Part shown: positions 1-64,000 of the stretch, one piece after another | Position numbering within the stretch: the first letter of the stretch is position 1 | Layout: each line of letters opens with the position of its first letter | NCBI GenBank assembly: GCA_018399685.1 | Contig: JAGYOK010000005.1 | Location: 1 to 64,000, forward strand | Length of the DNA: 64,000 nt | Direction of reading: 5' to 3' | Origin: Alphaproteobacteria bacterium | Lineage (GTDB): Bacteria > Pseudomonadota > Alphaproteobacteria > Micavibrionales > Micavibrionaceae | Notes under the pieces: model-generated | What the model was told of the DNA's origin: nothing | Database searches by the model: none | The model's input: the letters and a program-made list of their open reading frames with translations, nothing else | Made by a program: the position numbers and the translations under genes

Positions 1-94
1 TTTAAATAGCAAAAACAGGTTTGCCGCAAACTAAAAAAAAGCGGCATAAAGATTTTAATATATTAGGAAAAATATCCACGGATTTATTTCTTAA

Positions 95-171
95 TGGTCG
101 GAGCGAGAGGATTCGAACCTCCGACCCTCTGTTCCCAAAACAGATGCGCTACCAGGCTGCGCTACGCTCCG
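95..171 (-). tRNA. tRNA-Pro (anticodon TGG)
   Basis: The minus strand folds as a full cloverleaf. The 7-bp acceptor stem pairs CGGAGCG with CGCTCCG, the T-arm carries GGTTCGAATCC, and the anticodon loop is TTTGGGA, which reads TGG. The discriminator base is A and CCA is encoded. A second proline tRNA (CGG) with a similar body lies near 60.4 kb. Confidence 0.97.
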
Positions 172-240
172 AGCCGAAAAGATAAGCGGTTTTATCAGGT
201 GATAAGAAAAACAGCAAGAGAAATAGTCAAAAAAATATAA

Positions 241-819
241 TCAATCAAATATTATTCTATCACCTGGTGATATCCCCTGACGCTCTGCTTCGCCGCCTGC
301 TATTTCAAGAACGTGTTTGATCTCTCCATCAGAGCTTATGCGCTCCAAAGAATGCGGCTTTGCCTCGTGGTGAATGCTATGAATAACACCATCTTCACGT
401 ATAAAAATAATATCCAGCGGAATCCATGTGTTCTTCATCCAGAACGCACGCTCTGCAACATCATCAAATAAGAACAGCATCCCTGTTCCTGGCTGTAGAG
501 CGCTCCTGTACATTAAGCCCATCTGCTTTTCATTTTCCGTACGGGCAAGCTCAACCCGAAAAACCAGATTTGTGCCCTCAGAGGTTATGATAGTGATATC
601 AGAAGTTTGCAGGCTTTGAGGACGATTTTGCTCTGGCTCGTTTTCAGGAGTAGTAATACGCGGCGGAATTTTTATAACGTCAATCTTCTCGTTATCAGCA
701 TTGGGCTGCTGCGCCAGCGTCTCCCGCGCAGTACCAAGGCCAAAGCAAAAAATCATTGCTCCGGTAAAAAGCATCAGAAGCACACTGGCAAAAATCTTAC
801 TTTTCCTTAGCATATTCAT
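241..819 (-). CDS. DUF192 family exported protein
   Basis: This is a secreted or membrane-anchored protein with a DUF192 domain in its C-terminal half. The N-terminus has a Lys/Arg-containing start followed by a hydrophobic stretch (residues about 10-30) and a likely cleavage site near TLAQQ. The domain shows the family signature: LMYRSALQPGTGMLF, then FWMKNTWIPLDIIFI, then VLEIAGGEAERQGISPGD. The family function is not established. An ATG at 828 is possible, but GGGAG abuts it directly, whereas the ATG at 819 has GGAG nine bases upstream, so 819 is preferred. It lies 10-20 bp downstream of a CBS-domain gene and is probably cotranscribed with it. Confidence 0.88.
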   Translation of the reverse strand: MNMLRKSKIFASVLLMLFTGAMIFCFGLGTARETLAQQPNADNEKIDVIKIPPRITTPENEPEQNRPQSLQTSDITIITSEGTNLVFRVELARTENEKQMGLMYRSALQPGTGMLFLFDDVAERAFWMKNTWIPLDIIFIREDGVIHSIHHEAKPHSLERISSDGEIKHVLEIAGGEAERQGISPGDRIIFD

Positions 820-838
820 CTTAGCCATCTCCCAAACA

Positions 839-1294
839 TCAATCTTTTGCTGAGTTTTCTAGTTCATCAATTAATGATTCATAGGTTATAAGCCCCATAA
901 ATTTGCCGTTTTTATCAACGACACAAAGCGGCTCGCACTGTGTTGTCAAACGGCCAACCGCCTCCCATAAAGGAGCATCAGGAGATATTATAACAGATTT
1001 CCGCTCAACGACTTCTGCCACTTTATGCTGTAAAATCCCTATAAGCCGCCTTCCTACACCGGGCGCAGCGGATAATTTCATATCAATCTGCACGCCGCTG
1101 CTGGTTGTTATCGGAACAGGGATCAGGTTTTTGAGCAAAACACTCATAGAGAAAACCCCTAGAAATTTGCCCTCTTCTCCAATAACAGGCGCCACAGCAA
1201 CTTTATTCTTTTTTAAAAGTTTCAGTGCTTTTTTAACGGTTTTATCGGGTGATAATACAATCCCCTTTTTTTCGATTGCTGAATAACAAGCCAT
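839..1294 (-). CDS. CBS-domain protein (tandem CBS pair)
   Basis: The 151-residue protein is essentially one Bateman module of two CBS domains. The first covers roughly residues 10-60 (VLSPDKTVKKALKLLKK, then VIGEEGKFLGVFSMSVL) and the second roughly 95-145 (SVIISPDAPLWEAVGRL, then VVDKNGKFMGLITYESL). Such modules usually bind adenine nucleotides or other small ligands and act as sensors. No effector domain is attached, so the partner is unknown. An AGG five to six bases upstream supports the ATG. It sits between the MsbA-type exporter and the DUF192 gene, all on the same strand. Confidence 0.85.
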   Translation of the reverse strand: MACYSAIEKKGIVLSPDKTVKKALKLLKKNKVAVAPVIGEEGKFLGVFSMSVLLKNLIPVPITTSSGVQIDMKLSAAPGVGRRLIGILQHKVAEVVERKSVIISPDAPLWEAVGRLTTQCEPLCVVDKNGKFMGLITYESLIDELENSAKD

Positions 1295-1393
1295 TAGGCC
1301 TCACTAAATTATATGAAATATTTCGTAACAAAAACTACTAACGCTAGAGCTACGACAGGATAAACAATACCATAAAGGTAAGCTTTTATAAAC

Positions 1394-3175
1394 CTATGAG
1401 TGCTTTATGCCAGCATTATACATTTGAGCATAAAGCCCGCCGCGATCAAGCAAAGACAGGTGATTACCTTCTTCAACAATCTGGCCGCGATCTAAAACAA
1501 TAATTTGATCAGCCTCTTGTATGGTGCTTAATCTATGAGCAATTACAAAGGTTGTCCGGCCTTTTTGAAGTATCTTCAGAGCCTCTTGCACAAGCTGCTC
1601 TGACTCGTTATCCAAAGCGGATGTAGCCTCATCCAAAAGCAATACAGGTGCATCACATAAAATAGCTCTGGCAATAGAAATTCGCTGTTTTTGCCCGCCA
1701 GAAAGCTTCGCCCCGTTTTCGCCTACTACTGTATCGTACCCGTCTTCAAGATCCAGAATAAATTCATGGGCTGCCGCAGCTCTGGCAGCATCATAAACAG
1801 CTTGAGTGCTGGCATCGGGATTCCCGTAACGAATATTCTCAATAACTGAATCGTTAAAGATCGTAATATCCTGAGATACCAGAGCGATATGCTCTCGCAA
1901 GGAGGATTGGGAAAGATCTCGAATATCCTGTCCGTTTATGCTGATTGCCCCGCCGGACACATCATAAAAGCGGGGGATCAGATTGATAAGAGTGCTTTTC
2001 CCGCCGCCCGATGGCCCAACCAGCGCGGTGACTTTGTCAGGCTGGGCAACAAAGCTAACCCCTGAAAGGGCAAGAGTATCAGGATTATAGGCAAAGGAAA
2101 CATTGTCGAAAACAATTTCTGCCCTGCGTGTATCAAGCGTAATTGCGTTTGGCCTGTCATGTATTTCTCTTTGAGAATCAAGCATTGAAAAGACACGCTC
2201 GGAAGCTCCAAGCCCCATCTGTAATGTGCTGTTAAGCTTGGCCAGTTTCTTCATCGGCTCATAAGCCAGAGTAAATGCAGCAATAAATGATGCAAGCTGC
2301 CCCGGCGTTGTATTACCCGCGCTTACCTGATATCCGCCGTAAATAATAATGGCTGCAAAAATAAGCCCCACAATAACTTCATTAACAGGGGTCGAAATCG
2401 AAGATATTTGCACGGATTTAATATTCAAATCCCTTACGCTATGAACAACGTACGCGCCCTTCTTTTCTTCATATTTTTCCATCCGGTAGGCTTTAACCAG
2501 ACGAATACCCCTAAAAGTCTGTGATAACAACCCAGACAAACCGCCAAGCTCGGATTGGATATTCTTCGAAAGCATGCGGAGCTTTTTCCCCAAATAGATC
2601 ACAAAGACTGCAAGCAACGGAAAAACAATGAAAGCCGCCAAAGTAAGCTTCCAGTCGCGGACAAACATCAACCCGATAAGAAAGACAAGCGTAAGCAGGT
2701 TTTTTCCGAAACCGGTTAATGTGTTTGTTACGGCGGCTCTAAGAACAGAGACGTCATTTATAACGCGGGATATCAACTCCCCGCTTGTGTGCTTATAATA
2801 AAACGCCAGATCCAGAGTTAAAAAATGTGAGAAAAGCTGGTTTTGAATATCCGCAACAATCGAATGTCCAACACGGCTCATCATTACCGTATGCAAATAT
2901 GTCGAAATTCCACGTACAGCGAACGCTCCGGCAAACCCAAGAGCAACCGGTATAATATACTCTTTTTTCCCATTATACAGGACATCGTCCAGAACCGGCT
3001 GCATCAAAGCCGCTGTCATAGCCGTCATAGCCGCAGCAACAGCCATAAAAAACAAAGCGCCCAAAGCTTTGAATTTATAAGGGAAAAGATAATCCCTCAT
3101 CAGGCGCTTTACCAAATCCAGCGTCATGGCCGCTGGTTTTTCATTAATTTTTTTGTTTCTGCCTAGTAGAGCCAT
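1394..3175 (-). CDS. msbA: ABC exporter, MsbA-type (fused permease-ATPase)
   Basis: This 593-aa half-transporter has a six-helix transmembrane domain (about residues 35-325) followed by an ATPase domain. The ATPase shows Walker A GPSGGGKST, a Q-loop near SQDITIFNDS, signature LSGGQKQR, Walker B VLLLDEATSALD and the H-loop IAHRLSTI. The length and domain order match MsbA, the lipid A-core flippase of the inner membrane, which works as a homodimer. Close relatives export other lipids or peptides, so the substrate is inferred. No lipid A biosynthesis genes are adjacent. No strong Shine-Dalgarno precedes the ATG. Confidence 0.85.
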   Translation of the reverse strand: MALLGRNKKINEKPAAMTLDLVKRLMRDYLFPYKFKALGALFFMAVAAAMTAMTAALMQPVLDDVLYNGKKEYIIPVALGFAGAFAVRGISTYLHTVMMSRVGHSIVADIQNQLFSHFLTLDLAFYYKHTSGELISRVINDVSVLRAAVTNTLTGFGKNLLTLVFLIGLMFVRDWKLTLAAFIVFPLLAVFVIYLGKKLRMLSKNIQSELGGLSGLLSQTFRGIRLVKAYRMEKYEEKKGAYVVHSVRDLNIKSVQISSISTPVNEVIVGLIFAAIIIYGGYQVSAGNTTPGQLASFIAAFTLAYEPMKKLAKLNSTLQMGLGASERVFSMLDSQREIHDRPNAITLDTRRAEIVFDNVSFAYNPDTLALSGVSFVAQPDKVTALVGPSGGGKSTLINLIPRFYDVSGGAISINGQDIRDLSQSSLREHIALVSQDITIFNDSVIENIRYGNPDASTQAVYDAARAAAAHEFILDLEDGYDTVVGENGAKLSGGQKQRISIARAILCDAPVLLLDEATSALDNESEQLVQEALKILQKGRTTFVIAHRLSTIQEADQIIVLDRGQIVEEGNHLSLLDRGGLYAQMYNAGIKHS

Positions 3176-3264
3176 ATTTATTTTTTGATCTTGTTAACAA
3201 GGTACGCACAACCGCGCCCCCGGTTGTTATACTGGAAAAACGCAAAAGATAAAACACAAAGCTT

Positions 3265-4233
3265 TTAAAAGGATATTTCGGATTTTTTCTTTGGTCCGCG
3301 CTTTTTATGCTTACGATCCGGCAGAGCTTTTCCCCACTCAAAGTTCTCAACCAAATAGTTCGGGCGCACGTTATTATACTGGCGTACAAGAATATTTAAA
3401 GACCGATCCACCTCGGCGGGATTTTCACAAGCCTTGAAAACAGATGAGTGAATACCGCGCTTAATCAGGCACGTATCAATATTAACCAGCACCCCTCCAA
3501 GAATATCATGAGCCATAGCATCGCCAATGACTACGGTTTGACCCGGATAAACATCCCGCTCTTGTAGCATTTTGACACAATGTTGAAAGATCATGCTGTG
3601 CGGCTTTCCGATATATTCAACGATTCCGCCAAAATCCTTATAGCGCATAGCCAGCGTACCCGGCCCAAAGATATTAATTGCTCCTAAAATCCCCAGACTA
3701 TCAGGGTTTGCACAAATAGCTTTAAGGTTATAGCGCGCGCACTGCTTTAATAAAGGCTCGTAATCCTCGATTGTTTTATTGGGAGCATCCGTCCCCGCAA
3801 TAAGCAAAAAGCTTGCGACTTTAGGATCATCTACAACTTCGACACTTAAATCTTTAACAATAGACAAATCATCTTTTTTGTTAATCAGAATGCACTTTTT
3901 ACCGATATTCTTGAAATATCCCTCACTTTGATTATTCAAGCCCTGCCATGTAATCTCGCCAGAGGTAATAATATCATTGTAAAGATCATCAGCCAGCCCC
4001 AAACTCCTCAGACGTTCGCTGTTCTGATCCGCTCTTTTCCCGGAGTTAGAAAGAATTATGACCTGTTTTTGACGATCTTTAAGCTCTGTCAGGCATTCAA
4101 TGACCCCATCAAATAATTTTTCTCCATTATGCAGAACGCCCCACTCATCAATAATAAAGCCTGAGTAGCTATCTGATATATCGGATATTCCTGCACAAAA
4201 TTTGGTTTTATTTATGGAGTTGGTCGTAAGCAC
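3265..4233 (-). CDS. HAD-superfamily class IIA hydrolase (TIGR01459-like)
   Basis: The protein resembles the alphaproteobacterial class IIA HAD family TIGR01459. Motif I appears as FIIDEWGVLHNG around residue 26-37, with the second Asp of DxD replaced, as is common in this subfamily. Motif II is ILSNSGKR and motif IV is VVIGDAMAHDILGG. A cytoplasmic sugar-phosphate or nucleotide phosphatase is likely, but the substrate is unknown. The start codon is GTG, with GAGGG eight bases upstream. The Lys/Arg-rich C-terminus (KHKKRGPKKKSE) is an unusual basic tail and might contact nucleic acid or phospholipid. Confidence 0.8.
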   Translation of the reverse strand: MLTTNSINKTKFCAGISDISDSYSGFIIDEWGVLHNGEKLFDGVIECLTELKDRQKQVIILSNSGKRADQNSERLRSLGLADDLYNDIITSGEITWQGLNNQSEGYFKNIGKKCILINKKDDLSIVKDLSVEVVDDPKVASFLLIAGTDAPNKTIEDYEPLLKQCARYNLKAICANPDSLGILGAINIFGPGTLAMRYKDFGGIVEYIGKPHSMIFQHCVKMLQERDVYPGQTVVIGDAMAHDILGGVLVNIDTCLIKRGIHSSVFKACENPAEVDRSLNILVRQYNNVRPNYLVENFEWGKALPDRKHKKRGPKKKSEISF

Positions 4234-4361
4234 CGTTTAACCCTCTTTAATTTTTTAATGTCACGCTAGCACGTCTGCGCCCTTTTACAGGCAAATGAGA
4301 TTATGATGTCATATGGCATTCTAATCAATAGAGTTTTACAGTTTCACAAAATCAATCTTAA

Positions 4362-4871
4362 TTACTTTTCACAAATAGAATAGGAAACCGGATGCCCCGG
4401 AAATGGTGTAGAAGCCCATTTACGCAAAGTATCGCCATTCATTTTACTGACTTTTTCAATGCGCTCGGCATAGGTTTTACAAAATATATCAGGACGCATT
4501 TTCGCAGCATCATTAGAAATCTTGTTGGCAAAGTTTGTGCGTATACTGTGCAATGATTTATCCGGTTCTTTATCCCCGCTGCGGCGATAAAAATCCATCA
4601 TTATTCTTTCATAATCTACAAAAAGCTTTTCGTGTTTTGCAGTAAATTTTTTGTGCTCGGTATAAAGGTTTTTGCCACTCGCACTAGACATATGTGCACA
4701 ATTCAAACCTATAACCATAAGCTCGCTATGTATGCGTATGCCCTGCTCGGCTTCTGCTTCGACTTTTGTATAACATTTATCACCGGCATATGATGGGAAA
4801 GAAACAAAAGAAACAACAACACAAGAAAGCATTAAAACTAAAGCAGAACCAAGGACTCTCATATAATTCAT
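4362..4871 (-). CDS. secreted protein with four cysteines, unknown function
   Basis: I do not recognise a family. The 169-aa product starts with a clear signal peptide (MRVLGSALVLMLSCVVVSF, cleavage near PSYA-G). The mature part is helical and charged, with four cysteines (KCY, NCAH, FCKT, ICEK) that could form two disulfides in the periplasm. A longer reading of the frame begins inside the dehydrogenase gene, but the signal peptide fixes the real start at 4871 or at the ATG at 4862. It lies 43 bp downstream of the dehydrogenase and could be cotranscribed with it. Confidence 0.65.
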   Translation of the reverse strand: MNYMRVLGSALVLMLSCVVVSFVSFPSYAGDKCYTKVEAEAEQGIRIHSELMVIGLNCAHMSSASGKNLYTEHKKFTAKHEKLFVDYERIMMDFYRRSGDKEPDKSLHSIRTNFANKISNDAAKMRPDIFCKTYAERIEKVSKMNGDTLRKWASTPFPGHPVSYSICEK

Positions 4872-4914
4872 GACCCTATAAATTAAAGAACAACAATTAA
4901 GAATAACCGCTCGT

Positions 4915-5865
4915 CTAGCTGGCAAGGCGTACTGGTGTAAGGAGTTCCTGCCCGGAAAAATGAGCTCGAAGATTATCAAGGACAAGTTGCCCCATTTTAG
5001 AAAGTGTTTCAAGCGTGGCGGCACCGGAATGTGGAGATAAAACTACATTATCCATCTTAAACAGCTCTTCAGGCACATGGGGTTCATTCGCAAAAACATC
5101 CAGCCCCGCTCCGGCAATCGTTTGATTTCTCAAGGCAATAAGCAGATCTTCCTCATTCACAACAGAGCCACGAGCTATGTTAATCAGATACCCTTTCGCC
5201 CCTAAAGCTTCCAAAATTTTATATGTGATTAAGTTGTTTGTGCTTTCCCCTCCGGCACAGGCCAGCACAAGAAAATCCGAATCACGTGCCATATCTTCAA
5301 GGTTCTCATAATATTTGTAATCCACATCGGGATTTTTATTACGGGCATTATAAATCACGCGCATATTGAAAGCCTCAACGCGTTTTGCGATAGCCGAGCC
5401 AATACGCCCCAGCCCTACAATCCCGACCACCTTCCCCTCCAATGAGGTTGAAAGCGGCATCGCTCCGGAATGCCAGCGCCCGACACGCACAAACATATCT
5501 GCCTCAACAGCCCGGCGCGCAACACCAAGCATAAGGAAAAGCGCCATATCGGCTGTATCGCTAGTAACCACATCAGGCGTATTTGTTACAACAATGCCGC
5601 GTTTTTTCGCTACTTCCAGATCTATATTATCGTACCCCACACCGAGCTGAGTAATAATCTCCAAATTCGGCAAAGCTGCCATCAAACGCTCATGCACATT
5701 GCCATAACTATAGGCCGAGAGGATAGCTTGTATCTCAAGCCCTCGCTCGCGCAAAACAGCCTCGGGATCGCGTGCCTCCCACAGCCTGATGACATCATAA
5801 TGCTCTTCCAGGTCATCCATTTCGCGCGGTAATAAAGACTGTAACGCCAGGATTGTTTGTTTCAT
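4915..5865 (-). CDS. D-2-hydroxyacid dehydrogenase (NAD(P)-dependent)
   Basis: This 316-aa cytoplasmic oxidoreductase belongs to the D-isomer-specific 2-hydroxyacid dehydrogenases. The nucleotide-binding Rossmann motif is GIVGLGRIGSAIAKR near the middle. The substrate-binding Arg lies in INIARGSVVNEEDL and the catalytic His in LSPHSGAAT. It most resembles the hydroxypyruvate/glyoxylate reductase branch; the substrate cannot be fixed from sequence. A strong AAGGAG five bases before the ATG supports the start. It is divergent from miaB, with 100 bp between them. Confidence 0.85.
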   Translation of the reverse strand: MKQTILALQSLLPREMDDLEEHYDVIRLWEARDPEAVLRERGLEIQAILSAYSYGNVHERLMAALPNLEIITQLGVGYDNIDLEVAKKRGIVVTNTPDVVTSDTADMALFLMLGVARRAVEADMFVRVGRWHSGAMPLSTSLEGKVVGIVGLGRIGSAIAKRVEAFNMRVIYNARNKNPDVDYKYYENLEDMARDSDFLVLACAGGESTNNLITYKILEALGAKGYLINIARGSVVNEEDLLIALRNQTIAGAGLDVFANEPHVPEELFKMDNVVLSPHSGAATLETLSKMGQLVLDNLRAHFSGQELLTPVRLAS

Positions 5866-5965
5866 TCGCGCTCCTTTTTCTCCAAAAAGCTTGATTTTTG
5901 CTCATATATTTAGTCTATAGCTGTTTTGAAGAGCACCAAGATTTAATAAAACGAGTTTAGTCAAA

Positions 5966-7321
5966 ATGGCAAAGACACACAAGCACAAGAAACTCTATAT
6001 AAAGACATGGGGCTGTCAAATGAATGTATATGACAGCAACCGCATGGTGGATATTCTCTCCGGGCTTGGCTATGAAAATGTAGATACGCCCGATGATGCG
6101 GATATGATAATCCTGAACACATGCCATATTCGTGAAAAAGCCACGGAAAAAGTCTTCTCGGAGCTTGGCCGTCTACGCCCGCACAAACAGGCAAAAGAAG
6201 CAAAAGGCGGTAAAATGCTGGTTGCTGTAGCCGGTTGCGTTGCACAGGCCGAAGGCGATATCATAATGGATCGAGCACCGTATGTTGACATGGTCTTCGG
6301 GCCGCAAGTGTACCATGAGCTGCCAGAAATGGTTCTTAAAGCCTCCGGCGATGAACGCGTCGTAAACACAGAATTCCCGACTATTTCAAAATTTGACAGC
6401 CTTCCGAAAGAACACACCATCGAAGGCGCGAGCGCTTATCTCTCTGTACAAGAGGGCTGCGACAAATTCTGTGCCTTTTGCGTTGTTCCATACACACGCG
6501 GCGAGGAATACTCACGCAGCGCTGTTGAAATTATAGAAGAAGCGAGGCGTCTCGTCGATCAGGGAGCGCTGGAGATCATCCTGCTTGGCCAGAATGTAAA
6601 CGCCTATCACGGTGAAGGGCCGGATGGAAAAACATGGAATCTTGCCGATATCATTCATAAAATCTCTGAAATCGAAGGATTAGAGCGCATCCGTTATTCT
6701 ACTTCCCACCCACGCGATATGGACGATGATCTGATCGCGGTGCATGGAGAAATAGAGATGCTCCAGCCTTTCTTGCACCTGCCGGTGCAAAGCGGCTCGG
6801 ACAAAATACTCAAAGCCATGAACCGCAAACATACATCCGATTTTTACCGTGAGATCATTGCCAAGCTCAGGAAAACCCGCCCGGATATTGCCTTTTCATC
6901 TGACTATATTATCGGTTTCCCCGGAGAAACCGAAGAAGATTTTGAGGCCAGCTTGCAACTTGCCCGCGACGTTAATTACGCATCATGCTATTCTTTTAAA
7001 TACAGCGCCCGCCCCGGAACTCCTGCCGCTAACCTGAAAGAAGCCATGGTTCCAGATCACATCGCATCCGAGCGTCTGGCTCGCTTTCAAGCCCTTATCA
7101 ACGAACAGCAAACGGCTTTCAATAAAAGCTGTGAAGGAAAAACCCTGCCCGTTCTCTTTGATCGACACGGCAAAAAAGCAGGCCAGCTTAGTGGCCGTTC
7201 CCCTTATTTTCAGTCCGTGTACGTACAGGGAAACGAACGTTTGCTCGGCAACATCCTGCCTGTTAAAATAACACAAGCGTTCGACAATTCCCTGACCGGA
7301 GAAATCGAAATTAATGACTGA
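5966..7321 (+). CDS. miaB: tRNA-2-methylthio-N6-dimethylallyladenosine synthase MiaB
   Basis: MiaB adds the methylthio group to i6A37 of tRNAs reading UNN codons. The N-terminal UPF0004 domain holds Cys17, Cys53 and Cys91 (auxiliary cluster). The radical-SAM cluster is EGCDKFCAFC (Cys165, 169, 172), and a TRAM domain closes the protein (about 380-445). The length (451 aa) is normal. Its last 8 bases overlap ybeY, which suggests translational coupling. It opens the long plus-strand block of RNA-modification and translation genes. Confidence 0.96.
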   Translation: MAKTHKHKKLYIKTWGCQMNVYDSNRMVDILSGLGYENVDTPDDADMIILNTCHIREKATEKVFSELGRLRPHKQAKEAKGGKMLVAVAGCVAQAEGDIIMDRAPYVDMVFGPQVYHELPEMVLKASGDERVVNTEFPTISKFDSLPKEHTIEGASAYLSVQEGCDKFCAFCVVPYTRGEEYSRSAVEIIEEARRLVDQGALEIILLGQNVNAYHGEGPDGKTWNLADIIHKISEIEGLERIRYSTSHPRDMDDDLIAVHGEIEMLQPFLHLPVQSGSDKILKAMNRKHTSDFYREIIAKLRKTRPDIAFSSDYIIGFPGETEEDFEASLQLARDVNYASCYSFKYSARPGTPAANLKEAMVPDHIASERLARFQALINEQQTAFNKSCEGKTLPVLFDRHGKKAGQLSGRSPYFQSVYVQGNERLLGNILPVKITQAFDNSLTGEIEIND

Positions 7322-7796
7322 CATCACCATCGACATCACAATCAAAGACGAACGCTGGAACATCGCAATCGGCGACATTGAAACTATCATCAACAAAGCC
7401 ATCAACTTTTGTCATTGCGAGAAGGCGCGGGCGACGAAGCAATCCACCGAAATCAGCATCGTTCTCGCCAACGACCCCTTCATCCAGGATCTCAACAAAA
7501 CATACCGTGACAAAGACACCCCGACAAACGTCCTGTCCTTCCCGGCAAGTGAACCGGACGAACAAACGCCATTTAGCACACTTGGCGACATCATCCTGTC
7601 TTACGACACCATCGCCTGCGAAGCGCAAGAGCAAAGCAAAAGCTTCCCCGACCATTTCGCACACATGCTGGTACACGGATGTTTGCATCTTTTACACTTT
7701 GACCATGATAATGACAAAGCTGCCGAAGAAATGGAAAAACTTGAAATTACTCTTCTCGCGCATCTCGGTATTAAAAACCCTTATGAATCAGAATAA
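7314..7796 (+). CDS. ybeY: endoribonuclease/rRNA maturation factor YbeY
   Basis: YbeY is a zinc-dependent factor for 16S rRNA 3'-end maturation and 70S quality control. The zinc site is visible as HGCLHLLHFDH (His121, His125, His131), and PTNVLSFP is the conserved core motif. Residues about 33-45 (starting CHCEKARATKQ) do not look like the family. They are encoded by a palindromic repeat element inserted in frame (see the repeat entry), just before the conserved strand ISIVLANDPFIQDLN. The start overlaps the miaB end. Confidence 0.93.
   Translation: MTDITIDITIKDERWNIAIGDIETIINKAINFCHCEKARATKQSTEISIVLANDPFIQDLNKTYRDKDTPTNVLSFPASEPDEQTPFSTLGDIILSYDTIACEAQEQSKSFPDHFAHMLVHGCLHLLHFDHDNDKAAEEMEKLEITLLAHLGIKNPYESE
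7411..7445 (+). repeat. palindromic repeat element inside ybeY
   Basis: The 35-nt stretch begins GTCATTGCGAG and ends GACGAAGCAATCC, with terminal arms ATTGC and GCAAT. This matches the common dispersed GTCATTGCGAG-type palindrome found in many proteobacterial genomes. It lies within the coding frame and adds about 12 residues to YbeY without breaking it. It is GC-richer than the flanking DNA. Confidence 0.75.
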
Positions 7797-7847
7797 ATTT
7801 GTGGCACTATGGCACTCTTTATATAGCTTTTATTGTTAATCAGGATA

Positions 7848-8903
7848 ATGACCCAAGACCAAGATATATCTTTAAAACCCGAGCGGAAATCTTCCGACAC
7901 AAACATCGAGGTTTATGAGTATGAAAATAAACTTAACGATGGCAAAACAGGCGGGAAAGAGCTTGTCTCTACGGCTGATAATATGCGGGATCTGGATCAA
8001 AGAATGCTCAAAAACAAGGAATATTCCTCTCATAAATGCAGTACCTGCAAAGGATTTATAGAGAAATTAAAATCATATTTCAGACCCGGAAATGACACCT
8101 CTTTAAGGGAAACGATTGAGGAATACATTGAAAGTGAAGAAAAGGCTGAAAAAGACGATCTTTTATCCATCCATGAAAAAGCCCTGCTCTCCAACGTTCT
8201 TGAGCTGCACAGCATGACCGCTATGGATGTAATGATCCCCCGTGCCGACATTATTGGTATCCCTGACAATATTACACAAGAGGAAATGTTTTCCTTGCTT
8301 GCCGAGAAACAATACAGCCGCTTTCCTGTCTATAATGATTCACTGGATAATATTGTTGGAGCCATCCACATCAAAGACATACTGACCGGCATAGTGCGGG
8401 GTGAGCCATTTGATATGAGCCGCCTCATACGCGATATCCCCATTGTTTCACCTTCCATGCATGTGCTTGATTTGCTTACACAAATGCGCATTACCCGCAA
8501 GCATCTCGCTCTTGTAGTTGATGAGTTCGGCGGGATCGACGGGCTTATAACAATAGGTGATCTGATCGAGGCTATCGTTGGCGAAATAGACGACGAGCAC
8601 AATCTCGAAATCCAGCCGGAAATAAGATTGCAGCCCGACGGATCTATACTGGCAGATGCCCGTTACGATGTTGACGAGTTTGAGGAAATCTACGGCGAAT
8701 TTTTAAGCGAGGAAGAGCGCGAGGAAAACGATACTCTTGGCGGGCTGGCCTTCTTTCTGGCTGGCCGGGTTCCCGCAAGAGGAGAAGTTCTAAAGCACAG
8801 CTCTGGCATGGTATTCGAAATTGAAGATGCCGACCCGCGCAGGGTGAAAAGCCTTATAATTCGTAATGTTCCTCACCCCAATCACTACAAAACCAGTTAT
8901 TAA
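7848..8903 (+). CDS. CorC/HlyC-family protein (CBS pair plus transporter-associated domain)
   Basis: The 351-aa soluble protein has an acidic N-terminal region, a CBS pair (MDVMIPRADIIGIP, then SRFPVYNDSLDNIVGAIHIKDIL, with a second repeat ending GGIDGLITIGDLIEAIVGEI) and a C-terminal CorC_HlyC domain. It lacks the DUF21 membrane domain, so it is the short CorC/TlyC type, historically linked to magnesium/cobalt efflux and often found between ybeY and lnt. That conserved position supports the call. The frame is also open from a TTG at 7833. The ATG has an AGGA only two bases upstream, so the start is uncertain. Confidence 0.88.
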   Translation: MTQDQDISLKPERKSSDTNIEVYEYENKLNDGKTGGKELVSTADNMRDLDQRMLKNKEYSSHKCSTCKGFIEKLKSYFRPGNDTSLRETIEEYIESEEKAEKDDLLSIHEKALLSNVLELHSMTAMDVMIPRADIIGIPDNITQEEMFSLLAEKQYSRFPVYNDSLDNIVGAIHIKDILTGIVRGEPFDMSRLIRDIPIVSPSMHVLDLLTQMRITRKHLALVVDEFGGIDGLITIGDLIEAIVGEIDDEHNLEIQPEIRLQPDGSILADARYDVDEFEEIYGEFLSEEEREENDTLGGLAFFLAGRVPARGEVLKHSSGMVFEIEDADPRRVKSLIIRNVPHPNHYKTSY

Positions 8904-8946
8904 GACCAGCATTTACAGGCTCTGACTCTAAGCAGGTTATTATTAT

Positions 8947-10500
8947 ATGTTAAAGATATACGTTGCACAAAAAACATATAAACCCGCCTTAATTAATTTT
9001 TTGGCTTTGTTCGTGATTGGCGGATTAAGCTCCCTTTCCATGGCTCCGGCAAATTTTTGGCCTGCTCTGTTTTTAGGGCTTGGCACCCTTTATATATCAG
9101 TTTCCCGCGCCCCCACCCCCTTAAAAGCCGGAGCGCTCACCTTTGCCTTTGCCCTTGGATATTACGGCTTTGGCTTGTCATGGGTTGGAAACGCTCTTCT
9201 GGTTGAAGATAATCCGTATTGGTGGGTGTGGCCTCTTGCAATAAGCGGGCTACCGTTAATGCTTTCCTTTTTCCCTGCCATTGCGATGACTGCCTTTAAA
9301 AGGTTTTCTCTGCATTTTATAAAACATAAAGATACATATGAAAATACGGTCATAGACTATGTTATGTTTTGTATCCTTCTCTCATTGGCAGACTACGCCA
9401 GAGGCCACCTCTTCACAGGCTTCCCCTGGAATTTGTACGGCTACACATGGATCAGCGTTCTTCCGGTTGCACAACTGGCCGCCATAGCAGATATTTATTT
9501 GCTCAATACTATGACCATCTTCTGGGCAACGGCTCCGGCATTTATACTAATCTCGAAAGCCGGAAAAACCCGCAAATCCGCCTATGCGCTTTTCATTATT
9601 GCATCTTTCATGCTAGCCTACGGATACGGGCATAACAGGATCAAGAGCTATCTTGCCTCAATTAATAATCAATCAAGCACCACACAGATTGTAGTTGTCC
9701 AGCCAAATATCCAACAAAGTGAAAAATGGAAACCTGAAAAAAGAGCTCAGCATTTTATCGATCTGGTCGATATGTCCAGCTATCGGAACATAAAAGATCT
9801 GGGCGCGCAAAGAACAATCATTGTCTGGCCTGAAACTGCCATCAGTCAGGATATACTTGACACAGACTGGACGATGGAAAAAATTCGCGCCACACTCTCT
9901 GGTTATCCGCGGGATGTACTATTGATTGCAGGCGCCTTGAGATACACTAAAAATACTACACAACAACAAGTAAAAGAAGAATATTATAACAGCATTATTA
10001 CATTTAATAAGAATAGTGATATCATAGATACTTACGACAAACAGCATTTAGTACCTTTTGGCGAGTATATACCTTTGGATAGTTACATTAATATTTCACC
10101 AGTGGTAGGGTTCGCCGGCTTTAGACGAGGTAACGACACGAATATACGTTCTTTTGCTACGCAACCAATGGGTGCTCACACAAAAGAAATGGGAGTTGTG
10201 AGCTATATTAGCCTTATTTGTTATGAGGTTATTTTTCCTGAGTATGTTCGTTCTGTAACCGTAAAAAAGCCAGAATTCATTGTTAATGTGACAAACGATG
10301 CCTGGTACGGTGACAGTTTTGGCCCATATCAACATATGGTTCAGGCTCGTTTTAGAGCAATCGAAAGTGGACTGCCGCTTATTAGAAGCGCAAACACCGG
10401 GATTAGTGCTGTTATAGGCCCTGTAGGAAATGTTTTATCGAGTATAGATTTGATGGAAAAAGATATACTTAATGAAAAAATGCCACAGACCATTGATTAA
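8947..10500 (+). CDS. lnt: apolipoprotein N-acyltransferase
   Basis: Lnt performs the last step of lipoprotein maturation, N-acylating the lipidated cysteine at the periplasmic face of the inner membrane. The N-terminal half has about six membrane segments. The nitrilase-like half shows the catalytic triad: Glu in VWPETAIS, Lys in DKQHLVPFGEY and Cys in SLICYEVIFPE. The length of 517 aa is typical. Base composition drifts AT-rich towards the 3' half, but the reading frame and motifs stay intact. Confidence 0.95.
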   Translation: MLKIYVAQKTYKPALINFLALFVIGGLSSLSMAPANFWPALFLGLGTLYISVSRAPTPLKAGALTFAFALGYYGFGLSWVGNALLVEDNPYWWVWPLAISGLPLMLSFFPAIAMTAFKRFSLHFIKHKDTYENTVIDYVMFCILLSLADYARGHLFTGFPWNLYGYTWISVLPVAQLAAIADIYLLNTMTIFWATAPAFILISKAGKTRKSAYALFIIASFMLAYGYGHNRIKSYLASINNQSSTTQIVVVQPNIQQSEKWKPEKRAQHFIDLVDMSSYRNIKDLGAQRTIIVWPETAISQDILDTDWTMEKIRATLSGYPRDVLLIAGALRYTKNTTQQQVKEEYYNSIITFNKNSDIIDTYDKQHLVPFGEYIPLDSYINISPVVGFAGFRRGNDTNIRSFATQPMGAHTKEMGVVSYISLICYEVIFPEYVRSVTVKKPEFIVNVTNDAWYGDSFGPYQHMVQARFRAIESGLPLIRSANTGISAVIGPVGNVLSSIDLMEKDILNEKMPQTID

Positions 10501-10693
10501 TGGCTACAAAGTAATTATAAAAGGAAAGTGATTTTTTGGATAAGTTTTACTGAAGATCTTTAAGTATTTTGTTCACCGCAGCATAGTTTTACTTGTCCTC
10601 GGATAGAAAACTTCTGGTTGAAAAGAATTCTAGACTAATAGTAAAAATGTATTTAAATTAATAGTATATAGGAAATGAGTGTAGAGTAATACA

Positions 10694-11158
10694 ATGTCAG
10701 TAACTAAAAGAAAAACAAAAGGAACCGCGGATTTAATTGACAAACATGTCGGTTTAAGAATTCGCAACCGCCGTACTCTGATGGGCTTAAGTCAGGAAAA
10801 ACTGGCGGATTCTGTAGGGGTAACATTCCAGCAGGTTCAAAAGTATGAGCGTGGAACAAACCGTGTAAGTGCAAGCAGGCTATATAGATTTAGCAAAATA
10901 TTAGGCGTTTCCATAGACTTCTTTTACGAAGGACTGGAAAGCGGCGACCCTGCGACAGAGCCTTTATACGGCATGGCAGACAACGATCAGGAAACATTCG
11001 AAAGCATCTCCGAAAAAGCAAAAGCAATCCCTGAAGATCTGCTAACTCACAAAGAAACTCTTGAATTGGTCAGGACATATTACTCTGTGCAAGAAGTCAA
11101 AAAGCGTAAGGAAATTTTGCGTTTTGTTAAATTTATGGCAGAAACACAGAATAACTAG
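10694..11158 (+). CDS. XRE-family helix-turn-helix regulator upstream of metK
   Basis: The 154-aa protein has a Cro/C1-type HTH at about residues 20-80 (LRIRNRRTLMGLSQEKLADS, then FQQVQKYERGTNRVSASRL). A C-terminal helical part of unknown role follows (KETLELVRTYYSVQEVKKRKE). An XRE regulator between lnt and metK is a recurring arrangement in alphaproteobacteria. Its target is not known, and metK is an obvious candidate. The 193-bp region before it is AT-rich, and I see no convincing promoter. A strong terminator follows the gene. Confidence 0.88.
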   Translation: MSVTKRKTKGTADLIDKHVGLRIRNRRTLMGLSQEKLADSVGVTFQQVQKYERGTNRVSASRLYRFSKILGVSIDFFYEGLESGDPATEPLYGMADNDQETFESISEKAKAIPEDLLTHKETLELVRTYYSVQEVKKRKEILRFVKFMAETQNN

Positions 11159-11193
11159 AGCTTTCGCCAAAATTTAGTAGATATTTTTTAAAC

Positions 11194-11222
11194 AAAAAGG
11201 CTTGTAATGAGCCTTTTTTTTT
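11194..11222 (+). terminator. rho-independent terminator after the XRE regulator
   Basis: AAAAAGGCT pairs with AGCCTTTTT across a seven-base loop and runs into a tract of T. It separates the regulator transcript from the metK leader, so metK should have its own promoter in the following 90 bases. Confidence 0.85.
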
Positions 11223-11237
11223 GCATTAGTGAGCGGG

Positions 11238-11286
11238 TTCGCATTTTCAGGGTGATGCAGATATCAAAATCCCTTGAACATGCGAA
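11238..11286 (+). promoter_or_regulatory. long imperfect hairpin in the metK leader
   Basis: TTCGCAT (11238-11244) pairs with ATGCGAA (11280-11286). Inside it, after one mismatch, TTCA pairs with TGAA, then GGG with CCC, then TGAT with ATCA, giving about 18 base pairs with two bulges and a GCAGAT loop. It ends 30 nt before the metK start. It does not match SAM-II, SAM-V or SAH consensus as I know them. No run of T follows, so translational control or mRNA stability is more likely than attenuation. Confidence 0.5.
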
Positions 11287-11316
11287 AGGCCAATCAAATA
11301 ACAGGATATATTAAAA

Positions 11317-12501
11317 ATGAAACAACAAGGCTTAACTGACTATATTTTCACAAGTGAGTCCGTCTCTGAAGGGCACCCGGACAAAGTTTGTGACCGCATC
11401 TCCGATACCATAGTAGATTTATATTTCAAGGCTGACCCTTATTCCCGCGTTGCTTGTGAAACTCTTGTAACGACAGACACCGTTGTAATAGCAGGGGAAA
11501 CCCGCGGCCCCGCAAGCATCACGAAAGATGTTGTGGAGCAAGCGGCGCGTGATGCCATTAAAGATATTGGATACGATCAGGAAGGCTTCAGCTACAAAAA
11601 CGTAAACATTGATGTGAAGCTGCACAGCCAGTCATCAGACATCGCACAAGGCGTTGATGAAGGCGCGGGTGTTGATAAGGAAGAAGGCGCTGGCGATCAG
11701 GGTATTATGTTTGGTTATGCCTGCCGCGAAACCAAGCAGCTTATGCCAGCCCCCATTCACTATTCCCACGAAATTCTGCGTCTAATGGCACAAGACCGCA
11801 AAAACGGCAAACTCATTGGAATTGAGCCTGATTCCAAATCTCAGGTAACTTTGGAATACAAAAACGACAAGCCGGTGCGCGCAACCTCTGTTGTTGTATC
11901 TACACAACATGCTGCCCACCTTTCACAAGAAGACGTCAAGGAACTGGTTCGTCCATATGTTGAAAAAGTATTGCCGGAAGGCTGGATGCCTGTTGAAGAG
12001 GAATTCTATGTAAACCCTACAGGCCGCTTTGTTATTGGCGGGCCGGTTGGTGATACAGGCGTTACAGGCCGCAAGATCATTGTTGATACATATGGCGGAG
12101 CAGCGCCCCACGGCGGTGGAGCATTCTCTGGTAAAGACCCGACAAAGGTCGACCGCTCGGCTGCTTATATAGCGCGCTATCTGGCCAAAAACGTTGTAGC
12201 TGCAGGCTACGCAGATGGCTGCACAATCCAGCTCGCATATGCAATCGGTGTGTCCAAACCTATCTCTGTTTACCTGAACATGCACGGCACAGGCAAAGCC
12301 CCCGAAAGCACCATCGTTGAAGCTCTGCAAAAGCTGGTGAACCTCTCCCCTAGAGGCATTCGTGAGCACCTGCAACTTAACAAGCCCATATATGAGGTCA
12401 CCTCTGCTTATGGTCACTTTGGCCGCGCTCCCGGAGCAAACGGCGAGTTTTCATGGGAAAAGACAGACCTCGTAGATGAACTGCAACGCCTTATAGGGTA
12501 A
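11317..12501 (+). CDS. metK: S-adenosylmethionine synthetase
   Basis: MetK makes SAM from methionine and ATP. The 394-aa protein has all three family domains. Landmarks are [16 protein letters not shown] at the N-terminus, the signature [12 protein letters not shown], and the phosphate-binding [19 protein letters not shown]. Its TAA stop shares one base with the trmB start, so the two are cotranscribed and probably translationally coupled. AGGATA lies 8 bases or so before the ATG. Confidence 0.98.
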
Positions 12502-13238
12502 TGAGAGTTAAAACAAACAACGCTAATAAAGATTCAAAAGGTTCCGCGCACCACAAAGCCCGGAGCCTTTTTGGCAGACGTAAAGGCCGCCCTTTAAAAA
12601 AAGAACGCCGCGAAGCGCTTGATAACCTGCTGCCAAAGCTGCAAATCCCTAAAGATAAGCTAAGCGAAAAGCACGAGTGCAACCCGCAGGATTTTTTCAC
12701 AAATCCCCTTTCCTCCTATTGGCTGGAAATCGGCTTTGGTCAGGGTGAACACATAGCAACGCTCTCCGAACGCAACCCCAAAACCGGTTATCTGGGCGCA
12801 GAGCCTTTCATAAACGGCATGGCCGCTTTTCTTAAAAGCGTGGAAGACAAGCCAAAAGATAACATACGCGTGCTTATGGATGATGGAATGATTATCGCCC
12901 GCTCGCTGGCTCCTGCCAGCCTTGAAGGAATTTACATCCTCAACCCCGATCCATGGCATAAAAAGCGCCACCACAAGCGCCGAATCATCAATCGGGAAAA
13001 TCTGGATATCTTTGCAAAAATCCTAAAGCCCGGCGGACAGCTTGTAATGACAAGTGATGTCGAAGATCTCTCCGCCTGGATGTGCACCCAGGCCTCTAAC
13101 CACCCGGATTTCGAGTGGCAGGCGCAAAACAAGAATGACTGGTCTGTCCCGCCTGAAAACTGGATTCCTACGCGCTATGAACAAAAGGGCGCTAAAGGCT
13201 CAAAAAAAATGGTGTATCTGTTTTTTAAGCGCAAATAA
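12501..13238 (+). CDS. trmB: tRNA (guanine-N7)-methyltransferase
   Basis: TrmB makes m7G46 in tRNA using SAM. The SAM-binding motif I is LEIGFGQGEHIA and the family motif INPDPWHKKRHHKRR appears here as ILNPDPWHKKRHHKRR. Catalytic-region residues are seen in VPPENWIPTRYEQKG near the C-terminus. The basic N-terminal extension (SLFGRRKGRPLKKERR) is usual for alphaproteobacterial TrmB. The pairing with metK places the SAM maker next to a SAM user. Confidence 0.96.
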   Translation: MRVKTNNANKDSKGSAHHKARSLFGRRKGRPLKKERREALDNLLPKLQIPKDKLSEKHECNPQDFFTNPLSSYWLEIGFGQGEHIATLSERNPKTGYLGAEPFINGMAAFLKSVEDKPKDNIRVLMDDGMIIARSLAPASLEGIYILNPDPWHKKRHHKRRIINRENLDIFAKILKPGGQLVMTSDVEDLSAWMCTQASNHPDFEWQAQNKNDWSVPPENWIPTRYEQKGAKGSKKMVYLFFKRK

Positions 13239-13298
13239 TATTAAAAACATTAAACGCTTGCAAAACCCGATTAATCATCGTATAAGGACGCATAAATT

Positions 13299-13344
13299 CC
13301 GGTCTTATAAAGACGGTGGGCTCATAAAGAGACCCGCCTTTTTT
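13299..13344 (+). promoter_or_regulatory. rimP leader: terminator with overlapping upstream hairpin
   Basis: GGTGGGCTC pairs with GAG(A)CCCGCC and is followed by six T, an intrinsic terminator placed 30 nt before rimP. Just upstream GTCTT pairs with AAGAC over an ATA loop, and CC before it can extend into the GG that begins the terminator stem. The two folds compete, as in an attenuator. This would let rimP-nusA-infB be controlled by NusA or another factor. Confidence 0.65.
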
Positions 13345-13373
13345 GTTAGTTTTAAACAGGAAAAACAGGAAAA

Positions 13374-13874
13374 ATGAATTACACGCCGTTAGAACAAAAA
13401 ATAGCCAATCTCGCAGCCCCGGTCATAGAAGACCTCGGCTTTGCCCTGCACCATGTCAAAGTGACCAGTGCAAGTGGCCCTATTATTGTTCAGGTTATGG
13501 CCGAGGACAAGGAAACAAAAAACCTTGGCGTAGACGATGCCGCAAAAATAAGCCGCGCCCTTTCCGCTGTTCTTGACGTGGAAGACCCGATTAACGGCGC
13601 ATACCGCCTTGAAGTAAGCTCACCGGGAATTGACCGCATGCTTGTACACAAAAGCGATTATGAATCATTTAAAGGATTCGAAGCAAAAATTGAAAGCCTC
13701 GTTCCCTCACCGGAAAACGGCCAGAAAAAATTCCGTGGTTACATTGGCGGAATTAAAGATGAAAAAATACTGCTGGCAACAGATCAGGGAGATGTCGAAA
13801 TCCCCTACAATTCTGTAGCCAAAGCAAAACTATTATTAACTGATGAACTCATAAAAGCGACTGCAAAGCATTAG
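13374..13874 (+). CDS. rimP: ribosome maturation factor RimP
   Basis: RimP assists 30S subunit assembly. The 166-aa protein has the N-terminal alpha/beta domain (APVIEDLGFALHHVKVTSAS, with the second-strand element DDAAKISRALSAVLD and EVSSPGIDRML) and the C-terminal SH3-like barrel (about 90-166). It starts the conserved rimP-nusA-infB-rbfA-truB-rpsO operon, and nusA follows after 9 bases. Confidence 0.96.
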   Translation: MNYTPLEQKIANLAAPVIEDLGFALHHVKVTSASGPIIVQVMAEDKETKNLGVDDAAKISRALSAVLDVEDPINGAYRLEVSSPGIDRMLVHKSDYESFKGFEAKIESLVPSPENGQKKFRGYIGGIKDEKILLATDQGDVEIPYNSVAKAKLLLTDELIKATAKH

Positions 13875-13883
13875 GAGAAAAAA

Positions 13884-15464
13884 ATGGAATTGTTACAAGT
13901 TGCCGACACTGTTGCACGTGAAAAAAATATTGATCGTGATATCGTTATTCAGGCCATGGAAGAGGCTATCCAAAAAGCTGGTCGCTCTAAATACGGTTAT
14001 GAACAGGATATCCGCGCACAAATCGACCGTAAAAACGGCGAGATCAATTTAAAGCGCTACCGCGAAGTGATGGCAGATGACGCCGAAATCGAAAACGAAG
14101 TTTCCCAGCTTAAACTGGATCAGGCTCGGAGAATCAAGCCCGATGCAGAAGTGGGAGAATTTCTGGTTGATGAGCTTCCTCCTCTTGATTTTGGCCGCAT
14201 CGCTGCACAAACAGCAAAACAGGTCATTATGCAAAAAGTACGTGAGGCTGAGCGCGCACGCCAATACGAAGATTTCAAAGACAAGGTCGGCGAAATTGTC
14301 AGCGGTGTTGTAAAGCGCGTTGAATACGGTAATGCTACGGTAGACATTCAAGGCCGTGCCGAAGGTATTTTGCGCCGTGATGAAACTATTCCACGCGAGC
14401 CAATAAATGTGAATGACCGCATTCGTGCGATTATTTATGAAGTCCGTGAAGAAACACGCGGGCCGCAGATTTTCCTTTCACGCTCTCACCCTGAATTCAT
14501 GGCAAAACTCTTCATGCAGGAAGTGCCCGAAATCTATGACGGTATTATTGAGATCAAGGCCGTTGCCCGTGATCCGGGAAGCCGTGCCAAAATCGCCGTT
14601 CTTTCTCATGAAAGCTCAATCGATCCTGTTGGCGCTTGCGTAGGTATGCGCGGCTCTCGCGTTCAGGCCGTTGTTAACGAGCTTGGCGGCGAGAAAATCG
14701 ACATTATTCCATGGACAGAAGATCTGGGAAGCCTTGTTGTAAGCGCTCTCCAGCCTGCCGCAGTAGCTAAAGTGGTTTTGGATGAAGACAAAAACCGCAT
14801 GGACGTTGTTGTTCCTGAAGAACATTTAAGCCTTGCCATTGGCCGCCGCGGTCAAAACGTACGTCTGGCTTCCATGCTGACTGGCTGGGACATTGACGTG
14901 GTCACAGAAGAACAGGAATCCACGCGCCGTGCAGAAGAATTCCAAACCCGCTCTTCATTGTTCATAGAAGCACTGGACGTCGATGATGTTATTGCTCACC
15001 TTCTTGTTGTTGAAGGCTTTACCCGCGTTGAAGAAATTGTTGAAACTCCGGTTGACGAACTGAACATGATTGAAGGTTTCGAAGAAGAAATTTCTATCGA
15101 GCTTCAAAACCGTGCTTCTGTTTGGCTAGAGCAAAAACAAAATGAACTTAATGAGAAACAAGAAGAACTTGGCATTGCCGATGACCTGATGCAAGCCGAA
15201 GGCCTGCGCGCAGATCAAATCATGAAGCTTGGTGAGAACGATATTAAAACGCTGGATGATCTGGCTGATCTTGCTGGTGATGAACTCATCGAAATTCTTG
15301 GCGGCGGTTCGCTGACAAATAGTGAGGCCAACGAAATTATTATGATGGCACGTAAACACTGGTTTGCCGAAGAAGATGCCGCAGCAGAAAAAGCAGCTAT
15401 TGAAGCAGCAAAAACATCGGAAGAATCTCCCGAAGCTGTCGCCGCACAAACCGAAGAGCTATAG
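13884..15464 (+). CDS. nusA: transcription termination/antitermination factor NusA
   Basis: NusA binds RNA polymerase and nascent RNA and modulates pausing, termination and antitermination. Domains in order: N-terminal RNAP-binding domain (1-130), S1 (about 135-200), two KH domains (about 230-345, with VGACVGMRGSRVQAVVNEL and LAIGRRGQNVRLAS), and a C-terminal part with two helix-hairpin-helix acidic repeats (about 365-490) ending in an Ala/Glu-rich tail. The start has AGGAG upstream. Confidence 0.97.
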   Translation: MELLQVADTVAREKNIDRDIVIQAMEEAIQKAGRSKYGYEQDIRAQIDRKNGEINLKRYREVMADDAEIENEVSQLKLDQARRIKPDAEVGEFLVDELPPLDFGRIAAQTAKQVIMQKVREAERARQYEDFKDKVGEIVSGVVKRVEYGNATVDIQGRAEGILRRDETIPREPINVNDRIRAIIYEVREETRGPQIFLSRSHPEFMAKLFMQEVPEIYDGIIEIKAVARDPGSRAKIAVLSHESSIDPVGACVGMRGSRVQAVVNELGGEKIDIIPWTEDLGSLVVSALQPAAVAKVVLDEDKNRMDVVVPEEHLSLAIGRRGQNVRLASMLTGWDIDVVTEEQESTRRAEEFQTRSSLFIEALDVDDVIAHLLVVEGFTRVEEIVETPVDELNMIEGFEEEISIELQNRASVWLEQKQNELNEKQEELGIADDLMQAEGLRADQIMKLGENDIKTLDDLADLAGDELIEILGGGSLTNSEANEIIMMARKHWFAEEDAAAEKAAIEAAKTSEESPEAVAAQTEEL

Positions 15465-15545
15465 GCTCTTTATATATAAACACTTTGCACTTGCTTAAAC
15501 GTAAGTGTATACCTAACCCTTGAAAAATTAATTAGGCTATATTGA

Positions 15546-18092
15546 ATGAGTGATAAAGACAAAGAACAAGGCGAGGAAGAGCAAAAAAAGGCAGCCGGCA
15601 AAACATTAAGTTTATCCGGCAAGACCTTGAGCCTTAAAGGCGGCTCTCCCAGATTACCTAGAAATGCAGGACCCGGACAGGTCGCTGTAGAGGTGCGCCG
15701 TAAACGTTTGTCACCGGCTGATAAGAAAAAAGAAGCAGAAGCTCAAAAAGAAGCCGGAGCCGAAGAACACCTCACATCCAGTGAAAGAAAAGCGAGAGAG
15801 CGTGCTCTTAAAGCTGCGCTTGCAGGCGATACAGGCAAAAAAGCTTTGCCAAAGCGCCGCGTGATGACTCTGGAAGACAAAAAAGCAGAGGAAGAGCAAA
15901 AAGAAGAAGAATTACGCATTGCTCGTCTAAAGGGTGAAGAAAAGAAAAAAGAACTAGAATCTGACGATTCTGATAAAAAACAAGACGAAACCTCGCAAGA
16001 CGCTCCGGAAATGATGACGCCTGAAATGTCACCAGAGCAACAAATAGAAAAAGCCAGACGCGCCAAAGCATTCGCTCCAAGCACTCCTGCTGCATCTGAT
16101 GACGATGATGATGATAAGCTGAGCTACCGCGACCGAATAAAAAAAGCGGCTGCAAAACCGCAAAAGAAACCCGATGATGATCGTCGCGGCGGGCGCATCA
16201 CAATTACGCAGGCTTTGAACAAGGATTATGAGCGTGATCGCGGCCCAAGTCTGGCTGCGCAAAGACGTGCCCGTGAAAAAGCCCGCATGGCAGCTCAACC
16301 TTTTAATGAGCCAACACAAAAATCAGTTCGTGAAGTTATTCTCCCTGAAACAATCACTGTTCAAGAGCTTTCAAACCGTATGGCCGAACCTGGTAAAGAT
16401 GTTATTAAAGCTCTTATGAAAATGGGGGTTATGGCCACTGGAACCCAGATGATCGACGCTGACACAGCCGAATTGATTATTGACGAGTTCGGGCATAAAG
16501 TTCGCCGCGTAACAGATGCCGACGTTGAAATTGGCCTTGATGATTACGAAGACAATGAAGGCGATCTTATTTCTCGCCCACCTGTTGTGACCGTTATGGG
16601 GCACGTTGACCACGGTAAAACATCACTCCTTGACGCCATGAGACAAACAGATGTTGTCGCCGGTGAGGCCGGAGGAATTACACAGCACATAGGCGCATAT
16701 CAGGTAACAATGTCCAGCGGTGAGAAGATCACTTTCCTTGATACACCCGGCCATGCTGCATTTACAGAAATGCGTGCCCGCGGTGCAGACATCACGGATA
16801 TTGTAGTAATCATCGTAGCTGCTAACGACTCTATTATGCCGCAAACAATAGAAGCAATTAACCACGCTAAAGCAGCGGGAGTGCCCATCATTGTTGCAAT
16901 TAACAAGATCGACCTGCCCGATGCCAACGCTAATAAGGTCAAGCAAGACCTCCTCCAGCACGAAGTTGTTATTGAAGAAATGGGCGGAGACGTTCAATGT
17001 GTTGAAATCTCTGCCAAAGCCAGAATAAATCTGGATAAGCTGGAAGAAGCCATTATTCTTCAGGCCGAAATGCTGGAGCTTAAAGCCAACCCCGAACGCG
17101 CTGCTCAGGGCTTCGTCGTGGAATCCAAGATGGAAAAAGGCCGTGGCTCTGTTTCAACTGTCCTTATCCATAAAGGAACCCTGCGCATTGGCCACGTTTT
17201 TGTTGCAGGCGCCAGCTATGGTAAAGTCCGCGCGCTGATAAATGATAAAGGCCAGCATGTTATGGAGGCCTTACCGGGACAGCCCGTCGAGGTTTTGGGT
17301 GCCAACAGCACTCCTTCTGCCGGAGACATCTTCAACGTAACAAAAGATGAGTATCAGGCACGCGAAATTGCCGAATACCGCGTTAGAAGAATCAAGGAAG
17401 CGCAAGCCGCCGCCGCTGTCAAAAACCGTACAACAATGGAACAGCTTCTTCTTTTACGTGAAGAGGGAGAAAAAACCAAATTACCGGTTGTTATCCGCGC
17501 AGACGTACACGGCTCTGTCGAAGCAATATCCAGTTCATTACATAAAATGATTGAAGAAGAAAACGATATCGAAGTGCAAATTCTGCACACCGGTGTAGGA
17601 GGCATTACCGAATCCGATGTTATCCTTGCACATGCTTCGGGCGCTCTTATCATCGGCTTTAACGTTCGCGCAAATGCACAGGCTCGTGATCTGGCACACC
17701 GCGACAATGTAGAGCTTCGTTATTATAACGTAATCTACAATGTTATCGATGATGTAAAAGCCATACTTTCCGGTATGCTGGCACCGACCATTCGTGAAGA
17801 ATATGTTGGTCAGGCCGCCATCAAACAGGTATTCAACATCACCAAAGTTGGTAAGGTTGCCGGTTGTGAAGTCACCGAGGGCGCGGTTAAACGCGGCTCC
17901 AAAGTCCGCCTGCTACGTGATAATGTTGTTATCCATGAAGGCATGCTAAAAACACTCAAGCGCTTTAAAGAAGAAGTCAAAGAAGTCAAGGAAGGCCAGG
18001 AATGTGGTATGGCCTTTGAAAGCTATGACGATATGAAAGAAGGCGACGTTATCGAGTGCTTTGAAGTGATTGAGGAAGAACGCATTATTTAA
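15546..18092 (+). CDS. infB: translation initiation factor IF-2
   Basis: IF-2 is the GTPase that brings fMet-tRNA to the 30S subunit. The N-terminal 270 residues are charged low-complexity sequence (Lys/Glu/Ala), followed by the IF2_N motif and the GTPase with G1 [10 protein letters not shown]3 DTPGHAAF and G4 NKID, then the C-terminal domains 3 and 4. Length 848 aa is normal. The ylxR (DUF448) gene often found between nusA and infB is absent: the 81-bp gap holds no coding frame. Confidence 0.97.
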
Positions 18093-18106
18093 TAATAGAG
18101 CTTTCC

Positions 18107-18508
18107 ATGCGACACAGTAATAAATCAAAAAACGCAGAACCATCTCAACGCCAGCGCCGTGTTGGCGAGCAGATACGTCATATTATCTCGGAAGTCCTGC
18201 ACCGCGGCCATTTCGATAGCGAGCTTCTTTTTAACAAAGCAAATACAGTTTCTGTTTCAGAAGTCGTCCCTTCGCCAGACTTGAAACACGCCCGCGCTTA
18301 CGTCATTTCCTTTAACGGAGAAAATCTGGACACGCTAATTGATGAGCTTAACGAACACGCTCATGTATTTCAAAAGGAAATAGCCAAAGGAACGAACCTT
18401 AAATTCACGCCAAGAGTTAAATTCTTTACCGACAATTCTTTTGACGAAGCCCAGCATATCGAAAATCTTTTGCGCGGCGTACATATTCCTGATGATGCTG
18501 AGGAATAA
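18107..18508 (+). CDS. rbfA: ribosome-binding factor A
   Basis: RbfA binds the 30S subunit and helps mature the 16S 5' end. The 133-aa protein has the KH-like fold, with family features QRRVGEQIRHIISEVL at the start, VSEVVPSPDLKHARAYV in the middle and LKFTPRVKFFTDNSFDEA late. It starts 14 bases after infB, and its stop overlaps the truB start by one base, so it is within the same transcript. Confidence 0.95.
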   Translation: MRHSNKSKNAEPSQRQRRVGEQIRHIISEVLHRGHFDSELLFNKANTVSVSEVVPSPDLKHARAYVISFNGENLDTLIDELNEHAHVFQKEIAKGTNLKFTPRVKFFTDNSFDEAQHIENLLRGVHIPDDAEE

Positions 18509-19446
18509 TGGGCAAAAAAAACAAAAAAGGCGACCCGATTTCAGGCTGGGTTAATCTGGACAAGCCCTATGGCATGACCTCGACCCAAGCGGTGGGGAAA
18601 GTTCGCCGATTTCTAAATGCTCAAAAAGTCGGCCACGCCGGAACCCTTGATCCTCTTGCAACCGGAGTTCTGCCTATAGCTCTTGGCGAGGCTACAAAGA
18701 CCATCCCTTTTGTTCAGGATGATGAGAAAACCTACCACTTCACCATAAGATGGGGAGAGCAGCGCACCACCGATGATGCGGAAGGCGAAGTAATAAGCTC
18801 CTCCGATAATCGCCCTTCAAAGGAAGAGATAACAGAGCTACTCCCGCGCTTTACCGGTGAAATCCAGCAGGTTCCGCCGCACTTCTCGGCTATCAAAATC
18901 GATGGCAAGCGCGCTTACGATCTCTCCCGCAGCGGCAAGGATATAGAGCTTAAACCCCGCACCGTAACCATCGAAAAGCTGGAGCTTATAAAAACCCGCG
19001 AGCACGAAGCAGACTTTGAAATGATATGCCAAAAAGGCACATATGTCCGATCGCTCGCCCGCGACATGGGGCAAGCCCTTGAATGCTTTGGCTATGTAAG
19101 CGCTTTGCGCCGCACCACAGTTGGCTGCTTTAAAGCCGAAAATGCGATTTCACTGGACATTTTGGAAAAGATGGACTACGTTGCCGCCCGAAGCGTTGCT
19201 TTGCTGCCTGTGCAGACCGTGCTGGACGATATCCCGGCTCTGGCCATATCACTGGAAGAAACAGCAAAAATTCGCAGCGGACAGTCATTAGAGCTTATCT
19301 CTCGCCCTGATTTTGAGCGTTTAACCGCCAAAGGTCTGGGCACAAGGGAAACTCAACTGGCTTTGGCTTTGTTTGAAGGACAGCCCGTCGCTCTTATAGA
19401 GCAGACAAAAGCCACAGTAAAACCTGTCCGCATATTTAATCTTTAA
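18508..19446 (+). CDS. truB: tRNA pseudouridine(55) synthase
   Basis: TruB makes the universal pseudouridine 55 in the tRNA T-loop. The catalytic Asp lies in [20 protein letters not shown]. Further family motifs are [36 protein letters not shown] and [17 protein letters not shown]-terminal PUA-like region follows. Length 312 aa is typical. It begins on the last base of rbfA and is followed after 17 bases by rpsO. Confidence 0.96.
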
Positions 19447-19463
19447 TCATAAAAGGAAACACG

Positions 19464-19733
19464 ATGTCGATTACAGCAGAAAAGAAAACAGAAGTAATTA
19501 AAGAATATGCAACTAAAGAAGGCGACACAGGCTCACCGGAAGTACAAGTTGCAATTCTGACCAACAGAATTTCACAGCTATCTGAACACATGCAGGTACA
19601 CAAAAAGGATTTTCACTCCCGCCGTGGCCTTTTGGCGATGGTTGCCAAACGTCGTAAGCTTTTGGATTACCTGAAATCAAAAGACGAAGAGCGCTACCAG
19701 AAGACTATCAAAGCACTTGGTATCCGCCGTTAA
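19464..19733 (+). CDS. rpsO: 30S ribosomal protein S15
   Basis: S15 is an early 16S rRNA binder. The 89-aa sequence has the family core: [18 protein letters not shown], then [19 protein letters not shown], and [10 protein letters not shown] at the end. AAAGGAA precedes the ATG. In most relatives pnp follows directly; here an inverted gpmI and repeats intervene, so rpsO ends this transcript. Confidence 0.97.
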
Positions 19734-19754
19734 ACGTCTCAGTGTCATCCCCGA

Positions 19755-19780
19755 CAGAAGCAAAGCGTAGCTTTGTTCTG
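19755..19780 (+). terminator. hairpin after rpsO, possible terminator or repeat remnant
   Basis: CAGAAGCAAAGC pairs with GCTTTGTTCTG with one bulged G and a GTA loop. Only a short CTTT follows, so it is a poor intrinsic terminator. It is preceded by GTCATCCCCGACAG, which resembles one end of the dispersed palindromes nearby. It may be both a repeat remnant and the mRNA 3' stabiliser of rpsO. Confidence 0.4.
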
Positions 19781-19807
19781 CTTTACAAAAAACGAACACC
19801 CTCCATT

Positions 19808-19893
19808 GTCATGCCCGCCCCCGTGCGGGCATCCGGATGCTTTGAAGAAGGTTTTGCCGGATCCCCGCTCGCGCTGCGCTTGGCGGGGATGAC
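19808..19893 (+). repeat. compound palindromic repeat between rpsO and gpmI
   Basis: The 86-bp unit is bounded by GTCAT and ATGAC. It contains two GC-rich hairpins, ATGCCCGC/GCGGGCAT and ATCCCCGC/GCGGGGAT, joined by a third pairing of ATCCGG with CCGGAT. This is the layout of the dispersed GTCATCCCCGC-type intergenic repeats. It lies between convergent rpsO and gpmI and is much GC-richer than its surroundings. Confidence 0.7.
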
Positions 19894-19952
19894 GGTTTGA
19901 GGTTAGCGCCGTCAGGCGTTAGCCATAGAACCACAGGTTTACCCGTGGAGCT

Positions 19953-21500
19953 TTATTCTATCAAACTAACCCCGTCCATCTCTTCGGGTTTTTCGATACC
20001 GAGAATATAAAGCATAGTAGGAGCAATATCGGCGAGCTTGCCGCCCTCCTCCTTCAAAACGCTTCCCTCCGGCGCACCGGCCACAATCAATGGCACAGGG
20101 TTAAGCGTATGCGCGGTATGCGGGCCGCTAGTCGCAGGATTATACATTTGATCCGCGTTGCCGTGATCCGCACTCACAAGCAAAACGCCATCTCTTTCAA
20201 GCACCATATCATGCAGCTTGCCAAGCACTCCATCCACAGCTTCCACAGCTTTTACAGCCGCCGCCAGTGATCCAGTATGCCCCACCATATCGGCATTGGC
20301 AAAATTGACAATAATCACATCATGATTATCAGCACGCACTACATCAAAGAGCTTCTCCGCCAGATCAGGCGCAGACATCTCCGGCTGCAAATCATACGTA
20401 GCAACCTTCGGAGAATTCACCATAATGCGCTCTTCCCCCTCATAAGGCTCTTCGCGGCCACAGTTAAAAAAGAAAGTCACATGCGGATATTTCTCCGTCT
20501 CCGCCATGCGCATTTGCTTTAAACCATGAGCGCTCACAACCTCCCCGAAAAGCTGCTTATGCTCAACCGGCCTGAATAAAGTCTCCATCAAGGGGTTAAG
20601 CTCATCGGAATATTCCACCAGCCCCAAAGCCTTGGAGATATCCGGCTTGCCGCCCTTGCGCGTAAAACCGTCAAATTCCTCAAACAGCAGAGCGCCAAGT
20701 AATTCCCGCGCGCGATCATTGCGGAAATTGGCAAAAATAATTGCATCACCCGGATTTATCCCGCCATACCCGCTCATCACGACCGGCTCTATAAACTCGT
20801 CTGTAACGCCGGATTGATAGCTCTTTTGCATAACCGACAGAGCATCATAAGCGTTATAACCCTCACCAAGCACAACAACATTATAAGCGCGCTCTACACG
20901 CTCCCATCTTTTATCCCGATCCATCGCATAATAGCGCCCGCAAATCGTCGAGAGCTTTATGTTTTCATGCCCGTCAAAATCGAGCAAAGCCTGCGCGAGA
21001 AATCCCTTCCCGCTCTGGGGTGGACAATCCCGCCCATCGGTGAATGCATGAACATGCGTAGTAACACCTGCCGCGTCCATAATCTTCGCCAGAGCCACAA
21101 TATGATCTATATGGGAGTGCACCCCTCCATCAGAAAGCAATCCCATTACATGACACGCCTTGCCACTTTCCTTTAGCCGGTCCACAAGCTCTTGAACAGC
21201 CGCATAGTCCTTCACCTCGTCATCATCAAATGCCTTGCTGATACGTGGGAGGAATTGCATAATCACGCGCCCTGCCCCGATATTCATATGCCCGACCTCG
21301 GAATTCCCCATCTGCCCTTCCGGCAATCCCACAGCCATCCCGCATGTGGTTAGCTGCGTACTCGGATAACGGTATTTCAACATATCGAAATTAGGCGTAT
21401 CCGCGCGGGCTATCGCGTCATATTGACCACCATCGCCAATCCCCCATCCATCAAGGATACATAAAACTACTGGTCTATTTTTAGGTGTAAATTCAGGCAT
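19953..21500 (-). CDS. gpmI: 2,3-bisphosphoglycerate-independent phosphoglycerate mutase
   Basis: GpmI interconverts 3- and 2-phosphoglycerate in glycolysis and gluconeogenesis with two metal ions. The N-terminal metal motif is LCILDGWGIGD, and the catalytic Ser is in PEGQMGNSEVGHMNIGAGR. Further ligands appear in TDGRDCPP, NFANADMVGHTG and VSADHGNADQM. Length 515 aa is typical. A GGAG seven bases upstream supports the ATG. It is convergent with rpsO and divergent from pnp, an unusual place for this gene. Confidence 0.96.
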   Translation of the reverse strand: MPEFTPKNRPVVLCILDGWGIGDGGQYDAIARADTPNFDMLKYRYPSTQLTTCGMAVGLPEGQMGNSEVGHMNIGAGRVIMQFLPRISKAFDDDEVKDYAAVQELVDRLKESGKACHVMGLLSDGGVHSHIDHIVALAKIMDAAGVTTHVHAFTDGRDCPPQSGKGFLAQALLDFDGHENIKLSTICGRYYAMDRDKRWERVERAYNVVVLGEGYNAYDALSVMQKSYQSGVTDEFIEPVVMSGYGGINPGDAIIFANFRNDRARELLGALLFEEFDGFTRKGGKPDISKALGLVEYSDELNPLMETLFRPVEHKQLFGEVVSAHGLKQMRMAETEKYPHVTFFFNCGREEPYEGEERIMVNSPKVATYDLQPEMSAPDLAEKLFDVVRADNHDVIIVNFANADMVGHTGSLAAAVKAVEAVDGVLGKLHDMVLERDGVLLVSADHGNADQMYNPATSGPHTAHTLNPVPLIVAGAPEGSVLKEEGGKLADIAPTMLYILGIEKPEEMDGVSLIE

Positions 21501-21639
21501 ATCATGCTCCGTACTTGACTCTGGCCTCGGATAATGGCATGTGTATAAACGTTTGCAAAGCCGTATTTTGGAAAGACGCTTACGGTTGACTATTAAACGC
21601 AGTTACAAAAGCTTAAAACTGTTTTTAACCGTCCACCAT

Positions 21640-21707
21640 AAGACCTTCCCTCATAAAGCTTCAAAACAAAATAAAAGATCTCTTTTGCATGGGCAAAGGA
21701 GGGTCTT
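21640..21707 (+). promoter_or_regulatory. long-stem hairpin in the pnp leader
   Basis: Ten consecutive pairs, one of them G-T, form between AAGACCTTCC (21640-21649) and GGAGGGTCTT (21698-21707). The enclosed 48 bases hold a further perfect hairpin, AAAAGA-TC-TCTTTT. The stem ends 28 nt before the pnp ATG. In Escherichia coli a leader hairpin cut by RNase III is the basis of PNPase autoregulation; similar control is inferred here, not shown. Confidence 0.55.
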
Positions 21708-21735
21708 GTAACATTATATAAAATAAGGAAATTAA

Positions 21736-23862
21736 ATGTTTAAAGTATACAAAAAAGAAATCGATTTTGCTGGCAAGACACTAACTCTTGAAACCGGTAA
21801 AATCGCTCGTCAAGCCGACGGCGCTGTTCTGGCAACAATGGGGGAAACCTCTGTATTGTGCTGTGTGACAGGCTCTAAAACAATAAAAGAAGGTCAGGAC
21901 TTCTTCCCACTGTCCGTTTTCTTTCAGGAGAAAACCTACGCAGCCGGTAAAATCCCCGGAGGCTTCTTCAAACGCGAAGCTCGCCCAACCGAAAAAGAAA
22001 CACTCACAAGCCGCTTGATCGACCGTCCGATCCGCCCGCTTTTCCCAAAAGGCTTTTTAAACGAGATTCAGGTCGTAGCAACCGTAGTCTCCCATGATCT
22101 GGAAAATGACCCGGACATGATAGCAATGGTCGGCTGTTCCGCAGCTCTCACAATTTCCGGCATCCCTTTCATGGGGCCAATCGCAGGCGCTCGCGTTTGC
22201 TATAAAGACGGCCAGTATCACATCAACCCGGACATGTACGAAGTTAAAGACATGGATCTAAACCTTGTTGTTGCCGGAACATCCGAAGGTGTGCTTATGG
22301 TCGAATCCGAAGCCAAAGAACTCCCCGAAGACATCATGCTCGGCGCTGTAAATGCCGGTCACGAGGCTTATCAATCCGTAATCACAGGCATCATAGAGCT
22401 GGCCGAAATGTGCGCCAAGGATATGTGGGACATTGTCGAAACCCCTGAAAACATCACCATGATGGATAAAGCGCTCAAGAGCAAATACGCTGCCGAGGTT
22501 GAAAAAGCCTATACGATTACTGACAAAATGGAACGTCAGAATGCTGTTGGCGAAGCCCGCAAATCTGCTATTGAAGAATATCTGGATGCAGAAAACGGCA
22601 TCACCGAATCCGTAATCACTGCAAAATTCAAATCTCTGGAAGCAGACATCGTTCGCGGCTCTATCCTTAAAACAGGCAGGCGTATTGACCAGCGCGACAC
22701 AAAAACAGTGCGCCCGATCGTGGCCGAAGTTGGCATCTTGCCACGCACACACGGCTCTGCTTTGTTCACCCGCGGTGAAACCCAGGCTTTGGTAGTAACC
22801 ACACTCGGCACAGGTCAGGACGAACAAATCGTTGATGCGCTGGAAGGTGAATACAAGCAGGACTTCTTGCTGCACTATAACTTCCCGCCTTACTCTGTCG
22901 GTGAAGCTGGCAGAATGGGCCCTCCGGGACGCCGTGAAATCGGCCATGGTAAACTGGCATGGCGCGCTATTAACCCGCTATTACCAAGCGCGGAAGACTT
23001 TCCATACACCATCCGTGCAGTATCCGAGATTACAGAGTCCAATGGCTCTTCTTCCATGGCTACTGTTTGTGGAACATCGCTTTCCTTGATGGATGCAGGT
23101 GTACCTCTTCCCCGCCCCGTAGCCGGTATTGCCATGGGTCTTATCAAAGAAGGTGAGCAGTTCGCCGTTCTTTCCGACATACTTGGCGATGAAGACCACC
23201 TCGGCGATATGGACTTCAAAGTTGCCGGAACCCAAAACGGTATCACAGCTTTGCAAATGGACATCAAGATTACCTCGATCACAAAAGAGATCATGGAAAT
23301 TGCTCTGGCTCAAGCCAAAGATGGCCGCTTGCACATCCTTGGCGAGATGGACAAAGCCCTTTCCGAAGCACGTAGCGAACTTAACGCAAACGCGCCACAG
23401 ATCGTGTCTATCCAGATCCCGACCGATAAAATCCGCGAAGTCATTGGTACTGGCGGTAAAATCATCCGCGAGATCATAGAGCTGACCGAAACCAAGATCG
23501 ACATCGAAGATGATGGCACAATCAAGGTCGCTGCAACCAATGTTGAAAATATCGAAAAAGCGCTGAAGATGATCCGCGATATTACAGACGAACCGGAAGT
23601 AGGCACAGTCTACACTGGTAAAGTTGTGAAATGCGTCGATTTCGGAGCTTTCGTGAACTTCATGGGCGCCAAAGACGGCCTTGTCCACATTTCCGAGCTG
23701 GCCGATCACCGCGTTGCCAAAACAACCGACGTGATTAACGAGGGCGATATGGTCAAAGTTTTACTTACCGGCATTGACGATCGCGGCAAAGTTAAACTTT
23801 CGATGAAACGCGTTAATCAGGAAACCGGCGAGATTATCGAAAAAGAGAAAAAAGAAGACTAG
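21736..23862 (+). CDS. pnp: polyribonucleotide nucleotidyltransferase (PNPase)
   Basis: PNPase is the phosphorolytic 3'-5' exoribonuclease of RNA decay. Domains in order: first RNase PH domain, helical linker, second RNase PH domain (with [23 protein letters not shown] and [13 protein letters not shown]), KH ([15 protein letters not shown], about 565-620) and S1 (about 625-695). Length 708 aa is normal. A leader hairpin and a downstream terminator make it a single-gene transcript. Confidence 0.98.
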
Positions 23863-23886
23863 TAACAGTCTCTTCTACCGCATTGC

Positions 23887-23920
23887 AACTCCTCCGATCT
23901 TAAAAACCGGGGGAGTTTTT
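23887..23920 (+). terminator. rho-independent terminator after pnp
   Basis: AACTCCTCCG pairs with CGGGGGAGTT around an AT-rich loop, and five T follow. It lies 24 bases after the pnp stop. Confidence 0.85.
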
Positions 23921-23952
23921 CTTGACATAATGTATATTGACATGCCATAAAA

Positions 23953-24243
23953 ATGGCCAACCTTAAAGACAACGAGAAAAAAATGAGTAACACAATTACA
24001 AACCTTTTTGAAACCGTAAACAAGGTTTCTAAAACAAAGTGCCCAAGCTTTGATGATATAGAAGAATTGGGAAAAAACTTGAACTCAGTGCAAATGCTTA
24101 TAATAAACGACCCAAAGAATAAAGTTGCTCAAAGCATCATTAAGACCGTCGGCGGCATAAATAGAGACTTCACCTCATTATCTGACGATACCCTGCTTGC
24201 CATGGCTCATGAGCTAAAAGAGCAAACCCTGGAAGCGGCATAA
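23953..24243 (+). CDS. small alpha-helical protein, unknown function
   Basis: I do not recognise this 96-aa protein. It is hydrophilic and predicted largely helical (for example FDDIEELGKNLNSVQMLIIN), without signal peptide or membrane segment. The layout loosely recalls phasin-type or other small coiled proteins, but no motif proves that. An alternative ATG at 23983 would give 86 residues; neither has a strong Shine-Dalgarno. A TTGACA lies 25 bases upstream of the first ATG without a clear -10 box. The 118-bp gap after it is AT-rich. Confidence 0.5.
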   Translation: MANLKDNEKKMSNTITNLFETVNKVSKTKCPSFDDIEELGKNLNSVQMLIINDPKNKVAQSIIKTVGGINRDFTSLSDDTLLAMAHELKEQTLEAA

Positions 24244-24361
24244 ATAACAAAAATATCTGATTAACATTGCGTTCTCTCGTGTAAAACAAAATAATAGCAC
24301 GGGAGAAAAATTTTTGTTCTCCTTTAACTCTGTGGTTCAAAAAACAAGAAAGTGAACTGAT

Positions 24362-25108
24362 ATGTCCCTGAAACTCCCCCGCATTATAGGCCACAGAGGC
24401 GCAGCCGGATACGCGCCGGAAAACACAATCGAGAGCATCCACACCGCCGCTGATTTAGGCATAGAGTGGGTAGAGCTGGACGTCAAACTCACCAAAGATC
24501 AGGTTCCGATTATCTTTCATGATGAAACACTGGAGCGCACCACCGGCACCGCTGGCCTTGTTGCACAAACAAATTATAGTGACATAAGAGATCTGGATTG
24601 CGGCAGTTGGTACGGGGAAAGCTTCATAGGGGCTAAAATCCCTACTTTGGAAGAAGCCATAGAAACGCTGATCGAACGTGATCTGGGCTTTAACATGGAG
24701 ATCAAGCCCTGCCCCGGTCGTGAAAAAGAAACCGCAGAAGTTGCTCTGGACTTGCTTTCTACGATCTGGGATGAGCATGACAAATTACTCATCTCCTCAT
24801 TCCAGCATGTTTCACTGGAAACTGCTCTGGACATGGCCACAGATTGGCACAGAGGAATTATCCTGCCTAAAGAATGGCCGGAAAATCTGGAAGAGCTGGC
24901 CGAATATCTCCAGCTCACCGCTATCAGCTTTAACGGAAACGAAGCAACCCGTGGTCAGGTCGAGCGTATTATAGATATGAATAAAATCGGTATTGCCTAC
25001 ACAATCGATGACCCGCATAAAGCAAATCATCTTCAAGGGTGGGGCGTGGATGGATTTTGTTCCAACATGCCGGATGTGATAAAAGAAGGCATGTTCAGCA
25101 TTCACTAG
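24362..25108 (+). CDS. ugpQ: glycerophosphodiester phosphodiesterase
   Basis: The enzyme hydrolyses glycerophosphodiesters to glycerol-3-phosphate and an alcohol. The 248-aa protein has the GDPD TIM-barrel signature: IGHRGAAGYAPENT at the N-terminus, then ELDVKLTKDQVPIIFHDETLERTT with the catalytic acidic and His residues, and later NMEIKP. There is no signal peptide, so it is the cytoplasmic UgpQ type. It stands alone, with no transporter genes nearby. Confidence 0.92.
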   Translation: MSLKLPRIIGHRGAAGYAPENTIESIHTAADLGIEWVELDVKLTKDQVPIIFHDETLERTTGTAGLVAQTNYSDIRDLDCGSWYGESFIGAKIPTLEEAIETLIERDLGFNMEIKPCPGREKETAEVALDLLSTIWDEHDKLLISSFQHVSLETALDMATDWHRGIILPKEWPENLEELAEYLQLTAISFNGNEATRGQVERIIDMNKIGIAYTIDDPHKANHLQGWGVDGFCSNMPDVIKEGMFSIH

Positions 25109-25155
25109 GGTATATATCTTTGCTATATATTTTCTTGAAAAATTTTGCTAAATAA

Positions 25156-25173
25156 AATGTATTAAAATACATT
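25156..25173. repeat. perfect AT-rich palindrome between ugpQ and fabI
   Basis: AATGTAT-TAAA-ATACATT is an 18-bp perfect dyad. It is of a size for a regulator operator, but it lies at the 3' ends of both flanking genes. The surrounding 239 bp is otherwise AT-rich TATA-type sequence plus a GGGCA-TTCCT-TGCCC hairpin (25270-25284) that may help end the fabI transcript. Confidence 0.35.
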
Positions 25174-25347
25174 CCTAATAACTTTTCGAGGCAAAATCGT
25201 GAGTATATCGATATAGCATATACATATACCCCCCGTATATCCCCTTTATATATACGTCTGGAGCCTTTGGGCATTCCTTGCCCTTAAAGCCGACTATAGC
25301 ACAAAAATCGATAGAAGGGAAGAAATTCCTATAATTTGTTTTTTGGT

Positions 25348-26157
25348 CTAAATATCGGCCATTTCTTTCAATGCATCATGTGACGGCATACCAAGAGCTT
25401 TAAAGCCACAATCGACGTAATGAACCTCTCCGGTTACCGCGCCGGAAAGATCGGAAAGCATATATAAACCGGTTCCGGCCAGCTCTTCCATCTCGACATG
25501 ACGACGAAGTGGAGATACTAACTTGTTGTATTTAAACGTAGTTCTTGCCCCGCCGATAACCGCACCGGCCAAAGTTCTCATCGGCCCGGCTGATATGGCA
25601 TTTACGCGAATGCCCTCAGGCCCCAGATCAGCCGCCATATAACGTACAGAAGCCTCCAAAGCGGCCTTTGCCACGCCCATAATATTGTAGTTCGGCATCA
25701 CTTTCTCAGCCCCGTAATAAGACAATGTAACCGCCGAAGCCCCTGATTTCATTATCTTTCTTGCTCTTCTCATCACAGAAGTAAAGGAATAACAAGAGAT
25801 GTGCATAGTGGTCAGGAAGTTATCCAGCGTCGTGTCAACATAGCGCCCTTGTAGCTCATCCTTATTTGAATAGGCAATCGCGTGAATAATAAAATCAATC
25901 TCGCCCCATTCTTCTTCTAACACTTTGAAAACATTATCTAAATCATCTTCTTTAGACACATCGCAATCAATAAGAATATCTGCGCCAATGCTCTCGGCCA
26001 AAGGCTTGACACGCCTGCCAAACCCTTCTCCCTGATAGGTGAAAGCCATCTCGGCTCCTGCATCATGTAGAGTTTTTGCCATTCCCCAGGCAATAGAATC
26101 TTTGTTGGCTACTCCCATAACCAGGCCTTTTTTGCCTTTCATCAAATCAGTCTTCAT
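25348..26157 (-). CDS. fabI: enoyl-ACP reductase (NADH), FabI
   Basis: FabI reduces enoyl-ACP in each round of fatty acid elongation. The 269-aa short-chain dehydrogenase-type protein shows the FabI cofactor segment GLVMGVANKDSIAWGMAKTL and the catalytic Tyr-X6-Lys in YYGAEKVMPNYNIMGVAKAA, followed by VNAISAGPMRTLA. AAGGAC eight bases upstream supports the start. It is last in a fabA-fabB-fabI operon and follows fabB by 33 bp. Confidence 0.96.
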   Translation of the reverse strand: MKTDLMKGKKGLVMGVANKDSIAWGMAKTLHDAGAEMAFTYQGEGFGRRVKPLAESIGADILIDCDVSKEDDLDNVFKVLEEEWGEIDFIIHAIAYSNKDELQGRYVDTTLDNFLTTMHISCYSFTSVMRRARKIMKSGASAVTLSYYGAEKVMPNYNIMGVAKAALEASVRYMAADLGPEGIRVNAISAGPMRTLAGAVIGGARTTFKYNKLVSPLRRHVEMEELAGTGLYMLSDLSGAVTGEVHYVDCGFKALGMPSHDALKEMADI

Positions 26158-26190
26158 ACTGTTGTCCTTATCAACTACTTTTAAAATATG

Positions 26191-27417
26191 TTAATCATTA
26201 TAATTACTTATGGCTAAAGTACAGTTAGTTCCGCCAAAACCAAAGCTGTTTGATATAACAGTTTGGTGCTTAATATTCTCCAGACATTTTGTAGCTATCG
26301 GCATTCCTTTAGCCCCCTCATCCAAAGTCTCGATATTAATGCTTGGTGCGACAAAATCGTTATTCAGCATCAATAAACAATAGATAGCCTCCTGCACGCC
26401 GGTAGCGCCCAAAGAATGCCCTGTCATGGATTTTGTTGAGCTTATATGCGGCATTTCCTGCTCAAGCGGCTTGAAGACCTCACGTATTGCATCAAGCTCG
26501 GTAATATCGCCAACCACGGTTGATGTGCCATGAGTGTTAATGTACGTCACCGGCGCTTTCACGGTAGAAAGAGCCTGACGCATACAGCGCACAGCCCCTT
26601 CCCCATTAGGAACGACCATATCTTCTCCGTCAGAGGTTGCGCCGTAACCTGTAATCTCTCCATATATTTTTGCGCCGCGGGCTTTGGCGTGCTCCAGCTC
26701 TTCAAGCACAAGGATCCCGCCACCTCCGGCAATTACAAACCCATCACGGTTAGCGTCATACGCGCGCGACGCCGTTTGCGGGTTGTCATTATAATGAGAA
26801 CTCATAGCCCCCATAGCATCAAATAAAACAGACAGGCTCCACTCAAGCTCTTCCCCGCCACCGGCAAACATAACATCTTGTTTCCCAAGCATAATTTGCT
26901 CTGCCGCATTCCCGATACAGTGAGAAGACGTGGAACATGCAGAAGAAATAGAGTAATTCACGCCCTTAATTTTGAAGTTTGTTGCCACAGTCGCAGAACA
27001 AGTCGAACTCATACATTTAGGCACAGCAAACGGCCCCACACGCTTTGGGCCTTTTTCGCGGGTAATATCAGCAGCAGCAATCAATGCGCTTGTAGAAGGC
27101 CCTCCAGAGCCAATAACAATGCCTGTACGCTCATTGCTTACATCATCCTGCTCAAGCCCTGCATCTGCGATCGCCTGCTCCATTGATAAGTGAGTATAAG
27201 CGGCTGTATCGCCCATAAAGCGATATATGCGTTTTTCAATACTTTCCTTCAAATCTATATCAGGCTTGCCATAGACTTGCGAACGAAAGCCCAATTCAGC
27301 ATATTTAGGTGAAAAGATTATACCTGACTTACCTTGTTTAAGGGATTCCAATACCTCGTTTGTTGAATTACCAATACAAGAGATAATCCCCATTCCTGTC
27401 ACAACAACACGGCGCAT
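26191..27417 (-). CDS. fabB: 3-oxoacyl-ACP synthase I, FabB
   Basis: FabB condenses malonyl-ACP with acyl-ACP and is needed to elongate the cis-unsaturated intermediate made by FabA. The Cys-His-His triad is visible: Cys in [12 protein letters not shown], His in [11 protein letters not shown] and His in [10 protein letters not shown]. The C-terminal NSFGFGGTN is the family loop. Length 408 aa is typical. AAGGAA precedes the ATG. Presence of fabA-fabB together implies the anaerobic-type route to unsaturated fatty acids. Confidence 0.96.
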
Positions 27418-27464
27418 AACATATTCCTTTTCTTTATTACGATTACAAGGAGCTATTACTTATA

Positions 27465-27986
27465 TTACATAGCTTCCGGATTATCAAACAACCCGACCTT
27501 CAGGCCTTTAGCCACGTATATAACTTCGCCATCGGCATACATCGTACCGTCTCCAATACCAAGCACGAGCTTTCCTTTCATCACGCGTTTGATATCAACG
27601 ACATATTTGACAAGCTTTGTAGATGGCTGAACTTGTCCGGTAAGCTTTAGCTCCCCCAAACCAAGAGCACGCCCGGATCCGGGAGATCCTGTCCACCCCA
27701 GATAAAACCCTAAAAGCTGCCACAAAGCATCAAGCCCAAGACATCCGGGCATAACTGGATCGCCTTTAAAATGGCAATCAAAAAACCATATATCGGGATT
27801 AATATCAAATTCAGCCTCTATAACGCCTTTACCATAAGCGCCGCCCTCTTCCGACACTTTGGTAATGCGGTCAAACATAAGCATCGGAGGCAATGGCAAC
27901 TTTGCATTACCCAGGCCAAACAGCTCGCCGTTTCCGCAGGAAATTATATCTTCATAAGTATAGCTGGGTTTTGGTACAAACGTCAT
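27465..27986 (-). CDS. fabA: 3-hydroxydecanoyl-ACP dehydratase/isomerase, FabA
   Basis: FabA dehydrates 3-hydroxydecanoyl-ACP and isomerises trans-2 to cis-3 decenoyl-ACP, the branch point of unsaturated fatty acid synthesis. The active-site His lies in [20 protein letters not shown], with the Asp of [15 protein letters not shown]. The 173-aa length is normal. It is the first gene of the fab operon, 47 bp ahead of fabB. The 98-bp upstream gap may hold the promoter, but I see no certain boxes. Confidence 0.95.
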
Positions 27987-28084
27987 TAGTCACTCTCTAA
28001 TTATTAATTTTCACACGTTTATACGAACTAATGCCCTCATGAGCAAGGGGCATTTATTCTTTAAACAAATATAAAAAGGAATGA

Positions 28085-29065
28085 TTAGTAAGAGACCATT
28101 TCAAAATCAAGGCATACATATTTATAGCTCTCGGTGATCGCAGCCATAGCCAGCGGCTTGGCAATCGTCGGTTCGATCTCGGGAAGCTCTCCACCGGACG
28201 TTACAGCAATCATCCTTCCGGCTGCCTTTGCACAGGCTATTGCCTGATCGTAAGAGCCGGACAGCTCAATAGCGCGGAAGAAACGCAGGCACATAGGCTC
28301 TAATTCACGGATCAAACGAACCGGAGCATTTATCGGCGTATCATTAGCCGCCAGACCAAAGCGCCAGTCACTACCGGCTGGCACGCCCAGACGCACAGCT
28401 TCCTGCGTCATGGAATAGACAACGCGATCCAGTGTGTCAGGCAGATCAGAGCCTCTGAACAAGCCCGCAGACATTTCATCACCGCTTAGGGAAATAGCCA
28501 ACCTGCGCCCGGCCACACCGCTTAAAGCAGATATACAATCTCCGCCAGACCAGCCATTTTTACCCACTTTAGAATCAATGGATATATCGCACAATTCCTG
28601 TGCAGAAACCTCAAACGCCATACATTTCTTAACGCACTCCATCAACAAACGGAAAGTCTCGGCGCGAGAAACACTCATTTCTTCCCAACCAACTATAACC
28701 TGATGAAATACAGTAATAATAAGATCATGAAGCTCGAAATTACAATCCAGCCATTCCTCAAAAAATACACGGGCAGCAAGACGCCCGCGCTCTGTTTCAT
28801 AATCAATAATATGTGCAGGAGGCAAAGCATAAGGCGCAAGCATACCCTTTGCAGGATGGCACCCAAGCAACTGAGCCATCTTCTTGAAACTGGCCTGCAT
28901 AGCCTGATCCGGATCCTCGAAAGTCAGGTAAATTTCAACCAGCACACCGGCCATGTGCTGGATTACCTTCATGCTGTCCACCCCTCGCTCATGGTCGGCA
29001 GAGAGTTGAATCAAAGCGGAATAGAAACGGGCACCCATTTCTGGTTTATTTGTTAATGCAAACAT
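28085..29065 (-). CDS. uncharacterised 326-aa protein upstream of fabA
   Basis: I do not recognise a family. The product is cytoplasmic, mostly helical in its first two thirds (FYSALIQLSADHERGVDSM and KMAQLLGCHPAKGMLAPYAL), with no signal peptide or membrane segment. A middle section SGVAGRRLAISLSGDEMSAG looks like a strand-loop unit. It is codirectional with fabA and 98 bp upstream, so it could share regulation with fatty acid synthesis. The start is the first in-frame ATG and is not otherwise confirmed. Confidence 0.6.
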   Translation of the reverse strand: MFALTNKPEMGARFYSALIQLSADHERGVDSMKVIQHMAGVLVEIYLTFEDPDQAMQASFKKMAQLLGCHPAKGMLAPYALPPAHIIDYETERGRLAARVFFEEWLDCNFELHDLIITVFHQVIVGWEEMSVSRAETFRLLMECVKKCMAFEVSAQELCDISIDSKVGKNGWSGGDCISALSGVAGRRLAISLSGDEMSAGLFRGSDLPDTLDRVVYSMTQEAVRLGVPAGSDWRFGLAANDTPINAPVRLIRELEPMCLRFFRAIELSGSYDQAIACAKAAGRMIAVTSGGELPEIEPTIAKPLAMAAITESYKYVCLDFEMVSY

Positions 29066-29172
29066 ATTTTATGACAGACCTAAATATCTTGGAAGAAGAG
29101 ACAAGAAGGTTAGAGGTTGGAAGGATACTTAAAAAGATTTGTAGATTAAAGAAAAAGCCTACGATTTTGATT

Positions 29173-29751
29173 CTAATTGAATTTTTCTGCTTCGTAAACA
29201 CCCCAAAGTGATTTTATTTTTATCCATCCCGATAAATCGGAAACTTTAATAAAACAAACGGACTCTTCGCATGAATTAATACTCACTAATGAAAGCGGCT
29301 CAAGAGCCATAACAGCCTTCGCTTTATCAGCAAATTTTAGCGGATTGCGGTCATATGCGTACACGACCTCCTCCCCGGAAATCAGCGCGGTTCTGTGCCC
29401 TGATAATAAAGTCTTGTATACCCACCCTTCGCCTCCTTCATGGTCGCGGATTTTGCGCCAGTGGTCGTACTCCAGTATTATTTCAACAGGCAATCCCTGT
29501 TTTTTATAAACCCACTTTATAGGATATTGCTGCCCCGGCCCCGCCCTTACATTGGTTATTTGTTTTGATAACGACACAAATCTGGGTATTGGTAAGCCGG
29601 TCGAGCTAAAAACCTCCTTCTTATCAGCAGGAATATCCTGAGCCTTCGCATAGTCTGCTATGCCGAAAAACCACAAGAAAACCGCAAAAAATAAGAAAAA
29701 GTAGATATAGATAGAAAATTTTTGAACTGTTTTTTGTTTCATCGCACACAT
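29173..29751 (-). CDS. exported bacterial SH3-domain protein
   Basis: The 192-aa protein has an N-terminal hydrophobic signal segment (FSIYIYFFLFFAVFLWFF, cleavage near YAKAQ). An SH3b domain follows at about residues 55-120 (ITNVRAGPGQQYPIKWVYKK, then DHWRKIRDHEGGEGWVYKTL), with a second, weaker SH3-like repeat towards the C-terminus. Such domains usually bind the cell wall or peptides in the periplasm. The start may be the Met at 29742. It is divergent from dusA with only 20 bp between the starts, so promoters must overlap the coding ends. Confidence 0.8.
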   Translation of the reverse strand: MCAMKQKTVQKFSIYIYFFLFFAVFLWFFGIADYAKAQDIPADKKEVFSSTGLPIPRFVSLSKQITNVRAGPGQQYPIKWVYKKQGLPVEIILEYDHWRKIRDHEGGEGWVYKTLLSGHRTALISGEEVVYAYDRNPLKFADKAKAVMALEPLSLVSINSCEESVCFIKVSDLSGWIKIKSLWGVYEAEKFN

Positions 29752-29771
29752 TATATGATAAAGAACCAGTT

Positions 29772-30764
29772 ATGAATCAAGTAAATAAGTCAAAAAGCCA
29801 TATTAATCCTGTCAGCATAGCCCCGATGCTGGACTGGACAGATCGGCATTGTCGCTATTTCCACAGGCTTCTTTCCCCAAATACAAGGCTTTACACAGAA
29901 ATGGTAACTACCGGAGCGCTTATCCACGGCGACCGTAAAAGATTTTTAGGTTTTAATAAAGAGGAGCACCCGATAGCCCTCCAGCTTGGCGGCTCCGATC
30001 CTGTGGATCTGGCCATATGCGCTAAAATGGCAGAAGATTTTGGCTATGATGAAATTAACCTGAATTGCGGATGCCCATCCGACCGTGTTCAAAAAGGGCA
30101 ATTTGGTGCGGTATTAATGGAAAGCCCCGATCTGGTGGCACGCTGCATTGAAGCAATGATAAAGGCTGCATCCCTGCCTGTCTCGATTAAATGCCGCATT
30201 GGTATTGATGAACAAGACAGCTTCGAGTTTCTGGATAACTTCATCTCCACCACCAAACAAGCGGGCTGCACACACTATATTATCCACGCCCGCAAAGCAT
30301 GGCTCAAAGGGCTAAGCCCGAAAGAAAACCGCACTATTCCACCCATAAATTATCCGCGCGCTGCCGAAATAAAAAGCAAATACCCGATGCTTGATATTGC
30401 CCTTAACGGCGAGATAAAAACCATCTCGCAAATCAAGGAACACTTACAGACATTTGATAGCGTTATGATTGGTCGAGAGGCCTACCAGAACCCGTATTTA
30501 CTCAATAACATAGAGCGCGAGATATTCAACACCCCCGAAAAAGAACTGTTATCCCGCGAGCAAACAGCTCTTGCCATGATCCCTTATATTGAAGAACAGG
30601 TCGCTATCGGAGCGCGTATTAATACCGTCACCCGCCACATGATGGGGCTGTTCAAAAGTCAGAAAGGCGGAAAAAAATGGCGACAGATCTTGTCCACCCT
30701 GCCTCACAAAGACGGAACCACCCCCTCGCAGGTTATTGAAACCGCTTTAAAAGAAACTACATAA
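29772..30764 (+). CDS. dusA: tRNA-dihydrouridine synthase A
   Basis: DusA reduces U20/U20a in the tRNA D-loop using FMN and NADPH. The 330-aa protein starts with VSIAPMLDWTDRHCRYFHRLLSP, typical of DusA. The catalytic Cys lies in INLNCGCPSDRVQKGQFGA, and FMN-binding residues appear in SIKCRIGID and IHARKAWLKGLSPKENR. Its last eight bases overlap the 3' end of convergent sufT. Confidence 0.95.
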   Translation: MNQVNKSKSHINPVSIAPMLDWTDRHCRYFHRLLSPNTRLYTEMVTTGALIHGDRKRFLGFNKEEHPIALQLGGSDPVDLAICAKMAEDFGYDEINLNCGCPSDRVQKGQFGAVLMESPDLVARCIEAMIKAASLPVSIKCRIGIDEQDSFEFLDNFISTTKQAGCTHYIIHARKAWLKGLSPKENRTIPPINYPRAAEIKSKYPMLDIALNGEIKTISQIKEHLQTFDSVMIGREAYQNPYLLNNIEREIFNTPEKELLSREQTALAMIPYIEEQVAIGARINTVTRHMMGLFKSQKGGKKWRQILSTLPHKDGTTPSQVIETALKETT

Positions 30765-31176
30765 ACATATTGAGCTGCATACGCGCTGTTTCCGACATCA
30801 TACCAAGGTTCCAGGCTGGCTCCCACACAAGCTCAACCTCACATCCTTGCACCCCTTCAACAGGCAAGATAGCACCTTGCACCCACATGGGAATTTCATG
30901 GGCAAGCGGACATGCCGGTGAAGTAAGCGACATTGTAACCTTAACATCACTCACCCCGTCTTCTTCCGGCAATATCTCGATCTTATAGATCAAGCCAAGC
31001 TCAAAGACATTCACAGGGATTTCAGGGTCATAAACTTCCTTCAACCCCGCCTCGATCGCAGGCCAGAGTTTATGTTCATAAGGCGCTTCAATATTAGGAG
31101 GCCTGCTCAGGTAATCATAATTTTCCTGATCCGGCTCAAAGCTTTTTTGTTTTTCATCGTTAGCTTTGTCACTCAT
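30757..31176 (-). CDS. sufT: SUF-associated DUF59/MIP18 protein SufT
   Basis: The 139-aa protein carries a DUF59 domain: LWPAIEAGLKEVYDPEIPVNVFELGLIYKI, then VTMSLTSPACPLAHEIP with the conserved Cys. SufT-type proteins act as auxiliary Fe-S maturation factors. The frame is open further upstream, but the ATG that shares one base with the sufS stop (TAATG) is the natural start. Here it ends the SUF operon. No sufA or sufE follows. Confidence 0.9.
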   Translation of the reverse strand: MSDKANDEKQKSFEPDQENYDYLSRPPNIEAPYEHKLWPAIEAGLKEVYDPEIPVNVFELGLIYKIEILPEEDGVSDVKVTMSLTSPACPLAHEIPMWVQGAILPVEGVQGCEVELVWEPAWNLGMMSETARMQLNMFM

Positions 31177-32435
31177 TAAAAGAACTCCCGAACTTTGCGC
31201 AAACCAGAGCAAAGCGCATCTATATCATCTTTATTTGTATACATCCCGAAAGATGCCCGCACCGTAGAATCGACGCCCAGCATCTCCATTAACGGCATAG
31301 CACAATGATGCCCGGTTCGTACAGCAACGCCACATTGATCGAGGATAACCGCCACATCGCTGGAGTGCGCTCCATCAACATTAAAGCTGAAAATCCCCGC
31401 TTTTCTCGATAAATCCTGTGTGCCATAAAGATGAATACCGTCAAGGCCGCGCAAAGCTTCAAGAGCATATTTGCTCAACGCATATTCATGAGCAGCAATA
31501 ACACCCATGCCGATGCCCTGCACATAATCAATAGCAGCGCCAAGCCCGATAACCTCAACGATCGGAGGCGTGCCAGCCTCAAAACGATATGGCGGCTCCC
31601 TGTAAGTTATCCCCTTTATGTGGCTTACCAGATCAACCATATCACCGCCGCCCTGATACGGAGCCATACTCTCCAGCGCATCGGCCTTCCCATAAAGAAC
31701 ACCAATTCCGGTAGGCCCATAAAGCTTGTGCCCTGTAAACACGTAAAAATCCGGGTCAAGATCAGTTACATCAACGCTTTGGTGCACAATCCCCTGTGAG
31801 CCATCAATCAGTATCTTAGCTTCAGGATTAAGCGCCCGCACTTTGGCAACAAGCTCCTTAACCGGATTGATAATACCTAAAACATTCGAAACATGCGTAA
31901 AGGCCACCAGCTTTGTTTTATTGTTTATAAGCTGCTCAAAAGCCTGCAAATCAAGTGTGCCGTCTTCCTGAAGTGGAGCAACCTTAACCTTGATACCGAT
32001 TTGATCGGCCAGTAAATACCACGGAACAATATTGGCGTGATGCTCTATTCCGGTAATAAGAACCTCGTCACCGGAGCTTAAATGCACCCGCCCCCAGCTC
32101 TGCCCAACAAGATTAACCCCCTCGGTTGCATTGCTGACAAATACAATATTCTTCTGTGATGGTGCGTTTATGAATCCGGCGATCTTCTTGCGCACATCCT
32201 CATAAGCCTGCGAAAGGTTTTGAGATATCTCGTAAAGCCCGCGATGTATGTTGGAATACCCGCCCCGCAATACAGTATCCATGGCCTCGATCACGCAAAC
32301 AGGCTTCTGGGCACTGGCAGCACTATCCAGAAAAGCCAGTGTTTTGCCACCATGCACCGTTGTTTGAAGCGCAGGGAAATCATTTCGCCACGGAGATTCC
32401 AGTTTTATTTTTGCTCCAGCTGTGTTTTCAGCCAT
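31176..32435 (-). CDS. sufS: SUF cysteine desulfurase
   Basis: SufS is a PLP enzyme that takes sulfur from cysteine for Fe-S assembly. The PLP Lys lies in VFTGHKLYGPTGIGVLYGK and the persulfide Cys in RTGHHCAMPLMEMLG. The 419-aa length is typical of the group II enzyme. Its start lies 31 bases inside sufD, so it is probably translationally coupled. A sulfur acceptor gene (sufE or sufU) is not seen in the operon. Confidence 0.96.
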   Translation of the reverse strand: MAENTAGAKIKLESPWRNDFPALQTTVHGGKTLAFLDSAASAQKPVCVIEAMDTVLRGGYSNIHRGLYEISQNLSQAYEDVRKKIAGFINAPSQKNIVFVSNATEGVNLVGQSWGRVHLSSGDEVLITGIEHHANIVPWYLLADQIGIKVKVAPLQEDGTLDLQAFEQLINNKTKLVAFTHVSNVLGIINPVKELVAKVRALNPEAKILIDGSQGIVHQSVDVTDLDPDFYVFTGHKLYGPTGIGVLYGKADALESMAPYQGGGDMVDLVSHIKGITYREPPYRFEAGTPPIVEVIGLGAAIDYVQGIGMGVIAAHEYALSKYALEALRGLDGIHLYGTQDLSRKAGIFSFNVDGAHSSDVAVILDQCGVAVRTGHHCAMPLMEMLGVDSTVRASFGMYTNKDDIDALCSGLRKVREFF

Positions 32436-33376
32436 TTTTCTGCCAAATCCTTTATTTGCCCACTTTGTGTCTCGTCATTAATCTTATCAATTACCTCATC
32501 TACAAAAGCCTGAATAAGCAGCAGCCGCGCCTGTGCTTCGCTCAACCCTCGCGAACGCAGATAAAACAAAGGCTCCTCATCCAGCGCTCCGGTCGTTGTT
32601 CCATGAGAACATTTAACATCATCCGCATATATCTCAAGCTCTGGCTTAGTGTTCATCCGCGCACCTTGCGAAAGCAATATTGTATTGGCCAGTTGATAAC
32701 CATCTGTTTTCTTTGCTTCTTTATGGACATGCACCTTGCCCTGAAAAACTCCATGCGCGCTGTCATCAAGAATAGATCTATAGAACTGTCTGGAAACACT
32801 GTTTGGGGCAACATGTTCCATTAAAATAGTCGTGTCACAATGCTGTGAGCCTCTAAGCAGATTAACGCCGTTAAGCTGGCATTGCGCGCCAGAGCCATTA
32901 ATCACCGTATGGACATCATGGCGCATAAGCTTCCCGCCCAGATTAAGCGAAAAAAAGTTGAGACGGGCATCCCTGTTCATATCGATATGCACCATATCCG
33001 TATGCACAGCATCTATTGATTCATTTTGAATGCGGATATAGTTAAGCTGGGCACCCGCGCCTAACAAAATCTCTGTGCCCATATTTTTCCAGTACGATCC
33101 AGCGCCTTGATGATGTTCAATAACGGTTGCCTGAGCTTTGTCTTCAAGTAAGATTTTCAATCGCGGCTGGTGATGAATGCCATTTTCACCCTTCCAGACG
33201 ACCATATCAGGCTCGCTTGAAACTTCTCCGGCAAGCTTATGAACAAGAATCTGCTCAGGTGCCTGAGGCCGAACCTTTAAAAGATCTTCCCCCAAAGCCT
33301 TTTGAAGATTTGTGTATTTCCACTGCTCCTGCTTTGGAGTTGGTAAAGCATTACGATCAAGTACGCGTAGGGACAT
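32405..33376 (-). CDS. sufD: Fe-S cluster assembly scaffold subunit SufD
   Basis: SufD forms the SufBC2D scaffold. The C-terminal core shows the family sequence KPELEIYADDVKCSHGTTTGALDEEPLFYLRSRG (positions about 250-285), including the key His in CSHG. The frame is open 21 codons further upstream, but that part overlaps sufC; the ATG four bases after sufC gives MSLRVLDRNALPTPKQEQWKY, which fits other SufD starts. Length is then 323 aa, a little short for the family. Confidence 0.93.
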   Translation of the reverse strand: MSLRVLDRNALPTPKQEQWKYTNLQKALGEDLLKVRPQAPEQILVHKLAGEVSSEPDMVVWKGENGIHHQPRLKILLEDKAQATVIEHHQGAGSYWKNMGTEILLGAGAQLNYIRIQNESIDAVHTDMVHIDMNRDARLNFFSLNLGGKLMRHDVHTVINGSGAQCQLNGVNLLRGSQHCDTTILMEHVAPNSVSRQFYRSILDDSAHGVFQGKVHVHKEAKKTDGYQLANTILLSQGARMNTKPELEIYADDVKCSHGTTTGALDEEPLFYLRSRGLSEAQARLLLIQAFVDEVIDKINDETQSGQIKDLAEKWLKTQLEQK

Positions 33377-33380
33377 TTTT

Positions 33381-34154
33381 CTAAACTGCCCCCTCTTCGC
33401 CACCGAGGAATTCTCCATACCCTTTTTCCTCAAGTTCAAGCGCTAGCCCGGCATCTCCTGTTTTTATAATTTTTCCATCCGCCATAATGTGCACAACATC
33501 CGGTTTGATATAATCAAGCAAGCGCTGGTAATGCGTAATCACAAGAAATGAGCGCTCCCCGTCGCGCAGCTTGTTCACACCTTCTGCAACCACTTTCATA
33601 GCATCAATATCCAGCCCGCTGTCCGTTTCATCAAGAATGCAGAATTTTGGCTCTAAAATAGCCATTTGCAAAATCTCGTTTCGCTTTTTCTCACCACCTG
33701 AAAAACCAACATTCACAGCACGGCTCATCATATCATCGGTAATACCAAGCTCTCTTGATTTACCTTTAATCAATTTAAGCATACCCAAAGCATCAAGCTC
33801 CTCTTCCCCGTGTTGCTTGCGAACAGCATTCACCGCGGCTTTCAAGAAGACATTCATATTCACGCCGGGAATTTCTACCGGATATTGAAAAGCGAGAAAT
33901 ACACCGACTGCCGCCCGTTCTTCAGGATTAAGTGCGAGCAAATCAATGCCGTCAACATCCACAGATCCGCTCGTCACCTTATACCCGTCACGACCGGAAA
34001 GAACATAAGACAGCGTAGACTTGCCCGCTCCATTAGGCCCCATAATAGCGTGCACTTCACCGGGCTTGATCTCCAGATTAAACCCTTTAATGATTTCTTT
34101 TTTTGTACCATCCGCGATCTCTACAGACGCATGAAGGTTATTTATTTTTATCAT
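33381..34154 (-). CDS. sufC: Fe-S assembly ATPase SufC
   Basis: SufC is the ABC-type ATPase that drives the SufBD scaffold. Walker A is GPNGAGKST, the signature is VGFSGGEKKRNEI, and Walker B is FCILDETDSGLD, all of the SufC type. Length 257 aa. Its ATG overlaps the stop of the small upstream gene by four bases, and sufD begins four bases after its stop. Confidence 0.97.
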   Translation of the reverse strand: MIKINNLHASVEIADGTKKEIIKGFNLEIKPGEVHAIMGPNGAGKSTLSYVLSGRDGYKVTSGSVDVDGIDLLALNPEERAAVGVFLAFQYPVEIPGVNMNVFLKAAVNAVRKQHGEEELDALGMLKLIKGKSRELGITDDMMSRAVNVGFSGGEKKRNEILQMAILEPKFCILDETDSGLDIDAMKVVAEGVNKLRDGERSFLVITHYQRLLDYIKPDVVHIMADGKIIKTGDAGLALELEEKGYGEFLGGEEGAV

Positions 34155-34378
34155 GGTTTTAACTGCTCCAACTCATCCGGCTTTAGTGTTTCCAGCATAA
34201 ACTCCGGTAATTCTTTCTTTAATCCAGCTTCTTCTGCGCTCATCAGTTCATCTGGTATCGGCTCTTTTCTAAACGCACCATTTGCACTCAAATAGACAAA
34301 TACAATACTAAATATAATCAATGCGCTCATAAAAAACATAAGCACATAGTGGAATGTCTTTTCTTGCTTTAATGTCAT
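34151..34378 (-). CDS. small membrane protein inside the SUF operon
   Basis: I do not recognise this 75-aa product. One transmembrane helix (about residues 9-31, YVLMFFMSALIIFSIVFVYL) is followed by a short acidic tail (PDELMSAEEAGLKKELPEF), which suggests an N-in anchor with a small periplasmic domain. It abuts the NIF3-like gene without a gap and overlaps sufC by four bases, so it is clearly translated within the SUF operon. A role in Fe-S assembly is inferred from position only. Confidence 0.7.
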   Translation of the reverse strand: MTLKQEKTFHYVLMFFMSALIIFSIVFVYLSANGAFRKEPIPDELMSAEEAGLKKELPEFMLETLKPDELEQLKP

Positions 34379-34744
34379 TTAATGTCCCTTCTTTTCAGTA
34401 TCCGAGCGTGTTTCCCGCGTTTCATATACAGCAATAGCAGGCTCCTCCCAAGGGTGAGCAGGCATTAGCACATTCTCAATCAAATGCTTCAAATTCTTTT
34501 CATCCCGCAAAATAGAAAACTCCAGCCGTACCTCTTCGCAGCGCTCGCGCTTACCTATATCTCCTTGCGTCGGGTTAGCGTTTTCAACCGGCGTAAACTG
34601 CCCCGTCCCGACAGAAGAAAACCATAAAACATCCTTATAATTCCCATAAGTCAGCAAATCACTTTCGCACAAAGCATCAACCACCTGCTCTATATGGCTC
34701 ATCGGCACAAATGTAACTATTCTGTAACATTCAAGTATCTGCAT
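34379..34744 (-). CDS. NIF3/YqfO insert-domain-like protein
   Basis: The 121-aa product resembles the stand-alone version of the PII/CutA-like domain found inserted in NIF3-type (YqfO) proteins: ECYRIVTFVPMSHIEQVVDALCE at the start, YKDVLWFSSVGTGQFTP in the middle and MPAHPWEEPAIAVYET at the end. Proteins of this size often bind metal or act as trimers. Its placement between sufB and the small membrane gene suggests a link to iron or Fe-S handling, which is inference. Confidence 0.75.
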   Translation of the reverse strand: MQILECYRIVTFVPMSHIEQVVDALCESDLLTYGNYKDVLWFSSVGTGQFTPVENANPTQGDIGKRERCEEVRLEFSILRDEKNLKHLIENVLMPAHPWEEPAIAVYETRETRSDTEKKGH

Positions 34745-34777
34745 TTATTATATCTCTCAAAACGTCAATATTGAGCA

Positions 34778-36253
34778 CTACCCAACACTCCCCTCCAGAC
34801 TTATAGCCACGAGCTTCTGCGCCTCGACAGCGAACTCCATCGGCAAGTGCTGGAGCACCTCGCGCGCGAACCCGTTCACAATCAAAGCGGTCGCTTCTTC
34901 CTCACTAATACCGCGCTGCATACAGTAAAATAGCTGCTCTTCCGAGATCTTCGACGTCGTAGCTTCGTGCCCCAATGTTGCTGTATGATTACGGCTCTCC
35001 ACATACGGAACAGTATGAGCGCCACACTCCTCGCCGATAAGAAGGCTGTCACACACAGTAAAGTTTTTTGCGTTATCTGCGCCCGCCAGAACTTTAACAA
35101 TCCCCCGATAAGTGTTCTCCGAACGCCCCGCACTAATCCCTTTAGAGATAATCCGGCTTTTTGTGTTCTTGCCTATATGGATCATTTTTGTTCCTGTATC
35201 AGCCTGCTGACAACCATTTGTGATAGCCACAGAATAAAACTCCCCTTGCGAGCCATCTCCCTTCAAAATACATGAAGGATACTTCCACGTAATCGCCGAG
35301 CCGGTTTCAACCTGCGTCCATGAGATCTTGGAATTTCGCCCTTCGCAAAGCCCTCGCTTGGTCACAAAATTATATATACCACCAGCGCCTGTATTAAAAT
35401 CTCCGGGATACCAGTTCTGGACAGTAGAATATTTAACTTCCGCATCCTCATGAGCAATCACCTCAACAATCGCGGCGTGAAGCTGCCGCTCATCACGCAT
35501 GGGCGCCGTGCACCCCTCCAGATAGGAAACGTACGCCCCCTTCTCTGCGATAATCAAAGTACGCTCAAACTGACCCGTATTCATCTCATTAATGCGGAAA
35601 TAGGTTGAAAGCTCCATCGGGCAGCGCACGCCTTCGGGGATGTAAACAAAGCTCCCATCCGTGAATACAGCACTGTTCAAACACGCATGTTTGTTATCAG
35701 AATAAGGCACAACACTGCCCATATATTTCTTGATTAGCTCAGGATAATCTCGAATAGCCTCACTGATAGGACAAAATATAACTCCGTATTTTTTCAGCTC
35801 TTCTTTAAAAGTAGTAGCAACCGACACCGAATCAAACACCGCGTCCACGGCAACAGGAGTGCGGTTTTTCACTCCGGCTAAAATCTCTTGCTCTCTAAGT
35901 GGAATACCGAGCTTTTCATACGTTTCTAATAATTTGGGATCGACATCATTAATGTTATCGGGCGCATTATCCATAGATTTTGGCGCTGAATAATAATAAG
36001 CATCCTGATAATCAATTTCGGGGAACTCTACTTTTGACCATTTTGGCTCTTCCATTCCAAGCCAATACCTATAAGCCTTTAGCCGTTTTTCCAGCATCCA
36101 CGCAGGCTCGCTCTTTTTGGCAGAAATAAAGCGAATTATATCTTCGTTTAATCCCTTGGGAGCTTTTTCGCTTTCGATATCTGTAATAAATCCGGCCTTA
36201 TACGAGCCGGACAAATTATCAACCTTAGCAATGGTTTCTTCAGTAGCTGCCAT
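34778..36253 (-). CDS. sufB: Fe-S cluster assembly scaffold subunit SufB
   Basis: SufB is the main scaffold on which SUF builds clusters. The 491-aa sequence has the SufB hallmarks: a long N-terminal part ([15 protein letters not shown]), the middle [20 protein letters not shown]-type segment, here [20 protein letters not shown], and [20 protein letters not shown] at the C-terminus. Cys in [13 protein letters not shown] is retained. It follows the Rrf2 regulator by 25 bp and begins the structural part of the operon. Confidence 0.97.
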
Positions 36254-36278
36254 ATCTGGTCTGGTTCCTGCTCATATA

Positions 36279-36746
36279 TCAGGCTATCATAGCCCGCACA
36301 CAATCTTCGTCACACTCTTCGAGTTCTGGACAAATTTCTTGCTCCTCTTGCATAATACTGTGCAACGATACACAGGACAGAGCGTCGCGAATAGCTTCGT
36401 TAACTTTGTTCCATCTCCCGTGCATCTTGCATCCAGCACCCAAAGAACAAACAACATCTTTTCCACCAGCACATGCGGTAATCAAAACAGGCCCATCTAT
36501 AACAAGGATTATATCTTCCATTGTAATATCTGCAGGCTTCATGCATAGCGCATAGCCGCCATGAATACCACGTCTGGATTCTATTATCCCACCCTTTGAA
36601 AGCATTTTTAGAATTTTTGAAACCGTTGGTTCTGGAACCCGACTCTCCAAAGAAAGTTTTGCGGCACTCATAATCTCCTCATCGCTCTCAGCCATTATAA
36701 TAAGGATTACAACGGCATAATCAGCGAGCTTGGATATTTTTATCAT
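36279..36746 (-). CDS. Rrf2-family SUF operon regulator
   Basis: The 155-aa protein has the Rrf2 winged helix (residues 1-65, MIKISKLADYAVVILIIMA, then SRVPEPTVSKILKMLSKGG) and three cysteines, Cys92, Cys100 and Cys106, which are the likely [2Fe-2S] ligands seen in IscR (there spaced as 92, 98, 104). It resembles the SUF regulator type SufR/TIGR02944. It is the first gene of the suf operon, so it probably senses cluster status and controls its own promoter. Confidence 0.9.
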   Translation of the reverse strand: MIKISKLADYAVVILIIMAESDEEIMSAAKLSLESRVPEPTVSKILKMLSKGGIIESRRGIHGGYALCMKPADITMEDIILVIDGPVLITACAGGKDVVCSLGAGCKMHGRWNKVNEAIRDALSCVSLHSIMQEEQEICPELEECDEDCVRAMIA

Positions 36747-36779
36747 TAACTTAATACCTTAATTTACATTTAACAAAAA

Positions 36780-36808
36780 ACAGTACTAACCCTGTACGAT
36801 TTTGTCAA
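36780..36808 (-). promoter_or_regulatory. suf operon promoter with possible operator
   Basis: Reading the minus strand, a perfect -35 TTGACA is followed after 17 bases by TACTGT as -10. The predicted start lies about 27 bases before the Rrf2 gene. The spacer and -10 contain the dyad ACAG-N8-CTGT, which would be a natural place for the encoded Rrf2 repressor to bind. Confidence 0.6.
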
Positions 36809-36898
36809 TCATACATAGATTTTTTTTAAAGATGTATGAATAAAAATACTACCGTATAGATTACATGGCTCTAATGTATACCATTGTATATATCATAA

Positions 36899-38476
36899 TT
36901 ACCTTGTTGATGAAAAGGTAATCTTGTTATTTTTATCCTGAGCATCATTCAAATGCCATGCATTACGAGCCATAAAAACCGGATCATTGTCATGATCTCT
37001 GGCAATAGAAACCTGATTAGCATCAATAAAATCTCTCAGCACCGCAGGATCTTCTGAAGAAATCCAGCGCGCTGTATACAGGCTGGTTTCTTCAAACTTA
37101 ACAGGGATCTGATATTCTGTACGAATGCGATCACGCAACACATCAAATTGTAAAGGCCCTACAACACCGACAATCCAGTCCGGTGAGCCATAGGGCTTAA
37201 AAATACGAGCCGCTCCCTCTTCCGCAAGTTGTTCGAGAGCCTTGTTTAAATGCTTGGCCTTCAAAGGGTCTTCCGCTCGTGCACGCTGGATATACTCCGG
37301 GGCAAAACTTGGAATGTCCATAAAAACAAGATCCTCACCTTCGGTAAGAGAATCCCCGATACGCAAGCTCCCGTAGTTAGGTAAACCAATGATATCACCG
37401 GGAAATGCCTCTTCCGCCACTTCACGGTCTTGTGCAAGAAATAATTGGGGCGAATGAACACTCAGTATTTTACCCGAGCGCACATGTTTAAGCTTCATAC
37501 CTTTACGAAACCTGCCAGAGCAAATACGTGTAAAAGCAATACGATCTCTATGTTTTGGATCCATATTAGCCTGAATTTTAAATACAAAGGCTGTAACCTT
37601 TTTTTCATCTGGCAAAATGCTTCTGCTTTCTGCTTTTTGCTTACGTGGATGTGGCGCAAATTTAGCCAACCCCCCAAGCAACTCCCGAACGCCGAAATTG
37701 TTTACAGCGCTCCCGAAGAAAACAGGCGTCATCCCGCCTTTAAGATAGCTTTCCACATCAAATTCCGGGAAAACTCCACGGATCATTTTAACATCTTCGC
37801 GTAACTTACCCGCATGTTCAGAAGATAAAAGCTCATCTATTTTCGGGTCATCCAGACCATTGCATTCAATCGCGTCTGTAAGAGCCTCCCCCTTACTGCG
37901 CTGAAACAAAACAAGTTTGTCTTCCAGCAGGTTATAGCATCCCTTGAAATCACGCCCCATACCAATCGGCCAACTGGCAGGCACAACTTCAAGCGCCAGC
38001 TTTTTCTCGATTTCATCAAGCAGATCAAAGGGGTCTTGCCCGTCTCTGTCCATTTTGTTGATAAAGGTAATAATGGGAATATCCCGCAAACGGCAAACTT
38101 CAAACAATTTATAAGTCTGAGTCTCAATCCCCTTGGCGCAATCAAGAACCATCACCGCGCTATCAACAGCGGTCAGCGTCCTGTATGTATCTTCAGAAAA
38201 ATCCTCGTGCCCTGGCGTGTCCAAAAGATTATAAGTTATGCCGTCATTTTCAAACGTCATCACAGACGAGGCAACAGATATCCCGCGCTCCTGCTCGACC
38301 TTCATCCAGTCAGAGCGCGCACGCCGTCGCTCGCCTTTGGCTTTAACCATTCCGGCAAGCTGAATAGCGCCTCCAAATAACAGAAGCTTTTCAGTCAAGG
38401 TAGTCTTACCAGCGTCTGGATGAGAAATAATCCCAAAGGTTCGCCGACTTTTTATTACAGAAGATAATTCAGGCAC
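36899..38476 (-). CDS. prfC: peptide chain release factor 3
   Basis: RF3 is the GTPase that recycles RF1/RF2 from the ribosome. The G1 motif is SHPDAGKTTLTEKLL, G3 is DTPGHEDFSEDTYRTL and G4 is FINKMDRDGQDPF. The C-terminal RF3 domain has VVGPLQFDVLRDRIRTEY. Length 525 aa is typical. The 150-bp region downstream, towards the suf promoter, holds no gene. Confidence 0.97.
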   Translation of the reverse strand: MPELSSVIKSRRTFGIISHPDAGKTTLTEKLLLFGGAIQLAGMVKAKGERRRARSDWMKVEQERGISVASSVMTFENDGITYNLLDTPGHEDFSEDTYRTLTAVDSAVMVLDCAKGIETQTYKLFEVCRLRDIPIITFINKMDRDGQDPFDLLDEIEKKLALEVVPASWPIGMGRDFKGCYNLLEDKLVLFQRSKGEALTDAIECNGLDDPKIDELLSSEHAGKLREDVKMIRGVFPEFDVESYLKGGMTPVFFGSAVNNFGVRELLGGLAKFAPHPRKQKAESRSILPDEKKVTAFVFKIQANMDPKHRDRIAFTRICSGRFRKGMKLKHVRSGKILSVHSPQLFLAQDREVAEEAFPGDIIGLPNYGSLRIGDSLTEGEDLVFMDIPSFAPEYIQRARAEDPLKAKHLNKALEQLAEEGAARIFKPYGSPDWIVGVVGPLQFDVLRDRIRTEYQIPVKFEETSLYTARWISSEDPAVLRDFIDANQVSIARDHDNDPVFMARNAWHLNDAQDKNNKITFSSTR

Positions 38477-38505
38477 GTTTAAAGCAATACAGTTAATTTA
38501 TTAAA

Positions 38506-38634
38506 TTATTCGAATGTTCTTTGGATAGCATTACCGGCTGATTTCATATCCTTACCTACGCCCTCCATAGTCGAGCATGCGCCAAGCGATAAGCTGATTA
38601 ATGCAAAACAGGCACAAACAGTAATCTTTTTCAT
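38506..38634 (-). CDS. entericidin-like small lipoprotein
   Basis: This 42-aa gene reads MKKITVCACFALISLSLGAC and then a short tail containing GVGKDMKSAGNAIQ. The lipobox LGAC and the tail V-G-K-D-M/I-x-x-x-G-x-A-I match the entericidin A/B (EcnAB) family of bacteriolytic or stress-related outer membrane lipoproteins. A pairing antidote copy is not seen. A tight AGGATAG upstream of the ATG serves as Shine-Dalgarno. It sits between prfC and the DUF1491 gene. Confidence 0.85.
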   Translation of the reverse strand: MKKITVCACFALISLSLGACSTMEGVGKDMKSAGNAIQRTFE

Positions 38635-38654
38635 TTTGTCTATCCTTTTAAAAA

Positions 38655-39005
38655 CTAAATCATATCCCCGTCAAAGGGGTTTTCCATCTTCCGACCCTCG
38701 ATCTCTATTACCCAAAGATCAGGATCTCGGTTGATTGCTCGCTGAATATACTGGTCTGCTGCGACTTCTTCAACCCGTTCTTTTCCTATAGCATCCATCC
38801 ATCCCATTTTTCCATCCAGATTTCTTTGCTGAATCAAAACGCGGCATTGCCCTTCCAGTCCATTTAGTTTTAACAAAACGATCCCGGAATTAAGCTCTCC
38901 TCGCTGATGAATATAATAAAACACCCCTTTGTCATTTAACGGCCTGAGGTGAGCATCAACCCAGATATGCACAGGAAGGCGAGACTGTTCCTCGCTCTCA
39001 AACAT
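38655..39005 (-). CDS. DUF1491 family protein
   Basis: The 116-aa protein matches the alphaproteobacterial DUF1491 family: VHIWVDAHLRPLNDKGVFYY near the start, an IVLLKLNGLEGQCRVLIQQ strand pair, and a C-terminal DPDLWVIEIEGR. Function is unknown. It is cytoplasmic and stands 20 bp upstream of the entericidin-like gene on the same strand. Confidence 0.8.
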   Translation of the reverse strand: MFESEEQSRLPVHIWVDAHLRPLNDKGVFYYIHQRGELNSGIVLLKLNGLEGQCRVLIQQRNLDGKMGWMDAIGKERVEEVAADQYIQRAINRDPDLWVIEIEGRKMENPFDGDMI

Positions 39006-39054
39006 GTGCTAATCCTTTCCTGTTTGAAAAAAACATGCCCTTGAATACGCGAAA

Positions 39055-40608
39055 TTATGAGGGGTTGTCTATGTTTTTATTATCAGTCCTTAGCCTTCTT
39101 TTAGGTAGTGCTATTTTTACGCACGTACCTGCGCCCAATTCTGACTCCACTTTCAAGGTTCCCTCATGCAGCTCTAACATGGCTTTAGCTAAAGGCAGCC
39201 CCAGCCCTGTACCCTGCTGGTTTAAATCGCGCATATTAGAATTTTCATTTACCTGCCCAAACGGCTCCAAAGCCTGCTGGATTTTGTCTTTGGATATGCC
39301 AACGCCCTGATCCTCTACGCTCATAATCAGGCTTCCGTCAATTTTATCAATCTGCGCCGTCAGAGTGATCTTACCATTTTGAGGAGAATACCTTATCGCA
39401 TTTGCAATAAGATTGATAAGAGCCTGGCGCATAAGCCGGTAATCAGCATAAACCAGCGGTAAGTTTTCCTCGATTTGCTGAACTATATCGATATTGCTGG
39501 CAAAAGCGCGCGAAATCATCATCCTGCAAACAGATTCAATTAACAAACCAATATTCAAATTCTCTTCTGCAAGCTCCAGACGACCGGCCTCAATTTTGGA
39601 CATATCAAGCACTTCGTTGATAATGCTGAGCAAATGTTCGGCGCTCATATGGATATCGCCCATATACTCTTTGTATTTGTCGTTACCAACAGGCCCGAAT
39701 GTTTCCTTAATCATTAACTCGGAAAAGCCTATAATCGCATTAAGCGGCGTTCTAAGCTCATGACTCATATTAGCAAGAAAGTTTGACTTTGCCTGATTAG
39801 CAGCATCCGCCTGCTCTTTGGCAATGCGCAAAGACTGCTCCATTTGCTTTCTCAAAGTGATATCCATCACCGTGGTAACAAGGTACTTGCGGTTTTGACT
39901 TAACGTGAGTGTAGCAGAAGTAAACAAAACATTGGCAACGCCGCCATCCCTGCGCAGAAGTTTAACTTCTCCGGTAGAGCGCACGCCAACGCTTAGGAAC
40001 TTTTTATGATTAATCTGGGTTTTATCACGTTCATCCTCTGCAACAAGACTTACAAAATTGGCTCCTACAACTTCATCCCGCGACCAGCCATAACTGCGCA
40101 AAAAGCTGTCATTTACACGGACAATTATCCCGCGTTCATCTGTAACCACAATCCCAACTTCGCTTACTTCAAAAATAGAAGCCAGAAACATTAAGGCATC
40201 GTCGCGCTCTCTTTGAAGGGCAGAGCCATCTTTTATCTCGACCTGACCGACAATATCGAGAAAAACAACCTCTTCACCGCTATCATCAAAAATAGGGCAT
40301 ACCCAGAATCGATGAACCCTCATCCCATGTTCATCCAAAAGCGGCAATATCTGTATACTAACCACCTGCTTGCGGGAAATACAGACCTGAAAAGACTGAT
40401 CGATATGCAGAGCGCTTTCGCTACTCACCAGTTCAGAAAACATTCGACCGATAATATCTTCTTTGTCGTGCTGAAAATAAGCTCTTGCATTATTGTTGCA
40501 TTGAACGATTACCCCGGGAGCACCATTACAAACTTCCACTATCAGCCTTGGCTCAGGCATAATATTGAACAATTTATCAAAATCAGGTGTCTTGTTTATT
40601 CTTTCCAA
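39055..40608 (-). CDS. cytoplasmic PAS-domain sensor histidine kinase
   Basis: The 517-aa kinase has no membrane segment. Two PAS domains (about residues 12-120 and 140-255, the second with VGIVVTDERGIIVRVNDSFL) precede the HisKA box MSHELRTPLNAIIGFSEL, with the phospho-His at 283. The HATPase domain shows N-box NLIANAIRYSP, G1 VEDQGVGIS and G2 GTGLGLPLAKAML. This arrangement resembles the PAS kinases of the PleC/DivJ type. No response regulator is adjacent. It is codirectional with the GGDEF-like gene 103 bp upstream. Confidence 0.92.
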   Translation of the reverse strand: MERINKTPDFDKLFNIMPEPRLIVEVCNGAPGVIVQCNNNARAYFQHDKEDIIGRMFSELVSSESALHIDQSFQVCISRKQVVSIQILPLLDEHGMRVHRFWVCPIFDDSGEEVVFLDIVGQVEIKDGSALQRERDDALMFLASIFEVSEVGIVVTDERGIIVRVNDSFLRSYGWSRDEVVGANFVSLVAEDERDKTQINHKKFLSVGVRSTGEVKLLRRDGGVANVLFTSATLTLSQNRKYLVTTVMDITLRKQMEQSLRIAKEQADAANQAKSNFLANMSHELRTPLNAIIGFSELMIKETFGPVGNDKYKEYMGDIHMSAEHLLSIINEVLDMSKIEAGRLELAEENLNIGLLIESVCRMMISRAFASNIDIVQQIEENLPLVYADYRLMRQALINLIANAIRYSPQNGKITLTAQIDKIDGSLIMSVEDQGVGISKDKIQQALEPFGQVNENSNMRDLNQQGTGLGLPLAKAMLELHEGTLKVESELGAGTCVKIALPKRRLRTDNKNIDNPS

Positions 40609-40711
40609 CCCAAAACCTCACAAATCCTCAAATAAAAGAAAATACACGCCACGGATTGCATTAATTGTACCAAGGGCAAAAAACATCAAAGTTATAAAAT
40701 TTTTGACAGCC

Positions 40712-41632
40712 CTACTCAACGTCTTGAGCATATCTCTCAAGCGCGCTAAGTTCTCTGAATTTTAAAACCGTATCTGTACTTTCCATATCAGATTCGGCAA
40801 GATCTCTGCTCAGATTATACATAAGCTCATCTGCCACATCACCAACAACCGGTTCCGCAATACAACAAGACATGCTTAACGGCCTTTCCTCTTTACCCGA
40901 AAAACGTACAGATATTTTCTGTTGTTCAAGCTCTTTTCTCAACCTCTCAAGAGCAGAAAACCCGCCGGTAATATCGGCTTGCTTCAGACATAAAGCAAAA
41001 ACACCATCTTCCATGTAATATGCATCATCAAACGAACGGATACTGATTTTAATCAACCCGGCCAAAAGCTTGGTATATTTATTACCCTCCTCTGACCCGG
41101 GTATTCCTGATATCTCTGCAAAATGGTCAATACGCGCCAAAGCCAGACAAAAACTCTTACCCTGACGAGCAAGCCTCTCCATCTCTCGCGAAACATCACC
41201 AACAAGCATCGACTTACTACGCAACCCGGTAATTGGATCAAACCCTCTTTCCTCTTCAAGAAGATCTTCTTCCAGCCTGCGAACATAAAACACAAACTCT
41301 TCAAACAAAGTAATAAGCTCTTTAAACTTTTTGTAACCCGGCTTTTTCCCGGTTGCATTTACGACATCACACAAAGCTGCTGCCTTGCTAAATAAATCAG
41401 TATGCAGAGCATTAAGGCGTTCTATAATTTCCGGACGTACGGTTTTTTCCTGACTTACAGACACCGACCATCTGGCAAACGAAGTGGGAGCCTGCAATTC
41501 ACAATCAGTGCTGTGTTCATCGGGATAGAACAGGTGCTCTAACAAATCATGAAACCACTGGCCATGATCTTGGAGTATGGGGCGGAAAGCCTCTAAAAAG
41601 TTATTGGTATTTTCGTATTTTAATGGCGGCAT
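40712..41632 (-). CDS. degenerate GGDEF-domain protein
   Basis: The N-terminal 120 residues are helical and unassigned. The C-terminal part, from about 130 on, follows the GGDEF fold: FDPITGLRSKSMLVGDV, then CLALARIDHFAEIS. The signature loop, however, reads MEDGVF where active cyclases have GGDEF or GGEEF, so catalytic activity is unlikely. It may bind GTP or act as a protein-interaction module. It lies upstream of the PAS kinase on the same strand. Confidence 0.75.
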   Translation of the reverse strand: MPPLKYENTNNFLEAFRPILQDHGQWFHDLLEHLFYPDEHSTDCELQAPTSFARWSVSVSQEKTVRPEIIERLNALHTDLFSKAAALCDVVNATGKKPGYKKFKELITLFEEFVFYVRRLEEDLLEEERGFDPITGLRSKSMLVGDVSREMERLARQGKSFCLALARIDHFAEISGIPGSEEGNKYTKLLAGLIKISIRSFDDAYYMEDGVFALCLKQADITGGFSALERLRKELEQQKISVRFSGKEERPLSMSCCIAEPVVGDVADELMYNLSRDLAESDMESTDTVLKFRELSALERYAQDVE

Positions 41633-41763
41633 TTAATATCCTGTTTCTAGCTTAACAACGCGGACTATTCTTCAGCACAAACATACTACAGAACATTAGT
41701 TAATCTTTGCTAAAAACAAATAAAAAACAAGAGAGTTATCAAAAAAAACAGCAAATATACCTG

Positions 41764-42954
41764 CTATAGGCGCTTTGGCAGCCATTCTCTTTCAAGATTA
41801 TCCAGCGAATCATTTGCAATAGCCTGACGGACTTCGCGCATAAGCATGTTAATCGTTGCGATATTATGCTGAGAAAGTATCTGTGAAGCCAAAAGCTCAT
41901 TAGCTTTTAATAAATGATGGATATATGCTTTGGAAAAATTGCAGGACGCCGGTATATCTACACGCTCATCCAAAGGGCTTTCATCCGTACGATAGCGGGC
42001 ATTTTTAAGATTAATAGTCTCTCTTGGCTCCCCCTTGATATAAGCAGCGCCATGCCTTGCCAGCCGTGTTGGAATAACACAATCGAACGTGTCTATACCC
42101 AGACGAACAAATGTAAACACATCCTTGATACGCCCGATACCTAAGAAATGTACCGGACGGTTCAGATGAATATAAGGAGCGCATGAAGCCACCACCTCAT
42201 ACATTTCTTCATCGCTCCCCCCTAAACAACCCCCTATAGCCGTACCAAAGAAATTGCGATCTTTCGTATATTCAGAAGAAAACCGCCGCAAATCAGGATA
42301 CACACCCCCTTGCACAATACCGTACAAAGCCTGCGCGCCATCATCGTGGGCATTAAATTCAGTAAGACAACGATCTCCCCAACGAATTGACATTTCCATA
42401 GAACGCGCCGTGTAATCCTTGTCAACGTGGTAAGGCGTACATTCATCAAACTGCATAATCAGATCAGCCCCGATCTGACGTTGATATTTCATGGATAACT
42501 CAGGCGTTAAGTTAATTTTTCTGCCATCGACATAGGATTTAAAGGAGCACCCCTCCTCACTGATCGAAAGCAAGGACTTGTTGTCATAGCCTTTATTGCT
42601 CCTGCCCTTAATCTCGTTTGCCATGGTTCCTTCACCCAGTGAAAAAACCTGAAACCCCCCGCTATCAGTTAACATAGGGCCATCCCACCCCATAAATTTG
42701 TGCAGGCCTCCCATTTGCTCCACCAGCTCACAACCGGGCTGAACCATCAGATGGTATGTGTTGGACAAAATAATATCGCTCCGCGCTTCCTTGAGCTGCG
42801 CCGGAGACATATTTTTCACCGTAGCTTTAGTGCCACAAAATATATAATTCGGAGTTTCTATCGTTCCATGCGGAGTCTTCAAACGCCCCAGCCTTGCGCG
42901 GGATTTAGGATCACGCTTGGTTATTTCAAACATAAAATTTGAATAATCAGACAT
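41764..42954 (-). CDS. tgt: queuine/preQ1 tRNA-ribosyltransferase
   Basis: Tgt exchanges G34 for preQ1 in tRNAs with GUN anticodons. The 396-aa protein shows the active-site LTDSGGFQVFSLGEG with the general-base Asp, and the nucleophile region DTFDCVIPTRLARHGAA. The canonical C-terminal zinc site (Cys-X-Cys-X2-Cys ... His) is not obvious: only ASCNFSKAYIHHL is left. This suggests a zinc-free variant, as in some alphaproteobacteria. Confidence 0.93.
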   Translation of the reverse strand: MSDYSNFMFEITKRDPKSRARLGRLKTPHGTIETPNYIFCGTKATVKNMSPAQLKEARSDIILSNTYHLMVQPGCELVEQMGGLHKFMGWDGPMLTDSGGFQVFSLGEGTMANEIKGRSNKGYDNKSLLSISEEGCSFKSYVDGRKINLTPELSMKYQRQIGADLIMQFDECTPYHVDKDYTARSMEMSIRWGDRCLTEFNAHDDGAQALYGIVQGGVYPDLRRFSSEYTKDRNFFGTAIGGCLGGSDEEMYEVVASCAPYIHLNRPVHFLGIGRIKDVFTFVRLGIDTFDCVIPTRLARHGAAYIKGEPRETINLKNARYRTDESPLDERVDIPASCNFSKAYIHHLLKANELLASQILSQHNIATINMLMREVRQAIANDSLDNLEREWLPKRL

Positions 42955-43042
42955 AGACTGTTTTCCATATACTACAACATAAAACCCGCTCTAAATACCA
43001 GTCGAGCGGGCTTTAATGAATTTTAATGTGTAATACTCAAAA

Positions 43043-43336
43043 CTACGCAGCTTTTTCAGCGGTAGCTTCTTCTATTTGAGCTTTAATCGGGCGAAGAGCC
43101 GGATCAAGCTTGGTAATAGCAGTATTAATCAGATAGGCATCAAACCCACCTTTATGCTCAACAGTACGTAGTCCTGCCGTGCTAACTCTTACTTTTACCC
43201 AACGACCCAGTATTTCACTATACAAGCTTGTATCTTGCACATTCGGGAAGAAGCGACGTTTAGTCTTGTTCTGTGCATGAGACACATTGTGGCCTACTTG
43301 CGCATTTTTACCTGTAATCATACAACGACGGCTCAT
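43043..43336 (-). CDS. rpmB: 50S ribosomal protein L28
   Basis: The 97-aa protein begins MSRRCMITGKNAQVGHNVSH, the family start, and has RFFPNVQDTSLYSEILGRWV. The ATG at 43336 has GAGGA six bases upstream; an ATG two codons earlier is less likely. The C-terminal extension (PALRPIKAQIEEATAEKAA) is common in alphaproteobacterial L28. Confidence 0.97.
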   Translation of the reverse strand: MSRRCMITGKNAQVGHNVSHAQNKTKRRFFPNVQDTSLYSEILGRWVKVRVSTAGLRTVEHKGGFDAYLINTAITKLDPALRPIKAQIEEATAEKAA

Positions 43337-43430
43337 AACCATTCCTCATTTTTTAACAACCATTAACACTGCTCTTTGAAGCAGATGCGGAAAAATAGTC
43401 GAACTCACCTCTCAGAGTCAAGCTTTTCTA

Positions 43431-44450
43431 TTAAAGAAATTGTCCCGAATATACATAAGCACTTAATATAGAAAGAAGAAATATTAAATGCGCTACTATA
43501 TTTATAACAATCCCTCGTTTTAAGTGAAAAGCTTCTACTTTCGCACTTGCTCCATCCGGTCCAACCCACACTTTTCCAAGGGTCTCGCCAGAAACATCAC
43601 GCACCGGCCCACCTAGTGAAACACCAAGCGACCAGGCTAAAGCACTCAACATTATTCCACCTTGCTCATATGGCACTTTGTCTTTTGCCTGCCACCATGC
43701 TTTCAAGCTCTGCACTGGATTGGCTGACGGTGCTACAGCGCTTGCCAGCGTATATAGCGCTCCACTAAATAGCGATGGAACGTAACCCAAAAGCTTTTCC
43801 ACAGCCAACGCAGCTTTGCCGAACCCGCTGGTAAAACCCTGCTTGCCAAACCGCCACGAAGCAAACGAAACAATGCTGTATATAATAATAAACGGAACGC
43901 CGCCGATCAAGTACCAAATACCCGGCGCCACTAGCCCTTTATCAAAACTAATCGCAGAAAAGGCCAGCCCTTCACGAGTTATGCCAAAATCATCCACAGA
44001 ATTTAAATTCAGGCGCGTAGATCTCGCAAGACCAAAATACCCACCTTCCACTTTTCCTTCTTTTTGAAGTGTAAAGTAAAGCTTTAACATCATGTACCAG
44101 ATGCTTCCGGTACTAAGACAGGCAATAACCAAAAGCCCTTCGATAGCGCTGCTTCGCACAGTAAACTGCGCCATAGGCTTGCTAACTATCAACGCAAAAA
44201 CAAGCAAAATAATAACAAACAAAGTTCCTCTGAATACAAGATCTCTGGTTTTCCGATTCGGCCTGTCGAGTTTATCACCGGCAAACCCGAACAATGCGTT
44301 ATACACGCCCCATATAAAGGGATTGGCGTTTCCCGCCAAAGGCCCGCTAATCATACCTGCAATCGCTGTTATAAACATCGCAACCACAAGAAAAGGGATG
44401 CGCTGCGGATCCATGAAATATTCGTGAAAATTAAGATAATTATCGTACAT
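43431..44450 (-). CDS. divergent CobD/CbiB-like membrane protein
   Basis: The 339-aa integral membrane protein resembles adenosylcobinamide-phosphate synthase (CbiB/CobD) over its length. Comparable segments are GISFDKGLVAPGIWYLIGG-type sequence (here AISFDKGLVAPGIWYLIGG) and SALAWSLGVSLGGPV near the C-terminus. Family residues usually seen as AEN, VNTLDSMVGY and SPNAGWP are changed. No other cobalamin genes are present. It may be a paralogue with another role, or a true synthase that has drifted. Confidence 0.6.
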   Translation of the reverse strand: MYDNYLNFHEYFMDPQRIPFLVVAMFITAIAGMISGPLAGNANPFIWGVYNALFGFAGDKLDRPNRKTRDLVFRGTLFVIILLVFALIVSKPMAQFTVRSSAIEGLLVIACLSTGSIWYMMLKLYFTLQKEGKVEGGYFGLARSTRLNLNSVDDFGITREGLAFSAISFDKGLVAPGIWYLIGGVPFIIIYSIVSFASWRFGKQGFTSGFGKAALAVEKLLGYVPSLFSGALYTLASAVAPSANPVQSLKAWWQAKDKVPYEQGGIMLSALAWSLGVSLGGPVRDVSGETLGKVWVGPDGASAKVEAFHLKRGIVINIVAHLIFLLSILSAYVYSGQFL

Positions 44451-44668
44451 AACAAGCTCTATGGCATGGGTAAAAAATGAAACGTTACTCTATCCGATAC
44501 ACTCTTCACAGGCAATAGACCTTCAATTCAGATCCTATTGTATTGAACTGCTAATATCACTAAGCTATATTGGTAAGGTTCAGTGCAGCGCTATTTCAAT
44601 TTAATTACCAAGCACAACGATCTATTCGATTTTTCTGCGTAAATTTTATCATTCAGTAAGGACTACAG

Positions 44669-46567
44669 ATGCTCTATGAACTTTATGAATTGCGGCATAT
44701 GCTGGCAGCGCCTGTGCGTTTACCGGCTGAAATTTCGCGCGCTTTCTTTCAAAGTCCGCTTAATCCGCTTTCCATGACACCGGCAGGGCGTGCGCTCGCT
44801 GCTGGTGCAGAGATGATCTCGCGTCTGTCCCGTCGTTTTTCACGCCCCGCATTCAACATTAATCATACGATTATTGGCGGGAAAAGAGTTGCCGTAAAAG
44901 AAGATATTATTGCTGATCGTCCTTTTTCCCGTTTATTGCATTTCAAGCGCTCTATAAACAGAAACGACCCGCGAATTCTTATAGTGGCGCCGCTATCAGG
45001 GCATTTTGCAACATTATTGAGAGGCACTGTAAAAGATTTACTACCACATCATGAAGTCTTCATTACAGACTGGAAAGATGCCCGCGAGGTTCCATTGTCC
45101 GAGGGGCGTTTTGATCTCGACGACTCCATGGCTTATATTCACGATTTTATGAGCCTGCTAGGTCCTGAAACACATGTAATAGCAGTATGCCAGCCCGCCT
45201 CTTTGGTTCTGGCAGCCATCGCTGTTATGGCCTCGGAACGCGACCCGAACCAGCCAGCAAGCATGATCCTGATGGGAGGGCCTATAGATACGCGGGTATC
45301 AAAAACAAAAGTAACACAGCACGCGCAATCAAAACCTTTACGATGGTTTGAAGAAAACGTCATCCATACGGTTCCGTCATATTATCCGGGAGCAGGACGT
45401 CAAGTATATCCGGGCTTTCTACAGCTTTCGGGCTTTATGTCCATGAACATGGATTTACACGTAGACTCCCACATGAAGTTTTTCCAACATGCCATAACAG
45501 GGGACGGGGACTCAAACGAAAAACACCGCGTCTTTTATAATGAATTCCTGTCGGTAATGGATCTGACTGCAGAATTCTATCTCCAGACCATTTCCGAGAT
45601 ATTCCAGAAACAATCCCTGCCACGCGGCAAAATGAAGTGGCGCAATCCAAAGACAGGCGAACTACTGGATGTCAGCCCGCAAGACATACGCCACACGGCT
45701 TTAATGACCGTAGAAGGAGAGCTGGACGATATTTCAGCGCGCGGCCAGACAACCGCAGCGCATGAACTATGCCTGTCTTTATCACAACGCAAACAATATC
45801 ACCACTTCCAGCTTGGCTGTGGCCATTACGGCATATTTAACGGCACTCGCTGGCAAAAAGAGATTATGCCGCGCATACGGCACTTTGTCCGCATGATTGA
45901 TGAAGATAGAGACCCCGTACCGGACGCTGATCTCAAGAAAATCCCTGACCTCGCGCCAGAGCGCTTTAATCGTGACAAGCACGGTATTGTCGCTGTGCGG
46001 CGCTGGCTTAAAGAAAGCAGACCGGAAAGTTTCGAACAATGCCAACCTATTCAAGAAAATACCGAAAACAAGGCAAAGCCGGAACCCGAATTTTGTTTAA
46101 CAGCGGAGCCACCAAAGCCCGCCACCGATAAACAAGTAAATCATCAAATAAAAGAAACGAAAGAAGACGTTACAATAACGGACACTCCAAAGAAAAAGAA
46201 AAAACCGCGCATAAATAAAGGGCACAAACCAAAAGTAAAAGTGACCCTGCCGTTGCTTGAGCCTTTGGAGAAAATTAATAAGCCCGACCCAAAAGCCAAT
46301 GTCATTGAAGTCAGCTTTACGAAAAAAGAGAAAAAGACAAAATCAAGCTCTGATACAACTTCAAAAAGCACCCCTGCAAAAGTGGAGGTTGCCAATTCAA
46401 GGACAAAGACCGCAAATAAAACTACTGCTAAACCAAGGGCTAAGAATAAATCCAAACCAAAGAAGAGCACGGCAAAAACAAAAGCTAAGACAAACTCTAA
46501 AACAAACTCTAAAACAAAGGCTAATACAAAAAATAAACCGAACGATGATAAAAAACGCAAGGCCTAG
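44669..46567 (+). CDS. phaZ: intracellular polyhydroxyalkanoate depolymerase with Lys-rich tail
   Basis: The first 440 residues match intracellular PHA depolymerases. They carry the Cys nucleophile box AVCQPASL (Cys174), an Asp in VEGELDDISARGQT and a His in LGCGHYGIFNG. The enzyme should mobilise PHB granules. From about residue 450 a 180-residue tail of Lys, Thr, Ala, Pro and Ser follows (TAKPRAKNKSKPKKSTAKTK), including a tandem NSKT repeat; such a tail is not part of the family and recalls histone H1-like or granule/DNA-binding tails. AAGGA precedes the ATG. No phaC or phaP is in view. Confidence 0.88.
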   Translation: MLYELYELRHMLAAPVRLPAEISRAFFQSPLNPLSMTPAGRALAAGAEMISRLSRRFSRPAFNINHTIIGGKRVAVKEDIIADRPFSRLLHFKRSINRNDPRILIVAPLSGHFATLLRGTVKDLLPHHEVFITDWKDAREVPLSEGRFDLDDSMAYIHDFMSLLGPETHVIAVCQPASLVLAAIAVMASERDPNQPASMILMGGPIDTRVSKTKVTQHAQSKPLRWFEENVIHTVPSYYPGAGRQVYPGFLQLSGFMSMNMDLHVDSHMKFFQHAITGDGDSNEKHRVFYNEFLSVMDLTAEFYLQTISEIFQKQSLPRGKMKWRNPKTGELLDVSPQDIRHTALMTVEGELDDISARGQTTAAHELCLSLSQRKQYHHFQLGCGHYGIFNGTRWQKEIMPRIRHFVRMIDEDRDPVPDADLKKIPDLAPERFNRDKHGIVAVRRWLKESRPESFEQCQPIQENTENKAKPEPEFCLTAEPPKPATDKQVNHQIKETKEDVTITDTPKKKKKPRINKGHKPKVKVTLPLLEPLEKINKPDPKANVIEVSFTKKEKKTKSSSDTTSKSTPAKVEVANSRTKTANKTTAKPRAKNKSKPKKSTAKTKAKTNSKTNSKTKANTKNKPNDDKKRKA

Positions 46568-46599
46568 TAAAGTAAAAAGACTCTGCTATATTCGCTTTT

Positions 46600-47283
46600 A
46601 TGATCGAAGAGCTTGTAAGAGTTAAAAGAAGCAAGAAAGCCCGGCGCGTTGCGCTGCGACTGGATCCCGTCGAACGAATTATCAACCTAGTAGTGCCCGA
46701 ACGCATGCCGTTAAAAGCTGCGTATGTCTTTGCCCGCAAACATGAAAAATGGGTGCTTGAGACTCTGGGCAAGCTCCCTAATGCCGTTATATACACTCAT
46801 GGAACGGTCTTGCCGGTTTTCGGGGATCAGGTGCGGCTGGATATCACTATTGATCCGGCTCTCAAACGCACTACTTTAAAACAATGCGACGATGTTCTGT
46901 TTGTCAAAACTTATCAACAAGACCCGACAACCCGCATCACAACACACTTAAAGAAAATCGCCAGAGCCGGACTTGCCGACATTGCCTCTGAAAAAGCCGA
47001 CATGATCGATAAAACAATTAAAAATGTGAGCATACGGGATACAAAAAGCCGTTGGGGAAGTTGTTCACAAGATGGCAAAATGTCTTTTTCATGGCGCCTT
47101 ATGTTTGCACCATATACCGCCGCCGATTATGTAGTCGCCCACGAAGTCGCCCACCTTGTCCATATGGATCATAGCCGACAATTCTGGTCTCTATGTAAAA
47201 AACTATCCCTTGATTTTGAAGGTGGAAAACGCTGGATGAAGAAGAACGGCAATTCTCTTATGTGCTTTGGCCAAAAGTTATAA
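46600..47283 (+). CDS. YgjP/DUF45-type zinc metalloprotease
   Basis: The 227-aa cytoplasmic protein has the HEXXH zinc motif in VVAHEVAHLVHMDHSRQFW and, before it, the family SIRDTKSRWGSCSQDGKMSFSWRL-type segment (residues about 145-168). This is the M48-related YgjP/DUF45 family, often called WLM-like or SprT-like metalloprotease. Substrates are unknown. It follows phaZ by 32 bp and may be cotranscribed. Confidence 0.88.
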   Translation: MIEELVRVKRSKKARRVALRLDPVERIINLVVPERMPLKAAYVFARKHEKWVLETLGKLPNAVIYTHGTVLPVFGDQVRLDITIDPALKRTTLKQCDDVLFVKTYQQDPTTRITTHLKKIARAGLADIASEKADMIDKTIKNVSIRDTKSRWGSCSQDGKMSFSWRLMFAPYTAADYVVAHEVAHLVHMDHSRQFWSLCKKLSLDFEGGKRWMKKNGNSLMCFGQKL

Positions 47284-47290
47284 ACAGATT

Positions 47291-47794
47291 TTAATCATAG
47301 CTACTTTGTCGCATATAGTCTAATGCGCTTTGCAAAATCACCTGCGCAGCAAGCTTATCAGTGACCCCTTTTTCTTTTGCTTTACGTCTGGAATAATCCA
47401 CAGTTTCATCCACAAAGCTCTCCACAGATGCTGTGGATAAACGTTCATCACATAGCGCAATCCACACTCCCTCTTTTGGCCTCAAAGCCGCAGAAATCTG
47501 CCGCTCAAACTCGTGTGAAAAATCCCTCACCGACTGGCATTTCGCCCCCTCGCTGCCATCCATATGCAAAGGATAACCAACCACATACCCGCCGACCTCA
47601 TAGTCACGAATAACTTTTTCCAGCTCCAGAATATCTTTGGTAAATTTTGTGCGTTTTATCGTAATTAACGGTGTCGCCAGCCCCTTTGCGCTATCCGCCA
47701 AAGCAAGCCCGATTGTCTTTTTTCCAACATCCATACCAAGAAGGCGAACTCCTTGCGGACATGAATTTGCTATATTTTCCAGTCTGTCAATCAT
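47291..47794 (-). CDS. ruvX: putative pre-16S rRNA nuclease/Holliday junction resolvase YqgF
   Basis: YqgF (RuvX) is an RNase H-fold nuclease implicated in pre-16S rRNA processing. The first catalytic Asp lies in LLGMDVGKKTIGLALAD, the Glu/Asp pair in VVGYPLHMDGSEG and DERLSTA. The frame is open 15 codons upstream, but AGAGGTT five bases before the ATG at 47794 marks the start, giving 167 aa. It is divergent from gatC. Confidence 0.92.
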   Translation of the reverse strand: MIDRLENIANSCPQGVRLLGMDVGKKTIGLALADSAKGLATPLITIKRTKFTKDILELEKVIRDYEVGGYVVGYPLHMDGSEGAKCQSVRDFSHEFERQISAALRPKEGVWIALCDERLSTASVESFVDETVDYSRRKAKEKGVTDKLAAQVILQSALDYMRQSSYD

Positions 47795-47877
47795 CTTAAC
47801 CTCTTGCACCTTATACAGCGCAGTGCTAGAAAAATCCAAAGGATTAAGTACATAAATATAAAGGACTGATAAACAAT

Positions 47878-48165
47878 ATGTCTTTAAGCAAAGAAGAAAC
47901 CAGAAAAGTCGCAGGTCTTGCGCGCCTTCGTATGAACGATGAAGAGCTTGAACGCCTTGCTCCTCAACTATCTAATATCATTGGTTTTGTTGAACAGCTT
48001 TCCGAACTCAACACAGACAATGTTGAGCCTCTGGCCAATGTCGTAGATATAACACTTCCCCTTCGCGAAGATATAGTAACCGACGGAAATTGTGCCGACC
48101 TCGTATTAGCAAACGCCCCCGAAGAAACCCAGGGCTATTTCGTCGTACCAAAAGTGGTCGAATAA
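47878..48165 (+). CDS. gatC: Asp/Glu-tRNA amidotransferase subunit C
   Basis: GatC is the small subunit that stabilises GatA-GatB. The 95-aa protein has the family pattern RKVAGLARLRMNDEELERL and VEPLANVVDITLPLREDIV, ending with YFVVPKVVE. It is the first gene of the gat cluster and lies 42 bp ahead of gatA. Confidence 0.95.
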   Translation: MSLSKEETRKVAGLARLRMNDEELERLAPQLSNIIGFVEQLSELNTDNVEPLANVVDITLPLREDIVTDGNCADLVLANAPEETQGYFVVPKVVE

Positions 48166-48207
48166 TACATAAATAAGCAATTAAAAGCCGCAGGAAAGAC
48201 AGTAAAG

Positions 48208-49683
48208 ATGAGCACCCTTACAGACCTCACGATCGAACAAGCCCTTGAAGGACTAAAGAAAAAAGACTTCACATCAGTCGAACTAACTCAAGCTCACATT
48301 GACACGATGGATAAGCATAAAAATCTTAATGCTTATATTACCGAGACACCGGATATAGCTCTTGAGCAGGCAGAAAAAAGTGATAAAAAACGTGCATCAG
48401 GCAATGTCGGATTGCTTGAAGGTATTCCTTTAGGGATTAAAGACCTGTTTTGTACATACGACGTGCAAACAACTGCTGGCAGCCACATTCTCGAAGGATT
48501 TAAACCAAAATATGAATCCACCGTAACGACTAACCTTTTTAACAACGGCGCTGTAATGCTTGGAAAAACCAATATGGATGAGTTCGCAATGGGCTCTTCC
48601 AACACCACCAGCTATTACGGCAACACGATAAACCCATGGCGCCGCAAGGACGAGCCAGAAACAGAGCTTGTGCCGGGAGGGTCATCGGGAGGATCCGCAG
48701 CCGCTGTAGCCGCACATATGTGTATGGGAGCTACCGGAACAGATACAGGTGGCTCTATCCGCCAACCCTCTTCCTATTGTGGTGTTACTGGTATTAAACC
48801 AACTTATGGACGCTGTTCCCGATGGGGAGTGGTGGCTTTTGCATCGTCGCTTGACCAGCCCGGATGTTTTGCGCGCACAGTAAAAGATAACGCCATCTTC
48901 CTGCGTGCCATGGCTGGACATGACCCCAAAGACAGCACAAGCGCCGACAAGCCTGTGCCGGACTTTGCAGCAGCAATCGACGGCAACATCAAAGGCAAAA
49001 CCATTGGTATTCCCAAAGAGTACCACATTGATGGTATGCCTGAAGAAATCATTAAAAATTGGGAACAGGGTAAAAAATGGCTTGAGGATGCTGGCGCTAA
49101 AACCGTTGAAGTCAGCCTGCCACACACAAAATATGCCATGGCAGCCTACTATATCATTGCCCCTGCTGAAGCATCTTCAAATCTGGCTCGCTATGATGGC
49201 GTCCGCTACGGCCCGCGCGCCAATGAGTCAGTTCTGCGCGACATGTACGACGTAACGCGCGCCGAAGGTTTTGGTGATGAGGTAAAGCGCCGCATCATGA
49301 TCGGAACATACGCACTTTCTTCGGGATACTACGATGCCTATTATATCAAAGCCCAGAAAGCCCGGCGTCTTGTGTTACAGGATTTTATGAGAGCCTTTGA
49401 GATCTGCGATGTGCTTTTAACCCCTCCTGCACCATCTGCAGCTTTCCCGATCGGACAAAATGAAGACGACCCAATTAAAATGTATCTGGAAGATGCCTTT
49501 ACCATTCCAGCATCCCTCGCAGGATTGCCAGGAATGGTCGTTCCTACCAACCTAAACAGCCAAGGGCTCCCTCTGGGTTTACAAATAATAGGTCGCCCAT
49601 GGGATGAAGAAAACGTGTTTAGAGTTGCAGGTGCGCTGGAAAATCTGGCAAACTTTACAGCTCGCCCGCAAACTCTATTATGA
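48208..49683 (+). CDS. gatA: Asp/Glu-tRNA(Asn/Gln) amidotransferase subunit A
   Basis: GatA releases ammonia from glutamine for amidation of mischarged Glu-tRNA(Gln) or Asp-tRNA(Asn). The amidase catalytic triad is visible: Lys in GIKDLFCT, the cis-Ser and nucleophile Ser in [15 protein letters not shown] and [16 protein letters not shown]. Length 491 aa is normal. The gatB gene does not follow directly; a secreted-protein gene lies between. Confidence 0.97.
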
Positions 49684-49693
49684 GGAAAAGATT

Positions 49694-50329
49694 ATGAAAC
49701 ACATAGCTTTGTTCGTCATGCTACTATGCATGCTCACCCCATGCATTGCTGCTAATGCACAAAAAGCAAATGACGAGGTGCAGTCTTTGGGTGAAATCCT
49801 CAACCCGAGAGCAAAAAATTCTGGCTCGGAACTTGGTGTCAAAGAAAGATCCAACCTTTATTTCAGAAAGTGCATGGCCACAGAAAGTCTGGCCTTTGAC
49901 AATGAGGAAAAAGAAATCCTCTGTGCCTGCACTTCCGCCAAACTAGGGGAAATTATTACAGGTGAAGAATTTGTTGAACTATACAAAGACACAAAAGCGG
50001 GAGCCAATGCCCGAATGAAGGTTATAACCTACGCCTATACTGAGTGCATGAATTACGCCATTAAAAGCAAAGTTTATAAAGATTGCAGGGTCTTACCATT
50101 AATGGGGAAAATAAAACATGGTAAAGACTTTGTTTGCGAGTGTCTTACAAACCAACATGAAGATCTGGTAAACAAAGGAGCAAGCCGCATGATTATGGAC
50201 GGGGTAAAACACGACCCCATGACTCTTAATCCGCTTGAATCCTATTTTACTACTGATAGCTACTACAATACTTTGGAAAATTACGTAAAAATCTGCAGGG
50301 CACGGCTTATGTATAACAAACATAACTAG
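49694..50329 (+). CDS. secreted protein with duplicated C-X16-C-X-C module
   Basis: I do not recognise a family. The 211-aa product begins with a signal peptide (MKHIALFVMLLCMLTPCIAANA). Two cysteine modules of identical spacing appear, C-X16-C-X-C, first at KCMATES to LCAC, second at DCRVLPL to VCEC, each followed by another Cys (TECMNY, KICRAR). This suggests an internal duplication with four disulfides or a metal site in the periplasm. GAGGA nine bases before the ATG supports the start. It interrupts gatA-gatB and is cotranscribed with them. Confidence 0.75.
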   Translation: MKHIALFVMLLCMLTPCIAANAQKANDEVQSLGEILNPRAKNSGSELGVKERSNLYFRKCMATESLAFDNEEKEILCACTSAKLGEIITGEEFVELYKDTKAGANARMKVITYAYTECMNYAIKSKVYKDCRVLPLMGKIKHGKDFVCECLTNQHEDLVNKGASRMIMDGVKHDPMTLNPLESYFTTDSYYNTLENYVKICRARLMYNKHN

Positions 50330-50368
50330 TAAACAATTAATAACTTTTAAAAGGAATTTATTTAGACA

Positions 50369-51820
50369 ATGGCTCAAATAATACAAGGCGAAACAGGTGA
50401 ATGGGAAGTCGTCATTGGTATGGAGATCCATGCCCAGGTTATAGCTAACTCCAAACTTTTTTCAGGTTCCTCCGCAAATTTTGGAGCTGCACCAAACGCG
50501 CAGGTTTCCATGGTCGATGCCGCAATGCCCGGCATGCTCCCTGTATTGAACAAAAAATGTGTAGAGCAAGCCATACGAACAGGTTTAGGCCTTAACGCAC
50601 AAGTAAACAAGCATTCCGTTTTTGCGCGCAAAAACTACTTTTACCCCGATTTGCCGCAAGGATATCAGATTTCCCAGTACGAACACCCCATCATCGGTGA
50701 AGGCAAAATAGAGATTGACCTGCTTGATGGTACAACAAAATACATCGGAATTACCCGTCTCCATCTGGAACAGGACGCTGGGAAATCTATTCACGACCAA
50801 CACCCGAGCAAGTCTTACGTAGATCTGAACCGCTCCGGCTGTGCGCTGATGGAGATTGTGTCAGAGCCGGATATAAGAGGAGCCGACGAAGCCGCCGCTT
50901 ATATCAACAAAATCCGCATGATTTTGCGTTATCTTGAAACATGTGATGGAAATATGGATGAAGGCTCCATGCGCGCAGACGTTAACGTTTCCGTCCGAAA
51001 GGCTGGCAATGAATACGGCACACGCGCTGAAGTAAAAAATGTAAACTCGGTCAAAGCTGTCGTGCAGGCGATTGAGCATGAGGCTCGCCGTCAGGTAGAC
51101 CTAATAGAAAGTGGCAAAACTATTGTTCAGGAAACCCGTCTGTGGGATCCCGATAAAATGGAAACCCGATCTATGCGCTCCAAGGAAGAAGCCCATGACT
51201 ACCGCTATTTCCCCGACCCCGACTTACTCCCCCTTGATATAGAGCAAGAATGGATCGACGAGATCAAAGCAACTCTTCCAGAACTTCCCGACGAGAAAAA
51301 ACACCGCTTTATCGAAGAGTTTGGCCTAAGCCCCTATGACGCCAGCGTGCTTATAGCAGAGCGCCCGCGCGCGGCTTTTTATGAAACAGCAGCCAAAGGA
51401 CATGACCCTAAAATGGCCGCTAACTGGGTAATTAATGAGCTTTTAGGCATTCTAAACAAACATGGCAAAACGATTATAGACAGCCCCGTTTCTGCTAAAC
51501 AACTTGGCGAGTTAATAGGCCTTATCGCTGATGACACTATATCTGGCAAAATCGCTAAAGATGTTTTTGTTGAGATGTATAAATCCGGTAAAGACGCCGC
51601 CGTGATTGTCGAGGAAAAAGGCCTTAGACAAGTCACCGATACCGGAGCTATCGAGGCTCTCGTTGACGAAGTTATCGCCGAAAACCCTGATAACGTAGCC
51701 GCATATAAAGGTGGCAAAGACAAACTCTTTGGATTTTTCGTCGGACAAGTGATGAAAAAATCTCAAGGCAAAGCCAACCCGGAAGCCGTAAACAAGCTTC
51801 TGAAAGAAAAACTGGGTTAG
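50369..51820 (+). CDS. gatB: Asp/Glu-tRNA(Asn/Gln) amidotransferase subunit B
   Basis: GatB binds the mischarged tRNA and performs phosphorylation and amidation. The 483-aa protein has [20 protein letters not shown] at the start, [20 protein letters not shown], and [20 protein letters not shown], with the C-terminal YqeY-like helical domain. AAGGAA lies before the ATG. With GatA and GatC it forms the complete GatCAB. Confidence 0.97.
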
Positions 51821-51868
51821 CTTACTTAAATGGTTATTAAAGGACTATAAATTTAAGGAATCTGATTA

Positions 51869-52144
51869 ATGACACAGTATGAATATAAAGTTGGTATTTA
51901 CCGTGAAAGCATGATTGGCTCACTGTTTTTAGGCGGCTCAAAGGTTGACCCGGTTAAGTTCTCTGATTTTCTAAACCGTAATGGCGTCGAAGGCTGGGAA
52001 GTCGTAACAATGGAAAGGGAGAGCCGCCGCATGCTCCTGTTCTTTGAACGCGAAGCTTTCCTTGTCGTCATGAAGCGCGTGAAAAATGAAAATATAAAAC
52101 GCAGCGCCATATCGAATGAACAAGGTGTTAATCATGCAGATTAA
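51869..52144 (+). CDS. DUF4177 domain protein
   Basis: The 91-aa protein begins MTQYEYKVGIY and has the typical FSDFLNRNGVEGWEVVTMER, the DUF4177 core. Function is unknown; members are small cytoplasmic alpha/beta proteins. It is followed by a small membrane gene whose start overlaps its end by 11 bases. Confidence 0.75.
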   Translation: MTQYEYKVGIYRESMIGSLFLGGSKVDPVKFSDFLNRNGVEGWEVVTMERESRRMLLFFEREAFLVVMKRVKNENIKRSAISNEQGVNHAD

Positions 52145-52355
52145 TCGCACATTGCTTATATCCATCATCGTTATGATCGTTACTGCTGCATTTCTTTGTA
52201 TTTTACAGTTATGGACAGAAATGATCCCTTGGGATTTCTTTATAAAAACTCTGATTACACTTGGAATTTTAACCGTTCTGGCCGGACTTGTAATGGTTGT
52301 TAAAGCCGATCTTGGCGCTCAGAAAAAATTGAAAGATGACAATTATCTGGACTAG
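52134..52355 (+). CDS. small two-helix membrane protein
   Basis: The 73-aa product has two hydrophobic helices (LLISIIVMIVTAAFLCILQL and FFIKTLITLGILTVLAGLVM) and a short charged C-terminus (KADLGAQKKLKDDNYLD). I recognise no family. The ATG at 52134 has AAGGTG as Shine-Dalgarno; an earlier in-frame ATG at 52116 adds six residues. It overlaps the DUF4177 gene and is likely coexpressed. Confidence 0.7.
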   Translation: MQINRTLLISIIVMIVTAAFLCILQLWTEMIPWDFFIKTLITLGILTVLAGLVMVVKADLGAQKKLKDDNYLD

Positions 52356-52462
52356 ATAATTACCTCTTCGAAATTTTTCTTGGTTTTTATCATCAACGCC
52401 TTTACAAAGGCTGTTTAATCGCCTAGTAAGAGCGTTACATTTTTATAGGAATATTTTGGTGT

Positions 52463-52555
52463 GGAGACGTGGCCGAGTGGCTGAAGGCGCGCCCCTGCTA
52501 AGGGTGTATGGGGTTTATAGCCTCATCGAGGGTTCGAATCCCTCCGTCTCCGCCA
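52463..52555 (+). tRNA. tRNA-Ser (anticodon GCT), integration target
   Basis: A class II cloverleaf: acceptor GGAGACG/CGTCTCC, long variable arm, anticodon loop CTGCTAA (GCT), T-arm GGTTCGAATCC, discriminator G and encoded CCA. The 3' end is repeated at 59326-59349, so the tRNA is intact and marks the left attachment site of an integrated element. Confidence 0.97.
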
Positions 52556-52560
52556 TTTAT
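52537..52560 (+). repeat. attL, tRNA-Ser 3' end direct repeat
   Basis: The 24 bp from AATCCCTCCG to CCATTTAT overlap the last 19 bases of tRNA-Ser and five bases beyond. The identical copy lies at 59326-59349. Bases on either side differ, so the core of exchange is within these 24 bp. Confidence 0.9.
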
Positions 52561-52599
52561 ACTTTTGCCAACGTTCTTTCATATTCATTATTAACCGCG

Positions 52600-52626
52600 A
52601 AACCCCTGTAAATAAAGGGGTTTTAT
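52600..52626 (+). terminator. terminator downstream of tRNA-Ser, within the element
   Basis: AAACCCCT pairs with AGGGGTTT, loop GTAAATA, followed by TTATTTT. It is brought by the element and replaces the terminator that now lies beyond attR. Confidence 0.75.
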
Positions 52627-52676
52627 TTTGCCTGCCTTCATCTGCGTTTACACATGACCGTTTACATCCGCAAGAA

Positions 52677-52729
52677 TTGGGGGTAGGATTGGGGGTAGTT
52701 TAGACTTCGCACTGAAAGGCTACCCCCAA
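52677..52729 (+). repeat. integrase arm-type repeats, left end
   Basis: TTGGGGGTA occurs at 52677-52685 and 52689-52697, 12 bp apart, and in inverted form (TACCCCCAA) at 52721-52729, touching the integrase ATG. The same pair with the same spacing is found near the right end. This is what is expected of arm-type integrase sites; the inverted copy at the start codon could also let integrase repress its own gene. Confidence 0.65.
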
Positions 52730-53971
52730 ATGAAGCTAACAGACACAGCCTGCAAAAATGCAAAACCCAAGGAAAAGCCCTATAAGCTATCAGACGGTGG
52801 GGGTATGTTTCTGCACGTTATGCCGCATGGAGCAAGGCTTTGGCGTCTAAAATACCGCTATTTTGGTAAAGAAAAGCTTATTTCTTTAGGAGGCTACCCC
52901 CAAACCTCACTACAAGAAGCCAGAATAAAACGTGAATCAGCAAAGATTTTATTAAAAGACGGCACTGATCCCTCTTCCGCACGAAAAGAAAAAAAACGCC
53001 AAAAGCTCTTAAGCAATGAGAATACTTTTGAAAGCATTGCCTGTGAATGGCATGAACATACTAAGGCACGATGGACAGAAAATTACGCAAAAGACCTTCT
53101 GCACCGATTAAATGAGGACATGTTTAAAGAAATAGGACACATGCCCATACGCGATATTACACCGCCTGACATTCTGTGCGCAGTCCGCAAGATAGAAAGC
53201 CGTGGAGCATATGAAATGGCGCGGCGAGCTTTGCAGACTACAGGGCAAGTCTTTCGCTTTGCAGTCGCTACAGGGCGCGTTGCAAGTGATCCTACACGTG
53301 ATTTAAAGGGGGCATTAAAACCGTTCAAGAAATCTCACTTTGCAGCCTTAGAGGCAAAAGACCTACCCGAATTTCTAAACACATTGAATAAGAACGAAGC
53401 GCGGCTATACCCCCAAACCATACGCGCAGTAAAATTATTAATGCTTACTTTTGTTAGAACAAGTGAACTAATCGGCGCAAAATGGGATGAATTTGACTTT
53501 GAAGCGAAGGAATGGAACATACCCCCAGAACGTATGAAGATGCGAAACCCTCATATTGTGCCCTTATCTTCCCAAGTAATTGAAATCCTGAATGAGCAAA
53601 AAGAACTAACCGGACAATGGGATTGGGTATTTCCTAATCAGGTACGCCCTAAATCCCATATGAGTAATAATACAGTGCTTATGGCTTTACGTCGTATGGG
53701 CTACCAAGGCCGCATGACTGGACACGGCTTCCGCGCTCTGGCTATGAGCACGATTAAGGAAAAGCTGGGCTATAGACATGAAATCGTGGACAGGCAACTC
53801 GCTCACGCCCCGCGCAACAAAGTAGACGCCGCCTACGATAGAGCAAAGTTTTTGGACGAACGCAAGGTCATGATGCAGGAATGGGCGAATTATCTGGATT
53901 CCATTGCCAGCGAAGGGAAAGTGATTTCTTTGACCGAAAGAAGAAAGAGAACAAAAGAGGGCCTCTGCTGA
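52730..53971 (+). CDS. int: tyrosine-type site-specific integrase (DUF4102 N-terminus)
   Basis: The 413-aa recombinase has the Arm-binding DUF4102 domain (residues 1-90, with SDGGGMFLHVMPHGARLWRL and YFGKEKLISLGGYP) and the catalytic core. The first active-site Arg is in LTFVRTSELIG, the His-X-X-Arg in MTGHGFRALA, the second His in LAHAPRNKVDAAYDR and the Tyr nucleophile in AAYDRAKF. It belongs to the family that integrates P4-like islands in tRNA genes. The gene reads away from attL into the element. Confidence 0.95.
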   Translation: MKLTDTACKNAKPKEKPYKLSDGGGMFLHVMPHGARLWRLKYRYFGKEKLISLGGYPQTSLQEARIKRESAKILLKDGTDPSSARKEKKRQKLLSNENTFESIACEWHEHTKARWTENYAKDLLHRLNEDMFKEIGHMPIRDITPPDILCAVRKIESRGAYEMARRALQTTGQVFRFAVATGRVASDPTRDLKGALKPFKKSHFAALEAKDLPEFLNTLNKNEARLYPQTIRAVKLLMLTFVRTSELIGAKWDEFDFEAKEWNIPPERMKMRNPHIVPLSSQVIEILNEQKELTGQWDWVFPNQVRPKSHMSNNTVLMALRRMGYQGRMTGHGFRALAMSTIKEKLGYRHEIVDRQLAHAPRNKVDAAYDRAKFLDERKVMMQEWANYLDSIASEGKVISLTERRKRTKEGLC

Positions 53972-54675
53972 TGGATACTGAACCGAACCTATTCCAGATA
54001 AGCGATTTTAAAGAAATAGAAAAGTTTTTTTCTGCAAAGAATTGTGGTTTGTACTTTGTAGGTTTAATTAGCAAAGTTTTTTCGACCCAGCGACGGGAGA
54101 TATTTCTTATTAAATTAAATATAGAGGTAAATAAATATTTAATTACCAAGGAATATTCAAAAGATCCCACCCAAAAACAAGTTAAAGAAGAATGTATAAG
54201 TATCTACAAAAAAGTGGAAAAACTCCTATCTTCCCTGAATGAGCTACAAGGAGATGGTATGTATTTGTTTAGTGCTATAATGTCGGCCAAGGCTGGCTGT
54301 ATCGCGACATACGAAATCGGGGATAAATTGCATGAAAATCTAGGAAATGAGATATATACGGAGTTGGATCAATTAATGAAAGGTCTAACTTGGCTTGAGG
54401 CCAACTTAAAGCCCTGTACTCAAGAAAACTATGAATATCCTTCTGCAATTGAAAATCAAGGAAGAAAGAAACCTGAAACATTTCTAATACAGAATATTTC
54501 GTCAATCTTATCAGAATATTTTAAGGTTGAAAATAATACGGGATATTCGCGGGGGGTTTATAACGATCAAAACTCTGCCTCAGGTTGGCGGATAGATTGT
54601 CTTGCTTATCTACTAAACTGCATAAAAATTCCGATGAGACGAAATCAAATTTTGGAGGCTGTCACGTCACCATAG
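53971..54675 (+). CDS. unknown 234-aa protein, element cargo
   Basis: I recognise no family. The start MDTEPNLFQISDFKEIEKF shares one base with the integrase stop (TGATG), so it is translated with the integrase. The product is helical, without signal or membrane segment, with aromatic-rich stretches and a C-terminal basic end (KIPMRRNQILEAV). Its position, next to the integrase and before the replication genes, is where satellite elements often carry cargo such as defence or regulatory genes. Its codon use is more AT-rich than the chromosomal genes. Confidence 0.6.
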   Translation: MDTEPNLFQISDFKEIEKFFSAKNCGLYFVGLISKVFSTQRREIFLIKLNIEVNKYLITKEYSKDPTQKQVKEECISIYKKVEKLLSSLNELQGDGMYLFSAIMSAKAGCIATYEIGDKLHENLGNEIYTELDQLMKGLTWLEANLKPCTQENYEYPSAIENQGRKKPETFLIQNISSILSEYFKVENNTGYSRGVYNDQNSASGWRIDCLAYLLNCIKIPMRRNQILEAVTSP

Positions 54676-54732
54676 GCACTCAGATTTTTTTTAGCTTCAG
54701 CTCCTATTAGATTCAAGCAATTCACACAGGTA

Positions 54733-54783
54733 TCCTTTGATAAGTGCAGTGGTTCGCCACTGTTTGGTTTAACTATCAAAGGA
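54733..54783 (+). promoter_or_regulatory. Shine-Dalgarno-sequestering hairpin of the AlpA-like gene
   Basis: TCCTTTGATA (54733-54742) pairs perfectly with TATCAAAGGA (54774-54783), and inside it CAGTGG-TTCG-CCACTG forms a second, very stable stem with a UUCG loop. The AAAGGA part of the 3' arm is the Shine-Dalgarno, seven bases before the ATG. In the folded state the site would be hidden, so translation should depend on opening of the hairpin. Confidence 0.7.
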
Positions 54784-54790
54784 AAAAAAC

Positions 54791-54985
54791 ATGACCCAAT
54801 TATCTCTATCTATCGAAGAAGCCTGCGCCGCGACTGGTCTGGGCAGAACAAAACTTTACCAGCTCATAAACTCCGGCGAATTGAAGGCACGGAAGATCGG
54901 CAAACGGACAATCATCCTGAAAGACGATCTGGAAGCGTTTTTGAATGAGCTTCAATCATACCCTTCCGAAAATGCGGGGGTGTAG
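54791..54985 (+). CDS. AlpA/excisionase-like DNA-binding protein
   Basis: The 64-aa protein has a MerR-like helix-turn-helix of the excisionase family: SLSIEEACAATGLGRTKLYQ, then LINSGELKARKIGKRTIILK and DDLEAFLNEL. Such proteins act as recombination directionality factors or as activators (AlpA) for integrative elements. It is the best candidate for excision control. Its start is under the Shine-Dalgarno hairpin described above. The winged-helix-like gene follows after two bases. Confidence 0.88.
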   Translation: MTQLSLSIEEACAATGLGRTKLYQLINSGELKARKIGKRTIILKDDLEAFLNELQSYPSENAGV

Positions 54986-54987
54986 TC

Positions 54988-55410
54988 ATGACAGACCAAA
55001 AGAAAGCCCCCAGCAGCGGCAACCGCGAAGGGGCTAAAAATAAGTTTGATACCAAAAATCTTAGCCCAGAACAGCTTTTAGAGCAATCAAAAAGGCTTAC
55101 AGGTGACTTTGTTGTCTTCACTTACCAAGATGAGGGCGGCAATGATCGTCACGGTGTTTTGTTCGACCGCTATAAGAAAACGGTTCTTGCAATACACAAG
55201 GAGGGATCAAAGGGATTAACTGTTAAGCAGGCAACATATGACGGCCCTCGTTTGCGCTATATCACACAGCATATCCACGATATTAGAGTCAAGAAAGGTT
55301 ACGGCTTTGACTTTATAACAACAGAGCCTGTTGAAGTTGGCGGCGTTAAACCTATAGCGTTATATCGCCTCACCCCTTCTTTTAAAGTTATTGCGGCAGG
55401 AGTGCGTTAA
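54988..55410 (+). CDS. winged-helix-like element protein
   Basis: The 140-aa product is unassigned. The C-terminal half, DGPRLRYITQHIHDIRVKKGYGFDFITTEPV followed by IALYRL (positions about 85-128), looks like a winged helix: two helices then the KKGYGF beta-turn. A flexible, charged N-terminus (KKAPSSGNREGAKNKF) precedes. A DNA-binding or regulatory role in replication is likely by position, as it is between AlpA and the primase. Confidence 0.55.
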   Translation: MTDQKKAPSSGNREGAKNKFDTKNLSPEQLLEQSKRLTGDFVVFTYQDEGGNDRHGVLFDRYKKTVLAIHKEGSKGLTVKQATYDGPRLRYITQHIHDIRVKKGYGFDFITTEPVEVGGVKPIALYRLTPSFKVIAAGVR

Positions 55411-55412
55411 TC

Positions 55413-56264
55413 ATGGAAGAAGTTTTTAAAAATGCCTTAGACCAGGCCAGACTATCCACAAAAGAGTCAATAATTTCAGACAGTAAAATCCATCGCTTCC
55501 ACATTGAGGGCGATAAAAAGCAATCAAAGAACGGCTGGTATGTTCTTTATGCCGATACAATTCCTGCCGGAGCCTTTGGGTGCTGGAAACGCGGCATAAA
55601 TCAAACGTGGTGTTATCGTAATTTACGAACGCTTAGCCAAAGCGAGAAGAAAAAATTCCAGAAGCAAATGCTGGAGGCCAAAAAACAGCATGAAGCCGAA
55701 ACTAAAAAACGGCAAGCAGAAGCAGCAAATAAAGCGCGATATATCTATAAGAAAGCAGAACCCACAAAGGATACACACCCTTATCTAGTGAAAAAATCCG
55801 TTTCGGCGCATGAGCATATGAATGCCACAAAAGACGGTGCGCTGCTCATTCCTTTGATGGATATAGAAGGCAATATTCATAGCTTGCAATTTATAGACAG
55901 CGATGGAAACAAGCGCTTCCTTGGTGGGGGCAGGATAAAAGGTTGTTTCTTTGGCATATCGGGCGATACAGACTCGCTTTGTATCTGCGAGGGGTATGCA
56001 ACTGGAGCCTCTATTCATAAGGCTACAGGGCACTCTATCGCCTGCGCAATGAATGCCGGAAACCTTATGCCCGTGGCATTGGCGTTTCGCAATAAATACC
56101 CTGATATGGATATTATAATCTGCGCGGACAATGATACTGCAACAGAAGGAAATCCCGGCCTGACCAAGGCTAAAGAAGCTGCCGCCGCTATCAATGCAAG
56201 GCTTGCTATCCCACCAATATCCGGCGATTTTAACGATTATTATACTGGAGGTCATAATGTCTAA
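55413..56264 (+). CDS. Toprim-domain primase-like protein
   Basis: The 283-aa protein has a TraC-like N-terminal part (about 20-75, GWYVLYADTIPAGAFGCWKR), a Lys/Glu coiled region (75-115) and a Toprim domain from about 140. Toprim residues are Glu193 in LCICEGYATGAS and the DxD-type Asp239/Asp241 in IICADNDTATEGNPG. There is no zinc finger or AEP domain, so it could be a nicking-type or priming accessory. Its stop overlaps the DUF3631 start by eight bases. Confidence 0.85.
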   Translation: MEEVFKNALDQARLSTKESIISDSKIHRFHIEGDKKQSKNGWYVLYADTIPAGAFGCWKRGINQTWCYRNLRTLSQSEKKKFQKQMLEAKKQHEAETKKRQAEAANKARYIYKKAEPTKDTHPYLVKKSVSAHEHMNATKDGALLIPLMDIEGNIHSLQFIDSDGNKRFLGGGRIKGCFFGISGDTDSLCICEGYATGASIHKATGHSIACAMNAGNLMPVALAFRNKYPDMDIIICADNDTATEGNPGLTKAKEAAAAINARLAIPPISGDFNDYYTGGHNV

Positions 56265-57711
56265 TGACCCGATTGAAAACGCTGTAACCGTTGCTGAAAC
56301 CAATGAAGAAGCCATTGCAAGGTTGGCGCAATTACAACCGCTGGATTACGAAACCGTGAGGGAAAGCGAAGCCAAAAAACTTGGTATCAAGCGCGTAAGC
56401 GTTTTGGACAAAGAAGTTGAAAAAGCCAGAAAGCAAGGTGAAGAGAACTCAGAAGTAAGTATATTTCCAGAAACAAACCCATGGGAAGAACCAATAGAAC
56501 TGGCCGAATTGCTGGAGGATATTCGCGCCCAAATTAAACGCTTTATCATCTGCGCCCCCGAAACGGCAAATGCAACTACGCTCTGGATTGCCTTCACATG
56601 GGTTATAGATCATGTGCAAGTATCACCGATTGCGAATATTACCGCGCCGGAAATGCAATGCGGAAAAAGCCAGCTTCTTTCTGTTATTAGTGCAATGGTC
56701 AAAAAACCAGCGATTGCAGCCAATATTTCGCCGTCCGTTGTATTCCGTGTGATTGAAAAATATTGCCCCACTCTTTTGATTGATGAAGCAGACAGCTTTA
56801 TGAATGGCAATGAGGATTTGCGCGGGATTATTAATTCCGGCCATACCAGACAAAGCGCGTATGTTTGGCGTTCAGTTGGCGATGACCATGAGCCAACACA
56901 ATTTAGCACATGGAGCGCAAAAGCCTTATGCGGTATTGGTGCGCAAGCTGCCACAATTATGGACAGGTCAATTATTCTGGAGCTACGCCGCAAATTACCT
57001 CATGAAAAAGTAGAACGCTTGCGCCATGCTGATAAACAAGAATTCTTGAATATCAAACGCAAACTTGCCCGCTTTGCTCTGGATAGCGGAGAAGCAATAG
57101 AAAATTCCCGCCCTGCTTTGCCGGATGCATTGAGTGATAGGGCGCAGGATAATTGGGAACCTTTATTAGCGATTGCGGATATTGCAGGAAATCATTGGCC
57201 GGAAACAGCAAGGCAATCAGCAATGGCAATATACGCCAAAGGGCAGGATGATGACAATCAAGCCCCCGGTATCATGCTTCTGCACGATATTCAGGATATT
57301 TTTGAAGGTGAAAAATTACGCATCAAAATCACAAGCGCAGACTTATTGGAAAAGCTATTACATCTGGAGGATAGACCGTGGAGCGAATGGAATAGAGGCC
57401 ACGCGATCACGTCCAACAAAATAGCCCGATACTTAAAGCCCTTTGGCGTATCCCCTAAAACCATTCGTACAGGCAGCACTACAGCAAAAGGTTACATGAA
57501 GGATGATTTTGAGGATGCCATCACCAGATACATACCTGTTCAAAGCGTAACACCGTCACAACCTAATGAAACCAATACTTACAGCAGAATCCAGACCGTA
57601 ACAAACATAGCAAATGTTACGAATGAATTCCTGCCGGAAAGCCCAGAAAACAGCCATTGTTACGGCGTTACGGCTTTAATCGGGGTAAGCGGTGAAGCGG
57701 AGGAATTCTAA
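56257..57711 (+). CDS. DUF3631 domain ATPase, replication-associated
   Basis: The frame starts upstream inside the primase gene, but GGAGG before the ATG at 56257 (MSNDPIENAV) marks the start, giving 484 aa. A helicase-like P-loop core shows a Walker A variant PEMQCGKSQLLS (about residue 131-142) and Walker B PTLLIDEADSF (about 171-181), followed by the DUF3631 region with RSIILELRRKLP. Such proteins are found with Toprim primases in integrative elements and phages, probably as replicative helicase or loader. Confidence 0.85.
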   Translation: MSNDPIENAVTVAETNEEAIARLAQLQPLDYETVRESEAKKLGIKRVSVLDKEVEKARKQGEENSEVSIFPETNPWEEPIELAELLEDIRAQIKRFIICAPETANATTLWIAFTWVIDHVQVSPIANITAPEMQCGKSQLLSVISAMVKKPAIAANISPSVVFRVIEKYCPTLLIDEADSFMNGNEDLRGIINSGHTRQSAYVWRSVGDDHEPTQFSTWSAKALCGIGAQAATIMDRSIILELRRKLPHEKVERLRHADKQEFLNIKRKLARFALDSGEAIENSRPALPDALSDRAQDNWEPLLAIADIAGNHWPETARQSAMAIYAKGQDDDNQAPGIMLLHDIQDIFEGEKLRIKITSADLLEKLLHLEDRPWSEWNRGHAITSNKIARYLKPFGVSPKTIRTGSTTAKGYMKDDFEDAITRYIPVQSVTPSQPNETNTYSRIQTVTNIANVTNEFLPESPENSHCYGVTALIGVSGEAEEF

Positions 57712-57953
57712 TGCTGGTGAGTGAATTAATCCACAATTTACAAATGCGCGGCCTGTCTATGCAAGCCGAAGACGGTAAACTGTATATAAGCCCAAAAGAC
57801 AAAATACCGGACAGCTTACGCCCGCGAATTCGCGAAATGAAAGACAAGCTGATCTTGTTTATTGAGCAATGGGAAGAACGCGCCGCGATCATGGAATATG
57901 ACGCTGGCCTATGGCCTAATTTTACGCCGCCCTTGACAAGGAAACAATATTAA
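57711..57953 (+). CDS. TubC-N docking-domain-like small protein
   Basis: The 80-aa product reads LVSELIHNLQMRGLSMQAEDGKLYISPKDKIPDSLRPRIREMKDKLI at positions 2-48, the pattern of TubC N-terminal docking domains (alpha-alpha-beta-beta-alpha, ending in a helix). These are known as docking elements of NRPS/PKS subunits, but similar stand-alone proteins occur next to DUF3631 genes in mobile elements. Its ATG shares one base with the DUF3631 stop, so it probably works with that ATPase. Confidence 0.7.
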   Translation: MLVSELIHNLQMRGLSMQAEDGKLYISPKDKIPDSLRPRIREMKDKLILFIEQWEERAAIMEYDAGLWPNFTPPLTRKQY

Positions 57954-58040
57954 ATCTAAAAACGTATTAAAAGTTGGTTCTTACAGGTGTTTTATATACT
58001 TAAGGAAAAATAAGTATCAGAAAAAAGGAATAAACAAATC

Positions 58041-58619
58041 ATGAAACACTATTTTCCTTTATTGGTTCTGATCTTATTAAGTGCTTGCACGACATGGACG
58101 CCCGAACAAATCTCAAGTGCTTCCGATACTGCCTTATGTAGTCATTATAACAATGCTTTACTTTACAGAGGAACAGCAGTTGATTTAACCGACGCGACAG
58201 AAATTGAAAAAGAGCTATCTAAAAGAAATTTAAAATGCCCCAAAATAATTAACCATCATACACAAAATACATCAGGTGATTTATTAAAGGGACTAACTAT
58301 GCAAACTGCTTGCGGGAACAATGGTTTTTGTCTTGGTGGTGTAGCAAAAGGAATGGCAGCAAGAAACGCGGCAGAAAATGGCACAGCAACAAGCACTATG
58401 ACTAACGATAATTTAAGTAAATACAGGATACAGGTAGCTATTAATGACGAAACTTTTATTATCAACAGCCAAAAATTCACAGCAAAAACATACTGTTTCG
58501 GACACTGGGTTAATGACAATGTTATCTTTTTAGAGGGAAAACCAAATGGACTTTGTACAAGTGCAAAATTCTATAATTTAAACAGAAAGAAAGAGTGTTC
58601 TGTCTGGTGTGAAATGTGA
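58041..58619 (+). CDS. element-encoded lipoprotein
   Basis: The 192-aa protein has a signal peptide with lipobox LLSAC (Cys16). The mature part has a Cys-rich first section (DTALCSHYNNA, then EIEKELSKRNLKC), a pattern seen in many short bacterial proteins, then a Gly/Ala-rich hydrophobic segment (GGVAKGMAARNAA) and four further Cys. It may be a surface or periplasmic factor, such as an exclusion lipoprotein; that is inference. It lies 87 bp after the TubC-like gene, with its own AAAAAGGAA. Confidence 0.7.
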   Translation: MKHYFPLLVLILLSACTTWTPEQISSASDTALCSHYNNALLYRGTAVDLTDATEIEKELSKRNLKCPKIINHHTQNTSGDLLKGLTMQTACGNNGFCLGGVAKGMAARNAAENGTATSTMTNDNLSKYRIQVAINDETFIINSQKFTAKTYCFGHWVNDNVIFLEGKPNGLCTSAKFYNLNRKKECSVWCEM

Positions 58620-58897
58620 AACCCTTAGACAATAAAAATATTAATGCGATGTGCACATAAAAAAGTACATTTTTTAATATGAATATCGGGGGTTATATTT
58701 ATACATCAAGTAATAACAAAAGCCGCAGATACACCTACTTAAGACACAAAAACACAAATAGTTTCTTTTACTATATCAGTGATATGGTTAAGCATAACAA
58801 TGTATATTAGTGGTACATATATACCCCATACCCCACCCCTTGGATATTGTGTATTACTACTAGCACCCGTCTTTGTTCCAGCCGAAAACTTATGGGA

Positions 58898-59002
58898 TTA
58901 CCCCCATATAAACCAGCCCACAAGCAAGCCTACTATAGCACCGGAAAACGCACAGGCGGTATAAGCAATAATAAATGGTGATTTGTTATCATCTTCAAAC
59001 AT
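58898..59002 (-). CDS. 34-aa single-span membrane peptide
   Basis: The reverse strand encodes a peptide starting MFEDDNKSPFIIAYTAC and ending in a hydrophobic segment with GAIVGLLVGWFIWG. Acidic N-terminus, one transmembrane helix with a Gly zipper, and AAAGGA eight bases before the ATG all suggest a real gene rather than chance. It resembles small toxin or membrane-stress peptides in mobile elements, but no antitoxin is identified. The 278 bp downstream, to the lipoprotein, holds no clear gene. Confidence 0.6.
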   Translation of the reverse strand: MFEDDNKSPFIIAYTACAFSGAIVGLLVGWFIWG

Positions 59003-59069
59003 GGTATTATCCTTTCATCGTTTTTTATTCCAATGAAAGAACGCTGATATTAAGTAGTAAGAAATCAAT

Positions 59070-59090
59070 TTGGGGGTATGATTGGGGGTA
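59070..59090 (+). repeat. integrase arm-type repeats, right end
   Basis: TTGGGGGTA at 59070-59078 and 59082-59090, again 12 bp apart and in the same orientation as at the left. Distance to attR is about 240 bp and to attL from the left pair about 120 bp, a range expected for arm sites. Confidence 0.65.
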
Positions 59091-59150
59091 TATCTAATTT
59101 TCTAACCACATATTTTATTTTAAAACATATGGTTAAGCATTAAATATGAC

Positions 59151-59194
59151 TGCCTCCGTCATTTATTAAAAAAGTCCCTTTATGGGGCTTTTTT
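59151..59194 (+). repeat. decayed tRNA-Ser 3' flank plus terminator
   Basis: GCCTCCGTC followed by ATTTATTAAAAAAGTCCC resembles attR and what follows it, with six bases missing in the core. It ends with a terminator, AAAAAAGTCCC paired with GGGGCTTTTTT over TTTAT. This looks like a degraded second attachment site from an earlier element or a tandem insertion. Confidence 0.5.
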
Positions 59195-59325
59195 GATGAA
59201 TAACGAAGTGGGGTTCGAACCCGGCAAAGAGAGTTCGACAACTAAGCTTAATGAACGCAAATGAAATGCAGCGTGAATTTAGCGGTTGCCACTTTTGGAG
59301 GGGATCAAAAGACCCGAACAAAAGA

Positions 59326-59349
59326 AATCCCTCCGTCTCCGCCATTTAT
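59326..59349 (+). repeat. attR, direct repeat of the tRNA-Ser 3' end
   Basis: Identical over 24 bp with 52537-52560. What follows is the original chromosomal flank of tRNA-Ser. Confidence 0.9.
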
Positions 59350-59350
59350 T

Positions 59351-59380
59351 AAAAAATCCCGTCCTTGTGACGGGGTTTTT
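59351..59380 (+). terminator. original tRNA-Ser terminator, beyond attR
   Basis: AAAATCCCGTC pairs with GACGGGGTTTT, loop CTTGT, followed by T. By position it ended the tRNA-Ser transcript before insertion of the element. Confidence 0.8.
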
Positions 59381-59445
59381 ATAAGCGGAATGCAATACGC
59401 AAACCCTAATAATAAACATCTGAAATTTAAGAAAAAATTGGAGAA

Positions 59446-59522
59446 TGGCGCGCCCGAGAGGATTCGAACCCCTGACCTCCTGATCCGTAGTCAGGCGCTC
59501 TATCCAGCTGAGCTACGGGCGC
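59446..59522 (-). tRNA. tRNA-Arg (anticodon ACG)
   Basis: Minus-strand cloverleaf with acceptor GCGCCCG/CGGGCGC, D-arm AGCTCAGCTGGATAGAGC, anticodon loop CTACGGA (ACG), T-arm GGTTCGAATCC, discriminator G and encoded CCA. ACG would be edited to ICG, as is usual for Arg CGN decoding. Confidence 0.97.
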
Positions 59523-59708
59523 ACAGAATATTTATGTCTCCGCAAGGTCTGAGGAAGATACTTTAAAGACAAAGCTATTGCAAGAATTTATAACAAAAAA
59601 ATGCAATCGCCAGAAATTTTTTGTAACAGGCATTTTTATATAGTAGCCTGCTCTCAGATTTTTTTAAAAACGCACTGCTTAAATTTATAAATCTATTATA
59701 ACAATGTT

Positions 59709-60194
59709 GTGAAAATGCATATTTTAAATCTTATCAAGAAATTGAAAACAAATAAAAAAAATCATGGGGAAGCGGCGATTGTTGCTGTGACATCCCAGAA
59801 CTACAGAACCGTAACAAAGCACGCTGGCTTAACGCGGAAGCTTCTGGTTTACGAAGTAAATAATAAAAAGATCAAAGAGATTGAGCGCATAAGCCTGCCC
59901 AAAGAAAACGCTCTACACACTTGCAAGCCAAGTGTAAAGCATCCGGTTGATATTGCTGATATTATTATTTGCGGATCATGCGGCGAAGACTTCGTTAGCA
60001 AGATGAAGGCGCGCAATATAAACGTTAGTGTAGCGACTAAAGCAGACCCCATCGAAGCCATCAAAGAATATTTTGCCAATGGAGAAAAGCTCGATACTTG
60101 CGACGGCCCTCACCAAAAGGTCATAAAGCGCCACCCGAACTGCCCCCACAACAAAGATCATGAAGAACCCGAAAACATCAAAACAAGCCCTTAA
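59709..60194 (+). CDS. orphan NifX/NifB-like cofactor-binding domain protein
   Basis: The 161-aa product has the dinitrogenase FeMo-cofactor-binding fold (PF02579 type) at about residues 20-125: EAAIVAVTSQNYRTVTKHAG at the start, then ADIIICGSCGEDFVSKMKARNI and a C-terminal IEAIKEYFANGEKL. A His/Cys-rich tail follows (RHPNCPHNKDHEE). Such stand-alone proteins bind metal clusters, but no nitrogenase genes are near, so its role here is unknown. The start may be GTG at 59709 or ATG at 59715. Confidence 0.75.
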   Translation: MKMHILNLIKKLKTNKKNHGEAAIVAVTSQNYRTVTKHAGLTRKLLVYEVNNKKIKEIERISLPKENALHTCKPSVKHPVDIADIIICGSCGEDFVSKMKARNINVSVATKADPIEAIKEYFANGEKLDTCDGPHQKVIKRHPNCPHNKDHEEPENIKTSP

Positions 60195-60219
60195 ATCCGT
60201 AGGCTTCATTGGTAGTTAA

Positions 60220-60309
60220 TGGCGGAGAGAGGGGGATTCGAACCCCCGATACGCTTACACGTATATCGGTTTTCGAGACCAACGCATTCAGCCACTCTGC
60301 CATCTCTCC
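60220..60309 (-). tRNA. tRNA-Ser (anticodon CGA)
   Basis: Class II cloverleaf on the minus strand, acceptor GGAGAGA/TCTCTCC, anticodon loop CTCGAAA (CGA), variable arm ATATACGTGTAAGCGTAT, T-arm GGTTCGAATCC, discriminator G and encoded CCA. Confidence 0.96.
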
Positions 60310-60413
60310 GCACTTGCCATAGCGTCTCCAGCAAGAAACAATTTCTTATCATGTTTTGCTTTGACTTCGAAGAAATATTTATTTATCTAAAACACCAGTC
60401 CTAAAACATCAAT

Positions 60414-60490
60414 CGGGGTGTAGCGCAGTCTGGTAGCGCGCATCGTTCGGGACGATGAGGCCGGAGGTTCAAATCCTCTCACCCCGACCA
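60414..60490 (+). tRNA. tRNA-Pro (anticodon CGG)
   Basis: Acceptor CGGGGTG/CACCCCG, anticodon loop TTCGGGA (CGG), T-arm GGTTCAAATCC, discriminator A and encoded CCA. Divergent from tRNA-Ser(CGA) with about 100 bp between. Confidence 0.97.
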
Positions 60491-60595
60491 TTTTCATTTA
60501 TATTTTTGTTATTATTCCAACATTGCTATACTCTTCCCCTGATATGTATTAGAATCCAAAACCTGAAAAACCATGTGTAAAAAAACAGGCATAAT

Positions 60596-61465
60596 GTGAG
60601 CAACTCAATGACGCATCACAGTACTAACAGGGTAAACGGCGCAACTTCTTCTGCGTGTGATTCTGGTAATGACGAAGAAAAAGTCATTGTCCGTCTGGCA
60701 ACCGGCTCCGAAGAAATTGAAATGGCTCAAAAACTTCGTTATCTGGTGTTTTATGAAGAAAACGGTGCCACACCTACCGATGAAATGCGTAGGCTTAAAC
60801 GCGACCTTAACCCGCTTGACGAAATTATGGATCATCTGGTTGTTATTGTAAGTGACCCCGACACGAATAAAGACAAGATCGTTGGCACATACCGCCTTTT
60901 CCGCCAAAGCGTTGCTCACAAGCACGGGCAATTTTATTCAAGTTCTGAATATGACCTGACCAAAATGATTAACAGCAACAAGAACCTGCTGGAGCTTGGT
61001 CGCTCCTGTGTTCTGGCTGACTACAGAACCAAGCCGATTTTGAATTTGCTTTGGGAAGGAATTGCAGAGTACATCACCGACCACAATATAGACCTCCTTT
61101 TCGGCTGCGCGAGCTTTCACGGAACAAGCGTTGAGTCTATATCGCAACAGCTTTCCTACCTGCACCATTTCCACAGCGCGCCGGAAGAATTGCTCCCCCG
61201 CTCTTTGGATAAACATTATATAAACATGAACATTCACCCGAAAGAGTCCCTCAATCAGCGGCGGCTTTTTGCTTCCCTGCCCCCACTTATTAAAGGTTAT
61301 TTGCGTGTAGGAGCTACAATCGGCGACGGCGCATATATAGACCACCAGTTCAACACTATTGATGTATGCATTGTTCTGCAAACCGAGCATGTCACCGAAC
61401 GCTACCGCAAATATTATGAACGCAAAATCCAAAAGACCATCCCTGGCCAAAAACAGGCTTCATAA
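60596..61465 (+). CDS. olsB: L-ornithine N-alpha-acyltransferase, OlsB-like
   Basis: OlsB uses acyl-ACP to N-acylate ornithine, the first step of ornithine-lipid synthesis. The 289-aa GNAT-type protein has the family run IEMAQKLRYLVFYEENGA, a central LLELGRSCVLADYRT and IDLLFGCASFHGT, and a C-terminal RVGATIGDGAYIDHQFNTID. The GTG start has AGG seven bases upstream. olsA follows after 28 bp, making an olsBA operon. Confidence 0.88.
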   Translation: MSNSMTHHSTNRVNGATSSACDSGNDEEKVIVRLATGSEEIEMAQKLRYLVFYEENGATPTDEMRRLKRDLNPLDEIMDHLVVIVSDPDTNKDKIVGTYRLFRQSVAHKHGQFYSSSEYDLTKMINSNKNLLELGRSCVLADYRTKPILNLLWEGIAEYITDHNIDLLFGCASFHGTSVESISQQLSYLHHFHSAPEELLPRSLDKHYINMNIHPKESLNQRRLFASLPPLIKGYLRVGATIGDGAYIDHQFNTIDVCIVLQTEHVTERYRKYYERKIQKTIPGQKQAS

Positions 61466-61493
61466 ATTTCGACTGTCAGGAAGAAAATTTTTC

Positions 61494-62282
61494 ATGAGCA
61501 CCATTAAAGCAATCCTGAAATTATTGTTATTTGCGATTGTAAGCATCGTTATTGTTACATTACAGCTCATTGTTCTGGCATTTAATAACGGCCCTGCCGC
61601 GTACATAATCCCCCAACAATGGCACAGAATATTATGCTTCGTATTTGGAATTAAAATTAGAATCACCGGAGAGCCATATAAAAACGGGCAGGTGATATTT
61701 GTTTCAAACCACATATCTTATCTGGATATCCTTGTGCTCGGCACAGCCTTGCGCGCTTCTTTCGTCGCCAAAAAAGATATTGCCTCATGGCCCGTGTTCG
61801 GCTTCTTGTCAAAACTACAGCAAACGGCCTTTATCAGCCGCTCTCACATAGATGCAAAAAAAGAAAAACATGCTCTGGACACCATGCTTGCCAGCGGCAA
61901 AAGCCTGATTATTTTTCCGGAAGGAACTTCCACAGATGGCCGCGAAGTCATTCCTTTTAAATCCAGCCTCTTTGCCATTGCGCTAAGAAATGAAAATAAC
62001 AGCGACATATTTATCCAGCCAATAACTCTTGCAATGCAAAGCGTAGATAAGCATGATGTTGTAACGCAAGATGATCGTGATCTTTACGCTTGGCACATTA
62101 ACATGACAACACCGCTGGCAGAGCATTTATGGCGTTTTGCGAAATCCAGAGGCGCTGAAATCCACCTTTATTTTCATACGCCTGTGGATGCAAATGAATA
62201 TACTGATCGAAAAATACTTGCCAAAACATGCCACGAGGCCGTATCCAATGGATTAGTGAATCACAAAAATAAAAAACAATAA
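61494..62282 (+). CDS. olsA: 1-acyl-glycerol-3-phosphate acyltransferase/OlsA-like
   Basis: The enzyme O-acylates lyso-ornithine lipid (or lysophosphatidate). An N-terminal membrane helix (LKLLLFAIVSIVIVTLQLIV) precedes the PlsC domain with HX4D in SNHISYLDI and FPEGTSTDG. The frame extends upstream inside olsB, but the ATG at 61494 gives the expected MSTIKAILK start. The adjacent olsB makes OlsA more likely than PlsC. Product: ornithine lipids of the membrane. Confidence 0.87.
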   Translation: MSTIKAILKLLLFAIVSIVIVTLQLIVLAFNNGPAAYIIPQQWHRILCFVFGIKIRITGEPYKNGQVIFVSNHISYLDILVLGTALRASFVAKKDIASWPVFGFLSKLQQTAFISRSHIDAKKEKHALDTMLASGKSLIIFPEGTSTDGREVIPFKSSLFAIALRNENNSDIFIQPITLAMQSVDKHDVVTQDDRDLYAWHINMTTPLAEHLWRFAKSRGAEIHLYFHTPVDANEYTDRKILAKTCHEAVSNGLVNHKNKKQ

Positions 62283-62293
62283 GGATTAGACGT

Positions 62294-62515
62294 ATGAGTT
62301 TTACACCCGAAGAAATGTCAAAACTGAAAGCCTATATCGAGAGCGTATTTAAATGCTCCGGCATAACAGTCATGAAAAGAGAGAAAACCGAGGATTCCAT
62401 CGAAGTTATGATGGGAGGAGAGTTTATTGGCATTATTTATAAAATTATCGATGAAGGCGAAACTTCATATAATTTTGACATGGCCATTTTGGACATCGAT
62501 CTAGACGGTTTTTAG
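62294..62515 (+). CDS. DUF3126 family protein
   Basis: The 73-aa protein matches the alphaproteobacterial DUF3126 family: MSFTPEEMSKLKAYIESVF and the end SYNFDMAILDIDLDGF. Function unknown. AAGGA lies before the ATG and the gene starts 11 bases after olsA, so it is in the same transcript. Confidence 0.85.
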   Translation: MSFTPEEMSKLKAYIESVFKCSGITVMKREKTEDSIEVMMGGEFIGIIYKIIDEGETSYNFDMAILDIDLDGF

Positions 62516-62549
62516 CAACAGCGCTACAGCAGATACAGCAAATATAGAT

Positions 62550-63068
62550 ATGAAGAAAAACGCTCAAATCTTACCAGTTACGAAAAAGGTAAAGATTCGT
62601 TACGTCTTGATAACAGCTTTATCTATACTGGTAATTTTTATATTTATACCACAAGCTGTCTTTGCCCTCGAAGATCTATCATACACCCCTGCAAGTGATG
62701 GCAGCCCGACCCTTCGCCTTCAGCTCGACGATTTTTTGGAAAAAAACTTCAACAGCGATTCGTCCCGATTTGTGATGAGCAGCACGGATTTAAATGGGGA
62801 TAACCTGTTAGAATACATTCTTAAACGGAAAAACTGTGGGCAATACACAAATATCTGCACATACCTTATCATTGCAGAGAAAAAAGAAGGCCTGACCTTG
62901 CTTTCAAAGATCAGTGCCCATAATCTAATGGTGGGAGACGGAAAGAGTTATGGAATAAAAAATCTTTTAGCCTTTAAAAATCCGTCAAATGCCTATGATT
63001 TTGACATATATATGTGGTCGCCACATGAAAAGATGTATATACTGAAACCCGATAAAAAAAGGGATTAA
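62550..63068 (+). CDS. secreted protein, unknown function
   Basis: The 172-aa product has a signal peptide or anchor (VLITALSILVIFIFIPQAVFA) and a globular mature part containing STDLNGDNLLEYILKRKNCG, which resembles the DxNxDG calcium-binding (FG-GAP/dockerin-like) loop of VCBS-type repeats, a pattern often seen in exported proteins. I recognise no family over the whole length. It is followed after 8 bases by the incomplete gene. Confidence 0.65.
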   Translation: MKKNAQILPVTKKVKIRYVLITALSILVIFIFIPQAVFALEDLSYTPASDGSPTLRLQLDDFLEKNFNSDSSRFVMSSTDLNGDNLLEYILKRKNCGQYTNICTYLIIAEKKEGLTLLSKISAHNLMVGDGKSYGIKNLLAFKNPSNAYDFDIYMWSPHEKMYILKPDKKRD

Positions 63069-63076
63069 GCGATATT

Positions 63077-64000
63077 GTGTTGAAACGGTCTACTTATATC
63101 GTTGTTTTATTGTGTAACGTTATGTTCTTTGCTGGAGCACTCGCCCTAGGCTTGCTCTTGGGATATAAGTCGGCAAGCGCCGCCTGCTCTCCGGGTATAC
63201 CTTGCACAGATTACGACTTGTACACAGATTGGAACGCTGGCCACGACCCTGCCCTCAATGCTTTAAAATCAGGCAAAACCTCAAATTTCTCCGAAAGCAC
63301 CTGCGACGGTAACTTCATGAACCAGATCTACAGCAAGGCCTACATGGAAGGCCAACGTCAGGTCATCATGAGTGAGCAAATTATCCACAAACCGGACAGC
63401 GTTCTGGAATACACCTGTTTTGACGGATACATCAGTTTGGCGGCTACTGTCGAAAAAGAGTTTTCCTACACAGATCGCTGGAAAGACGACTATGAACAGG
63501 ACCGTGAAACCGCCGATGAAACAATTACGGACACATTTGATGTCTACAGGGAATACTTCAATGACGACGACACAAACTGCCCTCCCGGTGGAGACCCGGA
63601 ATTATGCGTAAATAACCTTTCAGAAGCGCTGAGTTATATCGTAAGAGATACACTTAATTCCTACCTCAGCAGCAATTTTTCCCACACTTACCTTGGCGAA
63701 GCAACAACCATTGATGCCTCCAGAGGGTCTATCGCCTCATGTTCTGATATGGCCACAGTGTGGAGTATAGCCAAATGTCTGGACTTCGGGGAAGATGATC
63801 GTTTCAGAACTTTCCGTGATCTTGTTAACGCCGACCCCCGCTCAATTCCTAAAGAGTGCTCGCCCGGATTTAGTTTCACCGACGATATCGAAGCGGGTGT
63901 TAACAGTACAAAACTTGACACCACCGGTCCGAGTAGCGCTTCTGCATCAATATCTCCCCAATGTCCGCCAGAGGCAATACCGGAGTTTACCCCGAGCGTA
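63077..64000 (+). CDS. secreted protein, incomplete at window edge
   Basis: The frame is open from a GTG at 63077 (or TTG 63080) to the window end, 308 codons without stop. A signal peptide reads LKRSTYIVVLLCNVMFFAGA and ends near KSASA-A. The mature part has many Cys (ACSPGIPCTD, STCDGNF, EYTCFDG, TNCPPGGDPELCV, ASCSD, AKCLD, KECSPG) in a pattern I do not recognise. An AAAGGG lies 13 bases before the GTG. The 3' end, and so the family, is outside the window. Confidence 0.7.
   Translation, partial: MLKRSTYIVVLLCNVMFFAGALALGLLLGYKSASAACSPGIPCTDYDLYTDWNAGHDPALNALKSGKTSNFSESTCDGNFMNQIYSKAYMEGQRQVIMSEQIIHKPDSVLEYTCFDGYISLAATVEKEFSYTDRWKDDYEQDRETADETITDTFDVYREYFNDDDTNCPPGGDPELCVNNLSEALSYIVRDTLNSYLSSNFSHTYLGEATTIDASRGSIASCSDMATVWSIAKCLDFGEDDRFRTFRDLVNADPRSIPKECSPGFSFTDDIEAGVNSTKLDTTGPSSASASISPQCPPEAIPEFTPSV

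Follow-up and report, generated by a model that had tools for sequence, protein, structure and literature searches.

A compact integrative element at the 3' end of tRNA-Ser(GCT) with a Toprim-DUF3631 replication module, possibly a minimal phage satellite

How does an integrative element of 6.8 kb move between cells if none of its genes is recognised as a structural or transfer gene? The question is raised by a locus in the 64-kb stretch of DNA analysed here (the window), in which a small, precisely delimited integrative element occupies the 3' end of tRNA-Ser(GCT). What can be read from the sequence comprises exact att cores, two-sided arm-like repeats, an intact integrase frame, and the gene order. 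With moderate confidence, we regard the element as helper dependent and most likely as a minimal phage satellite built along the lines of PICMI, for which transfer by phage would be the inferred step.

Ends and integration site

The element is bounded by perfect 24-bp direct repeats (Table 1). An integrase gene adjoins the tRNA gene and an att repeat covers the 3' end of the tRNA, as is typical of tRNA-integrated elements. The perfect repeat at both ends, reported in an earlier note on this DNA, was confirmed by a mismatch scan, in which the two copies were the sole matches in the window with up to three mismatches allowed, and by 100 shuffles, none of which gave a match. Furthermore, when the host genome was searched with 238 bases spanning the tRNA, full copies were present only at the attL and attR sites, the three other hits being partial tRNA similarities. 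Neither of the two observations that the earlier note had named as speaking against its reading was made: the 24-bp repeat was not seen in many unrelated places, and we saw no relatives that have all genes without a boundary at tRNA-Ser.

Table 1. Features of the element and its borders (positions in the window)
Feature	Position	Strand	Basis or remark
tRNA-Ser(GCT), integration target	52463-52555	+	ARAGORN, Rfam
attL core, 24 bp	52537-52560	+	
Left arm-type repeat pair TTGGGGGTA	52677-52697	+	12-nt period
Tyrosine integrase, 413 aa	52730-53971	+	P4-type, three-domain
orf234, iolg-position gene	53971-54675	+	1-nt overlap with int
Palindrome 5' of alpA	54733-54783	+	
AlpA-like excisionase/regulator	54791-54985	+	HTH_17, TIGR01764
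orf140, up1-position gene	54988-55410	+	
Toprim_3 primase subunit, 283 aa	55413-56264	+	
DUF3631 (RepAM-type) AAA+ replication ATPase/helicase, 484 aa	56257-57711	+	Pfam, alignments, model
TubC_N-like small protein	57711-57953	+	
Putative lipoprotein, up2-position cargo	58041-58619	+	
Right arm-type repeat pair TTGGGGGTA	59070-59090	+	12-nt period
attR core, 24 bp	59326-59349	+	
Terminator-like hairpin 3' of attR	59358-59375		

The paired TTGGGGGTA repeats are placed just inside each end, and with up to two mismatches on either strand such a pair was found only at these two places and in none of 100 shuffles. Single reverse copies, TACCCCCAA, are present at 52721, 52895, and 53408. The hairpin beyond attR may be the tRNA's own terminator; terminator-like sites in the region are not commoner than by chance (9, with a shuffle mean of 8.3), and promoter-like sites show no excess (11, with a shuffle mean of 15.8).

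An empty tRNA-Ser site in relatives, proposed earlier as a check, was found in part. In G001, G002, and G003, tRNA-Ser(GCT) has the same left neighbours and no adjoining element, but no relative showed an ordered empty site with both flanks, which in G001 and G003 are separated from each other. In G008, the contig stops 89 bp past the tRNA.

Genes of the element

The gene order is int, orf234, an excisionase-type alpA, orf140, and the genes for the Toprim protein, the DUF3631 protein, the TubC_N-like protein, and the lipoprotein. That a tyrosine integrase lies beside the tRNA, as noted before, is borne out by its domains Arm-DNA-bind_3, Phage_int_M, and Phage_integrase, all of which exceed the Pfam cut-off, and by residues R243, H332, R335, H359, and Y369, which we take to be the catalytic residues and which are invariant across five homologues. 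A homologue of orf234 in G044 comes after the 3' remnant of an integrase gene. The fold of Orf234, predicted with no alignment, was uninformative (pLDDT 40.9); by analogy with PICMI, we infer that it may have a role in excision.

The AlpA-like protein of the earlier description stands as an excisionase-type protein, exceeding the cut-offs of HTH_17 and of the excisionase profile TIGR01764, but it stays below that of Phage_AlpA; a separate "winged-helix-like" protein listed there is probably this same AlpA. Over 206 bp, the DNA of the alpA region is 87% identical to that of the G030 element. The palindrome in front of alpA is a candidate operator or leader hairpin. An operator conserved among relatives was considered and rejected, as the palindrome was not seen upstream of alpA in L014, L016, and L083. 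The HTH protein gave a sub-threshold line for a terminase small subunit (E 0.056). For Orf140, a match was found only in L015 among seven loci compared, and only N-terminally.

Both genes described earlier as replication-type, Toprim and DUF3631, encode proteins above the Pfam cut-offs (Toprim_3 and DUF3631). The Toprim protein furthermore matches phrog_2249, a DNA primase (E 1.9e-71), and its E193 G194 and D239 N240 D241 are invariant in three sequences. A TraI line for the same protein, at 14 bits, lies far below the cut-off of 930. The DUF3631 gene most likely starts at 56257; a longer frame from 56194 would overlap Toprim. The structure model of its product (pLDDT 83.0) matches MCM helicases with a best Z of 18.5, and a sequence search of the PDB with the DUF3631 and Toprim profiles gave one weak, unrelated-looking hit each.

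The small protein encoded downstream exceeds the Pfam cut-off for TubC_N; on TubC N-terminal docking, no literature was found in a search that left out most subscription papers. Homologues of the putative lipoprotein in 142 genomes of the order were limited to its own copy and one partial match (G016), and of 13 pattern stretches in viral contigs none was confirmed. PADLOC gave no match at E up to 1 for six element proteins, and a role of the lipoprotein in exclusion or defence is our guess. A 34-aa peptide (58898-59002, minus strand), listed in the earlier note, is without support as a gene, and so is a 43-aa ORF.

Relatives of the replication module

In a survey of 100 DUF3631 loci (98 distinct), an integrase was found in 80, AlpA in 63, Toprim in 48, and a TubC-like gene in 42. 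Hence, the TubC_N-like gene goes with the replication module. The unknown genes had been regarded as one module of undescribed purpose; besides TubC, orf234 and orf140 drop out of it, as they occupy the iolg and up1 positions of PICMI. Head, packaging, or tail-type genes lie near the module in 15 of the 100 loci, with Pfam support in L070, L072, L077, and L078, and in the tree such loci are dispersed, with 14 of 97 rows and 10 changes. The element itself has no capsid or packaging genes; they are present in relatives. A Toprim-profile search of viral contigs gave 11 further loci, kept out of the 100-locus counts, of which three are whole contigs and none has terminal repeats. The DUF3631 protein matches only 2 of 50,697 phage records, which counts against a satellite. 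Among proteins sampled downstream of DUF3631, PADLOC matches include parts of CBASS and type I RM systems.

Circular-type ends were seen in 4 of 21 whole contigs (L074, L075, L078, and L083). L075 is without an integrase hit, and L078 has its integrase on the opposite strand. The circular L083 (7,279 bp) carries int, a gene overlapping it by 1 nt, alpA, Toprim, DUF3631, and TubC, together with four more proteins without a Pfam hit. Its attP core, GGCCCGTGCCTCCA, is present in 4 of 38 genomes, always as the 3' end of tRNA-Cys; in its own MAG, outside its own contig, no credible att site was hit (one match of 17 bases, E 0.36). Since 2.6 kb of its module is 85% identical to the alphaproteobacterial L084, the Gammaproteobacteria label of this MAG may be wrong. 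An ORF overlapping int was found in 17 of 70 loci; overlaps of this type are common in operons.

Relatives of the same family are inserted at tRNA-Val, tRNA-Glu, and tRNA-Tyr. The G030 element has GGGGGTA copies close to each of its ends (one at the right, two or three at the left), in L083 such copies flank attP, and G003 has a GGGGGCA pair with a 12-nt period (18246/18258). Exact right-end repeats are seen in the element in the window, L014, and L156. An ungapped scan of 25 loci adjoining a tRNA yielded no clear right-hand repeat beyond these three, and therefore, islands of larger size, or loci cut by contig ends, may be frequent among the relatives. A gapped right-end search of five loci added L144; L015 stayed below its control, so that its right end is placed by arm repeats only. 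This 20-kb locus has 11 copies of GGGGGCA or of its complement, among them one 12-nt-spaced pair.

It is conceivable, and we put it forward tentatively, that the element belongs to an unrecognised multi-phylum satellite family defined by the Toprim-DUF3631 (MCM-fold)-TubC_N-like module, which would range from PICMI-sized, helper-only to capsid-gene versions and would be missed by detection models built on other primases. Helper-only members would be the element (6.8 kb), the L083 circle (7.3 kb), and G030 (8.1 kb).

Transfer between cells and known systems

The earlier statement that recognised structural or transfer genes are lacking agrees with our Pfam and PHROGs scans, in which the ten ORFs gave no significant match to structural, relaxase, or T4SS genes and none to FtsK; Psu, Sid, and delta were also without a match, although a profile for each is not assured in these collections. 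That the element "must" rely on a helper is worded too strongly, and the helper may be a phage or a conjugative element, given the T4SS genes of the host and the lack of a hit there to one portal family.

In our model, the element would excise from and re-integrate at tRNA-Ser(GCT), replicate by its own primase-helicase module, and be moved between cells by a helper. The helper would induce the gene run alpA-orf140-Toprim-DUF3631-TubC, and AlpA together with Orf234 would steer the integrase, so that a circle is excised through the 24-bp cores. Toprim would prime, and the MCM-fold DUF3631 ATPase would open and unwind the DNA. The replicated DNA would be packaged in helper phage particles without capsid remodelling, and in the next host, the circle would integrate and complete tRNA-Ser again with the tRNA fragment that it carries. 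The lipoprotein may shield the host from rival phages.

Conjugation stays a live rival to phage transfer, because T4SS genes occur in the host genome and the portal family searched gave no hit there. The element could be an integrative mobilizable element that is moved in trans by a conjugative T4SS (e.g., G000:C36) via an unrecognised oriT, which we consider unlikely but worth serious attention. Indeed, contig C36 of the host encodes VirB4 (PF03135) and further T4SS-like genes, which by our reading of the ORFs include further VirB/VirD4-type genes. PF03135 is present in 5 of 12 genomes of the genus, host included, and PF04860, the sole portal family searched, in 1 of the 12, which is not the host (92% complete). 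Furthermore, a truncated DUF3631 gene lies beside a MobA/MobL-like relaxase gene in G007 (L018), and DUF3631 is the RepAM initiator of conjugative AICEs (PMC3218068). Against mobilization stand the lack of a relaxase match among the element ORFs and the search for oriT-like DNA common to the element and C36, in which no match beat the reversed-sequence control. Moreover, among the 25 of 106 families listed for 88 sampled proteins, MobA_MobL had a single match, presumably to the deliberately included L018 protein; other relaxases could be among the remaining families.

It is improbable that the element is a remnant that is defective or cannot move, or simply a genomic island retained for its cargo. 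A degenerate second att-like copy (59154-59173) hints at earlier events, the cargo genes are nearly without homologues, and no circle was seen for the window copy; however, the core ORFs are open, the att cores identical, the arm repeats paired, and the presumed catalytic residues of the integrase intact. An autonomous integrated plasmid, sustained by the Toprim-DUF3631 module and spread by transformation, is hardly credible: the module looks complete and relatives have circular-type ends, but the DUF3631 protein matches only 3 of 72,556 plasmid records (all actinomycete, <60% identity), and no partition gene was recognised in the ORFs scanned with Pfam and PHROGs.

If the satellite reading is true, minimal elements built like PICMI are not confined to Vibrio and can use another replication module, and searches for the signature tRNA, int, AlpA, Toprim, DUF3631, and TubC would bring to light satellites that current models may miss. 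The uncharacterised DUF3631 and TubC_N-like families would gain a concrete, testable role in mobile-element replication.

P4-like satellites carry the capsid-remodelling genes psu, sid, and delta and the P4 alpha protein. The element resembles them in integrase domain type, tRNA site, AlpA-type regulator, and primase-helicase function, but it has no psu, sid, or delta match, and its Toprim and DUF3631 proteins are separate, unlike P4 alpha. L070, L072, and L077, in which int is joined by genes for head proteins and terminase within 9-10 kb, are reminiscent of capsid-forming PICIs (cf-PICIs, mentioned in PMC10803314), which have capsid and packaging genes of their own; the element differs by having no head genes. 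With AICEs (PMC3218068), it shares the DUF3631 initiator and a tyrosine integrase, but it has no FtsK-type Tra match, has Toprim and TubC, and its host is not an actinomycete. The Pseudomonas islands at tmRNA that a jumbo phage mobilises (PMC12595487) likewise have a tyrosine integrase and AlpA, direct repeats, and no transfer genes, and defence genes occur in them as well as in the relatives of the element sampled here; they differ by insertion at tmRNA, a common region of ~18 kb, and other core genes.

PMC10803314 gives PICMI satellites of Vibrionaceae a mean size of 6.7 kb and an overlap of the gene between int and alpA with int in 21 of 35 subfamilies, and states that no complete PICMI was found outside Vibrio; excision induced by phage and packaging of concatemers also mark the group; the order int-iolg-alpA-up1-prim-up2 was pieced together from the same source. 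Compared with PICMI as described there, the element is located at tRNA-Ser(GCT) instead of fis, its related genomes are Alphaproteobacteria, it has an additional TubC_N-like gene, and its prim is Toprim plus DUF3631 instead of DUF3987 plus DUF5906, neither of which was matched at E up to 1 in the ten ORFs. On the same basis, it agrees with PICMI in size (6.8 and 6.7 kb) and gene order, in showing no recognised capsid-remodelling gene, in cargo after prim that is unknown or defensive, in the 1-nt overlap of orf234 with int, which is one reported iolg overlap class, and, with Toprim and DUF3631 counted as prim, in the co-localisation of int, alpA, and prim in a small element.

Ends and gene content of the island

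The segment from 52537 to 59349 is almost certainly an integrative element, and the earlier note's claim of exact ends in tRNA-Ser(GCT) is borne out: its terminal 24-bp direct repeat is exact, has no other match in the 64 kb even when three mismatches are allowed, was obtained in none of 100 shuffles and had no further full copy in a search of the own genome. Two copies of TTGGGGGTA, spaced at a 12-nt period, lie just inside each end; within the window, this paired pattern (up to two mismatches) occurs only at the two ends of the element, and in 0/100 shuffles. Arm-type integrase sites are paired repeats flanking a core, and the TTGGGGGTA pairs appear to resemble them. The GC content is 41.9%, compared to 45.2% in the left and 43.0% in the right flank. 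The attR junction (59337-59356) has a second, 95% identical copy that lies 183 bp further in from the right end and may be a scar left by an earlier insertion or by a tandem element.

Features of the element and its target gene (window coordinates)
Feature	Position
tRNA-Ser(GCT) target gene	52463-52555
24-bp exact direct repeat (element ends)	52537-52560 and 59326-59349
TTGGGGGTA pair, 12-nt period, left	52677 and 52689
TTGGGGGTA pair, 12-nt period, right	59070 and 59082
TTGGGGGTA, single reverse copies	52721, 52895, 53408
Palindrome with inner hairpin	54733-54783
alpA	54791-54985
20-bp copy of attR junction	59154-59173

The earlier note proposed a search of relatives for the empty tRNA-Ser site. 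Three related genomes (G001, G002 and G003) have tRNA-Ser(GCT) with the same left neighbors and no adjoining element gene (in G002 over 1.8 kb), but an ordered empty site with both flanks was not recovered in the relatives, because the window's right flank is located elsewhere in G001 and G003. Three others (G004, G005 and G010) have no element gene at tRNA-Ser(GCT) in the stretch examined, where the neighbors were different or unseen.

The integrase has all three P4-type domains (Pfam), and R243, H332, R335, H359 and Y369 are invariant across five homologues. The final base of the integrase stop codon is also the first base of orf234; downstream follow, in order, an excisionase-type HTH protein, orf140, Toprim, DUF3631, an 80-aa TubC_N-like protein and a putative lipoprotein. 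In agreement with the claimed absence of structural and transfer genes, the ten element ORFs gave no significant match to structural, relaxase or secretion genes (Pfam, PHROGs); PADLOC found no defense match among six element proteins scanned. Homologues of orf234 were found in 2/142 genomes, including the own one, and the homologue in G044 (35% identity) follows a 3′ remnant of an integrase. The alpA DNA is 87% identical to that of the related element in G030, whereas the integrase and DUF3631 proteins are only 53 to 58% identical, which makes an exchange of genes between elements probable. Directly upstream of alpA is a long palindrome (MFE −21.4 kcal/mol over 70 nt) that was not seen in three relatives compared.

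The DUF3631 module and its relatives

DUF3631 alignments conserve two stretches, which we take to be Walker-A-like and Walker-B-like. The predicted model (28 sequences; mean pLDDT 83.0, pTM 0.62, residues 429 to 484 below 50) aligned in VIA-align with an archaeal MCM homologue (Z 18.5 over 247 residues at 5.0 Å) and with many other MCM helicases (Z ~17 at 3.2 to 3.6 Å). Foldseek returned the NrS-1 CTR, PriRep1 and AAV Rep40 at E ~1e-5, with TM-scores of just 0.2 to 0.4; the top viral match was a 947-aa phage protein named TOPRIM primase (TMq 0.51). The Toprim protein itself matches phage primases (phrog_2249, E 1.9e-71). A joint role as primase and helicase is supported by the many loci at which Toprim and DUF3631 share one ORF. 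In the conjugative elements of actinobacteria (AICEs), the RepAM initiator has this Pfam domain, DUF3631 (PMC3218068).

The element's DUF3631 protein matched only 2/50,697 phage and 3/72,556 plasmid records. Two records deposited as Pseudomonas phages (PP003913.1 and PV029746.1) encode proteins of the DUF3631 type in a setting that resembles an island; instead of phages, they may be satellites or islands. Among related genomes, 6/58, counting the own one, had a DUF3631 match (E ≤ 0.001), and relatives from the same family lie at tRNA-Val (G030), tRNA-Glu (G003, same genus) and tRNA-Tyr (G016, contig cut), each arranged as int, x, alpA, (Toprim), DUF3631. Profile searches yielded 13 viral and at least 79 genome contigs (best 80 of 200), by record title mostly Pseudomonadota, then delta-type lineages and a few others among the matches listed. 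Gene content was compared across 100 loci, all picked for DUF3631 (two, L085 and L086, duplicate L015 and L016): int was present in 80, AlpA, at a lenient threshold, in 63, Toprim in 48 and a TubC-like gene in 42.

A same-direction tRNA lies within 600 bp upstream of int in 25 of the 80 loci scanned. The right end could be placed for the window element, for G030 (8.1 kb) and for L156 (9.7 kb), and gapped alignment added that of L144 (about 7.4 kb); the other tRNA-adjacent loci had no clear right end within the stretch examined, about 10 kb at most. The G030 element carries GGGGGTA near both ends (134, 144, 177 and 8046 of 8155) and internally, once on that strand and once on the opposite one. 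In G003, a GGGGGCA pair with a 12-nt period (18246/18258) precedes a tRNA-like match at 18318, and since this match is weak and below its control, about 13.9 kb is a tentative estimate of the element's size.

Circular-type contigs, phage-type genes and proposed mode of transfer

Terminal repeats were sought in 27 stretches, 21 of them whole contigs, and direct repeats of 99 to 127 bp were present in 4/21 whole contigs (L074, L075, L078 and L083). L075 has no integrase match and L078 has its integrase on the other strand, and therefore both are looser relatives. Nearest to the window in design among the four is L083 (7,279 bp). It carries int, a gene for 239 aa that shares 1 nt with int, alpA, Toprim, DUF3631 and TubC, besides small unknowns, four of which had no Pfam match. 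Between its GGGGGTA motifs lies the 14-mer GGCCCGTGCCTCCA, which occurs in 4/38 related genomes, always as the 3′ end of tRNA-Cys; hence, a form of this close relative that is excised or concatemeric, with an attP matching a tRNA, probably exists. A tandem insertion instead of a free circle could also have given rise to the contig. The replication modules of L083 and L084 are 85% identical over 2.6 kb while their integrases and alpA differ, a pattern that reads as module swapping.

Head, packaging or tail-type genes lie inside the fetched stretch in 15/100 loci; L070, L072, L077 and L078 have capsid, portal, protease or terminase domains above the Pfam cutoff, the small terminase of L072 falling below it. 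L079, also among the 15, has its gene of this kind 9 kb away on the other strand and was excluded before tree building. On the DUF3631 tree (97 rows), the remaining 14 require 10 changes, at least 9 of them forced by well-supported branches, and thus such genes near the module were gained or lost repeatedly. The window's own 10-row group (support 94) contains no structural-gene locus. In 30 loci, the 5 kb that follow DUF3631 contained 123 ORFs, of which 87 were scanned together with one protein from L018; these ORFs may be partly chromosomal where the right end was not located. PADLOC recognized CBASS parts, type I RM, PD-T4-10 and others, and Pfam (25 of 106 families listed) Phage_capsid in two and MobA_MobL in one, presumably the L018 protein. 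L018, in a congener, has a shortened DUF3631 gene adjoining a MobA/MobL-like relaxase (37-4215).

We consider it reasonably probable that the element is a phage satellite with mechanics like those of PICMIs, the minimal phage satellites of Vibrionaceae. The earlier note held that it must rely on a helper phage or conjugative element; helper dependence is likely rather than certain. Conjugative mobilization is a less probable alternative. Against the satellite reading, T4SS genes are present in the own genome, on contig C36, and there is no match to PF04860, the one portal family searched. The known PICMI helpers are virulent phages (PMC10803314), so an absent prophage is not decisive. That contig carries a VirB/VirD4-type secretion gene run followed by a UmuC-like gene (L169, 2022-11896; labels from ORF inspection), which is probably a conjugative element.

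Comparison with PICMIs

PMC10803314 gives an average of 6.7 kb for Vibrionaceae PICMIs and, assembled from passages of its text, the order int, iolg, alpA, up1, prim, up2 for the six genes of PICMI115. In the same paper, iolg overlaps int by 1, 4 or 13 nt in 21/35 subfamilies, AlpA is necessary and sufficient for activation, excision needs iolg, and complete PICMIs were found in Vibrio only. We examined 70 loci in which int lies upstream: an ORF of 90 aa or more overlaps int in 17 (by 1 nt in 5, 4 nt in 11 and 8 nt in 1), starts within 200 nt after it in 31 and is lacking in 22; hardly any of the 48 int-following proteins are related to one another (2 pairs, 44 singletons). The window element shares the overall design of PICMIs as described there (size, gene order and an int-overlapping gene), but two hallmarks, the fis site and the DUF3987/DUF5906 primase, are lacking, the former replaced by tRNA-Ser(GCT). 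By analogy, it would therefore work like a PICMI without being a member of the group.
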